Positions 1 to 64,000 of a DNA stretch of 64,000 nt are shown one piece after another (position 1 is the first letter of the stretch; every line of letters begins with the position of its first letter). The translations under genes and the position numbers were made by a program. The notes under the pieces were generated by a model. The model worked only from the letters and a program-made list of their open reading frames with translations. It did not search any database and was not told where the DNA came from. The stretch covers positions 44,761,469-44,825,468 of the forward strand of contig OZ020485.1 in assembly GCA_963971405.1 (NCBI GenBank), written 5' to 3'. This DNA is from Psococerastis gibbosa (taxonomy: Eukaryota; Arthropoda; Insecta; Psocodea; Psocidae).

Positions 1-512
1 CAATGCCAACGACCCCATGGATTTATGACATTATTTTGTATTGTTTCCACATATGCATTTTTGGCCATTGGCAAAATGTATTCAAACAAATGTTTCAAAC
101 TGCTGCAACTTGGTAGTGTGCACAGCAGCGTTGGCAAGGGAACCTGGTGGGACATGATAACGCGCTTAGGCAGTATAAGTCGAGTCCTGGTCACCTCCGA
201 TCTAATCGTGTGACTTTACCATACCATGTTCCCCAAGTGGTTCGCAATCCACTAGAATCAGGAGGTCCACCCTGTTAGTCACCTCCCCTTTCCCCGAGGT
301 GATAGAGTCTGCCCTTAGGGTGCCTCAATATTCGAGTATTCACAATAGATCTTTAAGGTCAAAGTGAGCCAAGCTCAAGTAGCAGCATCGCCCCATTACT
401 AATCTAATCTAGGGCGCCTCAAGTTAACAAACAGACTCACTCCCCCCGCCAGGCTGACAGGGTTGCTTAAAGCAGAAATGCTGAAAGCAGGCGTTAGAAA
501 CAACAGTATAGT
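1..512 (-). repeat. SINE-like composite repeat (families A and B), minus orientation
   Basis: The segment matches, in reverse complement, repeats at 46.9, 51.3 and 62.8 kb: a GGGGGG-containing head, a middle that reads GGTGGACCTCCTGATTATAG in the other copies, and a tail ending near GGTCGTTGG. Positions 1-83 also match family B, seen at 33.3 and 49.2 kb (ATGG, then GGTCGTTGGC, in reverse). It runs off the left edge. Positions 329-411 are a foreign insertion, annotated separately. The open frame at 25-213 lies inside the repeat and is not a gene. Multi-copy status is seen directly; calling it a SINE is inferred from length and dispersal. Confidence 0.7.
329..411 (+). mobile_element. 83-bp 5'-truncated LINE 3' end inserted in SINE A
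   Basis: The insert matches the 3' end of the LINE at 29.53-30.04 kb (minus there), including the AATCTAATCT-type tail. It is flanked by GGGTGCCTCAA (318-328) and GGGCGCCTCAA (412-422), a target duplication with one mismatch. Uninterrupted family A copies at 46.9, 51.3 and 62.8 kb show the empty site. This is a typical severely truncated target-primed insertion. Confidence 0.75.
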
Positions 513-1167
513 TTTTAATAAAACATGATATTAATTTCTTATAGCCTTCCAACAATACAAACGCAATTCCATTGGACGTAATGATGGCATTTTCTTCAAA
601 TATACTGTATTACTGTGTGTTATGGTCCCCAATTCCCCCCCCCCCCCCGCTTACCATTCCAGGCCCCCACTAATGGACTGTTAACTGTGATTAACCAAGG
701 CGCGGAGACAATGTCTTAGATGTGCGCGTCTTCATCTTCTTCATGAATGTTTAAACCAATTAACGCAATTTAATATTACTTGTCGCCCCCCCCCCCTCCC
801 CCATCACCCCCGCCAGCTTTGTTCCGGCATTATCTTCTCACAGATTATTATACACTCGGATTCATCTTGGATTCTTGTTTGTGAATCAGCCACCCCTAAA
901 GTTTGTTTTAAGAAAGGGTTGGCCTCATCTTCGGATTATGAGTCTTTCTCCTCCTGGATGGAAGGGTGTTCCATAATTAGATACAGTTGAAATCCCTCAT
1001 TAGATGTAAAGGAAATTATTGTGGTTCGTGTATTTATTGTTATCAACCCCCCCCCCCCCACCCTTTCCTTGAGAGTTTTTGCTTCGCCGTGGGCGCTAAT
1101 TTAAAACTTAAAAAATTATTTTTCTATCTATAGTAATTGGCACTCATGCACTCCGACATACATCACT
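513..1167. other. Unassigned AT-rich stretch with poly-C tracts
   Basis: No supported gene. It holds C runs of about 12-14 bases near 640, 786 and 1048, and otherwise AT-rich unique-looking sequence. None of the C runs here lies in a MITE whose ends I could find. Confidence 0.5.
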
Positions 1168-1175
1168 CAACTATC

Positions 1176-1374
1176 CAAGGGCGGATTTTAGGGGGGGGGG
1201 TCAGGGGTCTGGACCCCCCCCCCCCAAATTAAATGAACTTACACTAGATAATATGGGTTTACAGTGGGAATTAAAAATAATAATATTTTTTAATGTTAAA
1301 ATCCACTGAATCTGCCCGCTGACCTTCCCCCCCCCCCCTCCCCCCGTCTAAATTGGAGGCAAAATCCGCTCTTG
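1176..1374. mobile_element. hAT-type MITE, perfect 8-bp TSD
   Basis: The left end CAAGGGCGGATTTTA and right end AAAATCCGCTCTTG are inverted repeats. The element is flanked by CAACTATC at 1168-1175 and 1375-1382. An 8-bp duplication and a CA..GGCGGA-type end are hallmarks of the hAT superfamily. Runs of G and C lie just inside both ends. There is no coding capacity. Confidence 0.88.
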
Positions 1375-1862
1375 CAACTATCGTCATTATAGTCGTTATA
1401 GTCACTCCCAGTGAACACGTACCTTAAAACAACAGTCATTGGCTAATGATTTAGTCACGAGCAGTCCGCTCCTATAAATCCTTCCACCACAATTGCACAA
1501 GAGAAATGGCTCTTCGCGGTTGTTAGATGAAAAAGGAATGACGATTCACAGCCCGCAGCCCGCAGGTCTTACACGGTTGACTCCTTCATCAGAAGCCGGC
1601 CATTGTGTTTTGATAGTTATTTCTAATGGCACAAGAGCGCCCCGCTGCGGCACTAAAGGTAAATACCCTTCTACGGCGTGCCTGAATCTCTGTTTGTAGA
1701 TTTTGTTTGTATCTGTTTCAATACAGACCTGCTGAGCGGCCTGAGCCTTTCTATTATTTGACACCGTATTTACACGTGCCACTGTTTTTAGGTTTTATAG
1801 CCTTCTGGGTGGCGCGGTGTTTTTGAATGAACAAAAAACACAGATTTGGGTGTCTCCTTGTC
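1375..1862. other. Unassigned stretch
   Basis: Contains overlapping short open frames on both strands (1493-1699 plus, 1546-1782 minus) without recognisable motifs. The base composition is slightly less AT-rich than the surroundings. I cannot support a gene here. Confidence 0.35.
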
Positions 1863-1983
1863 CATGGCCGTACCCAGGGGGTGGTCCAAGGGGTCTGGAC
1901 CCATCCATTAATTCATTAATAAATTACATAAAAAAATTGTTGCACCCCCCCTCCCCCGAAAACAAAACCTGGGCACGGCCTTG
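1863..1983. mobile_element. hAT-type MITE (CCGTRCCCAGG family), perfect 8-bp TSD
   Basis: The ends CATGGCCGTACCCAGG and CCTGGGCACGGCCTTG are inverted repeats. The duplication TCCTTGTC lies at 1855-1862 and 1984-1991. The 121-bp interior contains GGGTCTGGACCC and a C-rich 3' subterminus. The copy at 7985-8140 belongs to the same family. Confidence 0.88.
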
Positions 1984-1991
1984 TCCTTGTC

Positions 1992-3510
1992 TATAGTATA
2001 CAATACACGCTGTAAACTTTTTATTATTTATTTTTTATTTTAATTATTTTATTTTACATTTAGGCCTATTTATTTATTTGTTTTTATTTGGTAGGTAGTT
2101 GAGATTACGTAATGATGATGAAGGCATAGTATTCGAGATTAGGAGTTCTAATAGTGTCATTGTGAATATAGCCGGAATCAGTCATTAATATTTTTATTAT
2201 TATTGATATTAATTCCATTGAGTAACATTAATTATTATATAAATTAATAATAATAACAATAATAGCAAAAATTACGACATTTTCGGCTTGTTACAGGAGT
2301 TCACAGCTTTTCCTTATTAATTAATTGCAATGTTAACACTGAAAATTCCGGTTATTAACTTTTACTAGCTAAACATTTTGAGAGCCCCCCCCCCCCAATC
2401 AAAATTTAAAAATGTGCGGGATTATGATTGTAGAACCTTAGCTAAGTCATTACCTTCCCTGAGTTTCCCCCCCCCCCCTCCAATATTTCTATTTATTCTC
2501 CAAACTCTACTCCAACGTCAACGACAAGGTGTAGGCTCTTAAAAATTCATGCAATTCTTCTAAATGATTAAATTTTAGTCAAATCACTTGGGATATCACT
2601 ATAATTTAATTCCCTTCCTGCAATTAAAATTTTGGCACCCATTCCTGCTAGATCCACAAATTCAGTTCTTACTGAGCCAAAAATAAAACCACCTGTAAAA
2701 TAGCGGCAATATCAAACATCCGTAAACTTGCTACGCGGTCTTTGCACCCAACAACAATAAAACACAGACTCCATTCACGAAAAAAAAACCAAATTGGCGT
2801 TCAGCATAGATAGGAGATTGTGTCTATTTTTTATAACACAAACGTTGCCGCCATCTTATTGTATTCCGATATTGAACAGAAAATCAGTCGCTACTACTTT
2901 CATGCTTTGTATAACCTAACACGGGTAGCAGTTGATGGTCCCCCATCCAATTACAACCCTAATTGATCCCAACATAGATTTCGCCGCATCGGAGAGTGAC
3001 TGGGCGGATTCTTGCGCTGTTTCGATTGTTTTCGATTGTTCGTTGTATATGAGGACTGTCATCGATAGTCTCGAGTCTCGAATCGATTCGTGTCGAAGCA
3101 GAAAATTACGTGTGCCGAGATGCCGCAGGCATTGCGCCGTCAATTGTCCTTTCTGATGGTTTGGCCACATTTTATGGTTCGTTTGTTTGTGTGGCTGCGT
3201 GTGGCCCTCTGGTGGTATTAGGATACGGTGAAATTCGCAATGCTCTTCGTGGAATGGTTGAAAGCAATTTTCGGAGGGTTCAAGGAAATTTTGGACTTCA
3301 TTAAGACTGTTGGTCTCATCGATTGTTTGGTATTTAATGACAAAATATCTGTTTACGAATTAATGCACAGCAAAGGTTTTTCTTAATGCTCAGGTCGAAA
3401 CCGGTCGGGTTCTAGTAGCCCGTACTGGAGCCTTTGGTTTGCTGTAACCAGGTTTGTCTCGTATTGTAACCTTAGGTTTCACATTGCGCATTTGGTTACA
3501 CCTTTCCTTC
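1992..3510. other. Unassigned AT-rich stretch
   Basis: AT-rich sequence with C runs near 2384 and 2467. Overlapping short frames occupy about 2916-3304 on both strands. They show no recognisable domain, and part of the region has simple duplication (TTTCGATTGT twice near 3020). No gene is supported. Confidence 0.35.
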
Positions 3511-3848
3511 CCAGGCAGTAACTTCGACGAAGAGGTAGCTGCCCTGCTCGCCGCATGTAAAAGGCTGGTCAACTTCCTACCTAGAGCCGTTGTGTTCCTT
3601 GTTGACTCACAGGCAGCGATCACAGCGGCATGCACCAACTCTACTACAGAATGTTTGAGGACGATAGAATGTAGAGGAGTCATAGCTAGTCTAAAATCCT
3701 CAGGATGGACAGTTGCTGTCCAATAGATACTGAGCCCCTTGGGAATAGCCGGAAACAAAAAGGCAGGCCTGCTAGCTAAGATAGCCACAAGTGCAGTGAA
3801 TTTTGCAGTTTCTTTAACGCTAAATAGTGCGAAGCAGGTTATTAACAG

Positions 3849-4233
3849 CGCACTAAGGCGCCCATTCCATCGACCGGCTAGGGCTATTTCCAAAAACAGT
3901 GACGTGGTAGCAGACATTCAAGACTTAGGTTGCGTTTCCACCGACCTCGCATTGCAGAATTGACGGAAATGTATAATTTCCTCTATGCCATAGTTAAAAT
4001 TGATCAATGATCATACAGTAAAATCACAAACAAACTAAAATTAAAAAATGGCGTCATGGGATATGTTAAGTACAAACATTTTAATTGATTTCTATAAAAA
4101 GAAAAATTCTAATTTCCGTCAATGTCATTTGCATTCTGCAATGCGAGGTCGATGGAACGTCACCTAAGTCTTGAATGTCTGCTACCACGTCACCGTTTTT
4201 GGAAATAGCCCTAGCCGGTCAGTGGAATGGGCA
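3849..4233. mobile_element. GGCGCC long-TIR MITE, copy 1, inside the LINE relic
   Basis: About 385 bp whose arms of roughly 150 bp are reverse complements: the left begins GGCGCCCATTCCATCGACCG and the right ends GGTCAGTGGAATGGGCAGC. The centre carries GATCAATGATCATACAG and a GGCGTCATGGGATATG block. It is the same family as copies at 24.86, 32.83 and 50.94 kb. Left flank is CTAA and right flank TTAC, so no clear target duplication. The frame 3390-3917 (minus) is the LINE relic and MITE read backwards and is not a gene. Confidence 0.85.
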
Positions 4234-4289
4234 GCTTACCATAAGATGCAAGAACCCTCTATCAAGCAGCGCAGCAGGACAGCTATGGG

Positions 4290-4608
4290 CAGGGGCGTAA
4301 AGTTGGGGGGGGGGGGGGCACGGTCCAACTTGCCCCCCAGCTTCTTTGGGGGGGGGGGGCTTTGCCCCCCAGCCTTGACCATTGTAAGACGTGGTTCATA
4401 CTTCATGGTCCCTTTTGCAGCAATATGAATATAGGTATCCCTTTTTTAGCTTTGTAAAATCTTCAGCTACTACTTTACAACTATTAAAATGCGTAAAACC
4501 ATACTATTTTGCTCTTATATTTTCAATTTTTCCTAAAATCCTGCCTGATGACGTCATAAGGTCTACTTAGTTTTGCCCCCGCCATCATTCTAAAACTTTA
4601 CGCCTCTG
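4290..4608. mobile_element. hAT-type MITE (GGCGTAAAGTT family), copy 1
   Basis: Ends CAGGGGCGTAAAGTT and AACTTTACGCCTCTG are inverted repeats. Flanks GCTATGGG (4282-4289) and GCCTTGGG (4609-4616) agree at 6 of 8 positions, fitting an aged 8-bp duplication. G runs of about 13 and blocks of CCCCCC lie inside the left end. A second copy in opposite orientation, with a perfect duplication, is at 52749-53043. A truncated piece lies in every unit of the 10.9-17.8 kb array. Confidence 0.82.
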
Positions 4609-4881
4609 GCCTTGGGAAATTTTTGGTAAAAAATTCTTTACCGTATGACCTACCAAGAGCAGCTTTTGTCGCCCCTTTTTCGATGCACTACAGACCACGA
4701 TTACCTGCAGGCTCACCAATGTCCACTCTGCCTTAGCGAACGCATGGATGCTGCCCACCTAACGTGTCAATAGATACAGAGCCCAAGCAATGACTTTACA
4801 TCACTATACTGGCATACTGGCAGGCGTGGCACCAGATGGCGGTGAAGCCCAGAGTGAGCGTTGGATAAAATAAAGTAAAGT

Positions 4882-7049
4882 ATGTACCTACCTTTCCTTA
4901 AGCTCAACTCAGCGCATTTTTCTGTGTCAGCCCCTGAAATAAACCTTATTGTTCGCCAATGTACTTCCGATAAAAAATAAAAATTAATTGAAGAATAAAT
5001 AAAAACTCCTTAAAATGTACCTTATTGCAAAATATACCCGTATAAGAAGCTTGAAGTGCAAACAAACTCCATCCAATTAGCTTCAAATTTTGGTATATTT
5101 TCAACATTTCATAAAGTAAGCGGAAAATTATGAAACCGAAACTGCATAAACCCCACCGCAAAATAGTTGCTGAGTAACGCTACTCGAATTCAAAACAGAA
5201 GGGTTGAAAAGGAAAAAAAATAGATTGTAAAATATTATTTCTTAGATAACATCTGTAAAAGGATCAACCCTTTCTCCATCATGTGACCACACCCTTCCCT
5301 TCAGTAAACTTCCTGTCATCTTAAGTCAAAACAATTCCCAAAAATTCATTACCCCCTCTCCTCTCCTGCTGAAAATAAAGGTCTTTGAAATGGGAGGTGA
5401 TGTTTAAAAATGGCCCCAAGGCAGCCAGCAAGAAGTGAACTTGGCTGACACCCCTCGTATAATAGCCTTAACGTCATTTCAACCTTAAATATGATTCACA
5501 AACGACACAAGGAAAATTTGAATAAGTTCCATCTCTTGTACGAGGGGTGGCGGAATTATTTTCCAGTTTCGTGCCGGTTAAATCGGGTCGTCAAATATAC
5601 TATTTTGAACGTAACCATTGTAGCGTCTGCTTATTCCTTATGCTTTCATATCAAACGCGATAATTTTATATTTATGTCGTACTTTAGACAGGAAAATTGC
5701 TGGAAAGGGCTTGTTAAGAGGCAATCGAACACACCACTAGAAGGTTTTTGTAAAAAGCCAGATATTCCCATAAAATCTCGAGAATGGGCCATAAGTGAGT
5801 AGTAGATGAAGTAGGAGAAATACTCTTCTACGTTTTAACACATAGAAGGTTTACTGGCCCTAAAACCGTTTGGCCACTGTTTTTGAAGGCGTGAAAGAAA
5901 TACAATTATAGGTTAGTTCAAAACCTGTGGTCAAACGGGGTTTATGACGGCTAGGTACATACTGTGTAATTAAAAGTAGGGGAGCATTCCTTTTACTTCT
6001 TCTTCGTCTTCTCATTTATGGCTACATAATCGATGTTTAATGAGACAATTTACTTATGATGCATATCGAATTTTGGTGTTTGATATGTACCTATTTCTAA
6101 GACAATCAGTGAACTTTGTGAAAATTAACATAGTGAAGGTGGAAGTGAAAACAAGGAATTGTACTCTTATGCTTGTTAACTGTAGTATCCAGTTTGAATT
6201 GTGGCGTCAAGGGGAATTTCCCTATTCCGACAGAATAAAGAATTGTGTGCCGTTGTCGGTTCAAGGGTGTGTTCCATTACATACATTGATCTCAATAAGT
6301 TTTTTACATAAAGTATTCTCAATGATTCGACCTCATTTGAATACGTCAGTGGAAAAACAGGAAATGTGCACTTTTGTTCGAAATTGAGATAATGGTGGCA
6401 TTCTGTTCAGTTTTTAATCTAGTTTTAAATCATAAATGTCCTAACAAAACCGGAGAAAAACAATTAAAGATCTGCGCAAATGGTGTGGGAAAAACAGTAT
6501 ACAGGGCTACTTTAAACTTTATATTCGATTTCAGAAAAATCAACCTTTTATCACTTTTCCGGTTTTTCCCCTGACGTCTTCATGTGTCATAGCGCGTGTA
6601 TTAGGACATACAACAATAACACGGAAAAATATGGAAATATAGCTATTTCTAGCACCAACAATGAACTTTATGTTATTAGATATGTTTCTTCACAACAGCT
6701 ACATACATACAACTCAAACCAATAACAATAAAAACCAAGTCATTCGCGGCACTAACAAGAAAATGAAAAATTCATAAAATGTAGATATCAAATAATGGTG
6801 AAGACGAAAGAAAATAACAAGACAAAAAACTGGAAAGTTTATTCAAATTTGAAAAAGAAAATGAGATGTGCAGTAATAACTTTGTATGTAATATTTTTAA
6901 AGAAATATAAATCGTTTTTCCTCAGCGATTTCGCTCGCTGGAAAATCTGCAAGGGAAATAATTTTTGAGAGGCGGGAAAGCTGCAGAAAAAATGTTTTTA
7001 TGTTAACTAGCCAAGCGCGAAATTGGATGCACTAAGCAGCGATTATCTG
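4882..7049. other. Unassigned, gene-poor stretch
   Basis: Mostly unique-looking AT-rich sequence. The longest frames are 5491-5802 (103 codons) and 6040-6387 (115 codons), both plus. They have no recognisable motif and biased low-complexity composition, and I do not call them genes. If one were real, conservation in a relative would be the only visible test. No repeats shared with the rest of the window were noticed between 5300 and 6900. Confidence 0.35.
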
Positions 7050-7590
7050 TCGCTGGGCGGATTATGCTTTAGAAAGGTATAGGCCCTCAAGTGCAACTTG
7101 CAGGTGGATATCTCTTTAGTTTTTCAATAATGTAGATAAAGATAAGATAATTTTTTCTCTTGTACGGTCTATAGTAGAGTCGCTGGGCGGATTATGCTTT
7201 AGAAAAGTATAGGCCCTCAAGTGCTGCTTGCAGGTGATATCTCTTCAGTTTTTCAATAATGTAGACAAAGATAAGAACATGTTTTCTCTTGTACGGTGTA
7301 CAGTAGAGTTGCTGGGCGCATTATCCTTTAGAAAGGTGCAAGGTAGACAAAGGTTGGCTTAGTAATAGAAACAATAAAAAGTCCTTATTTATTTATTTAT
7401 TTATTTATTTATTATGAAGATAAGATAATTTTTTCTCTTGTACGGTCTACAGTAGAGTTGCTGGCTGGATTATCCTATAGAAAGACTTATAACCTTTTAT
7501 AGGCCCTCTTGTGCAACTTGCGAGTATCTCTTTAGTTTTCCCAATAATGTAGGAATAATGTAGGTCCCGTAAAGATAAGATATATTTTCA
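7050..7590. repeat. Minisatellite of about 130-bp units, four copies
   Basis: Units begin with TCGCTGGGCGGATTATGCTT at 7050 and 7180, a variant at about 7310 (GCTGGGCGCATTATCC) and another at about 7460 (GCTGGCTGGATTATCC). Each contains TTTTCTCTTGTACGGT. Spacings are 130, 129-130 and about 150, the last because a SINE tail is inserted (7352-7418). The units differ at many positions, so the array is not recent. Confidence 0.8.
7352..7418 (+). repeat. SINE D tail with TTTA microsatellite, inserted in the minisatellite
   Basis: The segment GTTGGCTTAGTAATAGAAAC followed by AATAAAAAGTCC and about seven TTTA units matches the 3' end of the SINE D copy at 56545-56712. It interrupts the third minisatellite unit. 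Confidence 0.7.
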
Positions 7591-7594
7591 TGAC

Positions 7595-7733
7595 CCTGAG
7601 TAAATTCATATGATAGTAAAATTTTTTTTACAAAAAATTGAATTAAACTTACATCTTCAACAAAAAATTACCTTCTAAACTTACATGCAACTTGTGACCC
7701 CCCTCCCTAAATTTTTTGCTGGATCCGCTCTTG
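7595..7733. mobile_element. hAT-type MITE fragment (GGATCCAC family), left end missing
   Basis: From ATGACCCTGAGTAAATTCAT to GGATCCGCTCTTG this matches the interior and right end of the elements at 41461-41665 and 60081-60247 (shared TTACCTTYTAAACTTACA and CTTGTGACCCCCC). The left TIR is absent, so it is truncated against the minisatellite. Confidence 0.7.
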
Positions 7734-7984
7734 CTTCCGTATCACAGTTCAGTTCTCTACTAACCGGTCAATTCAACCAAACTAAATAAATATCGAATAC
7801 AGATTCGTAAACGTCTCTATCCAGTCTCCGGCAACCCGGACTTTGATCAAAATTCAAAAGGCTAGTCAGGCTCAACTTGGCTTTGATAAGTTCTCATTAC
7901 ACTTCATTTGGCTACCTTTCTTATCCAACCACGCCCAGTATTCACTTGCCCAGTGAGCTGGAACTCGAAAATGTTGAGGTCAAC

Positions 7985-8140
7985 CAAGGCCGTGCCCAGG
8001 GGGGTGGTCCAAGGGGTCCGGACCCCCTCCGAAATAAAAGGGCTTTACACAGTTACACTGAATAGAATGGACTTTCATTAATAAAATACGTAAAAACCAT
8101 TTTGAACCCCCTCCCAAACAAAAACCTGGGCACCGCTTTG
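7985..8140. mobile_element. hAT-type MITE (CCGTGCCCAGG family), copy 2
   Basis: Ends CAAGGCCGTGCCCAGG and CCTGGGCACCGCTTTG. Flanks AGGTCAAC (7977-7984) and AGGTCACC (8141-8148) match at 7 of 8 positions. It is the same family as 1863-1983. Confidence 0.85.
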
Positions 8141-8260
8141 AGGTCACCCTTTCATGTAAGTTAGTATAAGCCTCCAATATAAGTCACAAAGATGCCTGGA
8201 AAGTAGGAGAAGCTGACAAACGACGGGAACCACTTCTGGTAAAAACCATCCCCGGCAACT

Positions 8261-8519
8261 TGCGCCGGGACATCGCTGCGGCAGCGTTCTGAATGGCCAC
8301 AGGACACGACTACCTCCTGAGCCACCTCCACCGAATAGGTATCGCTGATTCCTCTGAATACCCCCTCTGCTTTCAAGGGGAAGGAAACGCCGATCATCTA
8401 TTCAGCTGCAATGGCGTAGAGGTGGAAAACCGAACTATGGCACAGGAGGGAATGGTACAGCTCTACTATGCGGCTCGGCTGTAAAATGGCCTACCAGTCA
8501 AGAACGGGCGTTGGCTAAC
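8261..8519 (+). pseudogene. LINE ORF2 C-terminal zinc-finger remnant
   Basis: The frame from about 8293 reads ATGHDYLLSHLHRIGIADSS, then YPLCFQGEGNADHLFSC. This matches the C-terminal finger of an RNase H-type non-LTR retrotransposon, the same protein region as 4677-4770. A stop follows at 8482, then about 25 bp of 3' untranslated sequence ending GTTGGCTAAC, and then the GAA tract. The retrotransposon is heavily 5'-truncated. Function in the host is not expected. Confidence 0.72.
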
Positions 8520-8747
8520 GAAGAAGAAGAAGAAGAAGAAGAAGAAGAAGAAGAAGAAGAAGAAGAAGAAGAAGAAGAAGAAGATGAAGAAGAAGAAGAA
8601 GATGAAGAAGAAGAAGAAGAAGAAGAAGAAGAAGAAGACGAAGAAGAAGAAGAAGAAGACGAAGAAGAAGACGAAGACGAAGAAGAAGAAGAAGACGAAG
8701 AAGAAGACGAAGACGAAGAAGAAGAAGAAGAAGAAGAAGAAAAAGTC
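8520..8747 (+). repeat. 228-bp GAA/GAC/GAT trinucleotide tract
   Basis: Almost pure GAA with interspersed GAC and GAT, starting directly at the 3' end of a LINE fragment. The family tail is probably a short GAA repeat that expanded. Read in frame it would give poly-Glu/Asp or poly-Lys, which is a composition artefact and not a protein. It is a polypurine/polypyrimidine tract, a sequence type known to form triplex DNA when long. Confidence 0.92.
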
Positions 8748-8779
8748 TAGGCCTATACCAATATAAGTTAGGAATTATT

Positions 8780-8935
8780 AGGAACGAAAAGTATTGTCTA
8801 CTGCATGTAATAGTCTAAGGGAAAATTGAAGGACTGAGGGCCCTCGACAAGAGAAGAACATCTTGGTTCAAAAATTTGAGTCACTGGTTAGGGAAGAGCA
8901 CGATTTCCCTTTCCCAAGCTGCATGAAGGTAAATC
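8780..8935 (+). pseudogene. LINE 3' coding end (GRRRTSWLKNL family), plus orientation
   Basis: Reads GKIEGLRALDKRRTSWFKNL then SHWLGKSTISLSQAA before a stop. This matches the tail seen at 52.3 kb (plus) and 22.2, 25.3, 49.5 and 62.1 kb (minus). It is the C-terminus of an endonuclease/reverse-transcriptase LINE, probably RTE-like; the clade is from memory. Only about 35 codons are present. Confidence 0.6.
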
Positions 8936-9124
8936 AGTTTCAACGATTATTTCGAAAGTAGAGCCCTGCGTTAAAAATAAGGGTATTCACAATGTAGAAA
9001 CGGAAAACTAAGCTAACCACTGCGTTAGCAAACCGTACTTCGGAGTTGGATAAAGTGAGTTAAAGCGCTACTGCGATCGATTAAAAAAATGGAATGTCGG
9101 TTTAGCACATTAACCGTTACACCT

Positions 9125-9235
9125 AAAGCTCTTCTATCTTCCTTTGGATTATTACATGCAGAAGGTGATACTGTTCGTTCGTCATCACATGGCTGAAGTA
9201 TGTTAGTCTCTGTTTCTTGGGGTTTATTAAAGATA
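9125..9235 (-). pseudogene. Short LINE 3' piece, minus orientation
   Basis: CTTCTATCTTCCTTTGGATT followed by ATTACATGCAGAAGG and GTCATCACATGGCTGAAGTA matches, with divergence, the segment at 25.33-25.42 and 62.2-62.5 kb that codes the part just upstream of the GKIEG motif of the LINE on the minus strand. Confidence 0.5.
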
Positions 9236-9292
9236 TTATTTATGTATTATTATTATTTTTTATTTTTATTTTTATTTTTTTTTAAATAAAAC

Positions 9293-9440
9293 GTTAATCG
9301 CATGCAAGCAATTTATTGAATGTATCCGATTGACCTCTTCAGTCGCCTCTATAGGTGTTTAGCTACGACACGTCTCCCATCGCATGGCTTGTAGAGACTC
9401 GCACAAGTACGCAAGCACGCTACCACCTTGCCATCGAAGT
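9293..9440 (-). repeat. SINE C, minus orientation
   Basis: In reverse complement it matches 49.71-49.92 and 62.61-62.79 kb: an ATCGACTTCGATGGCAAGGT head, GTGCGAGTCTC in the middle, and a GAGGTCAATCGGATACATTC tail before GCGATTAA and an A-rich end. The head TGGCAAGGTGGTAGCGTGC resembles a Pol III A box, and CGAGTCTC may be a decayed B box. Confidence 0.75.
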
Positions 9441-9530
9441 CGATTTATTATTATTACTTGTACATTGGCTTCTTTTCTATAAATAGCTTTACTATTACTG
9501 TCACTTTTACTATTAATGTACCATTCTAGC

Positions 9531-9716
9531 CAGGGTCGGATCCAGCCCAATTTGGGCAGGGGATTAGTTGTGGGTCAAAATAGATCAAACATGTGCATGT
9601 AGCATGTGTAGCGATTAAATTGTTGGAGCGTAACAAAACAACTTACAACAGATTTACTAAAAAAAAATGGGGGGCAGCTACCCCCCCCCCCCCACCATCC
9701 TTTTCATCCGCCCATG
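9531..9716. mobile_element. hAT-type MITE (GGATCCAGCCC family)
   Basis: Left end CAGGGTCGGATCCAGCCC, right end TCATCCGCCCATG. Flanks ATTCTAGC (9523-9530) and ATTCTAAC (9717-9724) match at 7 of 8. The interior has the family-specific GGGTCAAAATAGA, GAGCGTAA and ACAGATTTACTAAA blocks, plus a C run of about 14 near the right end. Confidence 0.85.
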
Positions 9717-10863
9717 ATTCTAACCTCGCCAGTCACCAGCAGCTCTAACTCCCTCCCCCCTCCCCAATTTCTGCGATGCCCATTGTTTACCCAACGCATC
9801 CCGTTATATCCGGAACTAATTACCAATTCATCTGAGATTAGAGTAGCAAGTTACGGATTTTGAGAGGGGGTGGGGGGGGGCTCCTTACCGGAGAGGGGGA
9901 GAGAGTTTCTTGTTCACCCCCCCTCCCCCCATGGCCCCAAGGTCCTTCTGCGAGGCTTCTTGGAAACTATATAGCATCTCCTTAGATACTGCCCCTCTGC
10001 CGTCTTATGTCCCATCACGCCTCTTCCCCCCCTGTTTGTCTTCGCCGCGGAAATTATTAGTTGTGCTGTTGTGTGTTCTGCGGGTTTTCGATCCAGTGCT
10101 GTTCCTGCCCCTCCCCTGTATTTGTAGGCGCCTCGTTTATCCGGGGTGTTGGCTCAACAGAGTTCGAGGCGAGGTCTGCTGATTTACGTAGTAACCCATT
10201 TAGTAGCCTATTCACCATTCTTCCAAGTAAAAGAGATTTATTGATTATTGTTTCGCCATTCATTTTTAGATCTGCCTACTGAATGGCTTCACAGGCTTTA
10301 CAAAGTTGAATCGACGAGAGCAGAGCACATGTCATACTGTTCATACATAGAGTAAGGTAACCAGAAAAACTAGATGAATTAAACTATTCAAAATTGCTAA
10401 TAGGCCACTTGGGTAGAATTAAACTGATATCTCGTTATATTGCTTTTAAAAAAAATCACATCCGTATAAAGAATGAGAAGATATAATCGACCATAAGGGC
10501 ATAAGGGATATAAAAAACTTTAAAACGTACGCGCTAAGCCCACGGCTCAAAGCATCTGTTGGGCCCCTACATCTTATTAAATTTTATACAGCACAGGAGA
10601 AAACAAAAAACAGCACTTTGTGACGCCAAAACATTAGACGTTTTTTTAAATCTTCTTTTTTTTCATCTCTTTTCAAATTCTTTCTGTAAATATATTTTTA
10701 TTGGATAAATTGGGACTAAGGGGATGGGGTAGTATAAAAAAAAATTGAAACAGAAGAATGTACATTTAATAACCTTTCCCAAACTTTGATCGCTGAATGA
10801 ATGGTTTCTTTGTTTTTGTTATTGATACTGCTGATTTGTTTTTGGGGTTGTTTTTAAAGGAAA
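9717..10863. other. Unassigned stretch before the tandem array
   Basis: GC-richer from 9860 to 10200, with G and C runs and overlapping frames (9910-10182, 10061-10282 plus) that lack recognisable motifs. AT-rich from 10300 to 10863. No supported gene or shared repeat. Confidence 0.35.
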
Positions 10864-11099
10864 ACAAGTAAACAGGTTTTGATGAAATTAAAAAGGTTCA
10901 GTGTGGGGTAATTCATTGGGCTAGGTATTCAATTAGCTTTCTTTTTTTCTTCTGAAGCAATATCTTGTTTTTGTTTGCGCGTGTGCTTAATTTTTATATA
11001 TCGTTGTATCGTTGTTGAATGGCTGTTTTAGCGGTTTTATACTGTAAGCTTTAACTATTTTTTACTGGTGATTTGTTCTTGTCATTTAATCTGGGTCAG

Positions 11100-11575
11100 G
11101 ACTGGCATCCGAACTTGGTGAACTCACGTGTACACCTGTTACATTGTCCCAATGGTAGGCTTCAGGCGCGGACCTACGGGGGGGGGGGGCTATTGAGGCT
11201 ATTATGGGGGCTATAGCCCCCCCCCCATTAGGGTACTCAAAATGCGTAAAACCCCACTATTTTTCACAATTTTTCTCAAGCGGGGAGACCCCCGGGCCCC
11301 CTTGTGCTGGATTGTATTAATTACCTATAATATAGAACTCTTATTGCTCTGAAAATGCGTAAAACCCCAATATTTCAGCCATATTTTTAAAAAAATCCGA
11401 AATTTAATCTTAGCCCCCTCCTTGGTCTCATTCTAGATCCGCGCCTGGTAGGCTTGGGTCAGATTGTCCATTATCGCTTCTAGTCGGTGTAGGTTAACAT
11501 ACAGGAAATTTTCAAGCTTGCCAATGGCCAAAAATTCGTTCAGAAACAAAGTTAATTCTATCCGAAAATCCTAGG
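11100..11575 (+). repeat. SINE B split by a hAT MITE, array unit 1
   Basis: Flanks of the MITE join to give a sequence matching 33262-33480 and 49175-49375: a CATCCGAACTTGG head, CATTATCGCTTCTAGTCGGT, then GCCAATGGCCAAAAATTCGT. Present in all five units. Only unit 5 keeps the full ATGGGTTCGT end. Confidence 0.75.
11163..11447. mobile_element. hAT-type MITE (GGCGCGGA family) in array unit 1
   Basis: Ends CAGGCGCGGA and TCCGCGCCTG. The duplication GTAGGCTT is perfect at 11155-11162 and 11448-11455. Copies recur at +1312 steps in each unit. The G12 and C10 runs flank GCTATTGAGGCTATTATGGG. Two AAAATGCGTAAAACCCC blocks in the interior link it to the larger element at 54382-54857. It sits inside a SINE B whose unbroken form at 33.3 kb reads AATGGTAAGCCTGCCTCAGC. 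Confidence 0.9.
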
Positions 11576-11691
11576 TCCGTATAAAAGGCGATCAGGACAT
11601 TACTAAAGTTTGAAATAATTTAAATAAGAGAGGTGCTGGGATTTGGTTCCATTTGAGCCATTGAAAAGACGTACCAGGTGGCCAGGGACGG

Positions 11692-11805
11692 ATCCAGCCC
11701 ATTGGAGTTTTGGGTCAAAATAGTAAAAACATATATAGCACCGATTTAATCAGAGCGTAACTTACTAAAAAAGTAATTTACTAAATTGCACTGAATTGCA
11801 CCAAA
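11692..11805. mobile_element. Truncated hAT-type MITE (GGATCCAGCCC family), array unit 1
   Basis: CAGGGACGGATCCAGCCC start with the family interior (GGGTCAAAATAGTAAAAACA, TTTAATCAGAGCGTAA). The right half is replaced by GATCCACGGAATTTTAAAAT sequence. Repeated in each unit. Confidence 0.7.
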
Positions 11806-14800
11806 AGATCCACGGAATTTTAAAATAACCGTGAATTCTTTCAGTGCCATTACCCCCACCTATATCCGTCGTAGTATGTCTTAAATGTCTGCTAAAACGT
11901 CAATACCATATTTACCAGAAGATCCACGGAATTTTAAAATAACCGTGAATTCTTTCAGTGCCATTACCCCCACCTATATCCGTCCATGCGGGTGGCCCCA
12001 GGATAAAAAGAAATATTTTTGGTGCGCTCGAATGGGTATAAGGCCGCGGGAAGACCTTGTAAGACCAGCACCACGCACAGCCAGAGGCGTAAAGTTTTAG
12101 AATGATGGCGGGGGCAAAACTAAGTAGACTTTATGACATTTTTAGTATGTCTTAAATGTCTGCTAAAACGTAATGACAAGTAAACAGGTTTTGATGAAAT
12201 TAAAAAGGTTCAGTGTGGGGTAATTCATTGGGCTAGGTATTCAATTAGCTTTCTTTTTTTCTTCTGAAGCAATATCTTGTTTTTGTTTGCGCGTGTGCTT
12301 AATTTTTATATATCGTTGTATCGTTGTTGAATGGCTGTTTTAGCGGTTTTATACTGTAAGCTTTAACTATTTTTTACTGGTGATTTGTTCTTGTCATTTA
12401 ATCTGGGTCAGGACTGGCATCCGAACTTGGTGAACTCACGTGTACACCTGTTACATTGTCCCAATGGTAGGCTTCAGGCGCGGACCTACGGGGGGGGGGG
12501 GCTATTGAGGCTATTATGGGGGCTATAGCCCCCCCCCCATTAGGGTACTCAAAATGCGTAAAACCCCACTATTTTTCACAATTTTTCTCAAGCGGGGAGA
12601 CCCCCGGGCCCCCTTGTGCTGGATTGTATTAATTACCTATAATATAGAACTCTTATTGCTCTGAAAATGCGTAAAACCCCAATATTTCAGCCATATTTTT
12701 AAAAAAATCCGAAATTTAATCTTAGCCCCCTCCTTGGTCTCATTCTAGATCCGCGCCTGGTAGGCTTGGGTCAGATTGTCCATTATCGCTTCTAGTCGGT
12801 GTAGGTTAACATACAGGAAATTTTCAAGCTTGCCAATGGCCAAAAATTCGTTCAGAAACAAAGTTAATTCTATCCGAAAATCCTAGGTCCGTATAAAAGG
12901 CGATCAGGACATTACTAAAGTTTGAAATAATTTAAATAAGAGAGGTGCTGGGATTTGGTTCCATTTGAGCCATTGAAAAGACGTACCAGGTGGCCAGGGA
13001 CGGATCCAGCCCATTGGAGTTTTGGGTCAAAATAGTAAAAACATATATAGCACCGATTTAATCAGAGCGTAACTTACTAAAAAAGTAATTTACTAAATTG
13101 CACTGAATTGCACCAAAAGATCCACGGAATTTTAAAATAACCGTGAATTCTTTCAGTGCCATTACCCCCACCTATATCCGTCGTAGTATGTCTTAAATGT
13201 CTGCTAAAACGTCAATACCATATTTACCAGAAGATCCACGGAATTTTAAAATAACCGTGAATTCTTTCAGTGCCATTACCCCCACCTATATCCGTCCATG
13301 CGGGTGGCCCCAGGATAAAAAGAAATATTTTTGGTGCGCTCGAATGGGTATAAGGCCGCGGGAAGACCTTGTAAGACCAGCACCACGCACAGCCAGAGGC
13401 GTAAAGTTTTAGAATGATGGCGGGGGCAAAACTAAGTAGACTTTATGACATTTTTAGTATGTCTTAAATGTCTGCTAAAACGTAATGACAAGTAAACAGG
13501 TTTTGATGAAATTAAAAAGGTTCAGTGTGGGGTAATTCATTGGGCTAGGTATTCAATTAGCTTTCTTTTTTTCTTCTGAAGCAATATCTTGTTTTTGTTT
13601 GCGCGTGTGCTTAATTTTTATATATCGTTGTATCGTTGTTGAATGGCTGTTTTAGCGGTTTTATACTGTAAGCTTTAACTATTTTTTACTGGTGATTTGT
13701 TCTTGTCATTTAATCTGGGTCAGGACTGGCATCCGAACTTGGTGAACTCACGTGTACACCTGTTACATTGTCCCAATGGTAGGCTTCAGGCGCGGACCTA
13801 CGGGGGGGGGGGGCTATTGAGGCTATTATGGGGGCTATAGCCCCCCCCCCATTAGGGTACTCAAAATGCGTAAAACCCCACTATTTTTCACAATTTTTCT
13901 CAAGCGGGGAGACCCCCGGGCCCCCTTGTGCTGGATTGTATTAATTACCTATAATATAGAACTCTTATTGCTCTGAAAATGCGTAAAACCCCAATATTTC
14001 AGCCATATTTTTAAAAAAATCCGAAATTTAATCTTAGCCCCCTCCTTGGTCTCATTCTAGATCCGCGCCTGGTAGGCTTGGGTCAGATTGTCCATTATCG
14101 CTTCTAGTCGGTGTAGGTTAACATACAGGAAATTTTCAAGCTTGCCAATGGCCAAAAATTCGTTCAGAAACAAAGTTAATTCTATCCGAAAATCCTAGGT
14201 CCGTATAAAAGGCGATCAGGACATTACTAAAGTTTGAAATAATTTAAATAAGAGAGGTGCTGGGATTTGGTTCCATTTGAGCCATTGAAAAGACGTACCA
14301 GGTGGCCAGGGACGGATCCAGCCCATTGGAGTTTTGGGTCAAAATAGTAAAAACATATATAGCACCGATTTAATCAGAGCGTAACTTACTAAAAAAGTAA
14401 TTTACTAAATTGCACTGAATTGCACCAAAAGATCCACGGAATTTTAAAATAACCGTGAATTCTTTCAGTGCCATTACCCCCACCTATATCCGTCGTAGTA
14501 TGTCTTAAATGTCTGCTAAAACGTCAATACCATATTTACCAGAAGATCCACGGAATTTTAAAATAACCGTGAATTCTTTCAGTGCCATTACCCCCACCTA
14601 TATCCGTCCATGCGGGTGGCCCCAGGATAAAAAGAAATATTTTTGGTGCGCTCGAATGGGTATAAGGCCGCGGGAAGACCTTGTAAGACCAGCACCACGC
14701 ACAGCCAGAGGCGTAAAGTTTTAGAATGATGGCGGGGGCAAAACTAAGTAGACTTTATGACATTTTTAGTATGTCTTAAATGTCTGCTAAAACGTAATGA

Positions 14801-16111
14801 CAAGTAAACAGGTTTTGATGAAATTAAAAAGGTTCAGTGTGGGGTAATTCATTGGGCTAGGTATTCAATTAGCTTTCTTTTTTTCTTCTGAAGCAATATC
14901 TTGTTTTTGTTTGCGCGTGTGCTTAATTTTTATATATCGTTGTATCGTTGTTGAATGGCTGTTTTAGCGGTTTTATACTGTAAGCTTTAACTATTTTTTA
15001 CTGGTGATTTGTTCTTGTCATTTAATCTGGGTCAGGACTGGCATCCGAACTTGGTGAACTCACGTGTACACCTGTTACATTGTCCCAATGGTAGGCTTCA
15101 GGCGCGGACCTACGGGGGGGGGGGGCTATTGAGGCTATTATGGGGGCTATAGCCCCCCCCCCATTAGGGTACTCAAAATGCGTAAAACCCCACTATTTTT
15201 CACAATTTTTCTCAAGCGGGGAGACCCCCGGGCCCCCTTGTGCTGGATTGTATTAATTACCTATAATATAGAACTCTTATTGCTCTGAAAATGCGTAAAA
15301 CCCCAATATTTCAGCCATATTTTTAAAAAAATCCGAAATTTAATCTTAGCCCCCTCCTTGGTCTCATTCTAGATCCGCGCCTGGTAGGCTTGGGTCAGAT
15401 TGTCCATTATCGCTTCTAGTCGGTGTAGGTTAACATACAGGAAATTTTCAAGCTTGCCAATGGCCAAAAATTCGTTCAGAAACAAAGTTAATTCTATCCG
15501 AAAATCCTAGGTCCGTATAAAAGGCGATCAGGACATTACTAAAGTTTGAAATAATTTAAATAAGAGAGGTGCTGGGATTTGGTTCCATTTGAGCCATTGA
15601 AAAGACGTACCAGGTGGCCAGGGACGGATCCAGCCCATTGGAGTTTTGGGTCAAAATAGTAAAAACATATATAGCACCGATTTAATCAGAGCGTAACTTA
15701 CTAAAAAAGTAATTTACTAAATTGCACTGAATTGCACCAAAAGATCCACGGAATTTTAAAATAACCGTGAATTCTTTCAGTGCCATTACCCCCACCTATA
15801 TCCGTCGTAGTATGTCTTAAATGTCTGCTAAAACGTCAATACCATATTTACCAGAAGATCCACGGAATTTTAAAATAACCGTGAATTCTTTCAGTGCCAT
15901 TACCCCCACCTATATCCGTCCATGCGGGTGGCCCCAGGATAAAAAGAAATATTTTTGGTGCGCTCGAATGGGTATAAGGCCGCGGGAAGACCTTGTAAGA
16001 CCAGCACCACGCACAGCCAGAGGCGTAAAGTTTTAGAATGATGGCGGGGGCAAAACTAAGTAGACTTTATGACATTTTTAGTATGTCTTAAATGTCTGCT
16101 AAAACGTAATG

Positions 16112-17820
16112 ACAAGTAAACAGGTTTTGATGAAATTAAAAAGGTTCAGTGTGGGGTAATTCATTGGGCTAGGTATTCAATTAGCTTTCTTTTTTTCTTC
16201 TGAAGCAATATCTTGTTTTTGTTTGCGCGTGTGCTTAATTTTTATATATCGTTGTATCGTTGTTGAATGGCTGTTTTAGCGGTTTTATACTGTAAGCTTT
16301 AACTATTTTTTACTGGTGATTTGTTCTTGTCATTTAATCTGGGTCAGGACTGGCATCCGAACTTGGTGAACTCACGTGTACACCTGTTACATTGTCCCAA
16401 TGGTAGGCTTCAGGCGCGGACCTACGGGGGGGGGGGGCTATTGAGGCTATTATGGGGGCTATAGCCCCCCCCCATTAGGGTACTCAAAATGCGTAAAACC
16501 CCACTATTTTTCACAATTTTTCTCAAGCGGGGAGACCCCCGGGCCCCCTTGTGCTGGATTGTATTAATTACCTATAATATAGAACTCTTATTGCTCTGAA
16601 AATGCGTAAAACCCCAATATTTCAGCCATATTTTTAAAAAAATCCGAAATTTAATCTTAGCCCCCTCCTTGGTCTCATTCTAGATCCGCGCCTGGTAGGC
16701 TTGGGTCAGATTGTCCATTATCGCTTCTAGTCGGTGTAGGTTAACATACAGGAAATTTTCAAGCTTGCCAATGGCCAAAAATTCGTTCGGAAACAAAGTT
16801 AATTCTATCCGAAAATCCATGGGTTCGTTATCATTGGGCAAAAGACCGACCTAGGTCCGTATAAAAGGCGATCAGGACATTACTAAAGTTTGAAATAATT
16901 TAAATAAGAGAGGTGCTGGGATTTGGTTCCATTTGAGCCATTGAAAAGACGTACCAGGTGGCCAGGGACGGATCCAGCCCATTGGAGTTTTGGGTCGAAA
17001 TAGTAAAAACATATATAGCACCGATTTAATCAGAGCGTAACTTACTAAAAAAGTAATTTACTAAATTGCACTGAATTGCACCAAAAGATCCACGGAATTT
17101 TAAAATAACCGTGAATTCTTTCAGTGCCATTACCCCCACCTATATCCGTCCATGCGGGTGGCCCCAGGATAAAAAGAAATATTTTTGGTGCGCTCGAATG
17201 GGTATAAGGCCGCGGGAAGACCGCGTAATAAATTCATTTACAATAGATTTACTAAATTGCACTGAATTTGGCACCAAAAGATCCACGGAATTTTAAAATA
17301 ACCGTGAATTCTTTCAGTGCCATTACCCCCACCTATATCCGTCCATGCGGGTGGCCCCAGGATAAAAAGAAATATTTTTGGTGCGCTCGAATGGGTATAA
17401 GGCCGCGGGAAGACCTTGTAAGACCAGCACCACGCACAGCCAGAGGCGTAAAGTTTTAGAATGATGGCGGGGGCAAAACTAAGTAGACTTTATGACATTT
17501 TTAGTATGTCTTAAATGTCTGCTAAAACGTCAATACCATATTTACCAGAAGATCCACGGAATTTTAAAATAACCGTGAATTCTTTCAGTGCCATTACCCC
17601 CACCTATATCCGTCCATGCGGGTGGCCCCAGGATAAAAAGAAATATTTTTGGTGCGCTCGAATGGGTATAAGGCCGCGGGAAGACCTTGTAAGACCAGCA
17701 CCACGCACAGCCAGAGGCGTAAAGTTTTAGAATGATGGCGGGGGCAAAACTAAGTAGACTTTATGACATTTTTAGTATGTCTTAAATGTCTGCTAAAACG
17801 TCAATACCATATTTACCATT
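16112..17820 (+). repeat. Fifth, structurally older unit of the array
   Basis: Starts like units 1-4 but has a 33-bp segment (from 16819, ATGGGTTCGTTATCATTGGG onward) that the others lack, a C9 instead of C10 run, and single-base differences (for example CGTTCGG for CGTTCAG). The segment is present in independent SINE B copies at 33.4 and 49.3 kb, so units 1-4 carry the deletion. It also retains a longer right part, with three copies of the GATCCACGGAATTTTAAAAT block (about 17089, 17280 and 17551) where units 1-4 have two. Confidence 0.9.
17268..17809 (+). repeat. 271-bp direct repeat at the array end
   Basis: GATCCACGGAATTTTAAAAT at 17280 and 17551, and CAATACCATATTTACC at 17531 and 17802, give a period of 271 bp. 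Each copy ends in a truncated hAT MITE (AGAGGCGTAAAGTTTTAG). This shorter tandem period may have seeded the unequal exchange that built the larger array. Confidence 0.85.
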
Positions 17821-17942
17821 GACCATTGACGTATGTGGAAACCCCGCCTTAGTATAAAGAAGTAAAGAACCTCGTCCCCGTAAGAGAAAATCTAGTTTGG
17901 CCAGACTATGCCTATGACAACCGGATTGGACTATATAGTAGG

Positions 17943-18117
17943 CATGGATGGATACAGGGGAGGGGCAGGGGGGTGGGTAGCTACCCCCGCCCCAAATTTG
18001 GTAAATCTATTGTAAATTAATTCACTACGCTCTGATTTAATCGATCCTACGTATGTTTTTCCTATTTTGACCCACAACTACCCCCTCCTCCCCAAAAATG
18101 GGCTGGATCCGTCTATG
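17943..18117. mobile_element. hAT-type MITE (GGATCCAGCCC family), reversed
   Basis: Ends CATGGATGGATACAGG and GGGCTGGATCCGTCTATG; the interior is the reverse complement of the family core (TTTGACCCACAACTACCCC). I see no 8-bp duplication: flanks are ATAGTAGG and ACACCAAA. One boundary may have been lost or rearranged. Confidence 0.75.
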
Positions 18118-18944
18118 ACACCAAAAGGAGGATGTTATTTTACCTAATAGGAGTCTCAAGAATAATGTTTGGAGGATTAAGGTTAACCCTAAGGAAAGAG
18201 GGTTTATTAAGATAACATATGTACAATATGTAAAATATATAAAATATGTACAATGTATACATACAATATATCCATCGTTTGGAAAGGGAACTTGTAAATT
18301 TTGACACAAATTTTAGTGAAACCATTACTATTACACAACCCACATCATCTTAAATGCTTAAGCCTAACAGGAAGTCAGAAACCGCAATAGACACAAGGAA
18401 GGCTTATGAAGGGTAACTAAGAGCGAGGGGGGGGGGGATGAAAGTTAGTGGTACGGAAGCGTCTTGTCTTGACCGTGTATCCATCTGTTTGTAGTTAATA
18501 ATGCAGCGGGAATTAGTAAGGTATAGTAACTCCGGAAGGGGCCTTGTCTAGGGGGTTCCTTCGCCCCATAGGGACTTTGCGCCTTATAAATGTTATTCCT
18601 TATAGCCGTATTCTTGCTGTTAGGGAAATAAGCTGCTACTGACGGTTAAGGTCCAATTGGAGTCCCCCCCCCCTCCCGTGGGACACCAACGCTACTATTT
18701 TTTTGGTACATAGTCAAATTTCGCGGTAAATATTTCGTGTAGGTAGGTAGATGGAAGATTTTACGCCAGACATTAGAAGAAAATATATTTCTGGACATTT
18801 TGATTCATGACATGTGACCTTCACTAGCACTGATTGGTCACAATCTTCAGAAATGATATGCACAAAAATGGCGTCCGCACGCCTTACCAACCGTTTTTCA
18901 TGCGAAACAAATTCTGATTTATATACCCTATGCTTGAAATTGTT
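18118..18944. other. Unassigned stretch
   Basis: Includes a low-complexity TATAAAATATGTACAATATG-like segment at 18220-18270, a G run near 18430 and a C run near 18666. The frames at 18037-18343 (minus) are repeat and low-complexity translation. No gene supported. Confidence 0.4.
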
Positions 18945-19035
18945 CGAAATTGTAGCAAGTGTGGGACTTGAACTAACCCCCTTCCTGTCTTCGCGTGCAA
19001 TTCAAACACCATACCACTAAGCTAATCTCTCGTAA
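18945..19035 (-). repeat. tRNA-like SINE D head, minus orientation
   Basis: The reverse complement contains TAGCTTAGTGGTATGG (A-box-like) and GGTTAGTTCAAGTCCCAC (B-box-like), then CACTTGCTACAATTT. This matches the head of SINE D copies at 47.6 and 62.25 kb. It is a tRNA-derived head and not a folded tRNA gene. Confidence 0.65.
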
Positions 19036-19203
19036 GGTGGACTGTTTATTATCTTTTGCATCGGAAATGGAATAAAATAGGGAAGACCCTCTCTGTCAGT
19101 TCTCAATCCTTAGAACCCGCTCGAATAAACCCCACTAAGCCTTCAAGTAAGATGTAACGAGCCGTTTCTAAGTTTCTGATGGCCACTTTCTTTTTACTTG
19201 CAG

Positions 19204-19287
19204 AATCCCTGGCCCAGGAGTTAGAGCTCGAGCGAAAGTCCCGTCAGCCGACTCCCTCCGATCGCGATGTCAAGTCTCCCTTGCAAG
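19204..19287 (+). CDS. Probable internal coding exon of an unidentified host gene
   Basis: An 84-bp segment with strong signals on both sides: acceptor tract TTTCTTTTTACTTGCAG ending at 19203, and donor CAAG/GTACGTT at 19287/19288. Possible branch points are TCTAAGT and TCTGATG about 25-35 bp upstream of the acceptor. Of the three frames, the one starting at the third base is open and protein-like: it begins SLAQELELERKSRQ and ends SDRDVKSPLQ, entering in phase 2 and leaving one base (G). The exon is clearly more GC-rich than its surroundings and matches no repeat elsewhere in the window. The charged, Ser/Pro/Gln-rich content looks like a linker or regulatory segment. A second frame is also open, so the phase is inferred from composition. 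I do not recognise the gene. If real, the surrounding DNA is intron and the gene lies on the plus strand. Confidence 0.6.
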
Positions 19288-19372
19288 GTACGTTCATTTC
19301 TTTTGGCAATATCGCTTCGGTATAGGAACGCCTAGCCTTTTAGTAAGTTGGTGGCAGGGGTGTTATTCCAGA

Positions 19373-19500
19373 CAGAGACGGATCCAGCCCTTTTGGGAGG
19401 TAGCTGTGGGTCCAAATAGAAAAAAAAATGCAGTATCGATTAAATTACAGCGTAATCAATAGAGTTTATAAATTTGGGGGTGGGGCAGCTGCCGTCCATG
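19373..19500. mobile_element. hAT-type MITE (GGATCCAGCCC family), degraded
   Basis: Left end CAGAGACGGATCCAGCCC, right end CAGCTGCCGTCCATG. Interior GTGGGTCCAAATAGA and CAGCGTAATCAATAG match the family. Flanks ATTCCAGA and ACCCCAGG match at only 5 of 8, so the duplication is doubtful. Confidence 0.65.
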
Positions 19501-21228
19501 ACCCCAGGGGGTTAATTGCCCCTCTCTGCGATGGAAAAAAAATACTCAATTGATCCTGACTAACGAAGAAATCGTTATAACCTTGGTCATTTTGTCATTT
19601 TGCCCCCCCCCCCCACCTTCTCTGAAAAATATAAAATCTACTTGATAAAAAACTGCACTAGAGACCAGAAGATTTTAGTTGTTGTCCGATATGATGAAAG
19701 TTATTTCAACATATTTTCTTCCGGCCCATAAAGGGCAACTGAAAATTCATATTTACCGGTCAGGGGGAAAAGGACACTCAAATAACACCTTAGAGTTACC
19801 GAATAAGAGGGTTTAAATTTTTTTACCAGTCCCTAGTGCTATAGTTGCCATCCCCTTTTCGTTAGGTTTTTAGCCGTACTGGACTCATTTTTAACCCTTT
19901 ATTGGCTTTATTCCTTACTTAAAAGGCTGTAATTTTGTAACAATATATGATATACGGTGCAACCTCTCCCACAAAATTGTCAATTCCTATTTTACTCAGA
20001 CCTTTAATATTTGCAAATTAGCTGCTGAAGGTTTTTCTTTAAAAAAAAAATTCCTTCTGCTTCGAATCTCGAACTTCGTCCTTCCATTTTACTTAGTCCA
20101 GTACTCTACCAACTGGTTTACAAATCCCTAATCCCCAAATAATTTCTCCCATTCCTAACATCAAATTATCCAATTACTCTAAATCGCCACCTGGCCAGAC
20201 AAGACAAATCCAAAATTTCAAATAAAGGCTTATAACCGAATGATTGATGACAATTTAAATTTAACTTAGACTTAGTGACACGACTGTTTTCGGGGCTCAG
20301 CATAATTATTTTTGAAATTTAGGTAGATACAATTTAATTGTTCCCTTGTATTTCGCCGGAGCGTAATAAGAAAATAACAGTTGGGTATGAAATTCACCGT
20401 AAATTGAAGCAACTCAAATAGTTTCCACTGCTGTCAACCCCGTCATCTTAGATGGAATGTATTTTAGTAATCCATCATAGGGACTTGACAGATCATCCCT
20501 TATCCTTTCCAATTTTGTGCCACGGTATGTGTTTTTAATACAATATATTCACTTCTATTTTACAAGATAATAGCCTAATCGTTTATTGCTCTAGTTCGAT
20601 TTCCTTTCTTTCTTCGCTCTTTGTTGAAAATTTGGGGGTTCGTTGTTTGGTTTTGCTGAGTTTGTATCTATATGAACCTTTCTCTTACATTGTTCCATTT
20701 TTCCTTTGGCTCCTTTGATGTGTACCGCCGCCTGTTTAAATTAAAATTGATTTAGAAAATCAATAACATTGTATTGTATCTATATCGAAATATGTTATGA
20801 GCATTAGTTCAAGATTCAGTGCAAGCGCAGCTTTAAGGACTTTTAGGGCACCAAGGAATTGTAACACCCCCGTAATCATATTTTTTAAATGTCAGTTTAG
20901 TGCCAAATTGATGCATTACTATTGTATAAGCTAAAAAACACTTTTTTTATATTATTATCCGCAATCGGTCTAATTTTTTTAGGTTAATCCAAATTTTAGT
21001 GTTGCATTAATATAATCTACAAAACACTCGGTTTCTTATTATAATCCACAATTGGTCTTATTTTTTAAGATTAATCCATGGGGCCGTTGGCATTGGGCAA
21101 GGGAGAAGACGACTAGGTCAATAAAAAACCCCTCGGGAGATTATTTATATTTATATACTGTATTGTATGTACCAAATGTTTTTGTTTACCTTTATACATT
21201 CTTCATGTGCAAAACGGCTACCACAGTG
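19501..21228. other. Unassigned AT-rich stretch, possibly intronic
   Basis: No supported gene. It includes a C run near 19604 and a tRNA-like SINE E fragment (20075-20135). A diffuse imperfect duplication near 20940-21080 repeats AAAACACT, ATTATAATCC and CAATYGGTCT, with ACACTTTTTTTATATTATTA the first copy. Confidence 0.45.
20075..20135 (-). repeat. SINE E fragment, minus orientation
   Basis: The reverse complement contains CCAGTTGGTAGAGTACTGGA and ACGAAGTTCGAGATTCGA, a tRNA-like A box and B box. Related pieces lie at 28.6 kb (minus) and 49.4 kb (plus). Confidence 0.55.
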
Positions 21229-21294
21229 CAGTGCTGGATCTAGGCTATTTTTTAGGCGAGGGCCTACTCGTTCTTTGCCCTAGATCCAGCACTG
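21229..21294. mobile_element. 66-bp minimal hAT-type MITE, perfect TSD
   Basis: Ends CAGTGCTGGATCTAGG and CCTAGATCCAGCACTG are perfect inverted repeats. The duplication CCACAGTG lies at 21221-21228 and 21295-21302. Only 34 bp separate the arms, so this is close to the smallest element that could still be mobilised. Confidence 0.88.
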
Positions 21295-21394
21295 CCACAG
21301 TGTGTAGTTCAGTCGCCAAAGGCACAAAAAAATTAGGATGCTGCGCATGCGGGCTCCTCTTAATAGAGGGGAAGTGTTTTTTTTTTTTTTTACT

Positions 21395-21510
21395 AGCAGC
21401 AACAACAAAGAAAAGGAATAAAGAAAATTGCCTAATTTTCAATGTGGGCGAATATTGGGACTTTCGGCCCACTCTTAAATAAAATAAAATAAATAAATAA
21501 ATAAGCGTAT
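21395..21510 (+). pseudogene. LINE extreme 3' end with AAATA tail
   Basis: Reads KKRNKENCLIFNVGEYWDF then RPTLK and a stop. This aligns with the C-terminus at 52.3-52.54 kb (KEKKERQLSFPYGRILVL, then SAHS). A tail of AAATAAAATAAATAAATAAA follows. Confidence 0.6.
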
Positions 21511-22137
21511 ATTTGCAGACAAAGTCCAATAATATGCAAATTAACTTAACTTACTTCACTATGCTTATCATAATTTACATGTGTGATACATAACTATTGT
21601 ACAATTATAATTATAAGCATCGAAATATCCAATGCGAGTATATTGATTCCAAAAATGTACAAAAGTCAGTAATTGATACGTCGCAACCATGCTTGACATG
21701 AAATTTCGTAACCCTTCACGTTGTTTAACAACCATTATGCCTCTGAAACATTATTAGCACAATTTTGAAATTTAAATCTTATAAATATACTGTACTGGGT
21801 ACTTCCTGTAATGGCAGTCAACTGTTGTATTATAATTCCCACATCTGCTGCTTTCATACGCAGACGTATATTGTGGCAGTCTTCAAAATATCATAATACC
21901 TTGTTAATTCTATAGTTTCTACTACTTCTGGAACTTCTTCCAAAAACGTCTTCTGATTAACTAATTGGACAACCTTTTTCATGTACAATTAATGATGCAT
22001 CAGTGTCTGTGGAAGTATTCATTATCCTAATCCTGTGATTTTTATCATTTTAATGGTTCCTCAACGTTCATTCTCCTAACCTGGTGTAGCAGATTTTGCT
22101 TCTTTAGCTTTACAATGCCAAGGACTGGCTAATGTTC

Positions 22138-22330
22138 TTATTCTTCTTCTTTAAATGCCTCTTCTATTGAATATGGGCGATCATCATATGGGAATTTGGA
22201 ACTAGGAGACTGCTGCTCTGGAAGGGGAAGTCGGGCTCTTGCCAAACCACTGCCTCATCAGGTTTGAACCAGGACATCCTTCTTCTGCCTTTGTCTTAAG
22301 CTATTCTCTTTTGTTATATTCAGCTGTATT
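22138..22330 (-). pseudogene. LINE 3' coding end (GRRRxSWLKNL family), minus
   Basis: The minus-strand sequence aligns with 62.05-62.23, 24.79-24.86 plus 25.25-25.33, and 49.53-49.60 kb. Characteristic DNA blocks are CCAAACCACTGCC (coding the QWFGK-type motif) and ATGCCTCTTCTATTGAATAT (coding the IANxR-type end). Only the last 60 or so codons of ORF2 remain and frames are broken. Confidence 0.6.
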
Positions 22331-23580
22331 TGTCCCTTAATGGTTGTGTGGACAAAATTACCACTTGCACCATTTTGTGTCACATCCTCTTCGTTCTTCG
22401 ATCTGATTGAAGTTACGGTACACACGGACGATTCTCAAATTCGCGATTCGCCGACGTCTTTTCTCTTTTCCATTGTAAGAATAGGGCTGGGTGAATGGTT
22501 GGTGCAAGCCCACGGAGTCTACTTCAGAAGATTTCCATGATCTGGCGTGTCTAATGGTATAGGGGAAAACCGCGCAATATCGTGCCAGCTTCCAAAATCG
22601 CCAAGAAATCGACATGAAATCTTTTGCTAGCCCTATGGCTGCAGTGCAAAAGAAGTCAGCAAATTACCCTGTGTGTCTGCCCTAATCCTTCTCTCCTTCC
22701 ACACCTTTGTCTCAGAACAATCCATGACATGTTTGGAGTCTTAACAGTAAGGGAAAATTTAACTCTAACTTCTAGAAGTTATATTTTAAACAAAAACTGT
22801 TTCAGTTCATGTTTCAGTCTACCAATATTAGCTTCCACACATTTTAGATCCGACTCTAACTCTCAATCAGACCCAAGACTATACAGTATATATATGATGT
22901 TAGAAAAGCCAGCCAACCCTCTTTTTAAGCTCAACTATTATCTACTAATTGAAGGTGAAATCCTAAGTACTCTTTCGAAAACCATTTAGTGATAAGTAAT
23001 AAATCAAGAAGAAGCCTACAATCAAAGCCAAAAGGACCTCAGGTTGGCCACTATTGTTTTACATTTTTATTGGGGTCGCTTCCCACAGGGTACTATTATC
23101 GGTCCTTGATTATTATTATTTAGACTTACCCTTGAACGCAATTTCATTCGAACCGTACGAAGGGGTGATATGCCACCTTTCCTTTTACTTGATTTTGAGC
23201 GTTGTTAGTTGTTAGGAAAGGAGTAGGATACAATGTTGACGCAGTTCCAAAGTCAAAAGACTGTACTATTTTTTTCATTTCTACATTCCCCTGCAAATAT
23301 AAAACCCGGTACTATGTTAATACCAAATTGCCATAATCCAGGTTTTGATTGTAAGGTCTAAAACTATCGTATTATTCAATCCATTATCCATCAAAAGGGT
23401 GAACTAGGCAGTGCAGAGCTGAGAACTTTGAACTGTAATTCCTTGAGCAGACGAAAGGGAGGGATTCACTGCTGAGATGTGAGATTAAATTAAGGGACAG
23501 GGCCTGTCAGCGGCAGGAGGCGATTTTTGAGTTGTGTTTGATTGATTACCCAACCATTATTTATTTATTTCCTACACAAC
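22331..23580. other. Unassigned stretch
   Basis: Frames 22358-22615 (minus) and 22624-22989 (plus, 121 codons) have no recognisable domain. No repeat shared with the rest of the window was noticed. I cannot support a gene. Confidence 0.35.
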
Positions 23581-23582
23581 CG

Positions 23583-23655
23583 GTATGGTAGGTAGTTCAG
23601 TTGGTAGAAATCGTACCTTTGATACTAAAGGTTTAATGTTCGAATACCACGCCCA
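23583..23655 (+). repeat. tRNA-like sequence, probably a SINE head
   Basis: GGTAGTTCAGTTGGTAGAAA resembles a tRNA D-arm/A box and TTCGAATACCACGCCC a T-arm/B box, about 40 bp apart as in a tRNA. Acceptor-stem pairing is poor, so this is more likely a tRNA-derived SINE head or pseudogene than a functional tRNA. Confidence 0.5.
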
Positions 23656-24348
23656 TGTCCATGTATTGATTTTTACTCATTTATTTTCGTTAAAATTATT
23701 TAGAAAGTCGCAGTTATGTAGTTGAGTTTTAAGGTTTTTATTTTCAATCAAGTCGGGTAAGTCGTAATTGAGGGATTTGAATGCTAAACTTTGACGAATC
23801 TTTTAGTTTTTGGACTAACTTATTCATTAAATGAAAATAACTAAATTTAAGTAGTGGCTGATTTCAAAAATAATTTGTGCATTTAGAATGCAGAATTAGA
23901 ATTTAGAATGAGGGGACACAGCTTTGTCAAGTTATGCTCACCTATGTTTTTGATAAATACTCGGATTTTCTTTCTATCTATCTATCTATCTATATAAATT
24001 CGTAGATGGAAAGGAGAACTCGAGACCCTCGGATATTGTTGAATAAATTTTCTTAAAATATTCCGAGTCATTATAATAGGTACGCTATTTCACAACAACC
24101 TTTTAACTAAAAAAATACCAAATTAAAATTATAGCAATGTCTTAAAATAAATCTGTCTCTAAAGTATGATTCAATACATTTTTCAGTTTCATTATCTTTT
24201 CAATATTTTTTTTAAACACCCTCAATTTTGGGCTTGAATTTTTTTATAGCTTACCAAATTTTTCAATTTCATTTGAAAATAATTATGGTAATCTTGCTCA
24301 TTATAGGATTAAATAACCCTATTAAAATATTGTTTTGTTTTGTTTCAG
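23656..24348. other. Unassigned AT-rich stretch
   Basis: Contains a short TCTA microsatellite at about 23970-23993 and nothing else I can assign. Confidence 0.4.
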
Positions 24349-24430
24349 AAGCGAGGAGCGGATACTATAAGAACTCAGTGCTTTTTACAAGTGCAACCTA
24401 AAACCTGCGGACGGCTGATCTACGCACGCG
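24349..24430 (+). other. Candidate downstream exon (hypothetical)
   Basis: The acceptor tract TTGTTTTGTTTTGTTTCAG ends at 24348. Entered in the phase left by the exon at 19204-19287 (G plus AA), it reads EARSGYYKNSVLFTSAT then stop, as a terminal exon would. Alternatively frame 0 is open across 82 bp to a donor-like GCG/GTAGGC at 24430. Phase agreement is one chance in three, so support is weak. Confidence 0.25.
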
Positions 24431-24689
24431 GTAGGCACGATCTCATTTAATAGAAAAAACCTGACAAAACTGACTTTTAGTACCGCGACATAATTACTAT
24501 AACTATAACCGATAACAGTATAGAGGAGGCCAGTTCAAGATCAAATTCTACTTCGATCCTTGCTGACTTTTGCTTTTTAAGAACAAGTCAAATACCCCCA
24601 GTACGGGTTCTGTGTACATTGTCAAATTTCACAGGTAACATCCAGTATAGAGCTATCAAAAACGTCGCATCCTTTATCAGAAGAAATAC

Positions 24690-25610
24690 TCTTCTATGTT
24701 TTGGTAGATGCGATGTACGAACACTGTCCCATTTTTTCTATTCCTTCCTCGGGACGCCCTTTTGCACAAATCAAGTGCAATTCTTTTTCTTCTATATGCC
24801 TCTTCTATCAATGATTGGCGATCATAATGACACTTTGGACCTCGGAAAATGCTGTTTTGGAAAGGCGCCCATTCCATTGACCGGCTAGGGCTATTTCCAA
24901 AAACGGTGACGTGGTAGCAGACATTCAAGACTTAGGTGGCGTTTCCACCGACCTCGCATTGCAGAATTGACGGAAATGTTTATTTTCCTCTATGCAATAG
25001 TTAAATTTGATCAATGATCATACAGTAAAATCACAAACAAACAAACTAAAATTAAAAAATGGCGTCATGGGATATGTTAAGTACAAACATTTTAATAGAT
25101 TTCTATAAAAAGAAAAATTCTAATTTCCGTCAATGTCATTTCCATTCTGCAATGCGAGATCGGTGGAAACGCCACCTTAGTCTTGAATGTCTGCTACCAC
25201 GTCACCGTTGTTGGAAATAGCCCTAGCCGGTCAATGGAATGGGCGCCTTTGGAAAGGGAAGTCACGCTCTTGCCAAACCACTGATTTTTGCTCAACCAGG
25301 ATGTTTTTCTTCTGCCCCAGCATTCAGTCCTTATACCTCCTTTTGGATTGTAACATGCATAAAGCGATATTTTTCGATCCTCATCTCTAGACCGAAGCAT
25401 GTTGTTTCTTAAACGTCAGCAGCAACTTGGCTTCTGTATCCATTCATCTGAGAAGCTCAGCATTAGGGACAAGATCTCTCCATTGGGCATTCGTCTGTAT
25501 ATCCACATTTCAAATGCACTGATTCTGTTTGGGTCATTTGTCCGTCCAATATACATGGGCGCCGAGTTGTGAAAATTATTGATATGGCCCAACATTGCCT
25601 GAGGACATCT
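24690..25610 (-). pseudogene. LINE 3' coding end, minus, interrupted by a GGCGCC MITE
   Basis: On the minus strand, about 25525-25555 reads FEMWIYRRM. Downstream segments give WGRRKTSWL then QWFGKSVTS, and the coding end continues past the MITE at 24864-25247 to the IANxR-type segment near 24800. FEMWIYRRM, GRRRxSWLKNL and QWFGK belong to one endonuclease/RT LINE lineage (RTE-like by recollection). Frames are broken in several places. The ORFs at 25194-25400 and 25416-25694 (minus) are parts of it. Confidence 0.65.
24864..25247. mobile_element. GGCGCC long-TIR MITE, copy 2, perfect 8-bp TSD
   Basis: 384 bp. Left GGCGCCCATTCCATTGACCG, right CGGTCAATGGAATGGGCGCC. TTTGGAAA flanks both sides (24856-24863, 25248-25255), and the related LINE copy at 22.2 kb shows a single unduplicated CTCTGGAAGGGGAAGTC at this place. 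Arms of about 150 bp are near-perfect inverted repeats around a centre of about 80 bp. Non-coding. Confidence 0.9.
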
Positions 25611-25879
25611 TTTTTTCGGGGGGAAGGAGTCAATTTGCCCCCCCCCCCTCCCCCCCCCAATAGATGTAATATGGCTACTCTCTGTAGCTATCATTTCAAT
25701 AAATCTGTGGGCTTCCGTGCCAATTTCGATTTAAATAATCGATTTGATGATTTCATATCCTTTAATTTTTAGTTTTCATAATAAATTATAAGATTTGTTC
25801 TAAATAAGTGCAATGTAAAATAGGTAATTTATGTATCAAAATACACTAAAATATGAGGTGACTATTCCTAAAATTATTG

Positions 25880-25945
25880 GCATGGCTCAGCCATACCAAT
25901 CTGAACATTGGTATGGCCCGGGCCACCAAGTCTTATGGCCCATGC
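25880..25945. repeat. Short inverted repeat
   Basis: GGCATGGCTCAGCCATACCA and TTGGTATGGCCCGGGCC, with a further GGCCCATGCC, form overlapping hairpin-capable repeats of about 65 bp. The origin is unclear. Confidence 0.5.
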
Positions 25946-26324
25946 CAATCAATACAGATAGATTTTAATCAATTTCAACAACAATAACATTCATTTCTGG
26001 TAAGAGATGTAATATATTCTTTGACAGCTCTACAATATTGATATTTCATGAGAAATTTGAATTGTACACTTGCAAGGGTTTTCTCCCTCCTATTGTCTTG
26101 AAATAGTGTAAATTGTGCGGTAAATTGATAAGTAAATTCGGGAACGATTCGATTTTGTATTATAATTTTTGTAGCAGCATACCTTACTGAATAATTTTTC
26201 AAAAAGAAAATTCACCAAAACCTTGTTCTCAGATACCTATTTTAAAATAATTAAAGACCCCCATTCAGAACCTTTTCCATCCAAAACCGATTTTTTTTTT
26301 TGAAGCGACGTTGAACGCTGAGTA

Positions 26325-26475
26325 AATACAATGGATCGCTGTTAAGAAGATCAATTTTCGTTTTATCTCTCTAATCGAAATCTTTAATACAGTGACTAAA
26401 TAATAGATCGCTGTTAAGAACATCAATTTATGTCTAATTTCGCTTATCCAGACCTTAAATACAGTATACACCACA
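26325..26475. repeat. Two imperfect 72-bp tandem copies
   Basis: GATCGCTGTTAAGAAGATCA at 26334 and GATCGCTGTTAAGAACATCA at 26406 are 72 bp apart, followed by alignable sequence ending in AATACAGT. The 72-bp period keeps a reading frame, which is why the minus-strand frame 26265-26474 shows an internal protein repeat. No other coding evidence. Confidence 0.7.
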
Positions 26476-26648
26476 TAAACTTACTAATAAAGTGTCAGGC
26501 CTCGTAAAAATAATACACTGTAATTTCGCATAATTTTTAATAAAATGGCAGGATTAGAGGAATAATAATTAATTCATTGACCGCCCCGGAATCAACCAGA
26601 CAATTTTTTTTTTACTTAGGCCGCGAAAGCTTAAAAAACTACTGTATG

Positions 26649-26930
26649 CAGTGGCAGACACAGCTTTTTATTTTGGGGAGGATCATCCCACAAAATGCCG
26701 CCTCACGTATATAAACTGAGAATGAAAACAATACGGTATTTGATTTTAGTAACAGATTTAGTTTTTCCGACAAATTCTGGTTGGTACATACAGAACGAAA
26801 CGAAACCATTTAAAGAAGTATTATAATAACACTCTTCATATTCCATGTTATTTTAAAAAATTAAGTTGTCATTTTGCCAACTTTTTAAAATGTTGAGGGG
26901 GTCATGATTTCCCTTCTGTGTCCGCCACTG
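26649..26930. mobile_element. hAT-type MITE (GTGGCGGACACA family)
   Basis: Ends CAGTGGCAGACACAG and TGTGTCCGCCACTG. Flanks ACTGTATG (26641-26648) and ACTGTAGT (26931-26938) match at 6 of 8. 282 bp, non-coding. It lacks the long G/C runs seen in most of the others. Confidence 0.8.
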
Positions 26931-28948
26931 ACTGTAGTCTGTATGCATCGTATTATTAGAAATTTTAAATTTTGGGTAGCGGAATATTTCGAAAAAAAAA
27001 AAATACGGAAATTACTGCCTCAAATCACTTACACGAAAGAATTACTATACCTTGCTGCACTGGTGGTCAGTATCCTTAAAAATGTTTTTGCATACTGTAT
27101 ATGATCTTTAAATTATTTGAGTTGAATGTTATAGTAAGAACTGTGTATATCGCAAGCTAGTCAACTGGCTTATGTCCAACAGTCAGTAAAACGAAACTAA
27201 AAAAATTTAGATTGTGAAATACTTTACGTAATTTGCGCATTTGTAGCGATTGAAAACTTGTAATATGTAAAAAAAAAATTGTAATTAACCTAATTTTTGT
27301 GATGAATCTTCGTTAATATTAGCCTAAATGTAGTAATCAGCTGATTTGTACAAAACGACTACTTTCTTCCTTAATTTTACGTATTTAACGAAAAATTCTG
27401 TAACTTGAACAACTTCGACTCTGTACCATTATGTAATAAATTGTAGTTTAAATACACGCAATCGTTAGGTGTTCTAGATAGCAGTGTTTTACGTCAGTCT
27501 TTCTAAAAATTTGTTTATAAAAATGTGTAAAAAGTCTTATAATAAGGCGTAGATTAAGAATTAGTACCTATATTTGCAATTAGACTTTCAAAACTGTTGA
27601 ATAAGAAAACATTGGCCAGTATTACACGTTCAAAAAATTGCGCCCGTTTATTTGATTTCAAAAAAGTTTAGAAATGGGTGAGACACATAATTTAATTGAT
27701 TGTTCGCCTTTTGGTTTTTCAATAAAGTCGTTCTTCAATTTCAATAGACTAAAAATAGGCTACTAAGGTATTTACTGACCCATGCATGGCCAGATTTAAT
27801 TGCTGGTAAGGGGCTCTTATAAGCCATATTATCTTTTGGGACCCCCTCTTCAATCCAAATAACATTGAAATGATAGGTCTGTGTCGAATTCCATCCGTCG
27901 TCGTCGCCCCCCCCCCCCCCATCTGGGGGTTGATCCAATATTTTCTTCAGGCGGCGGGGGCAGTTTTATAACATAAGTGAGGTGAGCATTTCCAAAATGT
28001 TACAGCACCTGTGTGCACGAAGGATAAGTTTTAAGATTTGGTTAAAACTGAAGCTTTTAATTAGGACCTGCTTGGCGTATTCCTGGGGTCCAAAAAGTTT
28101 CTAGTAAAGGATAGTGAATACCCATACTAAATCAAAAACATTATTTCCATGAATCATTACAGTATTATAATTACAGAATAATTACAAATTACTTTAAAGT
28201 ACTTTGAATTACTTTATCGTGTTGTATTAGGTGCCCTATCAGTAACGTACTGTAGATTATTTCTTCAAGGACTAGTTTAATAAAATTGTTAACTGCGAAT
28301 TATTGAGGTCTAATTATTGGGTCTAACGCCATTGAATTGTAAAAATCGCGCTATATTACATTAGAATGGTCATTTTAAAGTCCTAAGTAATTGCCTAGAT
28401 TTGGCAATTGAAAAGGAAAGGTATGGTACCAAAATGTAAATAAATAAAAGTTTCCTATTTTTCATGTGTGTATAGAACACGCCGTGGCACGGCAAACCAA
28501 TGAGGCATAGGCACTGCTAGTTATGAGATGTTGTAGTACGCAGCAATATGTCCGGCAGCCGCGATTTTTCTCTTTAGTGTTGGGTAGACCAAGATGGCGG
28601 AATGAAGAGTCCCAAACCTCGTCCTTCCGTTCCAGATTGTCTAGTTCTCTGCCAACTGGATTATACTTAACATTTCATTGAGAGTGGAGCAGCATCTACA
28701 AAATTACTCATTTTATTACACTCCCGCTCTTGTTGGAAAATGAACATTCTATTGCATTAGGAATTACACAGCATTCATAGTTTGAAAAAAAATCTTATTT
28801 ATTACCGAATAATTTTTTAAACATTTGCAGACATGTCTTGTAACTAATTGTATTATTTGGCATTTAGGTCAATCAATTTTGTCTTCCTTTAAATAAACTC
28901 ACGTACTGGAAGTATTTGCGCAGTGGAACTATTGTAATCGTTTATCTA
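26931..28948. other. Unassigned AT-rich stretch
   Basis: No gene supported. A C run of about 14 lies near 27907 and a SINE E piece at 28600-28680 (minus; CTCGTCCTTCCGTTCCAGAT, then CTCTGCCAACTGG). Confidence 0.45.
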
Positions 28949-29180
28949 CAGTGGCGGCGCTACAGGGGTGCCCGAGGGGGCCTGCCCCCCCCCCCCCAAA
29001 AAAGTTTCTCCGGCCTCTCAGGGGCCCCCCCACTTTTGAGATATTTTACAGGTTGTTAAATTGCAGAATTAGTGAACGGTATGCCTACTTCCAATGAAAA
29101 ATGTTTTAATTTTTCATTGCCCCCCCCCCCCAGATAGAAGTCATGGCCCCCCCGCCTTAAAATTTATAGCGCCGCCACTG
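28949..29180. mobile_element. hAT-type MITE (GTGGCGGCGCTA family), perfect TSD
   Basis: Ends CAGTGGCGGCGCTAC and ATAGCGCCGCCACTG. TTTATCTA lies at 28941-28948 and 29181-29188. C runs of 14-16 lie inside both ends, and the interior has CACTTTTGAGATATTTTACA. The copy at 59041-59273 is the same family. Confidence 0.9.
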
Positions 29181-29532
29181 TTTATCTATAAAAAAAAAGA
29201 TAAACAAAATCACAAACCAATAGTTTTGTATTGCAGTACTAATCCAACTTATAATGCTACGCTAATAATATTAATTACTTGAGCACAGGGGTGGATCCTG
29301 TCAAATTGTCAAATTTTTGAAATTACCGGTTTGATTTTGGTGCCTAATTGTTATGTTATTTTAGTCCCAGTTATTCTGGAACCGTCACTACTTATAATAC
29401 AAAGTACGGTTGGTGTACGGCAACCATATACCGCATTGGTACCGGTACCTTAAAAGATTGATTAGTCTGATTTTTTTTATAATTTTGATTGGGAATTCTT
29501 ATTCCCGCGTTTGATAAATAAACATATAAATT

Positions 29533-30037
29533 AGATTAGATTAGATTAGTAATGGGGCGATGCTGCTACTTGAGCTTGGCTCACTTTGACCTTAAAGATC
29601 TATTGTGAATCCCCGTACTTTTAGTCCTGGTCAGTCAGCAGGTCCCGTAAAAACCTGCACAACTGCCCAGGGGCCAACTGGCAAGCCTCCCTTGGTGATA
29701 GAAACCAAGAGGACGTTGCTAGCAGCCGTCTGTTCTTTACTGCCGGACACGAGCAGATGATATGCTCAGCAGTCTCAGCCTTTTCTTTGCAGAATCGGCA
29801 GGTGTCATTCAAGACTTTACCCATGTTCTTTAAATGGTAGTTCACGTGGCAGTGTCCTGTGAGTGCACCTGTAAGTACCTTAAGTTCAGGCTTGCTGAGG
29901 TTCAGTGCTTTGGCGGTATAGCTCTTAGAGTGAGTGAGGAATATTTTGGATTGTCTGTGGCCTGTGACAGACTTCCAGTATGCTTCCTTTCTCTTTTCTT
30001 CCCATAGGCCAATCTCTAGGGTTTGGCGGTTAAACAT
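29533..30037 (-). pseudogene. LINE ORF2 C-terminus with TTAGA-repeat tail, minus
   Basis: A 138-codon open frame (30037 to 29621): the start has TGHRQSKIF, residues 55-75 LTGALTGHCHVNYHL, residues 80-105 the finger CRFCKEKAETAEHIICSCPA. This is the region after RNase H in RNase H-bearing LINEs (I/R1/Jockey-like), where TGHCxxxYHL and the CxxC...H...C finger are diagnostic. The frame is intact over this span but the element is 5'-truncated, so no RT or endonuclease is present. An 85-bp 3' UTR follows the stop and ends in ATTAGATTAGATTAGATTAG (29533 onward). The same 3' end is inserted at 329-411. The open frame suggests it is one of the younger LINE fragments here. Confidence 0.85.
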
Positions 30038-30039
30038 AT

Positions 30040-31740
30040 AAATACAGTATACTTTATGATTTAGTTCAATAATTCATGTTATAAACTGTAGTAATCTACA
30101 GTCAATTAAAAGGAACGCAGTAATGTATTGTATAAAATGTAAATTTCAATGGCAAAATTTAATTGCGCTTAAAATGTTTAGCTATACAAATAATTTAATA
30201 ATTTATACATAATTTAGTTCCTACATGCGACCCATTTCAATTGCACATGTTTTGTGAATTTGTTGCGATAAACATATTTATTTCATCCCTTTGTCTAATA
30301 ATATTGTATATGTTATTTCACTTACTGTCTGATTTAACGTTTTAGTCGATTAAAATGCTAAGAGTGATAATGCATCTTGTATATGTATCATAGGTAATTT
30401 ACTTCATCTTCTTTATATACCTTGTTAGCCCCCCCCCCCCCAGGGTGTCAAGGGATTTTAAATTTCATATGTAACACAATCTCTGCGTTCCCACGATTTT
30501 TGGCTCAGGCAAGAGTTCACCTATGGAACTTACATACAAGTCTTCGTGTTGTTTGAACTTGCTATGATTCAAATGTGGGCACCCCCTGATTGCGGTGGAT
30601 TCCGAACCCATTGGCTACTGCCTCTCACAAGGAAAATTATTTGTAATTAAACAGAGGTAAAAAGGTACCAATGGTTTCACGTATGAAAGTCCTGATCGCC
30701 ATCCACTACGACTTTCCCCAGCAACTCAATAACCGCCTCACACAAATTCCATCAGACCAAGTGTGACCACTCTGATCACTGGCAATACTTACATCTTTGA
30801 GGACATCGAACATAGCTTATATAACCGAAATTCGAGGATACAGATACTTCTATCCAGAAAAAGAAGTTACACATAAATTTCGTGTTTTTAGTTCTCACCG
30901 CTAGGCGCTGTAGTAGTAGAATGGTTGGACACAGTCTCAGGCCATGGTGTGTGCCCATAGGACAGTGGACCTCCTGATTATAGTGGGTTCCGAACCACTT
31001 GGGAAACACAGTGAAGTCACACGATTAGTTCGGAGGTGACCAGGACAAGTCCTACCATGTTTCCCTACCGGCACTGTGCACACGACCAAGTTATCTGCAT
31101 CTTTGAACCTGCTCTGGTTCGCTGGATTCAACTAGGCGCTGACTTCACCAATTTCTGAATCGTCTATTACTATCGATCGACTTGGAATTTTCCCGAAACG
31201 AAAACTCTTTTTGAAGATGGAACGAAGTGAAGTATATTTTCTGTGGAAATACAGGTTCTCAACTATTTAGCATTTTAACTATATGAAAACCGTTAAATCA
31301 AATACTATGAATATTACCCTTTTATACGATAAGTGGTGTACTTTAGCTTCTCAATAGATGATTTGATAATGTATGTAATTGAGTGAAAATTGTAAATATG
31401 TGAGCCTTGATGGCCGAGTGAATGGTTAAATTAAAAAACGATTCTCCAATTATATTAATGTGTTGTATTTCTTTTTCCTGCAAATACTTAAAGTAGCGTA
31501 CTACATAAACCATTTGGGCATGACGTCATGTTGTCAAGCCTTTAGCAGTTGCGTCGAGTAGTATGGCGCTCTAGCAGCGCCAAATTTTTAGCGAAGGGTA
31601 CGATTTCATGCACAGTAGATTTTTAATAGACTACTACTATAGTATTATTTAATATTCATGAATTGATAGCAGAGGCTGAGGCAAAGATTTCCAAATATTT
31701 AGCAACAAAGCATGCCCGGTATTTTTTTAAACTAATCATT
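30040..31740. other. Mostly unassigned, with a SINE A piece
   Basis: AT-rich sequence with a C run near 30431. A short diverged SINE A core (GTGGATTCCGAACCCATTGG) lies at about 30588-30615, and the better copy at 30955-31137 is annotated separately. No gene supported. Confidence 0.4.
30955..31137 (+). repeat. SINE A, partial
   Basis: GGACCTCCTGATTATAGTGG, TTCCGAACCACTTGGG and TCGGAGGTGACCAGGAC match the family A core. The 5' half before GTGGACC is missing. Confidence 0.75.
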
Positions 31741-31765
31741 ATTCTATCAATTACAGTCGACTCTT

Positions 31766-31830
31766 ATTAATTCAAACCTGCGATAATTCGAACCTCTCTA
31801 TAATTCAAAGTTATCATGAGTTCCCTACAA
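31766..31830. mobile_element. Tc1/mariner (pogo/Tigger-like) terminal fragment
   Basis: TA/CAGTCGACTCTTATTAA followed by ATTCAAACC and repeated AATTCGAAC/AATTCAAAG motifs resembles the end of pogo/Tigger-type elements, which duplicate TA. I do not find the opposite end or a transposase nearby, so this is an isolated terminus. Confidence 0.5.
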
Positions 31831-32409
31831 AATCTCTTTATATTTCGAACTAAATCAATATATTTGTGTGCACTTGGCGATTCGTACGAAAAAAATCATT
31901 GCTATATAAATAACAAAGTGACGCGTTAATTCCTCCCTCGGGAGAAGTTTTTTGGTGAAATAGAATAGAAACGGGGGGCAATTTTGCTGCCTCTCTGAAT
32001 CTACGTGCAGCGCAATCAGCCTGTTGTATGACAGAGCCTCTAGCTAGGCTATTGAGACAATGCAACGAAATCAAAACAATTTTGAATATTAATACATAGT
32101 AAGAAGATATAAGCTATTCGTTTAGCATTGAAACAAAGGTCTTGAGATGTAGAGGGAGATAGTTGAAAACTCCGAAAGCCATGTGTTTTGAATAATTTAT
32201 ATATTGAGTGCGCTCCACTGTTATTAAATACAATTAAATTAACATAAGGGCGTGGCGTAGGAGGTCACGTGGTGATATCACCTTGTGTCTGCCTGGACAT
32301 GCAATGCCCATGTAATACGACGCCATTTCTGTTTTTATTTTAAATTATAACTGAATACAAGAAAAACCATTACAGGAAAATATATGCACTATGCAAGACT
32401 AACTGCAGC

Positions 32410-32570
32410 CTGATCGGGGCGTTTATAATACCGGTATTTATTTAATCCACTGGTAAACAAGATAATTTTATAATGGAAAGTGCTATTCAAAATTTGTTTG
32501 TTTACAGTTATAATCCTAGGGTATTTATTTAACCCCGGTATTATAAACGCCTCGATCAGACTGCTGATGC
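32410..32570. mobile_element. Hairpin MITE (GCAGYCTGATCGRGGCG family)
   Basis: Left GCAGCCTGATCGGGGCGTTT and right AAACGCCTCGATCAGACTGC are inverted repeats of about 40 bp, followed inward by ATAATACCGG. Total about 160 bp. A half copy, in opposite orientation, is at 63376-63465. The target duplication is not clear, so the superfamily is unknown. Confidence 0.75.
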
Positions 32571-32711
32571 AAATTGCGAACCAACTGGAAGCTACCTACG
32601 TAGAGAGAACAATTTTTTTTCAGTATGAGGCTGATAAAACAAAAAATAATTACAAAACACCTTGAAAATAACCTCCTAGGGTTCCGGTGCTGCCGCCCCA
32701 GCACCCTGTTT

Positions 32712-32828
32712 AGTAATAATAACTTAACTTGGGGTTTAAAATGTAAAAATATCATTTTTTGCTGAGTAGCACATTGCATTCTAAAATGATCTTGTTTACA
32801 TTTTTAACCCCAGAATAAACTATTACTA
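32712..32828. mobile_element. Small hairpin repeat (TTGGGGTTTAAAATG family), copy 1
   Basis: AATAACTTAACTTGGGGTTT and the right AACCCCAGAATAAACTATTA arms pair imperfectly around about 35 bp. A second copy is at 33672-33770 (GGGGTTAAAAATGTAAACAC...TTTTTAATCACAGAATAAG). Confidence 0.6.
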
Positions 32829-32830
32829 TA

Positions 32831-33214
32831 GGTGCCCATTCCATTGACCGGCTAGGGCTATTTCCAAAAACGGTGACGTGGTAGCAGACATTCATGACTT
32901 AGGTGGCGTTTCCATCGACCTCGCATTGCAGAATTGACGGAAATGTTTATTTTCCTCTATGCCATAGTTAAAATTGATCAATGATCATACAGTAAAATCA
33001 CAAACAAACAAACTAAAATTAAAAAATGGCGTCATGGGATATGTTAAGTACAAACATTTTAATAGATTTCTATAAAAAGAAAAATTCTAATTTCCGTCAA
33101 TGTCATTTGCATTCTGCAATGCGAGATCGGTGGAAACGCAACCTAAGTCTTGAATGTCAGCTACCACGTCACTGTTTTTGGAAATAGCCCTAGCCGGTCA
33201 ATGGAGTGGGCGCC
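32831..33214. mobile_element. GGCGCC long-TIR MITE, copy 3
   Basis: 384 bp, left GGTGCCCATTCCATTGACCG, right CCGGTCAATGGAGTGGGCGCC less one base at the limit. Flanked by ATA on both sides (32828-32830, 33215-33217) but no 8-bp match. It abuts the small hairpin repeat on its left. Confidence 0.87.
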
Positions 33215-33261
33215 ATATGACATGGTATACAGGCCCTCCACATACATTTTTTTCAATGCAC

Positions 33262-33500
33262 GTAAGTTCTTGACTCGTATCTGTACTTGGTTCAGTCATG
33301 CTTTGGTCTGTTTCATTGCGTCAATGGTAAGCCTGCCTCAGCTTGTCCATTATCACTTGTAGCCGGTGTAGATTGACATCGACGACTTTTACCAGTTTGC
33401 CAATTAATGGCCAAAATTTCATACGGAAACAATATAAATAATGTCCGAAATCCATGGGGTCGTTGGCGTTGAACAAGGGACCAATGCGACTCTTTAAGTA
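33262..33500 (+). repeat. SINE B, uninterrupted copy
   Basis: Contains GTACTTGGTTCAGTCATGCT, AATGGTAAGCCTGCCTCAGC, TGTAGCCGGTGTAGATTGAC and ATCCATGGGGTCGTTGGCGT. It provides the empty site for two insertions elsewhere: the hAT MITE in the array units and the TTAA element at 47910. Confidence 0.8.
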
Positions 33501-33593
33501 TATAGGCCTACAAAGCCTTTCAGACATTATTATTATTATTATAATTTGTAATCATTAATATGGTATAGGACCGCAGGCATATATCATATTTAA

Positions 33594-33613
33594 GTAAGTA
33601 AGTAAGTAAGTAT
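33594..33613. repeat. TAAG microsatellite
   Basis: Five TAAG units, followed by TATTTATTAA sequence. Confidence 0.8.
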
Positions 33614-33671
33614 TTATTAATAAAAAACGCAATACAATTAATATGGCGTTATACAATAGAATATATTGTTA

Positions 33672-33770
33672 TAGAAAATATTTTGGGGTTAAAAATGTAA
33701 ACACTATAATTTTAGTGCCACTCAAAATAGTTTTCTTACATTTTTAATCACAGAATAAGTTATTATTCAA
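33672..33770. mobile_element. Small hairpin repeat (TTGGGGTTTAAAATG family), copy 2
   Basis: GGGGTTAAAAATGTAAACAC pairs imperfectly with TTACATTTTTAATCACAG; the outer ATAAGTTATTATT parallels copy 1. Confidence 0.55.
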
Positions 33771-34219
33771 CACTTGATAATATTTTATAAATTTTATATG
33801 GAATATAAATATGGAAGGCCGAGGCAGTCGCCTCACATGTACCATTACTACCATTGAATATATAATGTATATAAGAGTCAATAGAATATAAGAGTCACTT
33901 ATACATTCAATGCATGCTGTGTATATAGGGACCGGATTTAATTTTAATTTTCTTTAATGGCAGGTGCCAAGGTCGTTATGGACCCATTGCTTCTCCTAAA
34001 ATGTGGGAAAACGGAGCGAACTAATAGGATGGAACGTAAAAAATCGGCATTCCAAAATTAATTTTTATTTAATTAGTCTCTCAATTTATTCTTGTTAGTT
34101 TTGTTGATGTTTAGTGACGCTCAAGTTGTAGAATTGAGAAAAATTATTATTGTTGACAATTTTCCAACACGGCTGATTAGCACAAGTTCACATGAGAAAG
34201 GTCTGAGGCAAATTACCAT

Positions 34220-34545
34220 CTAACTTTGATGAGCATTAATCCTGTGATGAAAAATTTTCAGTCGATTTTTGGCGGTTTTAGAGGCATAAAACCCCTCAAA
34301 ATGAAGTTATCATAAAATGGGAAAAAATGGACAATATTTTTATGATACTAACTTACATGCCGAATTTCATCAAATTCTGTGGAGTATAGTTTGGCCCCAA
34401 ATCGAGTAAAGACAGACAGAGAGAGGTAAATTTCGTAAAAAAAACATTTTTTTAGTTCCTGGGACCTCGAAACGTGTAAATCCGTTGAAAATTCGAAAAG
34501 GAAAATCTCGACCCAAAGCTTTCCTTATACTAACGTGTAAACAGG
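34220..34545 (-). mobile_element. TTAA/TCTG element fragment, minus
   Basis: In reverse complement it matches 48005-48300 of the full element: AAAGCTTT, TCAACGGATTTACACG, CTTTACTC in place of the TCTG run, and a GGGGTTTTATGCCTC segment. A reduced CAGACAGAGAGAGG remains of the TCTG tract. Ends are missing. Confidence 0.7.
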
Positions 34546-34589
34546 AAAGCATACACCTATAACGTTCATTAAAAAATATCAATTGGCTA

Positions 34590-35049
34590 TGTACTGGCCA
34601 GTTCTGGAACTATCTCATGAAAAAAATTTAAAAACCATATTTCCAGCCTGAAAATTGAAATCCACCCCCTCCCTTAAATTCCATTAACACCCCGGTCGCT
34701 GACCAATCTGACACTATCTACGGGGCCCATTACTTGCCGTATATTTGCCGAGGAGCCGCTGCCTCAAGACGGCAAACATCTTGGCTCATTATGCTTGTAA
34801 ATGAGTGGGGGCGTGCTGTATCAGCAGGCCACCGTGTTATCTACAGCTGCGACCATCTTCGGATTATCCCGCCCTTTTTATTGCTTACCTTCTCAGCTTT
34901 TACGCCTACAGTGCAATCTACTCCATAGTAGACAACTGAAGGGGGGAAAGCCATATAGGTGTACAGGTATGTCGAGTGACATGACGAGTTTATCTTATAC
35001 TTTACTTTTATTGTATAATTTAACTGAAATATATATTGTATTGTATTGT
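34590..35049. other. Unassigned stretch with a LINE-tail-like end
   Basis: GC-richer frames at 34734-35166 lack recognisable motifs. The segment TTGTATAATTTAACTGAAATATAT (35010-35033) recurs, slightly altered, at about 37476-37500, suggesting the 3' tail of a shared retroelement. Confidence 0.4.
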
Positions 35050-35325
35050 ATTGAGTGGTACGGACTCAGACTTCTGCTTGAAACGCTTCATTTTCTCGCC
35101 ATACTTTGGAGGGCATGTAAAGCAGGTGGTTCCGGACCCGGGCACAGTGGAAGGGAGGGGGCTTGATGTCCGTAATCCGCCTATTCGGAAATTCATCACT
35201 GGAACGAAGACGTGTCGTAACTTAATCATTGAGGCGACTGAAGAGGTCAATCGGATAGATTCATTGAAAACTTGAAAAGTTTGTATGCGATTTACCTTTT
35301 TTTGTTGTTTAAAATAAAACTACAA
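35050..35325 (+). repeat. Chimeric SINE: D-type body, C-type tail
   Basis: 35053-35150 matches SINE D (GGTACGGAC, then CCATACTTTGGAGGGCATGT and AAGCAGGTGGTTCC). From about 35200 it matches SINE C (GAGGCGACTGAAGAGGTCAA, TCGGATAGATTCATTGAAA, TATGCGATTTACC) and ends A-rich. Confidence 0.7.
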
Positions 35326-36164
35326 GCAAAGCATATTATATACTGTATGTAATGTACAATAAATATTTAAGAAAAGAATTTTGTCAATAAATCAAACCAT
35401 GAAAAGTAACTATCACAGAGAATCTAACCTTCAACCACCAGGTCCCATCTAAGCTTATATTGTACAATCCAAACGCGTATTACAGGTAATTGTTAATACT
35501 ATGGTAATAAGCATGGGGAATGATAAAAACACGGCGTCGTTACATTTGTCGAGCTACGAGGCAACCTACGCTCCATTTTGAATTTTCATAACATCTGTCA
35601 CACCCATAAGCTAAGCATGCATCATTATACAACGCAGCCTTATTAGTCACGGTAAACATTCTCAGAAACCTTCGGACTTTTTTTTTTATTCTTTCCAATT
35701 CAACTTATTACAATTGCCCAACCTTCAACAGTCAAACCTGACTTCTGTAACGCATTTTAAGATGCAATGGCAGACCTGTGCTTAAGACGTGTAATGATAG
35801 TGTTTTTTATACAATGGAAAGCGTAATGTCCTGGAGTAATAATACGTGAGTGCAAGAGGGGGCTATAATGGTATGTTTCATGTAAGACGATGAGGTTTTT
35901 CTTCGTGCAACTGCTGGCTGTATTGGAAGAGGTGTGACTGAAGTATATATCTTCCATCCATTTTATTTTTCCAGTCAAGGTGAAAAAACCGAATGCCATG
36001 TGGCACATCGGTTAAGGTACCTCCGTTTTATAGCAATACATTTTAATTGATACGGTTCACTTCTCATAAATGTACGAGGTAATAGAGTTGGAAATTTTTT
36101 AGGGCAACCCGAAAATGTATTTAATTAATGGTTTGATGACAAGTTTCTATAGCCGTTATGGTCT
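35326..36164. other. Unassigned AT-rich stretch
   Basis: No gene or shared repeat recognised. The minus frame 35757-36008 has no motif. Confidence 0.4.
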
Positions 36165-36172
36165 TCTATACC

Positions 36173-36346
36173 CAAGGACGGATACAGGGAGGGGGGGGGT
36201 AGCTGCCCCCCCCCCCAAAAAAAATTTGGTAAACCTATTGTAAATTAAGTTATTACGCTCTAATTTAGTTGATCCTTCAAATATTTTTCCTATTTTGACC
36301 CTCAGCTACCCCCCCCCCCCAAAAAAATGGGCTGGATCCGTCCCTG
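36173..36346. mobile_element. hAT-type MITE (GGATCCAGCCC family), perfect TSD
   Basis: Ends CAAGGACGGATACAGGG and GGGCTGGATCCGTCCCTG. TCTATACC is perfect at 36165-36172 and 36347-36354. The interior runs AATTTGGTAAACCTATTGTA to ACGCTCTAATTTAGTTGATC, the reverse of the 9531 copy. C runs of about 12 flank both sides. Confidence 0.9.
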
Positions 36347-36354
36347 TCTATACC

Positions 36355-38657
36355 ATAATACCATAGGTACGGACTTACGGTCACGGTCAGCAGGAACGTA
36401 TACAGGGTTCAACCTCCCCCCCCCCCATTTCTCATTTGAATTACGCTAAATATGTAGTAAAATAATAATGAGGTGACAGCTTCAGGTGTCGAGTTTTGTT
36501 AGGCCTCACGTTTGGCCTGATGTTGTGTATTAAAAATTTATTCTAAAACTTTCCCCATATCTACAGTATAATTAATAAATCTTCGTCTAAGAAATCGACA
36601 GATCTAGAGAACCCCCCCCCCCCCTCTTCAGTTATATGAATCTTCGTCAGTAACAATCTAATCTTTATTGCTATCAAAATGCGTAGGCCTATAAATGGAG
36701 TTCTGCAGTTCTTGCCGGATGCCAATGAGCGGCTTCATAGACTCATTATGAGCCTATGAATCCATGGCCTTATTCAGCCCCCAAAGAAACAAAAGAAAAT
36801 GAAGACCTCAAAACCTTTTGAAACTTGAGTGAAACACTGGAAATGGCTTAAATTTTAAGTTGTTCTGTTGTCACCTGTTTCTTTTTTTTTTTTAATAAAG
36901 AAAATGGTAATTAGGGGGCCTCTCCATTGGTTGGGTGTTGGGGCTTCCAAGAAAACATTGGCCTCCGCTGGAAATATGGACGCTGTACTTAGCAGGCTCC
37001 AATAGAGGGGAGTCCGTTACTTGCTAAAACTCTGGGATCTCGTGGCACTTCAAAGCATTAAAAATCATGACAGTCTTTACATATTATATCTAGATACATT
37101 TTACATACGGTATCTTAAGGCCTGAGGGGGGGGGGCATTTAAGCAAAATTGGGACACCCACACCTACAACACGAAGAAAAGGGCCGGGAGATCTGGTAAG
37201 GCCAGCACCACGCACAGCCAGCAAGTGAGTGTCAGCAACTGGATCCTATATTACAAGGGTTCGCCCACCTTAGAAACCTCCCGATTGAACTGAGAGCGAC
37301 GAGAAAGGTTACTAACTTCGCTAAATTGCTTAGAAGCCGTTTCTCAGACGTAGAAAAAGCTTTCTACACTGCCACTGACGCACTAGCGCAATGACAATGA
37401 CAGAACAACATGATTTTGACGTTATTTTGGAGATTTTACTTCATACTTTCTTGTCAATTACTTGTTGGTTACTTGATTGTATAATTTAACAGAAATATAT
37501 GTTTATTTATTTATATTTTTATTAAATAATTTTAAGGTCAATCCGCTACAGCCTTCAGTATCTAGAAGTACCTGTGGGCAGTACACCAATATGCTTACCG
37601 TTGACAATTAAATTCCCAAATTGGTCCCCCAAAAGGCCATTTGTCTGCCTTTATAATGGGAGCTGCTGCCTAAAAAAATACCAAAATCTACTCCTTCTCA
37701 AAACCTACGCCATGCAATTAAAAATTCAAATTTGTGTCATAACGACTGCGCTCTAAGAACACGAGTCCTTGCGGATTGCCCTAAAGCCAACATTTTGAAG
37801 GATTGAGCGATGTAAACTTCTTCGCCTACATTCTCCGTCCAAATCCTTCAGACCGGGCAAAAACGGCACAACATACAAATCAATCATAAAATACTGAACC
37901 CCATTATACACGGAAAATACGATATAAAATTTAATAATAGCAGGAAACCAATATCAATTTCTTATAAATGAATTTAGTCCCTTATTGTATAGGACAGACT
38001 GTGATCGGGCATGTTATTATTTTTATTGAATTGAAGTCTATAATTACTTTTATTGCTTTGGTGTGTTCCTTGACTCGATTGATTCAATCGAAGTTCGGAA
38101 TAATTTGTTTCTAAACCTTTTTTCTAAATGTAATTTAGCATTTAATAAAGTCGTGGGGTGATGAGATTACATCGACGTCTTTCGACCCATCTTTACAGGG
38201 CTAGGTATGGAGCGGGCACCTGAAAGTTTTGATTGAAGATGGGTGAGTTATTTCATTTTGTCACCTATTATGGTTTCTTACGATTTCTGTGGGTAAGATT
38301 GGGGCTAAGTTTTGGTAGTTGATTGCAACAAGGCCATTTAGTAATTTTGTAATTTGTGCGTTTTTATTTTGTTTTCATTTGCATTTTATTATAAATTTGC
38401 ATTTTATAAGACTTTTAGGTCTGTTTATTTCTTCTGCTTATTTATTAATTAAATTAAATAAATTTTATTGTGATGACTGATACTGAGCCAGAAGAAGAGC
38501 GACAAAAGGAAAGACCTTGCTGGAAAGTCAAACGTGCCACGTGCCGAATGACTTCGCAGAAACACTAGTATCGAATAGGGGTAGTGTAGTGGACTAACCA
38601 ATATGCCCCCTATGTTCCAAAGCTTAAAGAACTGCGGAACATCTTGCGACATGTGTG
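36355..38657. other. Unassigned stretch with LINE-like remnants
   Basis: C or G runs near 36416, 36611 and 37127. At 37184-37225, GGCCAGCACCACGCACAGCC matches part of each array unit. At 37425-37500 lies the ATTGTATAATTTAACAGAAA tail shared with 35.0 kb. These suggest a degraded LINE at about 37180-37510, plus orientation, but I cannot read a confident protein. Nothing is assignable at 37520-38650. Confidence 0.4.
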
Positions 38658-38705
38658 CAAGGGCGGACTCAGAAATGTTTCCCCGGGGGGGGGCTTCCGC
38701 CACTG
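38658..38705. mobile_element. 48-bp hAT-type remnant
   Basis: Left CAAGGGCGGACTCAGAAA, right TTCCGCCACTG. Flanks CATGTGTG (38650-38657) and CATGCGTG (38706-38713) match at 7 of 8. A G run of 8 fills the middle. Probably an internally deleted MITE that kept both ends. Confidence 0.65.
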
Positions 38706-39209
38706 CATGCGTGTGGCCTTAAGGGCGTCACTTGCGAGGCGAGGCTATACAATGGATGCACTTTATACCAGACGGTGCGGCTACGGGGTTTGGCTGAAGT
38801 AAGAAGTAAGAAGTATGATACCCAATACCGTTTATGTATTGTACTGTATAGTAATAGGGATATTATTAACGTATACAAAATAAGGAATGAAGAAAATCTG
38901 GACGGGACTCGAACCCTTTGGTTTTCGGGGTAGATTAAAAAAAAAGATACTTTAGTGGTAAAATGATGGCCCTGGCAGGCCCAGGAGGCGTTTGGGCCAT
39001 TTCCCCTGTACATTATTACGGAATGAATAGAATAGAATAAATATATTTTTAAAAAGAATGTTAAATAAGTACAATTTTGTTGCAATTGGAAGGGGGCCCA
39101 AAGGATATCCCGTGCTGGGCCCCCCTTTTACAAAAATACAAAATAAATAACGTGATATAATCTAAAAATAAAAGGTTAACATTGGAATAGGGGACATTCG
39201 ACATACAGT

Positions 39210-40025
39210 ACAGTTTATTATTACTATTATTTTTTATTTTTTATTATTATTGTTTATTTAATTAAGAATCTATGTATTGATAATATTGTATATAAATGTG
39301 TTGCAATTCTTTATGTGTCTTTAAAAACATGACATGTTGACGGAGTCTTTAATGTATTCTGGTAGAGAATTGTATACTTGTATTGATCTATTTATATGTG
39401 AGTGCTTAAAAAGTTCTGTATTTGGTCTTATTGTTTTGAGGTTACGACCATTTCCTAGCCTGGTATTAATTTCATGTTGTACAAAATCACCTTGTCCGAC
39501 AGAGGTTTTTGCTCTCTTAAATCGATATAATAAAAGTTGTTTTGCATATAGTAATGGCAGGGGTAGAACATTGAACTCTGTATATAGCAACTGTGATGGG
39601 TATCGGCGAGGCTTCCCTAATGCTACTCTGATGGCTATTCTTATGGCAGCTTCTAGAGGGTGTAAATGGCTTTGGTGAGCACCTCCCCACGCTAATAGAC
39701 TATATTGAGAAATTGACTGAACGATGGCATGGAAGACTTGTCTTAGTGTGTCTATGTTAAGAATGCCCCTTAATTTTCTTAATTTATAAAAAGTTCTTCT
39801 AACTCGCTTCGAAGTCAGGAGAATATGCTCATCCCACTTCAAATGCTTATCGATGGTAACACCCAAATAATTAAAAGTGTTTACTTTTGCAATTATCTGA
39901 CATGAGCATGGGATAATGTTGCAATTGCTATGAAGTATAATTTTGAGGTGTGGCGGTGGTTGACCTGGAAAGGTAGTTTTGTCAAAAAGAAGTCTTGTGT
40001 GCACCAAACTACACATACGGGGTAT
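39210..40025 (-). pseudogene. LINE reverse transcriptase C-terminal part, minus
   Basis: A 231-codon open frame (40016-39321). Residues 48-65 read NYLGVTIDKHLKWDEHI, the conserved segment following the RT palm in Jockey/CR1-like LINEs. Residues 100-135 include SQYSLLAWGGAHQSHL, and the end is VYNSLPEYIKDS, typical of the C-terminus of such proteins. No RNase H follows. The frame opens at the truncation point, so the RT catalytic core is absent. The 3' flank is AT-rich with ATT/TTATT runs (39210-39260), probably its tail. The frame is intact, so the insertion is fairly recent. The plus-strand frame 39334-39678 is its shadow. Confidence 0.82.
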
Positions 40026-40533
40026 GTAGACTATCCTTAGCTACCCAGAAGGGCTGACACGCCCCAAACATACTCAAGTCCTATTCAAGTGCTTCAAATT
40101 TTTTAACTAACGAGTTAAATAACATTCAAAATGAAAATAATTAACTAACGCTTGGGCCCGCATAGTTATTTTTATAACTAAATTCCGTTTATTTAAAAAA
40201 AAAAAATTAATAAAGCAAACATCGATCCTATATATTGTAGTAGCTATCATTCAGGTATCAGGACTGCAGAAATTCCACTCCATTCAAAACAGTAGCGTAT
40301 AAAAAGGGCAGTGCAGAGTGTGCAGACCAATAGCAAGGGGCTAAACTTGCGATAGCTTTCACGAAAACCCCATATAGCTGAGTGTACATGCGAGCTGTTG
40401 AATTATGAGGCTACGTTTTAATCATAATGTACTAATTTAAATCAAACACATACATCATGGCGCAGTACTTCGTTGACGTACTCTACGTCCCAACTCCTCA
40501 ACTCTACTTTCGACTGCTTGGGGGGGGGGGGGG

Positions 40534-40700
40534 CAGCGCCGTAGCCAGAATTTTTTTCGGGCATCCATCTGTAAGGTAAGGTGAGTTGCGCTGTAACCTT
40601 AATACATTTAAAACACATATGTAGTGTACGCTGCAAATATTTCGGAGGGGAGGGGGGTCCAGACCCCCTGGACTACCCCTTGGGGAGAGGGATCAATTTT
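40534..40700. mobile_element. hAT-type MITE, one end recognisable
   Basis: Left end CAGCGCCGTAGCCAGAATTT follows a G run of 12-13, and GGTCCAGACCCCCTGGACTA lies about 120 bp inside. The CAGCGCCGTAGCCAG end is typical of hAT elements. I find no matching right end or duplication. Confidence 0.5.
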
Positions 40701-41460
40701 CGATTTGGCTTGGGACCTTTTTTGGGTCCCACCAGTGGAAATCTTCGATCCCGCACGACAGCCGGACAACCAGACAACATTTCAAGTAAATTTTAATTTT
40801 TGCAACATCTACCACCTCAAATAGTGGACAGCACAATAAAAAACGTAGTAAAATTATTTTGGATTTCTTGCGCTGTCTCTATTTCCTGTAACACCGGATA
40901 TTAACGCATAACCAATTTTGCTGTTTTTTTAAACGAAAGCTATATACATTATTTGAGTTATTTTTGGCATCAATATCAACTCTGTAGAGCTTTTTCCAAT
41001 TCCCAAGACGGATTTTCAGAGGAAAGCAGGGGCCTTTTGAAACGTTGCTTAGGACATCAAATAAAACTCATGTACTAAGTTTCAGCTTTACATTAATTAG
41101 TTCCATTTGAAACCCTGTAACTCCTGACGTAATAGGGTCATAGGGGGCGTGAGATGCGGTCTGCCAGCAAGATTGCCTCGCTGGTAGCTAAAGCGACTTT
41201 AAATGAACGTCCTATGTGGATAAAACTGGAATTCGTATCAAAGTAATTAGCAGGCTTCATTATAATGGTCTTAAGTAAAATAATATTTAAGTAGCTTACT
41301 GGTGAAACCGATTATGTCCCCATGCGAGTGAAGGGTTGAGTTTTGCTTTGCTTCAGTTGTTTTATCTCCCGTTCTGAGTTGGTTATTTAAGTTTGAGGTG
41401 TTAGGGGGAGGCTTTTGATTTAAATTTCTAATGCTACCTATATCGTGCTACTGTTGAGAC

Positions 41461-41665
41461 CAGTGGCGGATCCACAGGGGGGTCAGGGGGGTCATGACCC
41501 CCCCCCCTAAATGAGTAAATTCATAGTTCATAAGATTCATAATTCATAAGATACCTGGTTAAAAAAAAATTTGGATACAACTCAACTCGTCAACCAAAAA
41601 ATTACCTTTTAAACTTACAAAAAAACTTGTGACCCCCCCTAAATTTTCCGGTGGGTCCGCCCATG
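41461..41665. mobile_element. hAT-type MITE (GGATCCAC family), perfect TSD
   Basis: Ends CAGTGGCGGATCCACAGG and GTGGGTCCGCCCATG. GTTGAGAC lies at 41453-41460 and 41666-41673. Core TTACCTTTTAAACTTAC and CTTGTGACCCCCC are shared with 7595-7733 and 60081-60247. Confidence 0.9.
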
Positions 41666-41756
41666 GTTGAGACGCATGCGGCTAAGGCTCAAAATTTTCA
41701 TATAGGGGAGGAGGTCGAGCCGACACCCGAAGAGGGGTTTCAGCAGCCCATGTTAA

Positions 41757-41872
41757 TTATAATAATAATAATAATAATAATAATAATTGTTTCTTTATTG
41801 CACTAGGCTCCCCTAGCGGAGTTAGGCCTTCGGGCCCTTCCTTACACTCAACTAGAGGGCTAGTTAATTAGT
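41757..41872 (-). repeat. SINE D tail, minus, with TAA microsatellite
   Basis: A TAA run (about 41757-41787), then TTTATTGCACTAGGC, CTAGCGGAGTTAGGCC and ACACTCAACTAG match the reverse complement of the SINE D 3' part at 56.6 kb. Confidence 0.65.
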
Positions 41873-42159
41873 GTTACAAAGCTATAAATACAAAAACATA
41901 AATAAATAATAAATAAATAATCGTATATTCCATTAGGTATTAATGAATACATGGAACAAGTCATTAGTATAGCACAATACAACAAAGACAATAATCAATG
42001 AATTAATCTAAACTAAAACTAATTGCTAACTAAGTTGCAAATACACAAAAAATTATAACACTCGTTCACACATTCATTCACACAGAGCGAAACCACATCA
42101 GATCTTGGCGAATCTAGTGTATTAGCCTAATTAGATGCTCCCGATAGCGAAATTTGAAA

Positions 42160-43035
42160 ATTGGAAAAAGAAAGAAAGAAATATATTTATCATACAATAC
42201 AAAATGAAATTAATTATTCAACAAACCCACTAAGAAAGAGAGGGAGATTCTTTTATGTGGGTGGGGAGGGAGTTCCATAGGAGAACTGACGAGACGAGGA
42301 AGGAGACATGAAAGGTTTGGGTTAAATGAGTAGGTATAACGGGAAGATCGTCACTTCGAGTATTGTAGTGACGGTTTGACAGAGGCTGAAAAAAGGACCG
42401 AAAGTATGAAGGAGCAAAGCCATTGAGGATTTTATATACTAAAGTACCTTGATGCAGCCTCCTTCTACCTTCGAGTTTAATCCAAGGAATACTAACATAA
42501 AATGGGGTGACCCTGTCTCTGTAGGGGGTATTGCAACAAAAGCGAATACAGCAGTTTTGTGCACGTTGCAGTCTTGCTTGCAAGTCAACGGAAAGATTAG
42601 TAAGGAGGCTATCACAGTAGTCGAAATGTGGAAATACAAGCCGAATTTTGAGTCTTTTGGGTAGAAAGTTTTTGAGTGAGCGTAGTGAATGCAGGCTGAA
42701 AAAGGCTTTTCTACAAATACTGGGTACTTGTTCGTGCCACGAAAGGGTGCGGAGTCAAGCATCTCACCAAGGTTTTTAACAACGGGAGATAGGGAAATTT
42801 TTGTATTGCCCAACATCAGATCAGGATGATTTTCAATTGAGAATTTATTTAGCATTTTGTGTGTGCCGAAGACGATAGCTTGACATTTTGAGGGATTTGA
42901 CTTTAGGAGGTTGGCCTCACTCCACTCAAAGACCAAGACTCGTTGAGTTGAGTTTGTTGACTGCTGATACAGTTTCTGCAATGGTGAAATGTAGGTAAGT
43001 CTGATAGTCATCAACATAACATAACATGTTAAACC
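42160..43035 (-). pseudogene. LINE reverse transcriptase fragment with YVDD box, minus
   Basis: On the minus strand, about 43000-43030 reads LCYVDDYQTYI, the RT catalytic YxDD motif, followed by ANLLKSNPSKCQAIVFG (a segment that follows the catalytic box in CR1/Jockey-like RTs). After one frame change near 42740, reading continues as ARLQRAQNCCIRF, GTLVYKILNGFAPSY and LLWNSLPTHIKES, the C-terminal part. A TTTCTTTCTTTCTTT-type tail lies at 42165-42182. About 290 codons remain; the endonuclease and most of the RT fingers are absent. The clade (CR1/L2 or Jockey) is uncertain. Confidence 0.8.
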
Positions 43036-43104
43036 CAGATTTCCTCTTTCATCTTCTAGCGGAGGCCTATACTCATTTCATTTATATATTATCTTATGTT
43101 ATGT

Positions 43105-43487
43105 GATTAAGCAGCATAATCTGGGATGATAGGCCGTGGTCGTTCTGAAAGCGTACATCCAAACGTTTCGTCAACGTCTGTGATCGACATCTTCAGCAGG
43201 GACGGATCCAGCCCTTTTTTTTGGGGGGGGGGGTATTTGTGGGTTAAAATAGGAAAACGTGTGTAGTATCGATTAAATCAGAGCGTAATAAATTAATTTA
43301 CAATAGATTTACCAAATTTACCAAAATACCCCCCTCTGTGTTTCAGTGGAACTGCGAAGATTTCTAAGATTGTATCTCGGAGGCTCAGTTTGCTGCTGAG
43401 ATGTTGCTGCAGCTGATGTTGACGAAAGGTTTGGAAGGTTTGGAAGCACGCTTTCAGAGCGACCACGGCCTATCATCCCAGATTCTA
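43105..43487. repeat. Inverted duplication around a hAT MITE
   Basis: AATCTGGGATGATAGGCCGT then GGTCGTTCTGAAAGCGT (43108-43154) recurs in reverse complement at 43447-43485 with few differences. The alignment continues inward for about 30 bp (GTTTCGTCAACG against CGTTGACGAAA-like). Both arms code the same peptide, SGMIGRGRSES, pointing towards each other, so a coding fragment was duplicated head to head. The 43318-43509 minus frame includes one arm. The source element is unidentified. Confidence 0.75.
43197..43325. mobile_element. hAT-type MITE (GGATCCAGCCC family), truncated right end
   Basis: CAGGGACGGATCCAGCCC start, a G run of 11, GTGGGTTAAAATAGGAAAAC, and AATCAGAGCGTAATAAATTA; ends around ACCAAATTTACCAAAATACC without a right TIR. 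It lies in the loop of the inverted duplication. Confidence 0.75.
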
Positions 43488-43676
43488 CTGTTTCATCACG
43501 TAACTCCAACCGTGAAAGCCTTTGTCATTATATCGTATGTTATATACAACTGAGTGTCTTCAAAGTACCTGAGCTTCTGAGTAGTGTTTTACGGTCTCAG
43601 ATATTAGTAGATTTATTTGGACCCCTTAAAATTATTATTTTTTGAAAAACGTTACTTAGTACTAAGTACCCGACCA

Positions 43677-43890
43677 CCTCCACGATAGGATATGGCACTT
43701 GGAACACTTTTTTGGGCCCAGCACGGGATTTTTCCTTTGTGCCCCCCTTCCATTTTTAATATTGTAAATGTTGTTGTTTGAATTAATAATAAATTTTGAT
43801 TTGATCATTTCACGAATTTAAAGAGTGTTCCGAATTACTTGAAAACTTGCATAAGCGGAACACCGAGTGCCATCCTATCGTGGTCGGGTA
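43677..43890. mobile_element. TIR element (TACCCGACCAC), with nested insertion
   Basis: Left TACCCGACCACCTCCACGAT and AGGATATGGCACTTGGAACA pair with right GTTCCGCTTATG-distal GAACACCGAGTGCCATCCTA, TCGTGGTCGGGTA. Termini could be read as TA/CCCGACC...GTCGGG/TA, which would fit a TA duplication (Tc1/mariner). A GGGCCCAGCACGGGAT segment shared with 39085-39115 lies inside, probably a nested insertion. Confidence 0.65.
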
Positions 43891-44163
43891 GTAGGTTAAA
43901 AAATATTTCTTCCCAAAAATTTAAGCTTGATTGGCTTGATGGTTAAAAAGGTGGGTCACGTGGAAGTGGAGTCTGACGTCATTTGTGAAACCGCGGGGGT
44001 GGTAGGTCGTGCATCACTACATGATGAAGATTGAAATGTGACGTCACTTACATGTTACCTATGTTTGTTGGCGTTTTGGCTCTTGTAATCCACAACTAAT
44101 AACACTCACATTTATTTATTTATTTTTTAATATTTACAACGATTTTTGTACTGAAAACATATT

Positions 44164-44198
<35 letters not shown>

Positions 44199-44368
44199 CA
44201 TATAATTTTACATCAATATATAATAATATATAATATTATAAATAATAAATATATAGAAATACACCCTTCAGAGTTCAGAAGGATCTCACTCATTGCAGAA
44301 AGCTAGAGTGAGTACTATACAATGGTTTATTATTATTAATTATTATCAATTATATTTATATCTTGCAG

Positions 44369-44490
44369 TGCCACTGCACTATGATCGCTTGATAAGCGGA
44401 AGCTTGAGCGTGATAATGCTGATTAATAACAAATTGTTGATCTCAATATATGCACCTTGTCCGAGGTTACCGGTCAAGGAAAAAAGTGAA
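44369..44490 (+). other. Weak exon-like segment
   Basis: The acceptor ATATTTATATCTTGCAG ends at 44368, and a donor-like GAA/GTGAGTG follows at 44490. The span is open for 40 codons in one frame (begins PLHYDRLISGSL, ends LPVKEKSE). There is no recognisable motif and the phase does not match the exon at 19204. It is probably a chance arrangement; listed because both splice signals are good. Confidence 0.18.
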
Positions 44491-45085
44491 GTGAGTGATT
44501 AACCTATCGAGCATATTTCAAATTTTAACGCCACATGAGATTTTTGGGTACCTATGCAACCAGGTCTTCAAATAATCACTTATTATATTTCTGTATAGCT
44601 ACAGTAAGGGGTGCGGGTCAAAGTTATAACAGGTATTGATTTCCTGCCTAAATAAAACGAGCAATGCATTGAGACATACACTATTTCTCTACCAAACTGA
44701 GACTTCGATACTAATATACGTATGCCAATAATCAAATTTTCTTTTCCCATCAAAATGACTGTAACCTTTGAACTGACTCTGCAGCATAACATGACAAGCT
44801 TAGCTACGGCTTTTATACCACGTTTCACGTCTTTCCAAATGGGTAAGGAAGTATTTAGTAGGAGTTTAAGATGAATTATTAGTGACTTGAAATGATCGTA
44901 GGTTTCGTTGTTATCTAAGATGACGTGCGATTGAATTGGATCCGGGTAAAACGAGTCACACGAGCCGTAATTGAGTTCGATAACTTGAAAATATAATTAG
45001 CAAAATCGTTTTTCTCTGCAAAATGGGAATCTTGATGCTTTACATTTGTCTCTCCGGTGAAGTTCTTACATTATACGGTACCTTT

Positions 45086-45639
45086 CAGGCCCGTTACTAG
45101 GATTCTATTTGAGGGGGGCTGATTTGGCGTAAATAGCCAAAATACCGGGGGGAAAGAGATCTTAGGGCCCCATGTGGCACTTGTCCCTAATTGTCAAAAT
45201 ACCGGGGTGGAGGCTTGGAACCCCAAAAACTTTAAAATATTAGTATAAATTATTGCAGCGCAGATTCAAACATAAATATTGACAAAAGAACAGCCTGAAA
45301 TGGCCAACATAATGCATTAAAATAGCGTGACAGTCGAATTTTCGCTCTAAAGTGATTTTTTTAAAAAAAATTGTTGTTAGCTCTGGAAAAAAAAACTTTC
45401 GTATTTTATATTATTCGTTTATTTATTATGTTTATTCAATCAATTTGCTTTATTTCCTCGAAAATAATAAGGGGGGGGGGGGCTTGACAGGTATACCCAC
45501 CCAAGACCCCTAATTACGGCAATGGAGGGCTGCAATTCTGCTGTATGTTAAATGTCACGTCTGGAAAGCTCAATTCTATCTAGTATAAAGTCAAAAAAAT
45601 TCGGAGGGCCCTTGCCCCCCCCCCTTGGTTACGGGCCTG
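45086..45639. mobile_element. Long hAT-type non-autonomous element (CAGGCCCGT)
   Basis: Ends CAGGCCCGTTACTAGG and CCTTGGTTACGGGCCTG. Flanks GTACCTTT (45078-45085) and GTACCTAC (45640-45647) match at 6 of 8. 554 bp; the interior repeats GTCAAAATACCGGGG-like and GGCGTAAATAGCCAAAATAC motifs and holds a G run of 12 near 45471. No transposase frame. Confidence 0.75.
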
Positions 45640-45779
45640 GTACCTACTTTTCGATCGAGTTTTCCCAACATTTATAACCATGGTACCGTAAACCTTTCTG
45701 ACTGGTCACTTGTTACTAAGATAGGGATATTCGAATCAGTGGTATATATACAAAATAGTATTTTTTTTTTTGGGGGGGG

Positions 45780-46080
45780 GGAGGGTGGGTTCCCAACTCG
45801 CGAAGGTCAGTTTCCAACTCATCCTTCCAGCGTTTTCGAGGACGTCCGGCTATTCGTCTTCCTGTCATGCTTGCTTTGTACATCTTTCTCGGCATACATT
45901 CTTACGACGTGTCCCTGCCATCTTATGCGTTGGGCTCTTGTGAACCGGCCTATGTCTTCTCCGCTGAGTATTGCGTCTATTTCGGCGTTGTTTCTTATAC
46001 GCTTATATCTAATATATACTCCTTTTTTAACTATGTTTTTACATGTCTACCTATAAGTATATCCATATATAACTCGCTGA
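45780..46080 (-). pseudogene. LINE C-terminal fragment (RWxGHVxRM type), minus
   Basis: About 46000 to 45836 on the minus strand reads [18 protein letters not shown], then [16 protein letters not shown] and [12 protein letters not shown] to a stop. The RxRWxGHVxRM motif is the hallmark of the C-terminal tail of several LINE ORF2 proteins (RTE-like and relatives). This is a different family from the GRRRxSWLKNL copies. Heavily truncated. Confidence 0.65.
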
Positions 46081-46622
46081 TGACACTGACTCCTCCGTCT
46101 TCAACTCATTTTTTTGACAAGTCTATGACCCCCCCCCCCCCCCTAATACACAGTATGTACAGAATCGTACAAATTATTGCAATTTAACAGTTTCAAATAA
46201 CGACAATATGATGCATGTTACATTATATGGGAACTGCAGGGAGATTTTTTCCGAAAAGGGGCCAAGGGGAATTGCCATTTCCAATTTATTGTAACAGGCC
46301 TAGCAATGATTGGGATACAAATTGAAAATTTTCCCTAATTGTTTGATGGCAGTTTGTAATTTCACGTCCATTTGAACTCAAAATCAGTTGACATCAATAA
46401 TTTCATTGCTACGATATTTATGTCTCCAACATGCATATCACATATGCAGCGTATTTATAAGGGAGAGCTGTTGGGCAATATTTACTAATTGAATTCTGCC
46501 TGTATTAATTGCTATTTACATTTTTCAGTTTTCCTGATTGACTAATCACGTGGGATTACAAATAATATGCGCATTATTATTATTATTATTTTATTTGTCA
46601 GGAAAACCGACCTGATCATATA
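46081..46622. other. Unassigned stretch
   Basis: A C run of about 14 near 46129 and ordinary AT-rich sequence. No gene supported. Confidence 0.4.
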
Positions 46623-46799
46623 AGGCGTGTATATTCCACCGGTCATTCCGTCATTTGTGATTAAAAAAAGTTGAGATTTTTATTTTAAGGAGACTATTAT
46701 GTAAATACTTAACTTATCTATTATAATTTAAGTTATAATATGGCAGCAGACTTTTTTTAATCACAAATGATGGAATATTGACCAGTGAAATACACGCCT
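46623..46799. mobile_element. TIR MITE (ATTCCGTCATTTGTG family), copy 1
   Basis: Left AGGCGTGTATATTCCACCGG and TCATTCCGTCATTTGTGAT; right ATCACAAATGATGGAATATT and GACCAGTGAAATACACGCCT. Arms of about 50 bp, 177 bp in total. A second copy is at 61279-61459. Flanks ATA and ACA leave the duplication unresolved. Confidence 0.82.
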
Positions 46800-46907
46800 A
46801 CACATAAAAATAATAGGGATACTTAAAAATTTAAAAAAATATTCTTATTCTTTGTTTACATGTTTTCCATCAGCATTCCAGATATCCAGCATACTGTATT
46901 TTTTGTT

Positions 46908-47110
46908 TTTAAGCAACCCTGTCAGTCTAGCGGGGGGAGTGAGTCTGTTTACTTGAGGCACCCTAGGGGCAGACTCCTTCACCTCAGGGAGAAGTGGAGT
47001 TGACTGACAGGGTGGACCTCCTGGTTGTAGTGGATTCCGAACCACTTGGGGAGTATAGTAAAGTCACACGATTAATTCAGAGGTGACCAGGACTCGACAC
47101 GAGCTTAGAA
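46908..47110 (+). repeat. SINE A, plus
   Basis: AAGCAACCCTGTCAGTCTAG, GGGGGGAGTGAGTCTGTTTA, GGTGGACCTCCTGGTTGTAG and GAGGTGACCAGGACTCGA. The 3' third is replaced by unrelated sequence after about 47110. Confidence 0.78.
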
Positions 47111-47339
47111 GATCGATGTTTGAAACGCGACAAGAAAAGAAAAATTTTCCGCCTTGTCACACTGGTCAGGGCTGCTGGATATGTAGCTGACCATAACATT
47201 CCAAAGTGTGCAGTGGTGAAGAGAGAGGCCACCAGTCCTCAGGCCTAGACCCCATTGAGTTGTCATGCCACGTTTTTTTTCATAACAGAAACAAATAAAT
47301 GATGACTTTTTGTTCTATTACGAAGCATACCAAGCGGAC

Positions 47340-47600
47340 GATAACTTTATTCAATTTAATTTATTTATTTGTTTATATATTTGTACAAGTAAAAATTGGC
47401 TTTTACCACAGGCAGCATGGCCATGCGTGGTTTAAGCTTACCTAGCGGAGTAAGGGCTGTAAAGCCCTCTTTGACACTCAACTAAGAAGGCACGGGACCG
47501 CCTGCTTAACATGCCCTCCGAAGCATGGCCAGAAAATGTAGCAAGTGTAGGATTCGAACCAACAACCTTTCCGGTGAAAGTCTGATTCCGTACTGAAGAA
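47340..47600 (-). repeat. SINE D, nearly full, minus
   Basis: The reverse complement gives ACGGAATCAGACTTTCACC, TTGTTGGTTCGAATCCTACA (B box), CCATGCTTCGGAGGGCATGT, GCCTTCTTAGTTGAGTGTC, GCTTTACAGCCCTTACTCCG and an ATT-rich tail. The tRNA-like head is best preserved here and at 62.25 kb. Confidence 0.8.
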
Positions 47601-48110
47601 ATAAATATCATCGATGCAAAAGATAAAATGGTACCTGCACTAGGTACACCTCAGTTAAACCTGTTAAACGTTTATAAGAATAGAATGGTAATAACAGGGC
47701 CCGGACGATCGTTGCCTCCGCCGCAATAATCATTACAGGTACCCACAATATACTATAATCACAATCCTTTGTCTACAACAAATCATAGAGTACTCATGAT
47801 AGATTGCACTGCCAATGGTTCTTATATATATCATTTTTTGCCATATGGCGTATTCCTGTATTGGATCTTATAATATGCCCTAATGCGACTCGTACCCGTA
47901 CTTGGTTAAGAGTGTACAGCCCGTAGGAAATTGGCAACCCGAAATTTAATACTTTTTATTTTTTATTTAATTAACTAAGCATGTTATTGCTTTCCAATGT
48001 ATACGTAGTAAAAGGAAAGCTTTGTGATGGTCGAAATTTTCGATTCCGAGATTTCAACGGATTTACACGTTTTAAGGTCCCAGGAACCAAAAAAAGTGGT
48101 TTTTACGAAA

Positions 48111-48112
<2 letters not shown>

Positions 48113-48142
<30 letters not shown>

Positions 48143-48150
48143 GTTCTGTC
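48113..48150. repeat. TCTG microsatellite
   Basis: Nine or so TCTG/TCTGCC-type units within the TTAA element; the 63.86-kb copy has an interrupted version and the 34.4-kb copy a reduced one. Confidence 0.85.
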
Positions 48151-48884
48151 TGCCTGTCTGTGCGTCAATTTCCGGGCAAACTACTCGGTCGATTTTGATG
48201 AAATTCGGCATGTAGGTTCACAAAAATCATAGCTCGGAACAATTTTTTTTTTATTTGGGGCTAACTTAACTTGAGGGGGTTTTATTCTCAAAAAACTCGA
48301 AAAAAACGTCTAAAAAAATTATTTCTCAAAAACGGCTCCAACGATTTCTTTAAAATTTACAAATATTGTAGTCGTTATTAATATTAACGAAATGCGGGGA
48401 GTCGCTTGCCCCTTGATAGGTTGCTTCTGGGGGTAAAAAAATAAAAATAACTAAATTTTAATGAAAAATTACTAAAAAATAATTTTTCTGCGAAACCTTT
48501 CTATCGATGATTTCTACCTCCAGGTATGTTTTAGGTGTTAAATTGAGTAACGAAACCGGACAGGTTGCTTTCCCAGAAAAGTATTTGGTTTTGTAAAAAA
48601 AAATGTTTTTTTGAAAAAATGATAGAAAATTCACGCTCAAATGCATTGCGTGCCCTGCCAGTATTGCTGTGTGGTAATGTGTTGGCCTGACCTATCTAGA
48701 ATTTACCTCACCTCCAATGACATCAGGTGGACAACCCCCCCCCCCCCCCCTCCGAGATATCGGAAATTTAACCATAGGAAAGTTATTTACCATGAAATTA
48801 CTCATTTTCCCTATCTACTAATTTTGATAAATTGGAAAGCATGTTCGAGTAAACTCGGACCGGTTCTTTAAGATTTGGCTCATC

Positions 48885-49090
48885 AAAGTTGTAGAAGACT
48901 ACTTAATGCATCATATTACAAGAAATGTTTAATTTTCGAAATTGCAGTTTTTTCATAAACATGCAAATATCTTATAAACAATAACTTTTCACATATTATC
49001 GATTTTATGAAAAAAACTACAATTTCGAAAACTAAACATACCTTATTATATGATGCATAAAATAGTCTTCTACAACTTTGATGAACAAAA
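48885..49090. repeat. Internal inverted repeat of the TTAA element
   Basis: CATCAAAGTTGTAGAAGACT, TAATGCATCATATTACAAG and TTCGAAATTGCAGTTTTTTC on the left reappear reversed as GAAAAAAACTACAATTTCGA, TATATGATGCATAAAATAGT and CTTCTACAACTTTGATG on the right. Confidence 0.82.
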
Positions 49091-49404
49091 TCTTTAATGA
49101 CATGCGTAGTTAATTAAATAAAAAATAAAAAGTATTAAACTTCGGGCTGCCGCTTTCCTACGGGCTGTACACTCTTAAGTCATGCTTTCGCCTGATTCAT
49201 TGCTTCAATGGTAAGCTTGTGTCACCTTGTCCATTACCGCTTGTAGCCGGTGTAGGTTGACAACGACATACCGTTTTGCTAGTGGCCAAAATGCATACGG
49301 AAACAATACAAGAAATGTCCGAAATCCATGGGGTCGTTGGCATTCGACAAGGGACCTATGGGCATAGTAGGCGTAGGTCCATTATTACTGTTACTACCCT
49401 ACTG

Positions 49405-49495
49405 CCCATAAGTAGGGCCTGAACAGTCCAATTGGTAAAGAACTGGACCAAGAAATGGAAAGTTGAGGTTCCAAACTCGACATAATTGATGTAAA
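49405..49495 (+). repeat. SINE E, plus
   Basis: GTCCAATTGGTAAAGAACTG (A-box-like) and GAGGTTCCAAACTCGACATA (B-box-like) form a tRNA-like head. Confidence 0.55.
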
Positions 49496-49499
49496 CAAT

Positions 49500-49610
49500 T
49501 GTCATTCTTTTCTTCTTTTTCTTCTTCTTCTAATGCCTCTTCTATCGAAATTGGGCGATCCTCATGGCAGTTGTAGTCATGATTTTCTTTCAGTGGAAGT
49601 GGGAGATTCA
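49500..49610 (-). pseudogene. LINE 3' coding end, minus
   Basis: ATGCCTCTTCTATCGAAATT and GGGCGATCCTCATGGCAGTT match 22.15 and 62.06 kb, coding the last about 25 codons of the GRRRxSWLKNL family LINE on the minus strand. TTCTTCTTCTTC precedes it as the tail. Confidence 0.55.
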
Positions 49611-49707
49611 TAAACCAAATATCTGTGCCTTCACTTGCCGCCTTCCATCACTACAATGACCACTTACATGTGTGATTCATATCAGGGTAGCATCCAGATA
49701 GTGCGGG

Positions 49708-49916
49708 AATTATCGACTTCGATGGCAAGGTGGTAGCGTGCTTGTACTTGTGCGAGTCTCAGCGCGCCATGCGATCGGAGTCGTGTCGTAATACAGCCCA
49801 AGTATTAATTTACTCATTGAGGCGACTGAAGAGGTCAATCGGATACAATCGGATACATTCATTAAATTGTTTGTATGCGATTAACCTTTTTTTTTTAAAA
49901 AAAAAGAAAAAAAAAC
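49708..49916 (+). repeat. SINE C, plus, with A-rich tail
   Basis: ATCGACTTCGATGGCAAGGT, GGTAGCGTGCTTGTACTTGT, GAGGCGACTGAAGAGGTCAA, TGTATGCGATTAACC and an A/T-homopolymer tail. Confidence 0.8.
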
Positions 49917-50892
49917 TAAGGTATGGGCCTTCTAACCTCTTGCGAGGCCGCTCCAAAACCCACTGAGAAGCAATGATGTCAGGACGAAGTAATTTAGAAG
50001 TGGTGGTGGTATGTGGCCCAATCGTGTAAGTCGCGGCCACTTCCTGCTCCCCAAAACAAATTTTCTAAGAGATGTGATGGGAGTGGGTGCTATTCCCGTA
50101 ACGTCGCCCCCTTCCCCTGACGATGGGCTCCGCCCTAATTGTTCGATGACTATGAGGCCCATGCCACTAGTGAATATTAGGGGGCACTTCAACTTTCTTT
50201 GTATTTGTGTAATTTTTTTTAGAAAAATACATGAATTATTGTTATTATTAACACAGCAGTGTAAGTCCAACTAACCCTTTGTTAAATACTATTACACCAT
50301 TGTCATTAACCTTTACGTAAATAGATATAACGTACATGCAAATAACAGACCAATTGTACTATTGGAGTATTATATTGTAGTACTATAAGAATGATGAATC
50401 TATACTAAAATAACTTAATTTTTAAATTCAATCCGACCTATTGTATGTATTTCTGTAAAGGAATAATTTCACATGAACAATACATATTGCCTAATACAAT
50501 ATAATCCACAAAATGCGCAATGCTATAGTTTACTATTTTACATGGCCACTATGGAATCATGCAACCTCATCCAAGATCGGTCGATTGTAGCCTACGTAAT
50601 GCTTATACATTTAAATAAAAATTCATGACTTCTCATTGGGCAATAAAATGGTAGATAATAGCATATAATCAAGCATCTTCAACAGATAGGATCAAATCTT
50701 TTAGTATTTGCCCTATCATCAGCCTGTGGTTTGGCAAGTGCTTTGGTATTTCTCCAACTAAATAATCCACTTTTGTATTATTACTATAGTATTATTATTT
50801 AGTCCGATCGTCTTGACCTTTAGAAGTTCATTTTCACAATGACTAGGTTACGCCATACTTTCAATAAAGTACAATTTAGAAGTTGTTTGTTG
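49917..50892. other. Unassigned stretch
   Basis: 49932-50274 has overlapping frames on both strands without motifs. The end GGGGCACTTCAACTTTCTTT with GAAAAATACATG (50170-50232) recurs at 58510-58575, so this is probably another retroelement 3' end. 50280-50890 shows nothing assignable. Confidence 0.4.
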
Positions 50893-51640
50893 TTGTTTCT
50901 AAAGCTTGCTTTCAGCATTTCTGCTCTAGGCGCCCATTCCACCGACCGGCTAGGGCTATTTACAAAAACGTTGACGTGGTAGCAGACATTCAAGACTTAG
51001 GTGGCGTTTCCACCGACCTCGCATTGCAGAATGCAAATGGCATTGACGGAAATTAGAATTTTTCTTTTTATAGAAATCTATTAAAATGTTTGTACTTAAC
51101 ATATCCCATGACGGCATTTTTTAATTTTAGTTTGTTTGTTTGTGATTTTACTGTATGATCATTGATCAATTTTAACTATGGCATAGAGGAAAATAAACAT
51201 TTCTGTCAATTCTGCAATGCGAGGTCGGTGGAAACCCCGCCTAAGTCTTGAATGTCTGCTACCACGTCACTGTTTTTGTAAATAGCTCCAGCCGGTCGGT
51301 GGAGTGGGCGCCTTAAGCAACCCTGTCAGCCTGGCGGGGGGAGTGAATCTGTTTGTTAACTTATTGAGGCACCCTAAGGGCAGACTCTTTCACCTCGGGG
51401 AAAGAGGAGTTGACTGACAGGGTGGACCTCCTGATTATAGTGGGTTCCGAGCCACTTGGGGAACATGGTAAAGTCACACGATTAAATCGGAGGTGACCAG
51501 GACTTGACTTATACTGCCTAAGCGAGTTATCATGTCCCACCAGGTTCCCCTGCCAACGCTGTGCACACTACCAAGTTGCCGCTGTTTGAAAGATGCTCTG
51601 CTCTAATGGAATCAACATGGTAAGGTCGTTGTAAGTCAGA
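50893..51640 (+). repeat. SINE A, plus, split by a GGCGCC MITE
   Basis: 50893-50938 (GCTTGCTTTCAGCATTTCTG) joins 51313-51640 (TTAAGCAACCCTGTCAGCCT ... GGTCGTTG). Other copies have the site as TTCTGCTTTAAGCAACC without interruption. Confidence 0.85.
50939..51312. mobile_element. GGCGCC long-TIR MITE, copy 4
   Basis: 374 bp, left GGCGCCCATTCCACCGACCG, right CGGTCGGTGGAGTGGGCGCC, orientation of the centre reversed relative to copies 1-3. Compared with the empty site, the flanks are CTA and TTA, which fits a 3-bp duplication of TTA with one change, not 8 bp. Confidence 0.88.
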
Positions 51641-51842
51641 AGTCATCATCACAATCATTATCAGCAGGAATCAATTCCAGTGGGTGTGATTTGTGATCCC
51701 CCCCCCTCGGTTTTCGCATTCTAATGTGGATGCTCACATGCTCAGAATCTCTGATATAAAATCATACTTTAAAATAACATTAAACTAATGCTCATGCTAT
51801 AATATAGGGTTAACTCAATATTTTTTTTTGAATGAAAGTTAA

Positions 51843-52105
51843 CAGTGTAGGGAATTGGCAGCCCGAAATTTAACACTTCTTATTTCATGTTTAAATAACT
51901 AAGCAAGTTATTAAATTATAGCTTCATTTAAGTTATAGAATACTACTTTATGCATCATATACAGTATATAATAGGGTATTATTAATTTTTGGTTTTGTGG
52001 TTTTTTCATGGTAGCTATCATATAGGCGAAATTTTAGCCCTCAATCATTTATATGAAAAAGCTACTGTACAGAAAATTAAAAATACCCTATTATATGATG
52101 CATTT
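51843..52105. mobile_element. TTAA element relative, partial
   Basis: TTAA (51839-51842) then CAGTGTAGGGAATTGGCAGC and CCGAAATTTAACACTTCTTA parallels the left end at 47910. An internal inverted repeat (CATCATATACAGTATATAAT against CCCTATTATATGATGCAT) parallels 48885-49090. The TCTG block and right TIR are missing. Confidence 0.65.
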
Positions 52106-52289
52106 GTATACCTTTGGTCTGCTAAATCTACTTACAGCAATGATAATTTTATGAAAATAATTTCGAGACCCCTTCTCTCAGCCCCTCCCCCTCGGCCCCT
52201 CCCCGTCCGCGTGAAATTACAATGTGGGTACTGTAGCCCTGGAACGCTGACGGTTAAGAAACTGAAACTAACATACAATGGTCATATGC

Positions 52290-52575
52290 AATGAAGCACG
52301 AATAACATCGTCTTCGGCATGAAATAATCCAAGGTACTGAGGGCTTCCGGTAGAAGAGTAACATTCTGGTTGAAAAACCTGAGGCAGTGGTTTGGCAAGA
52401 GCACGAATTCCCTTTTCAGTATACCAGTCTCCAAGGTCCCAATTGCCATGATGGCCGCCAATCTTGGATACATGAAAGAAAAGAAAGAAAGACAATTGTC
52501 TTTTCCATATGGGCGAATTTTGGTACTTTCGGCCCACTCTTACAATTAACCCATTGAGGCATTTAAGGAAGGAAG
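52290..52575 (+). pseudogene. LINE C-terminus (GRRxxxWLKNL family), longest plus copy
   Basis: One open frame from about 52335 reads LRASGRRVTFWLKNL, QWFGKSTNSLFSIPVSK and IAMMAANLGYMKEKKE, and ends GRILVLSAHSYN before a stop near 52553. It is the best-preserved copy of this LINE tail in the window and shows the others are the same family. Everything upstream of the C-terminal 75 codons is absent. Confidence 0.68.
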
Positions 52576-52748
52576 GAAAAGAAGCCCTAAAACGTCAGGA
52601 ATTTGGAAAGGAGTGCCATTTTTTAAGTCTAGCTTCACCCTAAACAAATCTACCTGAAAAACGCCCTAAATAGTGCTATCACTGCTACCTCGTAACAGTA
52701 AGGACAGCCGAATTGCTCTAGAAATGTAAGTGTCAGTGTGTCACTAAC

Positions 52749-53043
52749 CAGAGGCGTAAAGTTTTAGAATGATGGCGGGGGCAAAACTAAGTAGACCTAA
52801 TGACGTCATCAGGCAGGATAAGGAAAAAATGAAAATATTGGGGTTTTACACATTTTAATAGTTGAAAAGTATAGCTGTAGATTTTAAAAAAGCTAAAAAA
52901 GGAATGCTTATATTCATATCGCTGCAAAGGGGACCATGAAGTATGAGCCACGTCTTACAATGCTCGAGGCTGGGGGGGCAAAGCCCCCCAAAAGGAGCTG
53001 GGGGGGCAAGTTGGACCATGCCCCCCCCAGCTTTACGCCCCTG
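52749..53043. mobile_element. hAT-type MITE (GGCGTAAAGTT family), copy 2, perfect TSD
   Basis: Ends CAGAGGCGTAAAGTTTTAG and AGCTTTACGCCCCTG. TCACTAAC is perfect at 52741-52748 and 53044-53051. Interior ATGACGTCATCAGGCAGGAT and GGACCATGAAGTATGAGCCA are shared with 4290-4608 in reverse. Confidence 0.92.
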
Positions 53044-53113
53044 TCACTAACACTTTATTTGTCAGATATTTTATTTTTATTTTTTTTATTTCTTTTATTA
53101 TTATTATTTATTT

Positions 53114-53275
53114 TAAAAAAGATAAATCGCTTACAAACAATTTAATGAATGTATCCGATTGACCTTTTCAGTCGCCTCTGTAGGTTATTACCCGTCTCCG
53201 ATTGCATGGCGTGTAAAGACTCGCCCAAGTTCAAGCACGTTACCACCTGGCCATCGAAGTCGATATATCCCCAGC
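53114..53275 (-). repeat. SINE C, minus
   Basis: TAAATCGCTTACAAACAATT, ATGTATCCGATTGACC, TTCAGTCGCCTCTGTAGG and ACCACCTGGCCATCGAAGTC are the reverse complement of family C. Confidence 0.78.
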
Positions 53276-53638
53276 TACCTGTTGATGGTTACGTAAATTT
53301 TAAAGATATCACTATCGGATGAATTGCGAACGCACCCTTAGAAGACCTCCCTGTCAGTTCTCGGATACATTGCACTATATCCCATTGAAATTAACCCCTA
53401 TGCTACTGATACACGATTTTTACATGGGTCCAATATATCTGACAAAGGACTGAACACCCTCGAGTAGGTTCATTGTGAGCACTCGAAACACAAAGCTCAT
53501 GTGGTGCGGGAGACAAGAAAGGGCCCAGATAAGGTATCAAATTAGCAGAAGTGGAAATCAAGATCACTTGAGCAACTGGAACAGATAAAGAAGCGGAAAA
53601 AGAGCACCAGACAGCAATTTTTTCCTTTTGTTTTTCAG

Positions 53639-53704
53639 AACCGCAGCTCTCTCACACGTTCGCCTGAGAGTGGAATTTCATTACTTTTTGCCCCTTTTCG
53701 AGAG
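53639..53704 (+). other. Candidate terminal exon (hypothetical)
   Basis: A strong acceptor, TTTTTTCCTTTTGTTTTTCAG, ends at 53638 (quoted tract 20 bases plus G). Entered in the phase left by the 19204-19287 exon it reads EPQLSHTFA then stop. A donor-like AGAG/GTGTTT follows at 53704, but it is weak. Support comes only from the splice signal and phase. Confidence 0.22.
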
Positions 53705-54373
53705 GTGTTTCACCCCCCCCCCTCTTCTATAAGTTCTTTTTTCTGTGTTTAATACTCTTAATTAAATCGATTGCTTTTTTATGTCGACTCAGTAAAATTT
53801 GATACTGGTTTCGAAATGACTAAAGAAGTTTCGTAAAAAGTTCCTTGAAGTGTAATTTTTTCTTATTTTCACGGTATAAGTCACTAGAAGTGCATTAAAA
53901 AGATAAGATAAGATAATAATATTTATTTCACAAGGTATTCAAAGAATACATAGCAATCGTTACATACATAAATAATATTTGACTATCACAATACAAAATG
54001 AGGTAACATTGTAGGCTATGAAGCCGGTGTCATAGAATTAACCAATTCATACACCGAATAAAAAGCGTTTTCCGTGTTTAATACTAATACAACACATTTT
54101 TCAATTTAATACATTATGATCAGGAATTGAAAGACATGAACCACCACCATATTTTAGCTACATTGTTCTCGTAAGTGTATTGTGTCTGAGTTTCGTATAG
54201 CTTCGATCTCTGTCCGACTGTCGGACTCCGACAGTATTCAGTGTCCTGTAGCGGTCACTACGGCTTGAAATGTGTGCCTGCAGCCTAGACTTATACCAAG
54301 AGTATTATTAATGCTTTAAAAAGTTTGTTTCTATTTAGTGGAAGCCAAGAACTGAAGAGGAAGGCATAGGACC
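53705..54373. other. Unassigned stretch
   Basis: A C run near 53713 and an AAGATAAGATAAGATAATAA motif near 53901 that may be a retroelement tail. No gene. Confidence 0.4.
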
Positions 54374-54381
54374 GAGAGAGC

Positions 54382-54857
54382 CAGAGGCGGACGCAGTGAC
54401 CGGCACTGCGGGCAATTGCCGCCCCCCCCCCCCCCCCCTTGGACAGCAGTTATATTCTTTGCCTCTAAAATCTATAAGTGTTACTGCACTCAAAATGCGC
54501 AAAACCTCACTATTTTTCAAAAAATTTCTCCCGGAGGAGACCCCCGAGCCCCCTTTGTCCGCCATTATATTGATTCTTTGTAGTTTATTGCTCTCAAAAT
54601 GCGTAAAACCTCACCATTTCAGCCCTATTTTTCAAACATTTTCTCGGGCCCCCCTTATCCATAATGATATTGGTTTTTTGTAATATATAAGCCTTATTTC
54701 TCTCAAAATATGTAAAACCCCAATATTTCAGCCCTCTGTCTCCTGAGCAACTTTTATGAAAGTGGGTGGAGAGGCGCCAAATTATACACCTTCGAAAACC
54801 TATCGTTACGCCACTGACAAGTGACTCCCCCTTTTATGAGGTCTGGGACCGCCTCTG
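54382..54857. mobile_element. hAT-type element of 476 bp, perfect TSD
   Basis: Ends CAGAGGCGGACGCAG and GGGACCGCCTCTG. GAGAGAGC is perfect at 54374-54381 and 54858-54865. Three AAAATGCGYAAAACCYCA blocks in tandem-like spacing (about 110 bp) relate it to the 11163-11447 family. A C run of 16-18 lies near 54421. The interior CGTTACGCCACTGACAAGTG may be a remnant of a second hAT end nested inside. Confidence 0.88.
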
Positions 54858-54865
54858 GAGAGAGC

Positions 54866-55812
54866 TGGAGGAGTAAATGACAGCCAATCGTTGAGATTGT
54901 GACCTCAGAAGAAGAAGAAGTAGCCCATTACACTTTGGAGGGGTCAGAACCAACTGACCTCCCCCCCCTCCTCTTTAGGTTTGCTCTTGACTGGTAATGC
55001 CTGTTGTGTTGCCATACATTTCCCTGAATTCGCGCCTGGGGAAAATACAAGTTTACAATCATTTTGACCGAACAGATGTAAAAACTTGAACACAAAAAAA
55101 TGATACCCCCCAGAAGGGCGTGTAAAAAAATTACAAAAAACTTGATGCGTACCACTTAAAACGCCAAACCATGAAATGGGAAAACGACTCGCCCAGGAGA
55201 AAATGGGGAATATTTATTCAAATGAGAATTGGGTACGCAAAGAGGGGTTACATTTGTCGATAAACTCTCAAAACACATTTACTGAATAGTCTATCATTTA
55301 AATATTTATTTGCATAAGTTACAAACGAGTCATAAGTCAAGCACAGAGTCAGCAATTGGCCTTTACTTGTTACTTTAAATGCAAATGTATCTTTTTGTCC
55401 GTACGTATACCGCTAAATAGGAAGAAAAAAAATTGAGCCTTGGGGTATCAGCAACATTCTTTTCGATTCCCCTTCTTATGCATTCTCCTGCTGGTTTATT
55501 TCTCATTCATAGCTAATCCCCTGTTCGGGATGGAATACAAATTCAGGAGAATCAGGTCTGAATATGAAGTGTTGTCAATTTTTAAAATTTTTTTGTTTGC
55601 TTTATAAGAAAATGCTTCTTTTTCAAAGTGAAAAAAATTCTTTTGGCGTGTTTTGGTCTTTTTCAGGGGACAGGAATTTAATAAATAAATAAATAAATAT
55701 TATAATAAACACAAAAACACTCCAATTTTTACAAAGTTGCTACATAGGCCATTGAAATGATACATATTATATAACTATTATTATTAATATATATTATTAA
55801 TATGTTGTAAAT
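54866..55812. other. Unassigned stretch
   Basis: A short GAAGAAGAAGAAG run near 54908, a C run near 54961, otherwise AT-rich sequence. No gene. Confidence 0.4.
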
Positions 55813-56544
55813 ATATTCTTACATAATTTTTGTTAAATTCGTACAACTTTACTTATCGATTCCTAACTCTTTTCCCCGCTACCTATGAGGTAGAGGCGCG
55901 TTTTAGGGAGATTCATCCACCTATTGAGATGGCAACCAATGTTCGACTTTCGGAAAATTTCTTCACAACTTTTCATTTCATGACCCCCTGAGCCTAAAAC
56001 CACATACAATATGTATATGTATGTATGTATGTATGTATATCGATTTTAGGAAACACTCTAACTTCCGTAAATATTGTCCGATTTTGATGAAGCTTGGCAC
56101 AAAAATTGATCATACGATTGTCTTGATCAAGTTCGTTAACCAGCTAGATACATAATTTAGTTAAAAGATGGCGTCCGATTGAAACCTTGTATAATTCATA
56201 TCTCAGTTAATATTGGTCGCAGAGGAATGAATTAAAATCACCTCTTTTTACGACAAATCAACCATTTTAAGACGGCATCCAGTCAAAGTGAAAATAATTT
56301 GATAAATAAAAGTTCATAGTCGGCATTGTGGAACACAAGAGTGTTTTGTGTGTTGATGTTGTGTCGGAAAAATAATGTGGTATTTTTTATTTGTTATTAT
56401 TGTACATATAATAGCGTAGGCAGCGTAGAGGAAAAGCAGGGTCTGCGGAATCTCCCTACTCCTGATCGGCCAGAGCCGAAAGGGATTTTTTTTACGTGGT
56501 ATCCCCAGTAGGCCTACTTCACGGACATCTTGCTTAAAACCATA

Positions 56545-56712
56545 CTGGCTACATTTTCTAGCCATGCTTCGGAGGGCATGTAAAGCAGGCGGTCCTGGGC
56601 TTCCTAGTTGAGTGTAAGAGAGGGTTTTATAGCCCTAACTCCGCTAGGTTGGCTTAGTAATAGAAACAACAATAAATCCTTATTTATTTATTCATTATTT
56701 TTTTATATTGTA
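56545..56712 (+). repeat. SINE D, plus, inside one arm of the inverted duplication
   Basis: GGCTACATTTTCTAGCCATG, CTTCGGAGGGCATGTAAAGC, CTTCCTAGTTGAGTGTAAGA and an ATTTATTTATTCATT tail. The opposite arm (57390-57420) lacks it, so it inserted after the duplication. Confidence 0.82.
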
Positions 56713-56753
56713 ATCCTCGATATTATAATATTTTTAATCACTTATTAGCTAGC

Positions 56754-56950
56754 TACTCTAATCGACTTTTCTTTGACGGTCCAGGCTGTGGCTCAGAATC
56801 TAAATCAATTGAAAATTGAGGAATGACAGGAATTAAAATTGGGGTCCTAGTTGGAAGTTCATCATCAAATTCATTTTCTCCCATTAACTTTGATATTTCC
56901 ATAATGTTGCTGCATGTTTCGCCCGAACAATGGAGGCATACTGGAGGCAT
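56754..56950 (-). pseudogene. C-terminal fragment of an unnamed repeat-borne protein, minus arm
   Basis: Reads VCLHCSGETCSN, then LIPVIPQFSIDLDSEPQPG and KKSRLE before a stop. The Cys-rich start and acidic/Pro tail resemble the C-terminus of an uncharacterised protein family I recall from invertebrate repetitive DNA; its function is unknown to me. It is a broken fossil and a related tail lies in the other arm (about 57250-57357, plus). Confidence 0.5.
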
Positions 56951-56964
56951 ACTGCAGAGTGTAG

Positions 56965-57357
56965 AGCATTTCAGGCCTGCTTTTCAGCAGCCACCAGCCA
57001 CACATGCTTCCACAGTTTCCTTTGCATCTGCTTTATACGGCGGTAATAAAGATGACTCACTAGACGGCTTGCAATACAAACGATTTGCCAAGACAGTGAC
57101 TAAAAATTCTTTTAATTAATCATCGCTGCCTCCAACACAAGATGCTGCTCGTTTTCACAGTCTCCGAGTATATCACCAGGTCCAGTCGTGGCTCAGAAGA
57201 TATCAAAATCCTGAAGATTGGGGCTTTTGAATTTTAAGAAAAAATTCCAACTATGGCTCCAATTTTAACTCCTGTCATTCCTCAAACTTTCATATTTGGC
57301 GTTGATTTAGATTCTGATAAACAGCCTGGACCATTAAAGAAAAGTCGATTAGGGTAG
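56965..57357 (+). pseudogene. Fragments of the same protein family, centre and plus arm
   Basis: The centre reads ALYGGNKDDSLDGLQYKRF, and about 57125-57235 carries LPPTQDAARFHSLRVYHQ and a PEDWGF motif. The plus arm then has ILTPVIPQ and DLDSDKQPGPLKKSRLG. Motifs of the LPPT...HSxRVYxQVQxW type followed by a Cys-rich tail are what I remember of that family. Several breaks are present and it is not functional. Confidence 0.5.
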
Positions 57358-57555
57358 CTAGCTAATAAGTGATTAAAAATATTATGATGTCGAGGATTAC
57401 GTTATAAGCAAGATGTCCGTGGAGGCCTACTGGGGATACCACGTAAAAAAAAAAACGCGCCTACAGACTCTACCTCATAGGTAGCGGGGAAAAGAGTTAG
57501 GAATGAATAAGTAAAGTTGTACGAATTTAACAAAAATTTTGTAAGAATATAAATT

Positions 57556-59032
57556 ATTTACAATAAAAAAATATAAAAAAATAAGTTAAACATTTCGTTT
57601 CGACCGGATTCTCATGAGCATTGACGAGCCCAGTCAACTTTGGGGCGCTGTAACAGTGTTTTTAATGAGTGAAATAAAAAAAGTTCTAGGGAAAAATTTT
57701 CCTCAAAAGATCATCTTCAAGATTGGTCTGTAGTAATATTTTTGTAAAATGTATAGAAAAAAAGTTATAGAGCAAAAAAGAAATTTGTTATAAAACTTTT
57801 GTTACTTTTTTGCTTATAACTTATTTAATTTTTAATTTAGGGCGAAAAAAATATAAATATACTTATTTGTAGGCAAAACAATTTGCTACAAATTATGTTT
57901 GTACAAATGTTTTGTAAGACGCACAGTTTCCGAGATATCGCGAAAAAAAAGGTTTTCATCCCTTTTGTCAACATGGGGACAAGGGTGGCGACCCCACAAA
58001 CTTGAGGCTAAGCTTCTATTGACCCCCTCACATTTCTCAAAAATAAAATTGCTGCTGCCTCTAAAAAATGCAATATTCGGTCCTTAAGTTGTTTACATTT
58101 CAATGGCCTAACAAGTGGAATAATAACGGTACCTACATAACGGTACCTACATAATATGGTATTATAACGCATGTTGTATGGATTTCCTCCTTAGGCCGGT
58201 GACATGCCATCCCTCTTTGCCGGATGCGACTGAGAAGGAAGCGTTTTGCGGGGATGACAAGACGCTGCCACACTGTCCGGTGCTACCGATTAAAAATTGC
58301 TGATTTTAGAATTTTATACACTTGATCCGATCAGTCTTACTCAAGGTACAGTGTCGCATGTGTTGAAATGCTATCCTGAATGTTTATTTATTGGTCCCGT
58401 GTCCCGGCACGGTGTCACCGGAACAGTGTGAACGGGCTCATTATTCTCCATGCATTCATGTCATCCCTTCGAACCGGTCCCTTTTGACGGGATTTTGATA
58501 AGGGATAGTAGGTGGCACTTCAACTGTATTTGTATTTGGATAAAAATGGTTTTAAGAAAAATACACGGTTATTTATTTATTATTATGTCGCCGGCCTTAC
58601 AGTGCTGTAAGCCCTGCTGATCGATACATTTACTGGGGATTCCCTCTGATTTCTAAGGCAAGACCAGTTTGATGTTCTTCAAATTATTTATTCACTATAG
58701 AAGCACAGAGCAAACATCCGCAGAATTTTATACAGCGCCTGCAAGCATTTCATTAATCAACAAAATTAATTACGTGGACAACAAAAAGAAGAGAATTCGC
58801 ACATATACAAAAAAATAATGATAATTTTCATTCTTTCTTTCTTTCTTTAATTACATCAGCAGTTGGCCTGGTAGGTAGTAAAAGCCTTACACTAATTGAA
58901 AACAGAACATCTCAACTACACCGACAAATATTGTATATACCTACACTTTGACCTAGGCAAATGTGCCTCTGTAATAACAGTACTCAGCCTATTTGCTGAA
59001 TAAGCCGATATGAGCGGGTTCTGGAGTCCTCC
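57556..59032. other. Unassigned stretch
   Basis: 57560-58090 is A/T-rich with homopolymers. 58195-58480 has an imperfect inverted repeat (GCCGGTGACATGCC, CCACACTGTCCGGTG against CACGGTGTCACCGG, AACAGTGTGAACGG) that may be a decayed TIR element. 58505-58580 matches a retroelement tail at 50.17 kb. No gene. Confidence 0.4.
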
Positions 59033-59040
59033 CGAAAAAC

Positions 59041-59273
59041 CAGTGGCGGCGCTACGGGGGTGCCCGAGGGGGCCTGGCCCCCCAACAGTTTCTCCAGCCC
59101 CCCCCCCCACTTTTGAGATATTTTACAATATGTTGTTAAACTGCAGAATTATTGAACGGTATACCTACTCCCATTGAAAAATGTTTTGTTTTTTCATTGC
59201 CCCCCCCCCCCGGATAGAAGTCATGCCCCCCCCCCATGGCCCCCCGCTTTAAAATTTTATAGCGCCGCCACTG
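59041..59273. mobile_element. hAT-type MITE (GTGGCGGCGCTA family), copy 2
   Basis: Ends CAGTGGCGGCGCTACGG and ATAGCGCCGCCACTG. Flanks CGAAAAAC (59033-59040) and CGAAAAGC (59274-59281) match at 7 of 8. Long C runs inside, as in 28949-29180, to which most of the interior aligns. Confidence 0.88.
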
Positions 59274-59309
59274 CGAAAAGCCCTAAAGTGCGATATTAAT
59301 AGATATTAA

Positions 59310-59604
59310 CACATTGGCTGCCAGTTAGGTTTTTGGGAACTTGTCACAACGTCACCTGTATATATATGATATACACCTGTGTTCCCTGGGGAGCCGTGTA
59401 GCTCATATATGATGTACAAGCAGACCTTCCTGCCCTGTGGATCAATATTGAACTACATTGCAATATTTATCTTATCATAGAATTATAGAGCGAACGAAAA
59501 TTTCGGTGTTTTTGGGATAGCGATGCACTCAAAAATTTACCAAGTTAGAAACGTTTAAAAAAGGACACTGTCGTTCATATCTGATACCCAAGGCAGCCAA
59601 TGTG
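59310..59604. mobile_element. piggyBac-like MITE
   Basis: Left TTAA then CACATTGGCTGCCAG, right AGGCAGCCAATGTG. 295 bp, with GTATATATATGATATACACC and AGCCGTGTAGCTCATATATG inside. TTAA is present on the left; the right flank is TTTG, so the duplication has decayed or the boundary is shifted. CACATTGGCTGCC-type ends are known from arthropod piggyBac-like elements (recollection). Confidence 0.65.
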
Positions 59605-60080
59605 TTTGCATTGCACGTACACTTACCTATATTATGTCCTATGAACTAGACCCAACACTACATAGGTAATAAGAGTAAATGATATAGGTTAAGACATCGT
59701 AATAAAGGTCTTAGCAGGACTCATATCGCATATAACGGGATGTCAGGGGGGGGGGGGGGACATTGGGGAGTGGCTCCATTTGGAAGCAGAAATGACAAAG
59801 CAACAAATTTAGAAGCCCCTTGTACATAACGATTGCCATTAGTTGTTGTCGAGTTCTCGGCAGCAGGAATACATATTTAATACATCCATTGCTGACGAGT
59901 TGATGGCTTCTAGTTAATGCTGTCCTCCGGCAGCACCGCCTGGGGAGCGCCGCGCTGTCATCAAATTTCAAATTTCCCGCCAAACTTTGAATAATATGTC
60001 GCTGCAGCGTGAGCGGCTTTGTTTAGCTCAATTACAATGGCCAAAGTCCAAACGTACATTACAATTGCCAATGGGCCAGC
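59605..60080. other. Unassigned stretch
   Basis: A G run of 13 near 59747 and a minus frame (59711-59983) without motifs. No gene supported. Confidence 0.4.
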
Positions 60081-60247
60081 CAATGACGGATCCATGGGTT
60101 CATGACCCCCCCCCCCTAAATAAGTAAATTCATAAGGTAGTAAAAAAAAATTAATTGAATAAAACTCAACTTTTCAACAAACAAATTACTTTTTAAACTT
60201 ACATACAACTTGTGACCCCCCTGAATTTTCATCTGGATCCGCCCTTG
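60081..60247. mobile_element. hAT-type MITE (GGATCCAC family), copy 3
   Basis: Ends CAATGACGGATCCATGG and ATCTGGATCCGCCCTTG; interior TTTTTAAACTTACATACAAC and CTTGTGACCCCCC as in 41461-41665. No 8-bp duplication is visible. Confidence 0.75.
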
Positions 60248-60294
60248 GCTCCCTTATATCCCTTTATAAAACCCTCTTTCCCTTGATAGTTCAG

Positions 60295-60490
60295 TTTAGG
60301 GCTTAAAAAAAAATAAAGAAATAAAATTTTCATGAAAAATTACAAAAATATTTTTTTTTGAGGAACCATTCTATTGACTTTTTTTAACTTCAGTTATGTT
60401 TTAGGGGCTAAATTGAGTAAAAAAACAGAACAGGGTGCAAGGTTTTGGTTTTGAAGAAAAAAAAAATCAATTTTTGAAGATATGAATAAT
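60295..60490 (+). mobile_element. TTAA/TCTG element internal fragment, plus
   Basis: AAATTTTCATGAAAAATTAC, AGTTATGTTTTAGGGGCTAA and ATTGAGTAAAAAAACAGAAC align with 48430-48610 of the full element. Confidence 0.65.
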
Positions 60491-60959
60491 CCAATCCCCA
60501 ATACATACAAACAAACATTTTCTGCGTATGGCGCACATAAGGGGTCTAAACTAGGCCCTTTTGATCTATTTGATATTTAGCGACATGCCCAACAGCTGGG
60601 TTTTTACCCCTTCCAGATAAGGTAAGGTAGTAAGGTACCCATTGGGGCTGGGTGGACCGTTTTCCAGTTTCAAACCTCTTTCCCTATCATAGTCCAGGAT
60701 ATCCAACATTCCTATTGTTTTAGTGCTAACTGCTGAGGAAAAATGATGCGTAGACAAAGGTGGAATCCATTTGATAGGGCAGCTGGTCAGCTATCAGCAG
60801 TATCGGAAATTAAAATGGTTGCAGGGCGTGGGGCGGATATTGGTAATCAAAATACATTATTTGTTAATTAATATCCGACTACTACATCGCGCCGGGCAGC
60901 TCGCGTTCCATCCATCTCATTTATATTTTGCCTGGCCGCCACTGATTTAATAGTTCAAC

Positions 60960-61112
60960 CCAAATACGTGACGACATGTAGAGTAGAGGTACGAACTCCA
61001 ACATTCACCCGAAAGGCTGCTGGTTCGAGTGCCACACTTGCTACATTTTCTAGCTATGCTTCGGAAGACATGCGTAAAGCAAGAGGCCACAGGCCTAAGT
61101 ATAAACTCTAAT
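60960..61112 (+). repeat. SINE D, plus, tail lost
   Basis: AGAGTAGAGGTACGAACTCC, GCTGGTTCGAGTGCCACAC (B box), TTTTCTAGCTATGCTTCGGA. The 3' part after AGGCCTAAG is replaced. Confidence 0.75.
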
Positions 61113-61278
61113 CATGGATAGCTAGGATTTTGTCGAGAGGGGCGAGGGGGGGGGGGGGTGCAAGTGTAAAGTTTGATTAAATCGATTGGTTTTCGCGGGT
61201 TTATATGAAATTTTTTATATTATATTTTATTATCTAGTTAAAATTCCCCATACTTTGTTGTATTCTGTAAATTCATTT

Positions 61279-61459
61279 GGCGGCTATTCCACTTGTCAAT
61301 ATTCCGTCATTTATGCACCAATAATAAGTCTCTACCACATTATTATAACTTAATTTATAATAGATAAGTTAAGTATCTACATAATAGTCTCCTTAAAACA
61401 AAAAGCTCAACAACTAGTGATGCACAAATGACGGAATATTGACAAGTGGAATGGCCGCC
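61279..61459. mobile_element. TIR MITE (ATTCCGTCATTTGTG family), copy 2
   Basis: Left GGCGGCTATTCCACTTGTCA, right TGACAAGTGGAATGGCCGCC. ATATTCCGTCATTTATGCAC pairs with GATGCACAAATGACGGAATA. 181 bp. The shared pattern GGCGNNNATTCCA also appears at the ends of the GGCGCC MITE, so the two families may be related. Confidence 0.82.
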
Positions 61460-62040
61460 TTAAAGGAACCCCCTTCTGTCTAGTGGTAACTCAAAGTCAA
61501 ACCTATCTAGCTACTCCCATGCCCCCAGTACTTCCTATTTTTATTCATTAAACAATGTAAAAATTAAATTAAAGCAGTAAAGCAATAATTTCAGCAATAA
61601 GGTGTCAACAAAAATACAACTTTTTGCAGGTGTCTCGTGACACCCGTACCGTAGAGATTAAATTCCCTGTACTTAACTTATAAAGCAATATTTTGAAACT
61701 TTCTAAAAATTTCATAAATTAAATTTTTACGAAAAGCATTTGGAGGGAATTTGCATACTAAGATGATCCCTCCTTGAAGATATTCCCGGCTAAGTAACCA
61801 AGTTTTCTAATAATATTAAGGAATTGTTTTGCTAGTTTGAATTTCCATTGAGCACTTTGCTCGGTATAATTACATTAAGGCTGTAATTTCTTAGGTTCTT
61901 ATTACATCCTTAAGTGTAGCTGCATATCTACCTGTAAAACCCCTTTGATCTGGGCCTTATAGTCTCAGTTTACTGCCACTAAAGGGATAATATCGCAAAA
62001 GTTGGCTTATATTTGGATATTTCTATAACGATTCCTATAC
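61460..62040. other. Unassigned AT-rich stretch
   Basis: Nothing assignable; no shared repeat noticed. Confidence 0.4.
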
Positions 62041-62044
62041 TGTA

Positions 62045-62612
62045 CTAGATTTCTTCTCCAGCTTTATATGCCTCCTCTAGCGAGTATTGTGAGTATATAT
62101 GGCAATTTGGACCTTAGAGATCGCTGCTCTGAAATGAGAAGTAGGGCTTTTTCCAAACCACTGCCGCATGTTTTTCAGCCAGGTTGATCTTCTTCTCCCA
62201 GGAGCCCTCAGTCCTTCTATCTTTCCTTTAATTATAAGTCAGGACATTTAGAGTAGTGGTACGGACTTCAACTTTCACCCAAGTTGTTGGTTCGAGTCCA
62301 ACTTTTGCGACATCTTCTGGCCATGCTTCGGAGGGCATGTAAAGCAGACGGTCCCTGGCCTTCCTAGTTGAGTGCATGGCTTTATAGCTCTGCCTTCACT
62401 AGGTTATATATTTATTTATTGTAGTATGCAGAAGGCTATATTTTTCGCGTCACATGACCGAAGTATGTAAATCTACGTTTTTTAACCGTCAGCAGCAAAT
62501 CCGCTTCTGTATTCATTCGCCTCAGGAGGAGTTCGGCAACAGTAGGAACATCTCTCCAAGATATGTGCAGCATTCATTTGTAAATATAGACATTTCAAAT
62601 ACACTGATTAAT
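62045..62612 (-). pseudogene. LINE 3' coding end (GRRRxSWLKNL family), minus, split by SINE D
   Basis: Minus-strand 62228-62050 reads GKIEGLRAPGRRRSTWLKN, then RQWFGKSPTSHFRAAISK. 62605-62431 aligns with the upstream part, including a FEMSIFTNE segment corresponding to FEMWIYRRM at 25.5 kb. Between them, at 62229-62430, lies a SINE D. Frames are broken outside these blocks. Confidence 0.68.
62229..62430 (+). repeat. SINE D, plus, most complete copy
   Basis: AGAGTAGTGGTACGGACTTC (A-box region), GTTGGTTCGAGTCCAACTTT (B box GGTTCGAGTCC), CCATGCTTCGGAGGGCATGT, CTTCCTAGTTGAGTGCATGG, then TATATATTTATTTATTG. The two Pol III boxes are about 45 bp apart, as expected of a tRNA-derived head. Confidence 0.85.
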
Positions 62613-62786
62613 CGACTTCGATGACCAGGTGGTAACGTGCTTGCACTTGTGCGAGTCTTTACACGCCGTGCGATTGGAGACGTGTCGTAGCTCAACACGG
62701 GTAAGAACCTAGCGAGGCGCCTGAAGAGGTCAATCGGATACATTCATTAAATTAATTGTAGGCGATTAACCTTTAAAATAAAATAA
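62608..62786 (+). repeat. SINE C, plus
   Basis: ATCGACTTCGATGACCAGGT, AACGTGCTTGCACTTGTGCG, CTGAAGAGGTCAATCGGATA, GGCGATTAACC and an AAATAAAATAAAAT tail. Confidence 0.8.
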
Positions 62787-62792
62787 AATCTT

Positions 62793-63159
62793 GGTTTCTA
62801 TAACGCCTGCTTTCAGCATTTCTGCTTTAAGCAACCCTGTCAGCCTGGCGGGGGGAGTGAGTCTGTTTGTTAACTTGAGGCACCCAAAGGGCAGACTCTT
62901 TCACCTCGGGGAAAGGAGAGTTGACTAACAGGGTGGACCTCCTCATTATAGTGGATTCCGAACCACTTGGGGAACATGGTAAATTCACACGATTAAATCG
63001 GAGGTGACCAGGACTCAACTTATACTGCCTGAGCGAGTTATCATGTCCCACCAGGTTCCCCTGCCAACGCTGTGCACACTACCATGTTACCGCAGTTTGA
63101 AACATGCTCTGCTCCAATGGAATCAACATGGTAAGGCCGTTGGCAAAAAAAAAAAAAAA
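62793..63159 (+). repeat. SINE A, plus, full length with A14 tail
   Basis: GCCTGCTTTCAGCATTTCTG, CTTTAAGCAACCCTGTCAGC, GGTGGACCTCCTCATTATAG, ACTTATACTGCCTGAGCGAG, GGAATCAACATGGTAAGGCC and GTTGGC followed by 14 A. This copy defines the family and its polyA end. Confidence 0.85.
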
Positions 63160-63375
63160 TCTTGGTGGTTTAGAGATGGTGGTTGAACGTGGCTAAAACT
63201 GAAAACAGACAAGCAGCGGCAGCAATAATGTCGTAAGAAGGGTGTAAAGCTGAAACGCAAAGTAGAATGGCATTAATATAATTAATACAATAATATATTT
63301 ATTTTAATACAACATTCTAAACTAACCTCATATCAGATAATAATAATAATATTCTCAGGATGTTGTTTGGAACCC

Positions 63376-63465
63376 CTGCAGCCTGATCGAGGCGATTATA
63401 ATACCGGGGTTAAATAAATATTCTAGGATTATAACTGTAAACAAACAAATTTTGAATAGCACTGT
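63376..63465. mobile_element. Half copy of the GCAGYCTGATCGRGGCG hairpin MITE
   Basis: GCAGCCTGATCGAGGCGATT, ATAATACCGGGGTTAAATAA and ACAAACAAATTTTGAATAGC are the reverse complement of the right half of 32410-32570. Confidence 0.65.
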
Positions 63466-63727
63466 CCGGTCCTGCTTTATATACCCCCTCCCCCTTCTTT
63501 TCCTATAAATGGGCGGACTGGGTATTTGCCCAGGGTGCCAAGCTCCGAGGGGGGGGGGGGGCAGTCGACATGAAAAAAAACCCTCATACGAAATTCCCGA
63601 CATTTAAGGACAGTACTGACTTTTCTATAAGGTTGTCCAAAATTTTGCTGAATGAAAGGCAAGGAAAATAAATTTTTGTTAATCCTGATCTATCTTTGAG
63701 GTCTATTTTTTAGCATTTGTTATGTAA

Positions 63728-64000
63728 TTAGTTTTTGCTTTCCAATTTATACGTAGTATAAGGAAAGCTTTGGGATGGTCGAAATGTTCGATTCCGAGAT
63801 TTCAACGGATTTACACGTTTTGAGGTCCCAAAAAGAACCCCAAAAAGTGGTTTTAACGAAATGTCTGTCTGTCTGTTGCTCTGTCTGTCTGTCAGTCACT
63901 CTGTCTGTTCATCGATTTCTGGGCAAACTACACGGTTACACGGTCGATTTGTATGAAATTTGGTATGTAGGTACACATACCTAGGGATCATTTATTTTTA
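63728..64000 (+). mobile_element. TTAA/TCTG element, partial, runs off the window
   Basis: From GCTTTCCAATTTATACGTAG, AAGGAAAGCTTTGGGATGGT, CGATTCCGAGATTTCAACGG, an interrupted TCTG tract and CGATTTGTATGAAATTTGGT this aligns with 47990-48220. No TTAA end is seen on the left and the right is cut by the window edge. Confidence 0.72.

Follow-up and report, generated by a model that had tools for sequence, protein, structure and literature searches.

What is the block of indistinguishable 1312-bp repeats found in the genome of the psocodean insect Psococerastis gibbosa, and by which events did it arise? The block lies in a stretch of 64,000 nucleotides of contig OZ020485.1 (positions 44,761,469 to 44,825,468 of the forward strand), which was analysed as a whole and is called the window hereafter. 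Compared with itself at a lag of 1312 bases, the window gives an exact match that starts at position 10864 and is 4298 bases long, and at lags of 2624, 3936 and 5248 the exact matches measure 2986, 1674 and 362 bases. Exact repeats of such length are far beyond chance expectation. By direct string comparison, the four tandem units (unit 1, 10864-12175; unit 2, 12176-13487; unit 3, 13488-14799; unit 4, 14800-16111; no strand assigned) are one and the same string letter for letter, including a run of twelve G and a run of ten C. The first-pass annotation had described exact 1312-bp steps and four units without visible difference, even in these two runs, and its coordinates are right to the base. 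The extent that it gave, 10864-16111, is exact for the identical units, but a fifth copy and a set of internal repeats were missed, with which the structure runs on to 17818.

The fifth copy (16112-17818, no strand assigned), recognised by global alignment with unit 1, is of an older type and carries further internal duplications. It retains stretches of 33 bp and 350 bp that are absent from units 1-4, and the exact lag match extends 362 bases into it. The G12 run is unchanged in all five copies, and the C run counts ten bases in units 1-4 and nine in the fifth copy. Each of the four units ends with a four-base filler, AATG (12172-12175 in unit 1, no strand assigned; the units and the contexts of their junctions are identical), which thus stands at every unit-to-unit junction. 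The same junction, filler included, is found where unit 4 meets the fifth copy, whose sequence is distinct, and the boundary between the unique left flank and unit 1 has no filler. Satellite DNA, in the sense of a long array of many units, is not what the window contains, since only four units and one older copy are present in 64 kb.

Each unit had been described at first as a composite of SINE and MITE pieces, and the MITE half of this description holds. Unit 1 contains a complete MITE of 285 bp (11163-11447, no strand assigned) that begins with the terminal inverted repeat (TIR) CAGGCGCGGA, ends with TCCGCGCCTG and is flanked on either side by the 8-bp target-site duplication (TSD) GTAGGCTT, so that both TIR and TSD are in place. 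The element includes the G12 and C10 runs; it recurs in every unit, and a version shorter by one base lies at 16411-16694. Target-site duplications of 8 bp are of the size made by hAT elements, and the MITE is hAT-like in this respect. The SINE half found no tRNA or Rfam support: ARAGORN predicted no tRNA in the window, and at Rfam gathering scores there was no SINE and mir-263 was the only family, in a test aimed at tRNA-, 5S- or 7SL-derived heads, which a diverged head would escape in both programs. A Helitron-like origin, which the nesting of the repeats brought to mind, was likewise not adopted. A second TIR element (TIR CAGGGACGGATCCAG) is represented in the units by a fragment of its left side (11683-11760 in unit 1, plus strand), which self-BLAST aligns with 19373-19455 at 74% identity and which continues into the flank on the 3p side of mir-263; the same TIR is found again at 43197 and 36346. 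A third repeat family contributes a fragment of 58 bp (12080-12137, plus strand), 98% identical to 4553-4610 on the minus strand and 96% identical to 52748-52804. On the far side of the mir-263 block, at 17943-18113, the second TIR element is present in opposite orientation, and the block thus lies between two facing copies of it.

The idea of a satellite being born from transposon debris overlooked the main content of the units, which both Rfam and a search with the mature sequence identify as two miR-263 copies in each. When the whole window was scanned at gathering scores, the sole Rfam hit was the mir-263 precursor (RF00706) at 17256-17335 on the minus strand, with 58.6 bits against a gathering score of 51.3, an E-value of 2.2e-12 and both arms in the match. 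Relaxed thresholds, applied to positions 10000-20000, returned 17 hits, all of them mir-263, 11 on the minus and six on the plus strand. The minus-strand places score 58.6 bits (one), 48.8 bits (five) and 34.4 bits (five), so the gathering score is reached by one of the eleven and the other ten, at 34.4-48.8 bits, stay below it. The 23-nt 5p sequence AATGGCACTGAAAGAATTCACGG has eleven exact occurrences in the window, two per unit and three in the older block, and none in 100 shuffles; allowing up to three mismatches added no further site in the 64 kb. All eleven exact copies have the 263a-type seed AUGGCAC in the mature 5p sequence. A miR-263b pattern, searched over the window with up to three mismatches, matched just the eleven mir-263 sites; miR-263b accompanies mir-263 in clusters of some arthropods, and its failure to turn up counts against the origin favoured below. 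A 263-type pattern had no match in collections of viral and of prokaryote contigs, a result that says little about relatives.

Published sequences agree with this identity. In Aphis gossypii, the identical 23 nt are printed under miR-183, and their first 21 nt are those of miR-263a in the same table (PMC3500242). In the moth Plutella xylostella, pxy-miR-263a-5p consists of the same 23 nt and one more G (PMC5241650), and a primer named api-miR-263a in a prawn study contains the last 22 of the 23 nt (PMC5607309).

The eleven copies, all on the minus strand, fall into three classes. Type A, the intact hairpin, is represented once, by the Rfam hit at 17256-17335, which folds at -28.8 kcal/mol with a z-score of -4.63. 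Type A*, whose 3p arm lacks a TG, scores 48.8 bits, below gathering, and is found once in the older block (17063-17142) and once in every unit (11783-11862, 13095-13174, 14407-14486 and 15719-15798 in units 1 to 4); its fold has -25.3 kcal/mol and a z-score of -4.06, as calculated for two of the five copies, those of unit 1 and of the older block, the remaining units being identical to unit 1 in every letter. Type B is truncated, with the 3p base of the hairpin replaced, and scores 34.4 bits (over model positions 18-69 in unit 1); it is found at 11914-11959, 13226-13271, 14538-14583 and 15850-15895 in units 1 to 4 and at 17544-17589 in the older block. Two stretches were folded around each of two of the five type B copies and folded no better than shuffles, with z-scores of -0.27 and +0.74 in unit 1 and of -0.27 and +0.11 in the older block. 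A stable hairpin that pairs both arms is plausible for the six A and A* copies (z from -4.06 to -4.63 in the three that were folded), and the five type B copies have no convincing hairpin. If the block is transcribed, as we infer, the predicted folds make processing plausibly conceivable for up to six of the eleven copies, those of types A and A*. Every 1312-bp unit contains one A* and one B, the two damaged types, and no intact A.

Since the plus-strand z-scores are comparable, folding cannot decide the strand, which is settled by the scores from Rfam and by the mature sequence. Plus-strand folds have weaker energies (-19.5, -16.4 and -9.5 kcal/mol) with z-scores of -4.38, -4.17 and -1.78, which are similar to those of the minus strand or, for A* and B, more extreme. 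The six plus-strand Rfam hits (20.3-26.4 bits) are the mirror image of the type A and A* hairpins, and at the same places the minus strand scores 58.6 and 48.8 bits against 26.4 and 20.3 bits on the plus strand.

Such a proportion of damaged hairpins gives some room to the view that the array is dead: the working mir-263a would be elsewhere, and the block, a duplicate rich in transposons and under neutral drift, would be a young minisatellite that holds fossil microRNAs. We regard this as possible but doubtful. It would account for ten of eleven copies falling short of the gathering score and for five having no 3p base, for the amplification by the units of precisely the damaged types, and for a block that sits among repeats in a window where the search gave no miR-263b-like sequence. 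It does not sit well with the hairpin at 17256-17335, which exceeds the gathering score, nor with the identity of all eleven 5p sequences, although divergence in the block is too low for that identity to prove selection.

How low this divergence is can be read from the global alignment of unit 1 with 16112-17801, in which 1307 positions are aligned with three mismatches and gaps of 33, 350 and 1. One of the three mismatches falls on a filler base where a deletion was joined, which leaves, gaps aside, two substitutions in 1306 bp; spread over two lineages of 1306 bases, these amount to 0.08% per lineage (95% interval 0.009-0.28%). The three extra units, 3 x 1312 bp or 3936 bases, show no difference at all, which caps the divergence among units at about 0.08%. 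In the older block, copies 2 and 3 do not differ over 270 bases, and at their junction the letters ACCA are common to both parents and are followed by one changed base. From this low divergence it follows that the layers measured are of recent origin or that exchange has kept them alike, and the very recent amplification proposed in the first-pass annotation is borne out by the same figures.

The direction of several changes can be read from related repeats. In relatives at 33325 and 49209 the 33-bp stretch survives in diverged form, and the base at the first substitution (11542 in unit 1, 16789 in the fifth copy) is G, so the units are derived at both places, and the 33 bp were lost from them. 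At the second substitution (11717/16997), three other copies of the element have A and a fourth (19373-19455) has C; judging from these copies, it is probably the fifth copy, with G, that is derived here, a direction less firm than that at 11542/16789.

Perfect identity also calls the assembly into question. The number of units, four, might be an artefact, the true count being lower or higher, or the units and the fifth copy might be alleles set in a row; consensus polishing or the unrolling of a graph could yield perfect identity too, G12 and C10 runs included, and the two substitutions in 1306 bp, besides gaps, that set the fifth copy apart are compatible with an allelic difference. We nevertheless hold this to be unlikely. 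The AATG junction joins unit 4 to a distinct fifth copy and is absent at the unique left flank, which means that at least one tandem duplication involved sequence that was not indistinguishable, and the duplications of 193 bp and 271 bp described below do not depend on the unit count. Identical units of 1.3 kb would normally be merged in an assembly from short reads, not printed four times.

That the hairpins belong to a MITE resembling mir-263 by chance is barely credible: TIR elements are indeed present inside the unit, but they recur in the 64 kb searched, whereas the 5p sequence, even with three mismatches, does not occur there outside the array, and the Rfam match at 17256-17335 spans both arms with its E-value of 2.2e-12.

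A minus-strand mir-263 microRNA locus that was multiplied through nested local duplications, and whose units were amplified very recently, is in our opinion the probable origin of the array. We infer the order of events and their mechanism as follows. A single mir-263 hairpin would have lain next to a truncated TIR element. A duplication of about 193 bp would have doubled it, and the loss of TG from the 3p arm of one copy would have given type A*. A further duplication of 271 bp, at the shared letters ACCA, may then have deprived one copy of its 3p base, giving type B. The whole would next have been duplicated over about 1.69 kb, the filler AATG sealing the joint, and the left copy would have lost 33 bp and 350 bp, becoming a unit in which a single A* and a single B are present. 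Finally, unequal exchange, or else a rolling or template-switch process, would have raised this 1312-bp unit to four copies, too recently for any difference to have arisen yet.

The likely effect of such an array is a rise of miR-263-5p that is modest at most. The amplified unit carries only A* and B and not the intact hairpin, which counts against selection for dose. We would give little credence to the bolder proposal that the dose of a conserved sense-organ microRNA is set here by an expanding, probably length-polymorphic array, in which individuals differ through unequal exchange. Should array length vary among individuals, these would form a natural series of graded doses of a microRNA that protects the sense organs of flies against cell death (PMC2885982). 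The same source describes how Drosophila miR-263a and miR-263b shield bristle precursors from apoptosis through the repression of hid, and reports that the seeds of the two are shifted by one residue.

Conserved microRNAs are usually present in one or few copies. Arrays of microRNA precursors are nevertheless a known kind of locus, of which young, identical mir-263 units are a new example. According to one report, miR-427 has 171 tandem precursors in Xenopus tropicalis and, lying in both orientations, 33 in X. laevis, the miR-430 array of zebrafish has more than 2000 precursors, and the X. tropicalis array is thought to speed the accumulation of mature miRNA (PMC10569791). The array of P. gibbosa resembles these in holding many precursors of one microRNA in a single array. 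The frog and fish loci, as presented there, are larger, encode miRNAs of embryonic clearance and have demonstrated expression; here the microRNA is of the miR-263 type, with eleven copies on one strand, four identical units and five damaged copies.

That microRNA clusters arise through tandem duplication is recognised (PMC3763532). A study of locusts names mir-263 among the conserved miRNAs that were duplicated and calls local tandem duplication frequent, and its accessible portion gives no array of identical units such as the present one (PMC4556993). Clusters of mir-263a and mir-263b in Daphnia (PMC3763532) and of 'miR-263-96' in millipedes (PMC7523956) likewise link members of one family; those clusters are made of old, diverged paralogues, in contrast to the young, identical copies of 263a type found here. 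The family is not immune to change, as seed substitutions in mir-263a have been described in a report on a bumblebee genome (PMC4414376). In the open-licence PMC literature, as far as its accessible text extends, no prior report of an identical tandem array of mir-263 was found, a result that does not establish its absence in print. An array caught before its units diverge offers a view of how a microRNA cluster can begin, by small nested duplications, of which one took place at a short stretch of shared letters, and by the subsequent amplification of one unit, with some hairpins broken in the process.

No protein-coding gene was identified: Pfam, applied to nine of the 31 open reading frames of the window, gave one match just short of its cut-off, and three exon-like stretches, including the body of a splice-flanked candidate at 19206-19286, had no match. 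The Pfam match is to zf-RVT, in the reading frame 29621-30073 on the minus strand (26.6 bits against a cut-off of 27.5), which is probably, to judge from this domain, the remnant of a non-LTR retrotransposon. A family of palindromic repeats of about 385 bp, with ends similar to GGCGCCCATTCCATTGACCGGCTAGG, is present at 3852-4238, 24861-25250, 32826-33217 and 50924-51319 with mutual identities of 94-97%; three copies match their own reverse complement at 72-75% over about 400 bp, and the copy at 50924-51319 does so at 92% over its outer 111 bp. Two inverted stretches of 74 bp, 338-411 and 29537-29610, are 100% identical and lie about 29 kb apart. A 129-bp tandem repeat occupies 7049-7552 (2.2 copies, 91% identity), with more partial copies downstream, and a GAA-type hexamer array of 37.7 copies at 8520-8745 reads as a run of Glu and Asp within an open reading frame.
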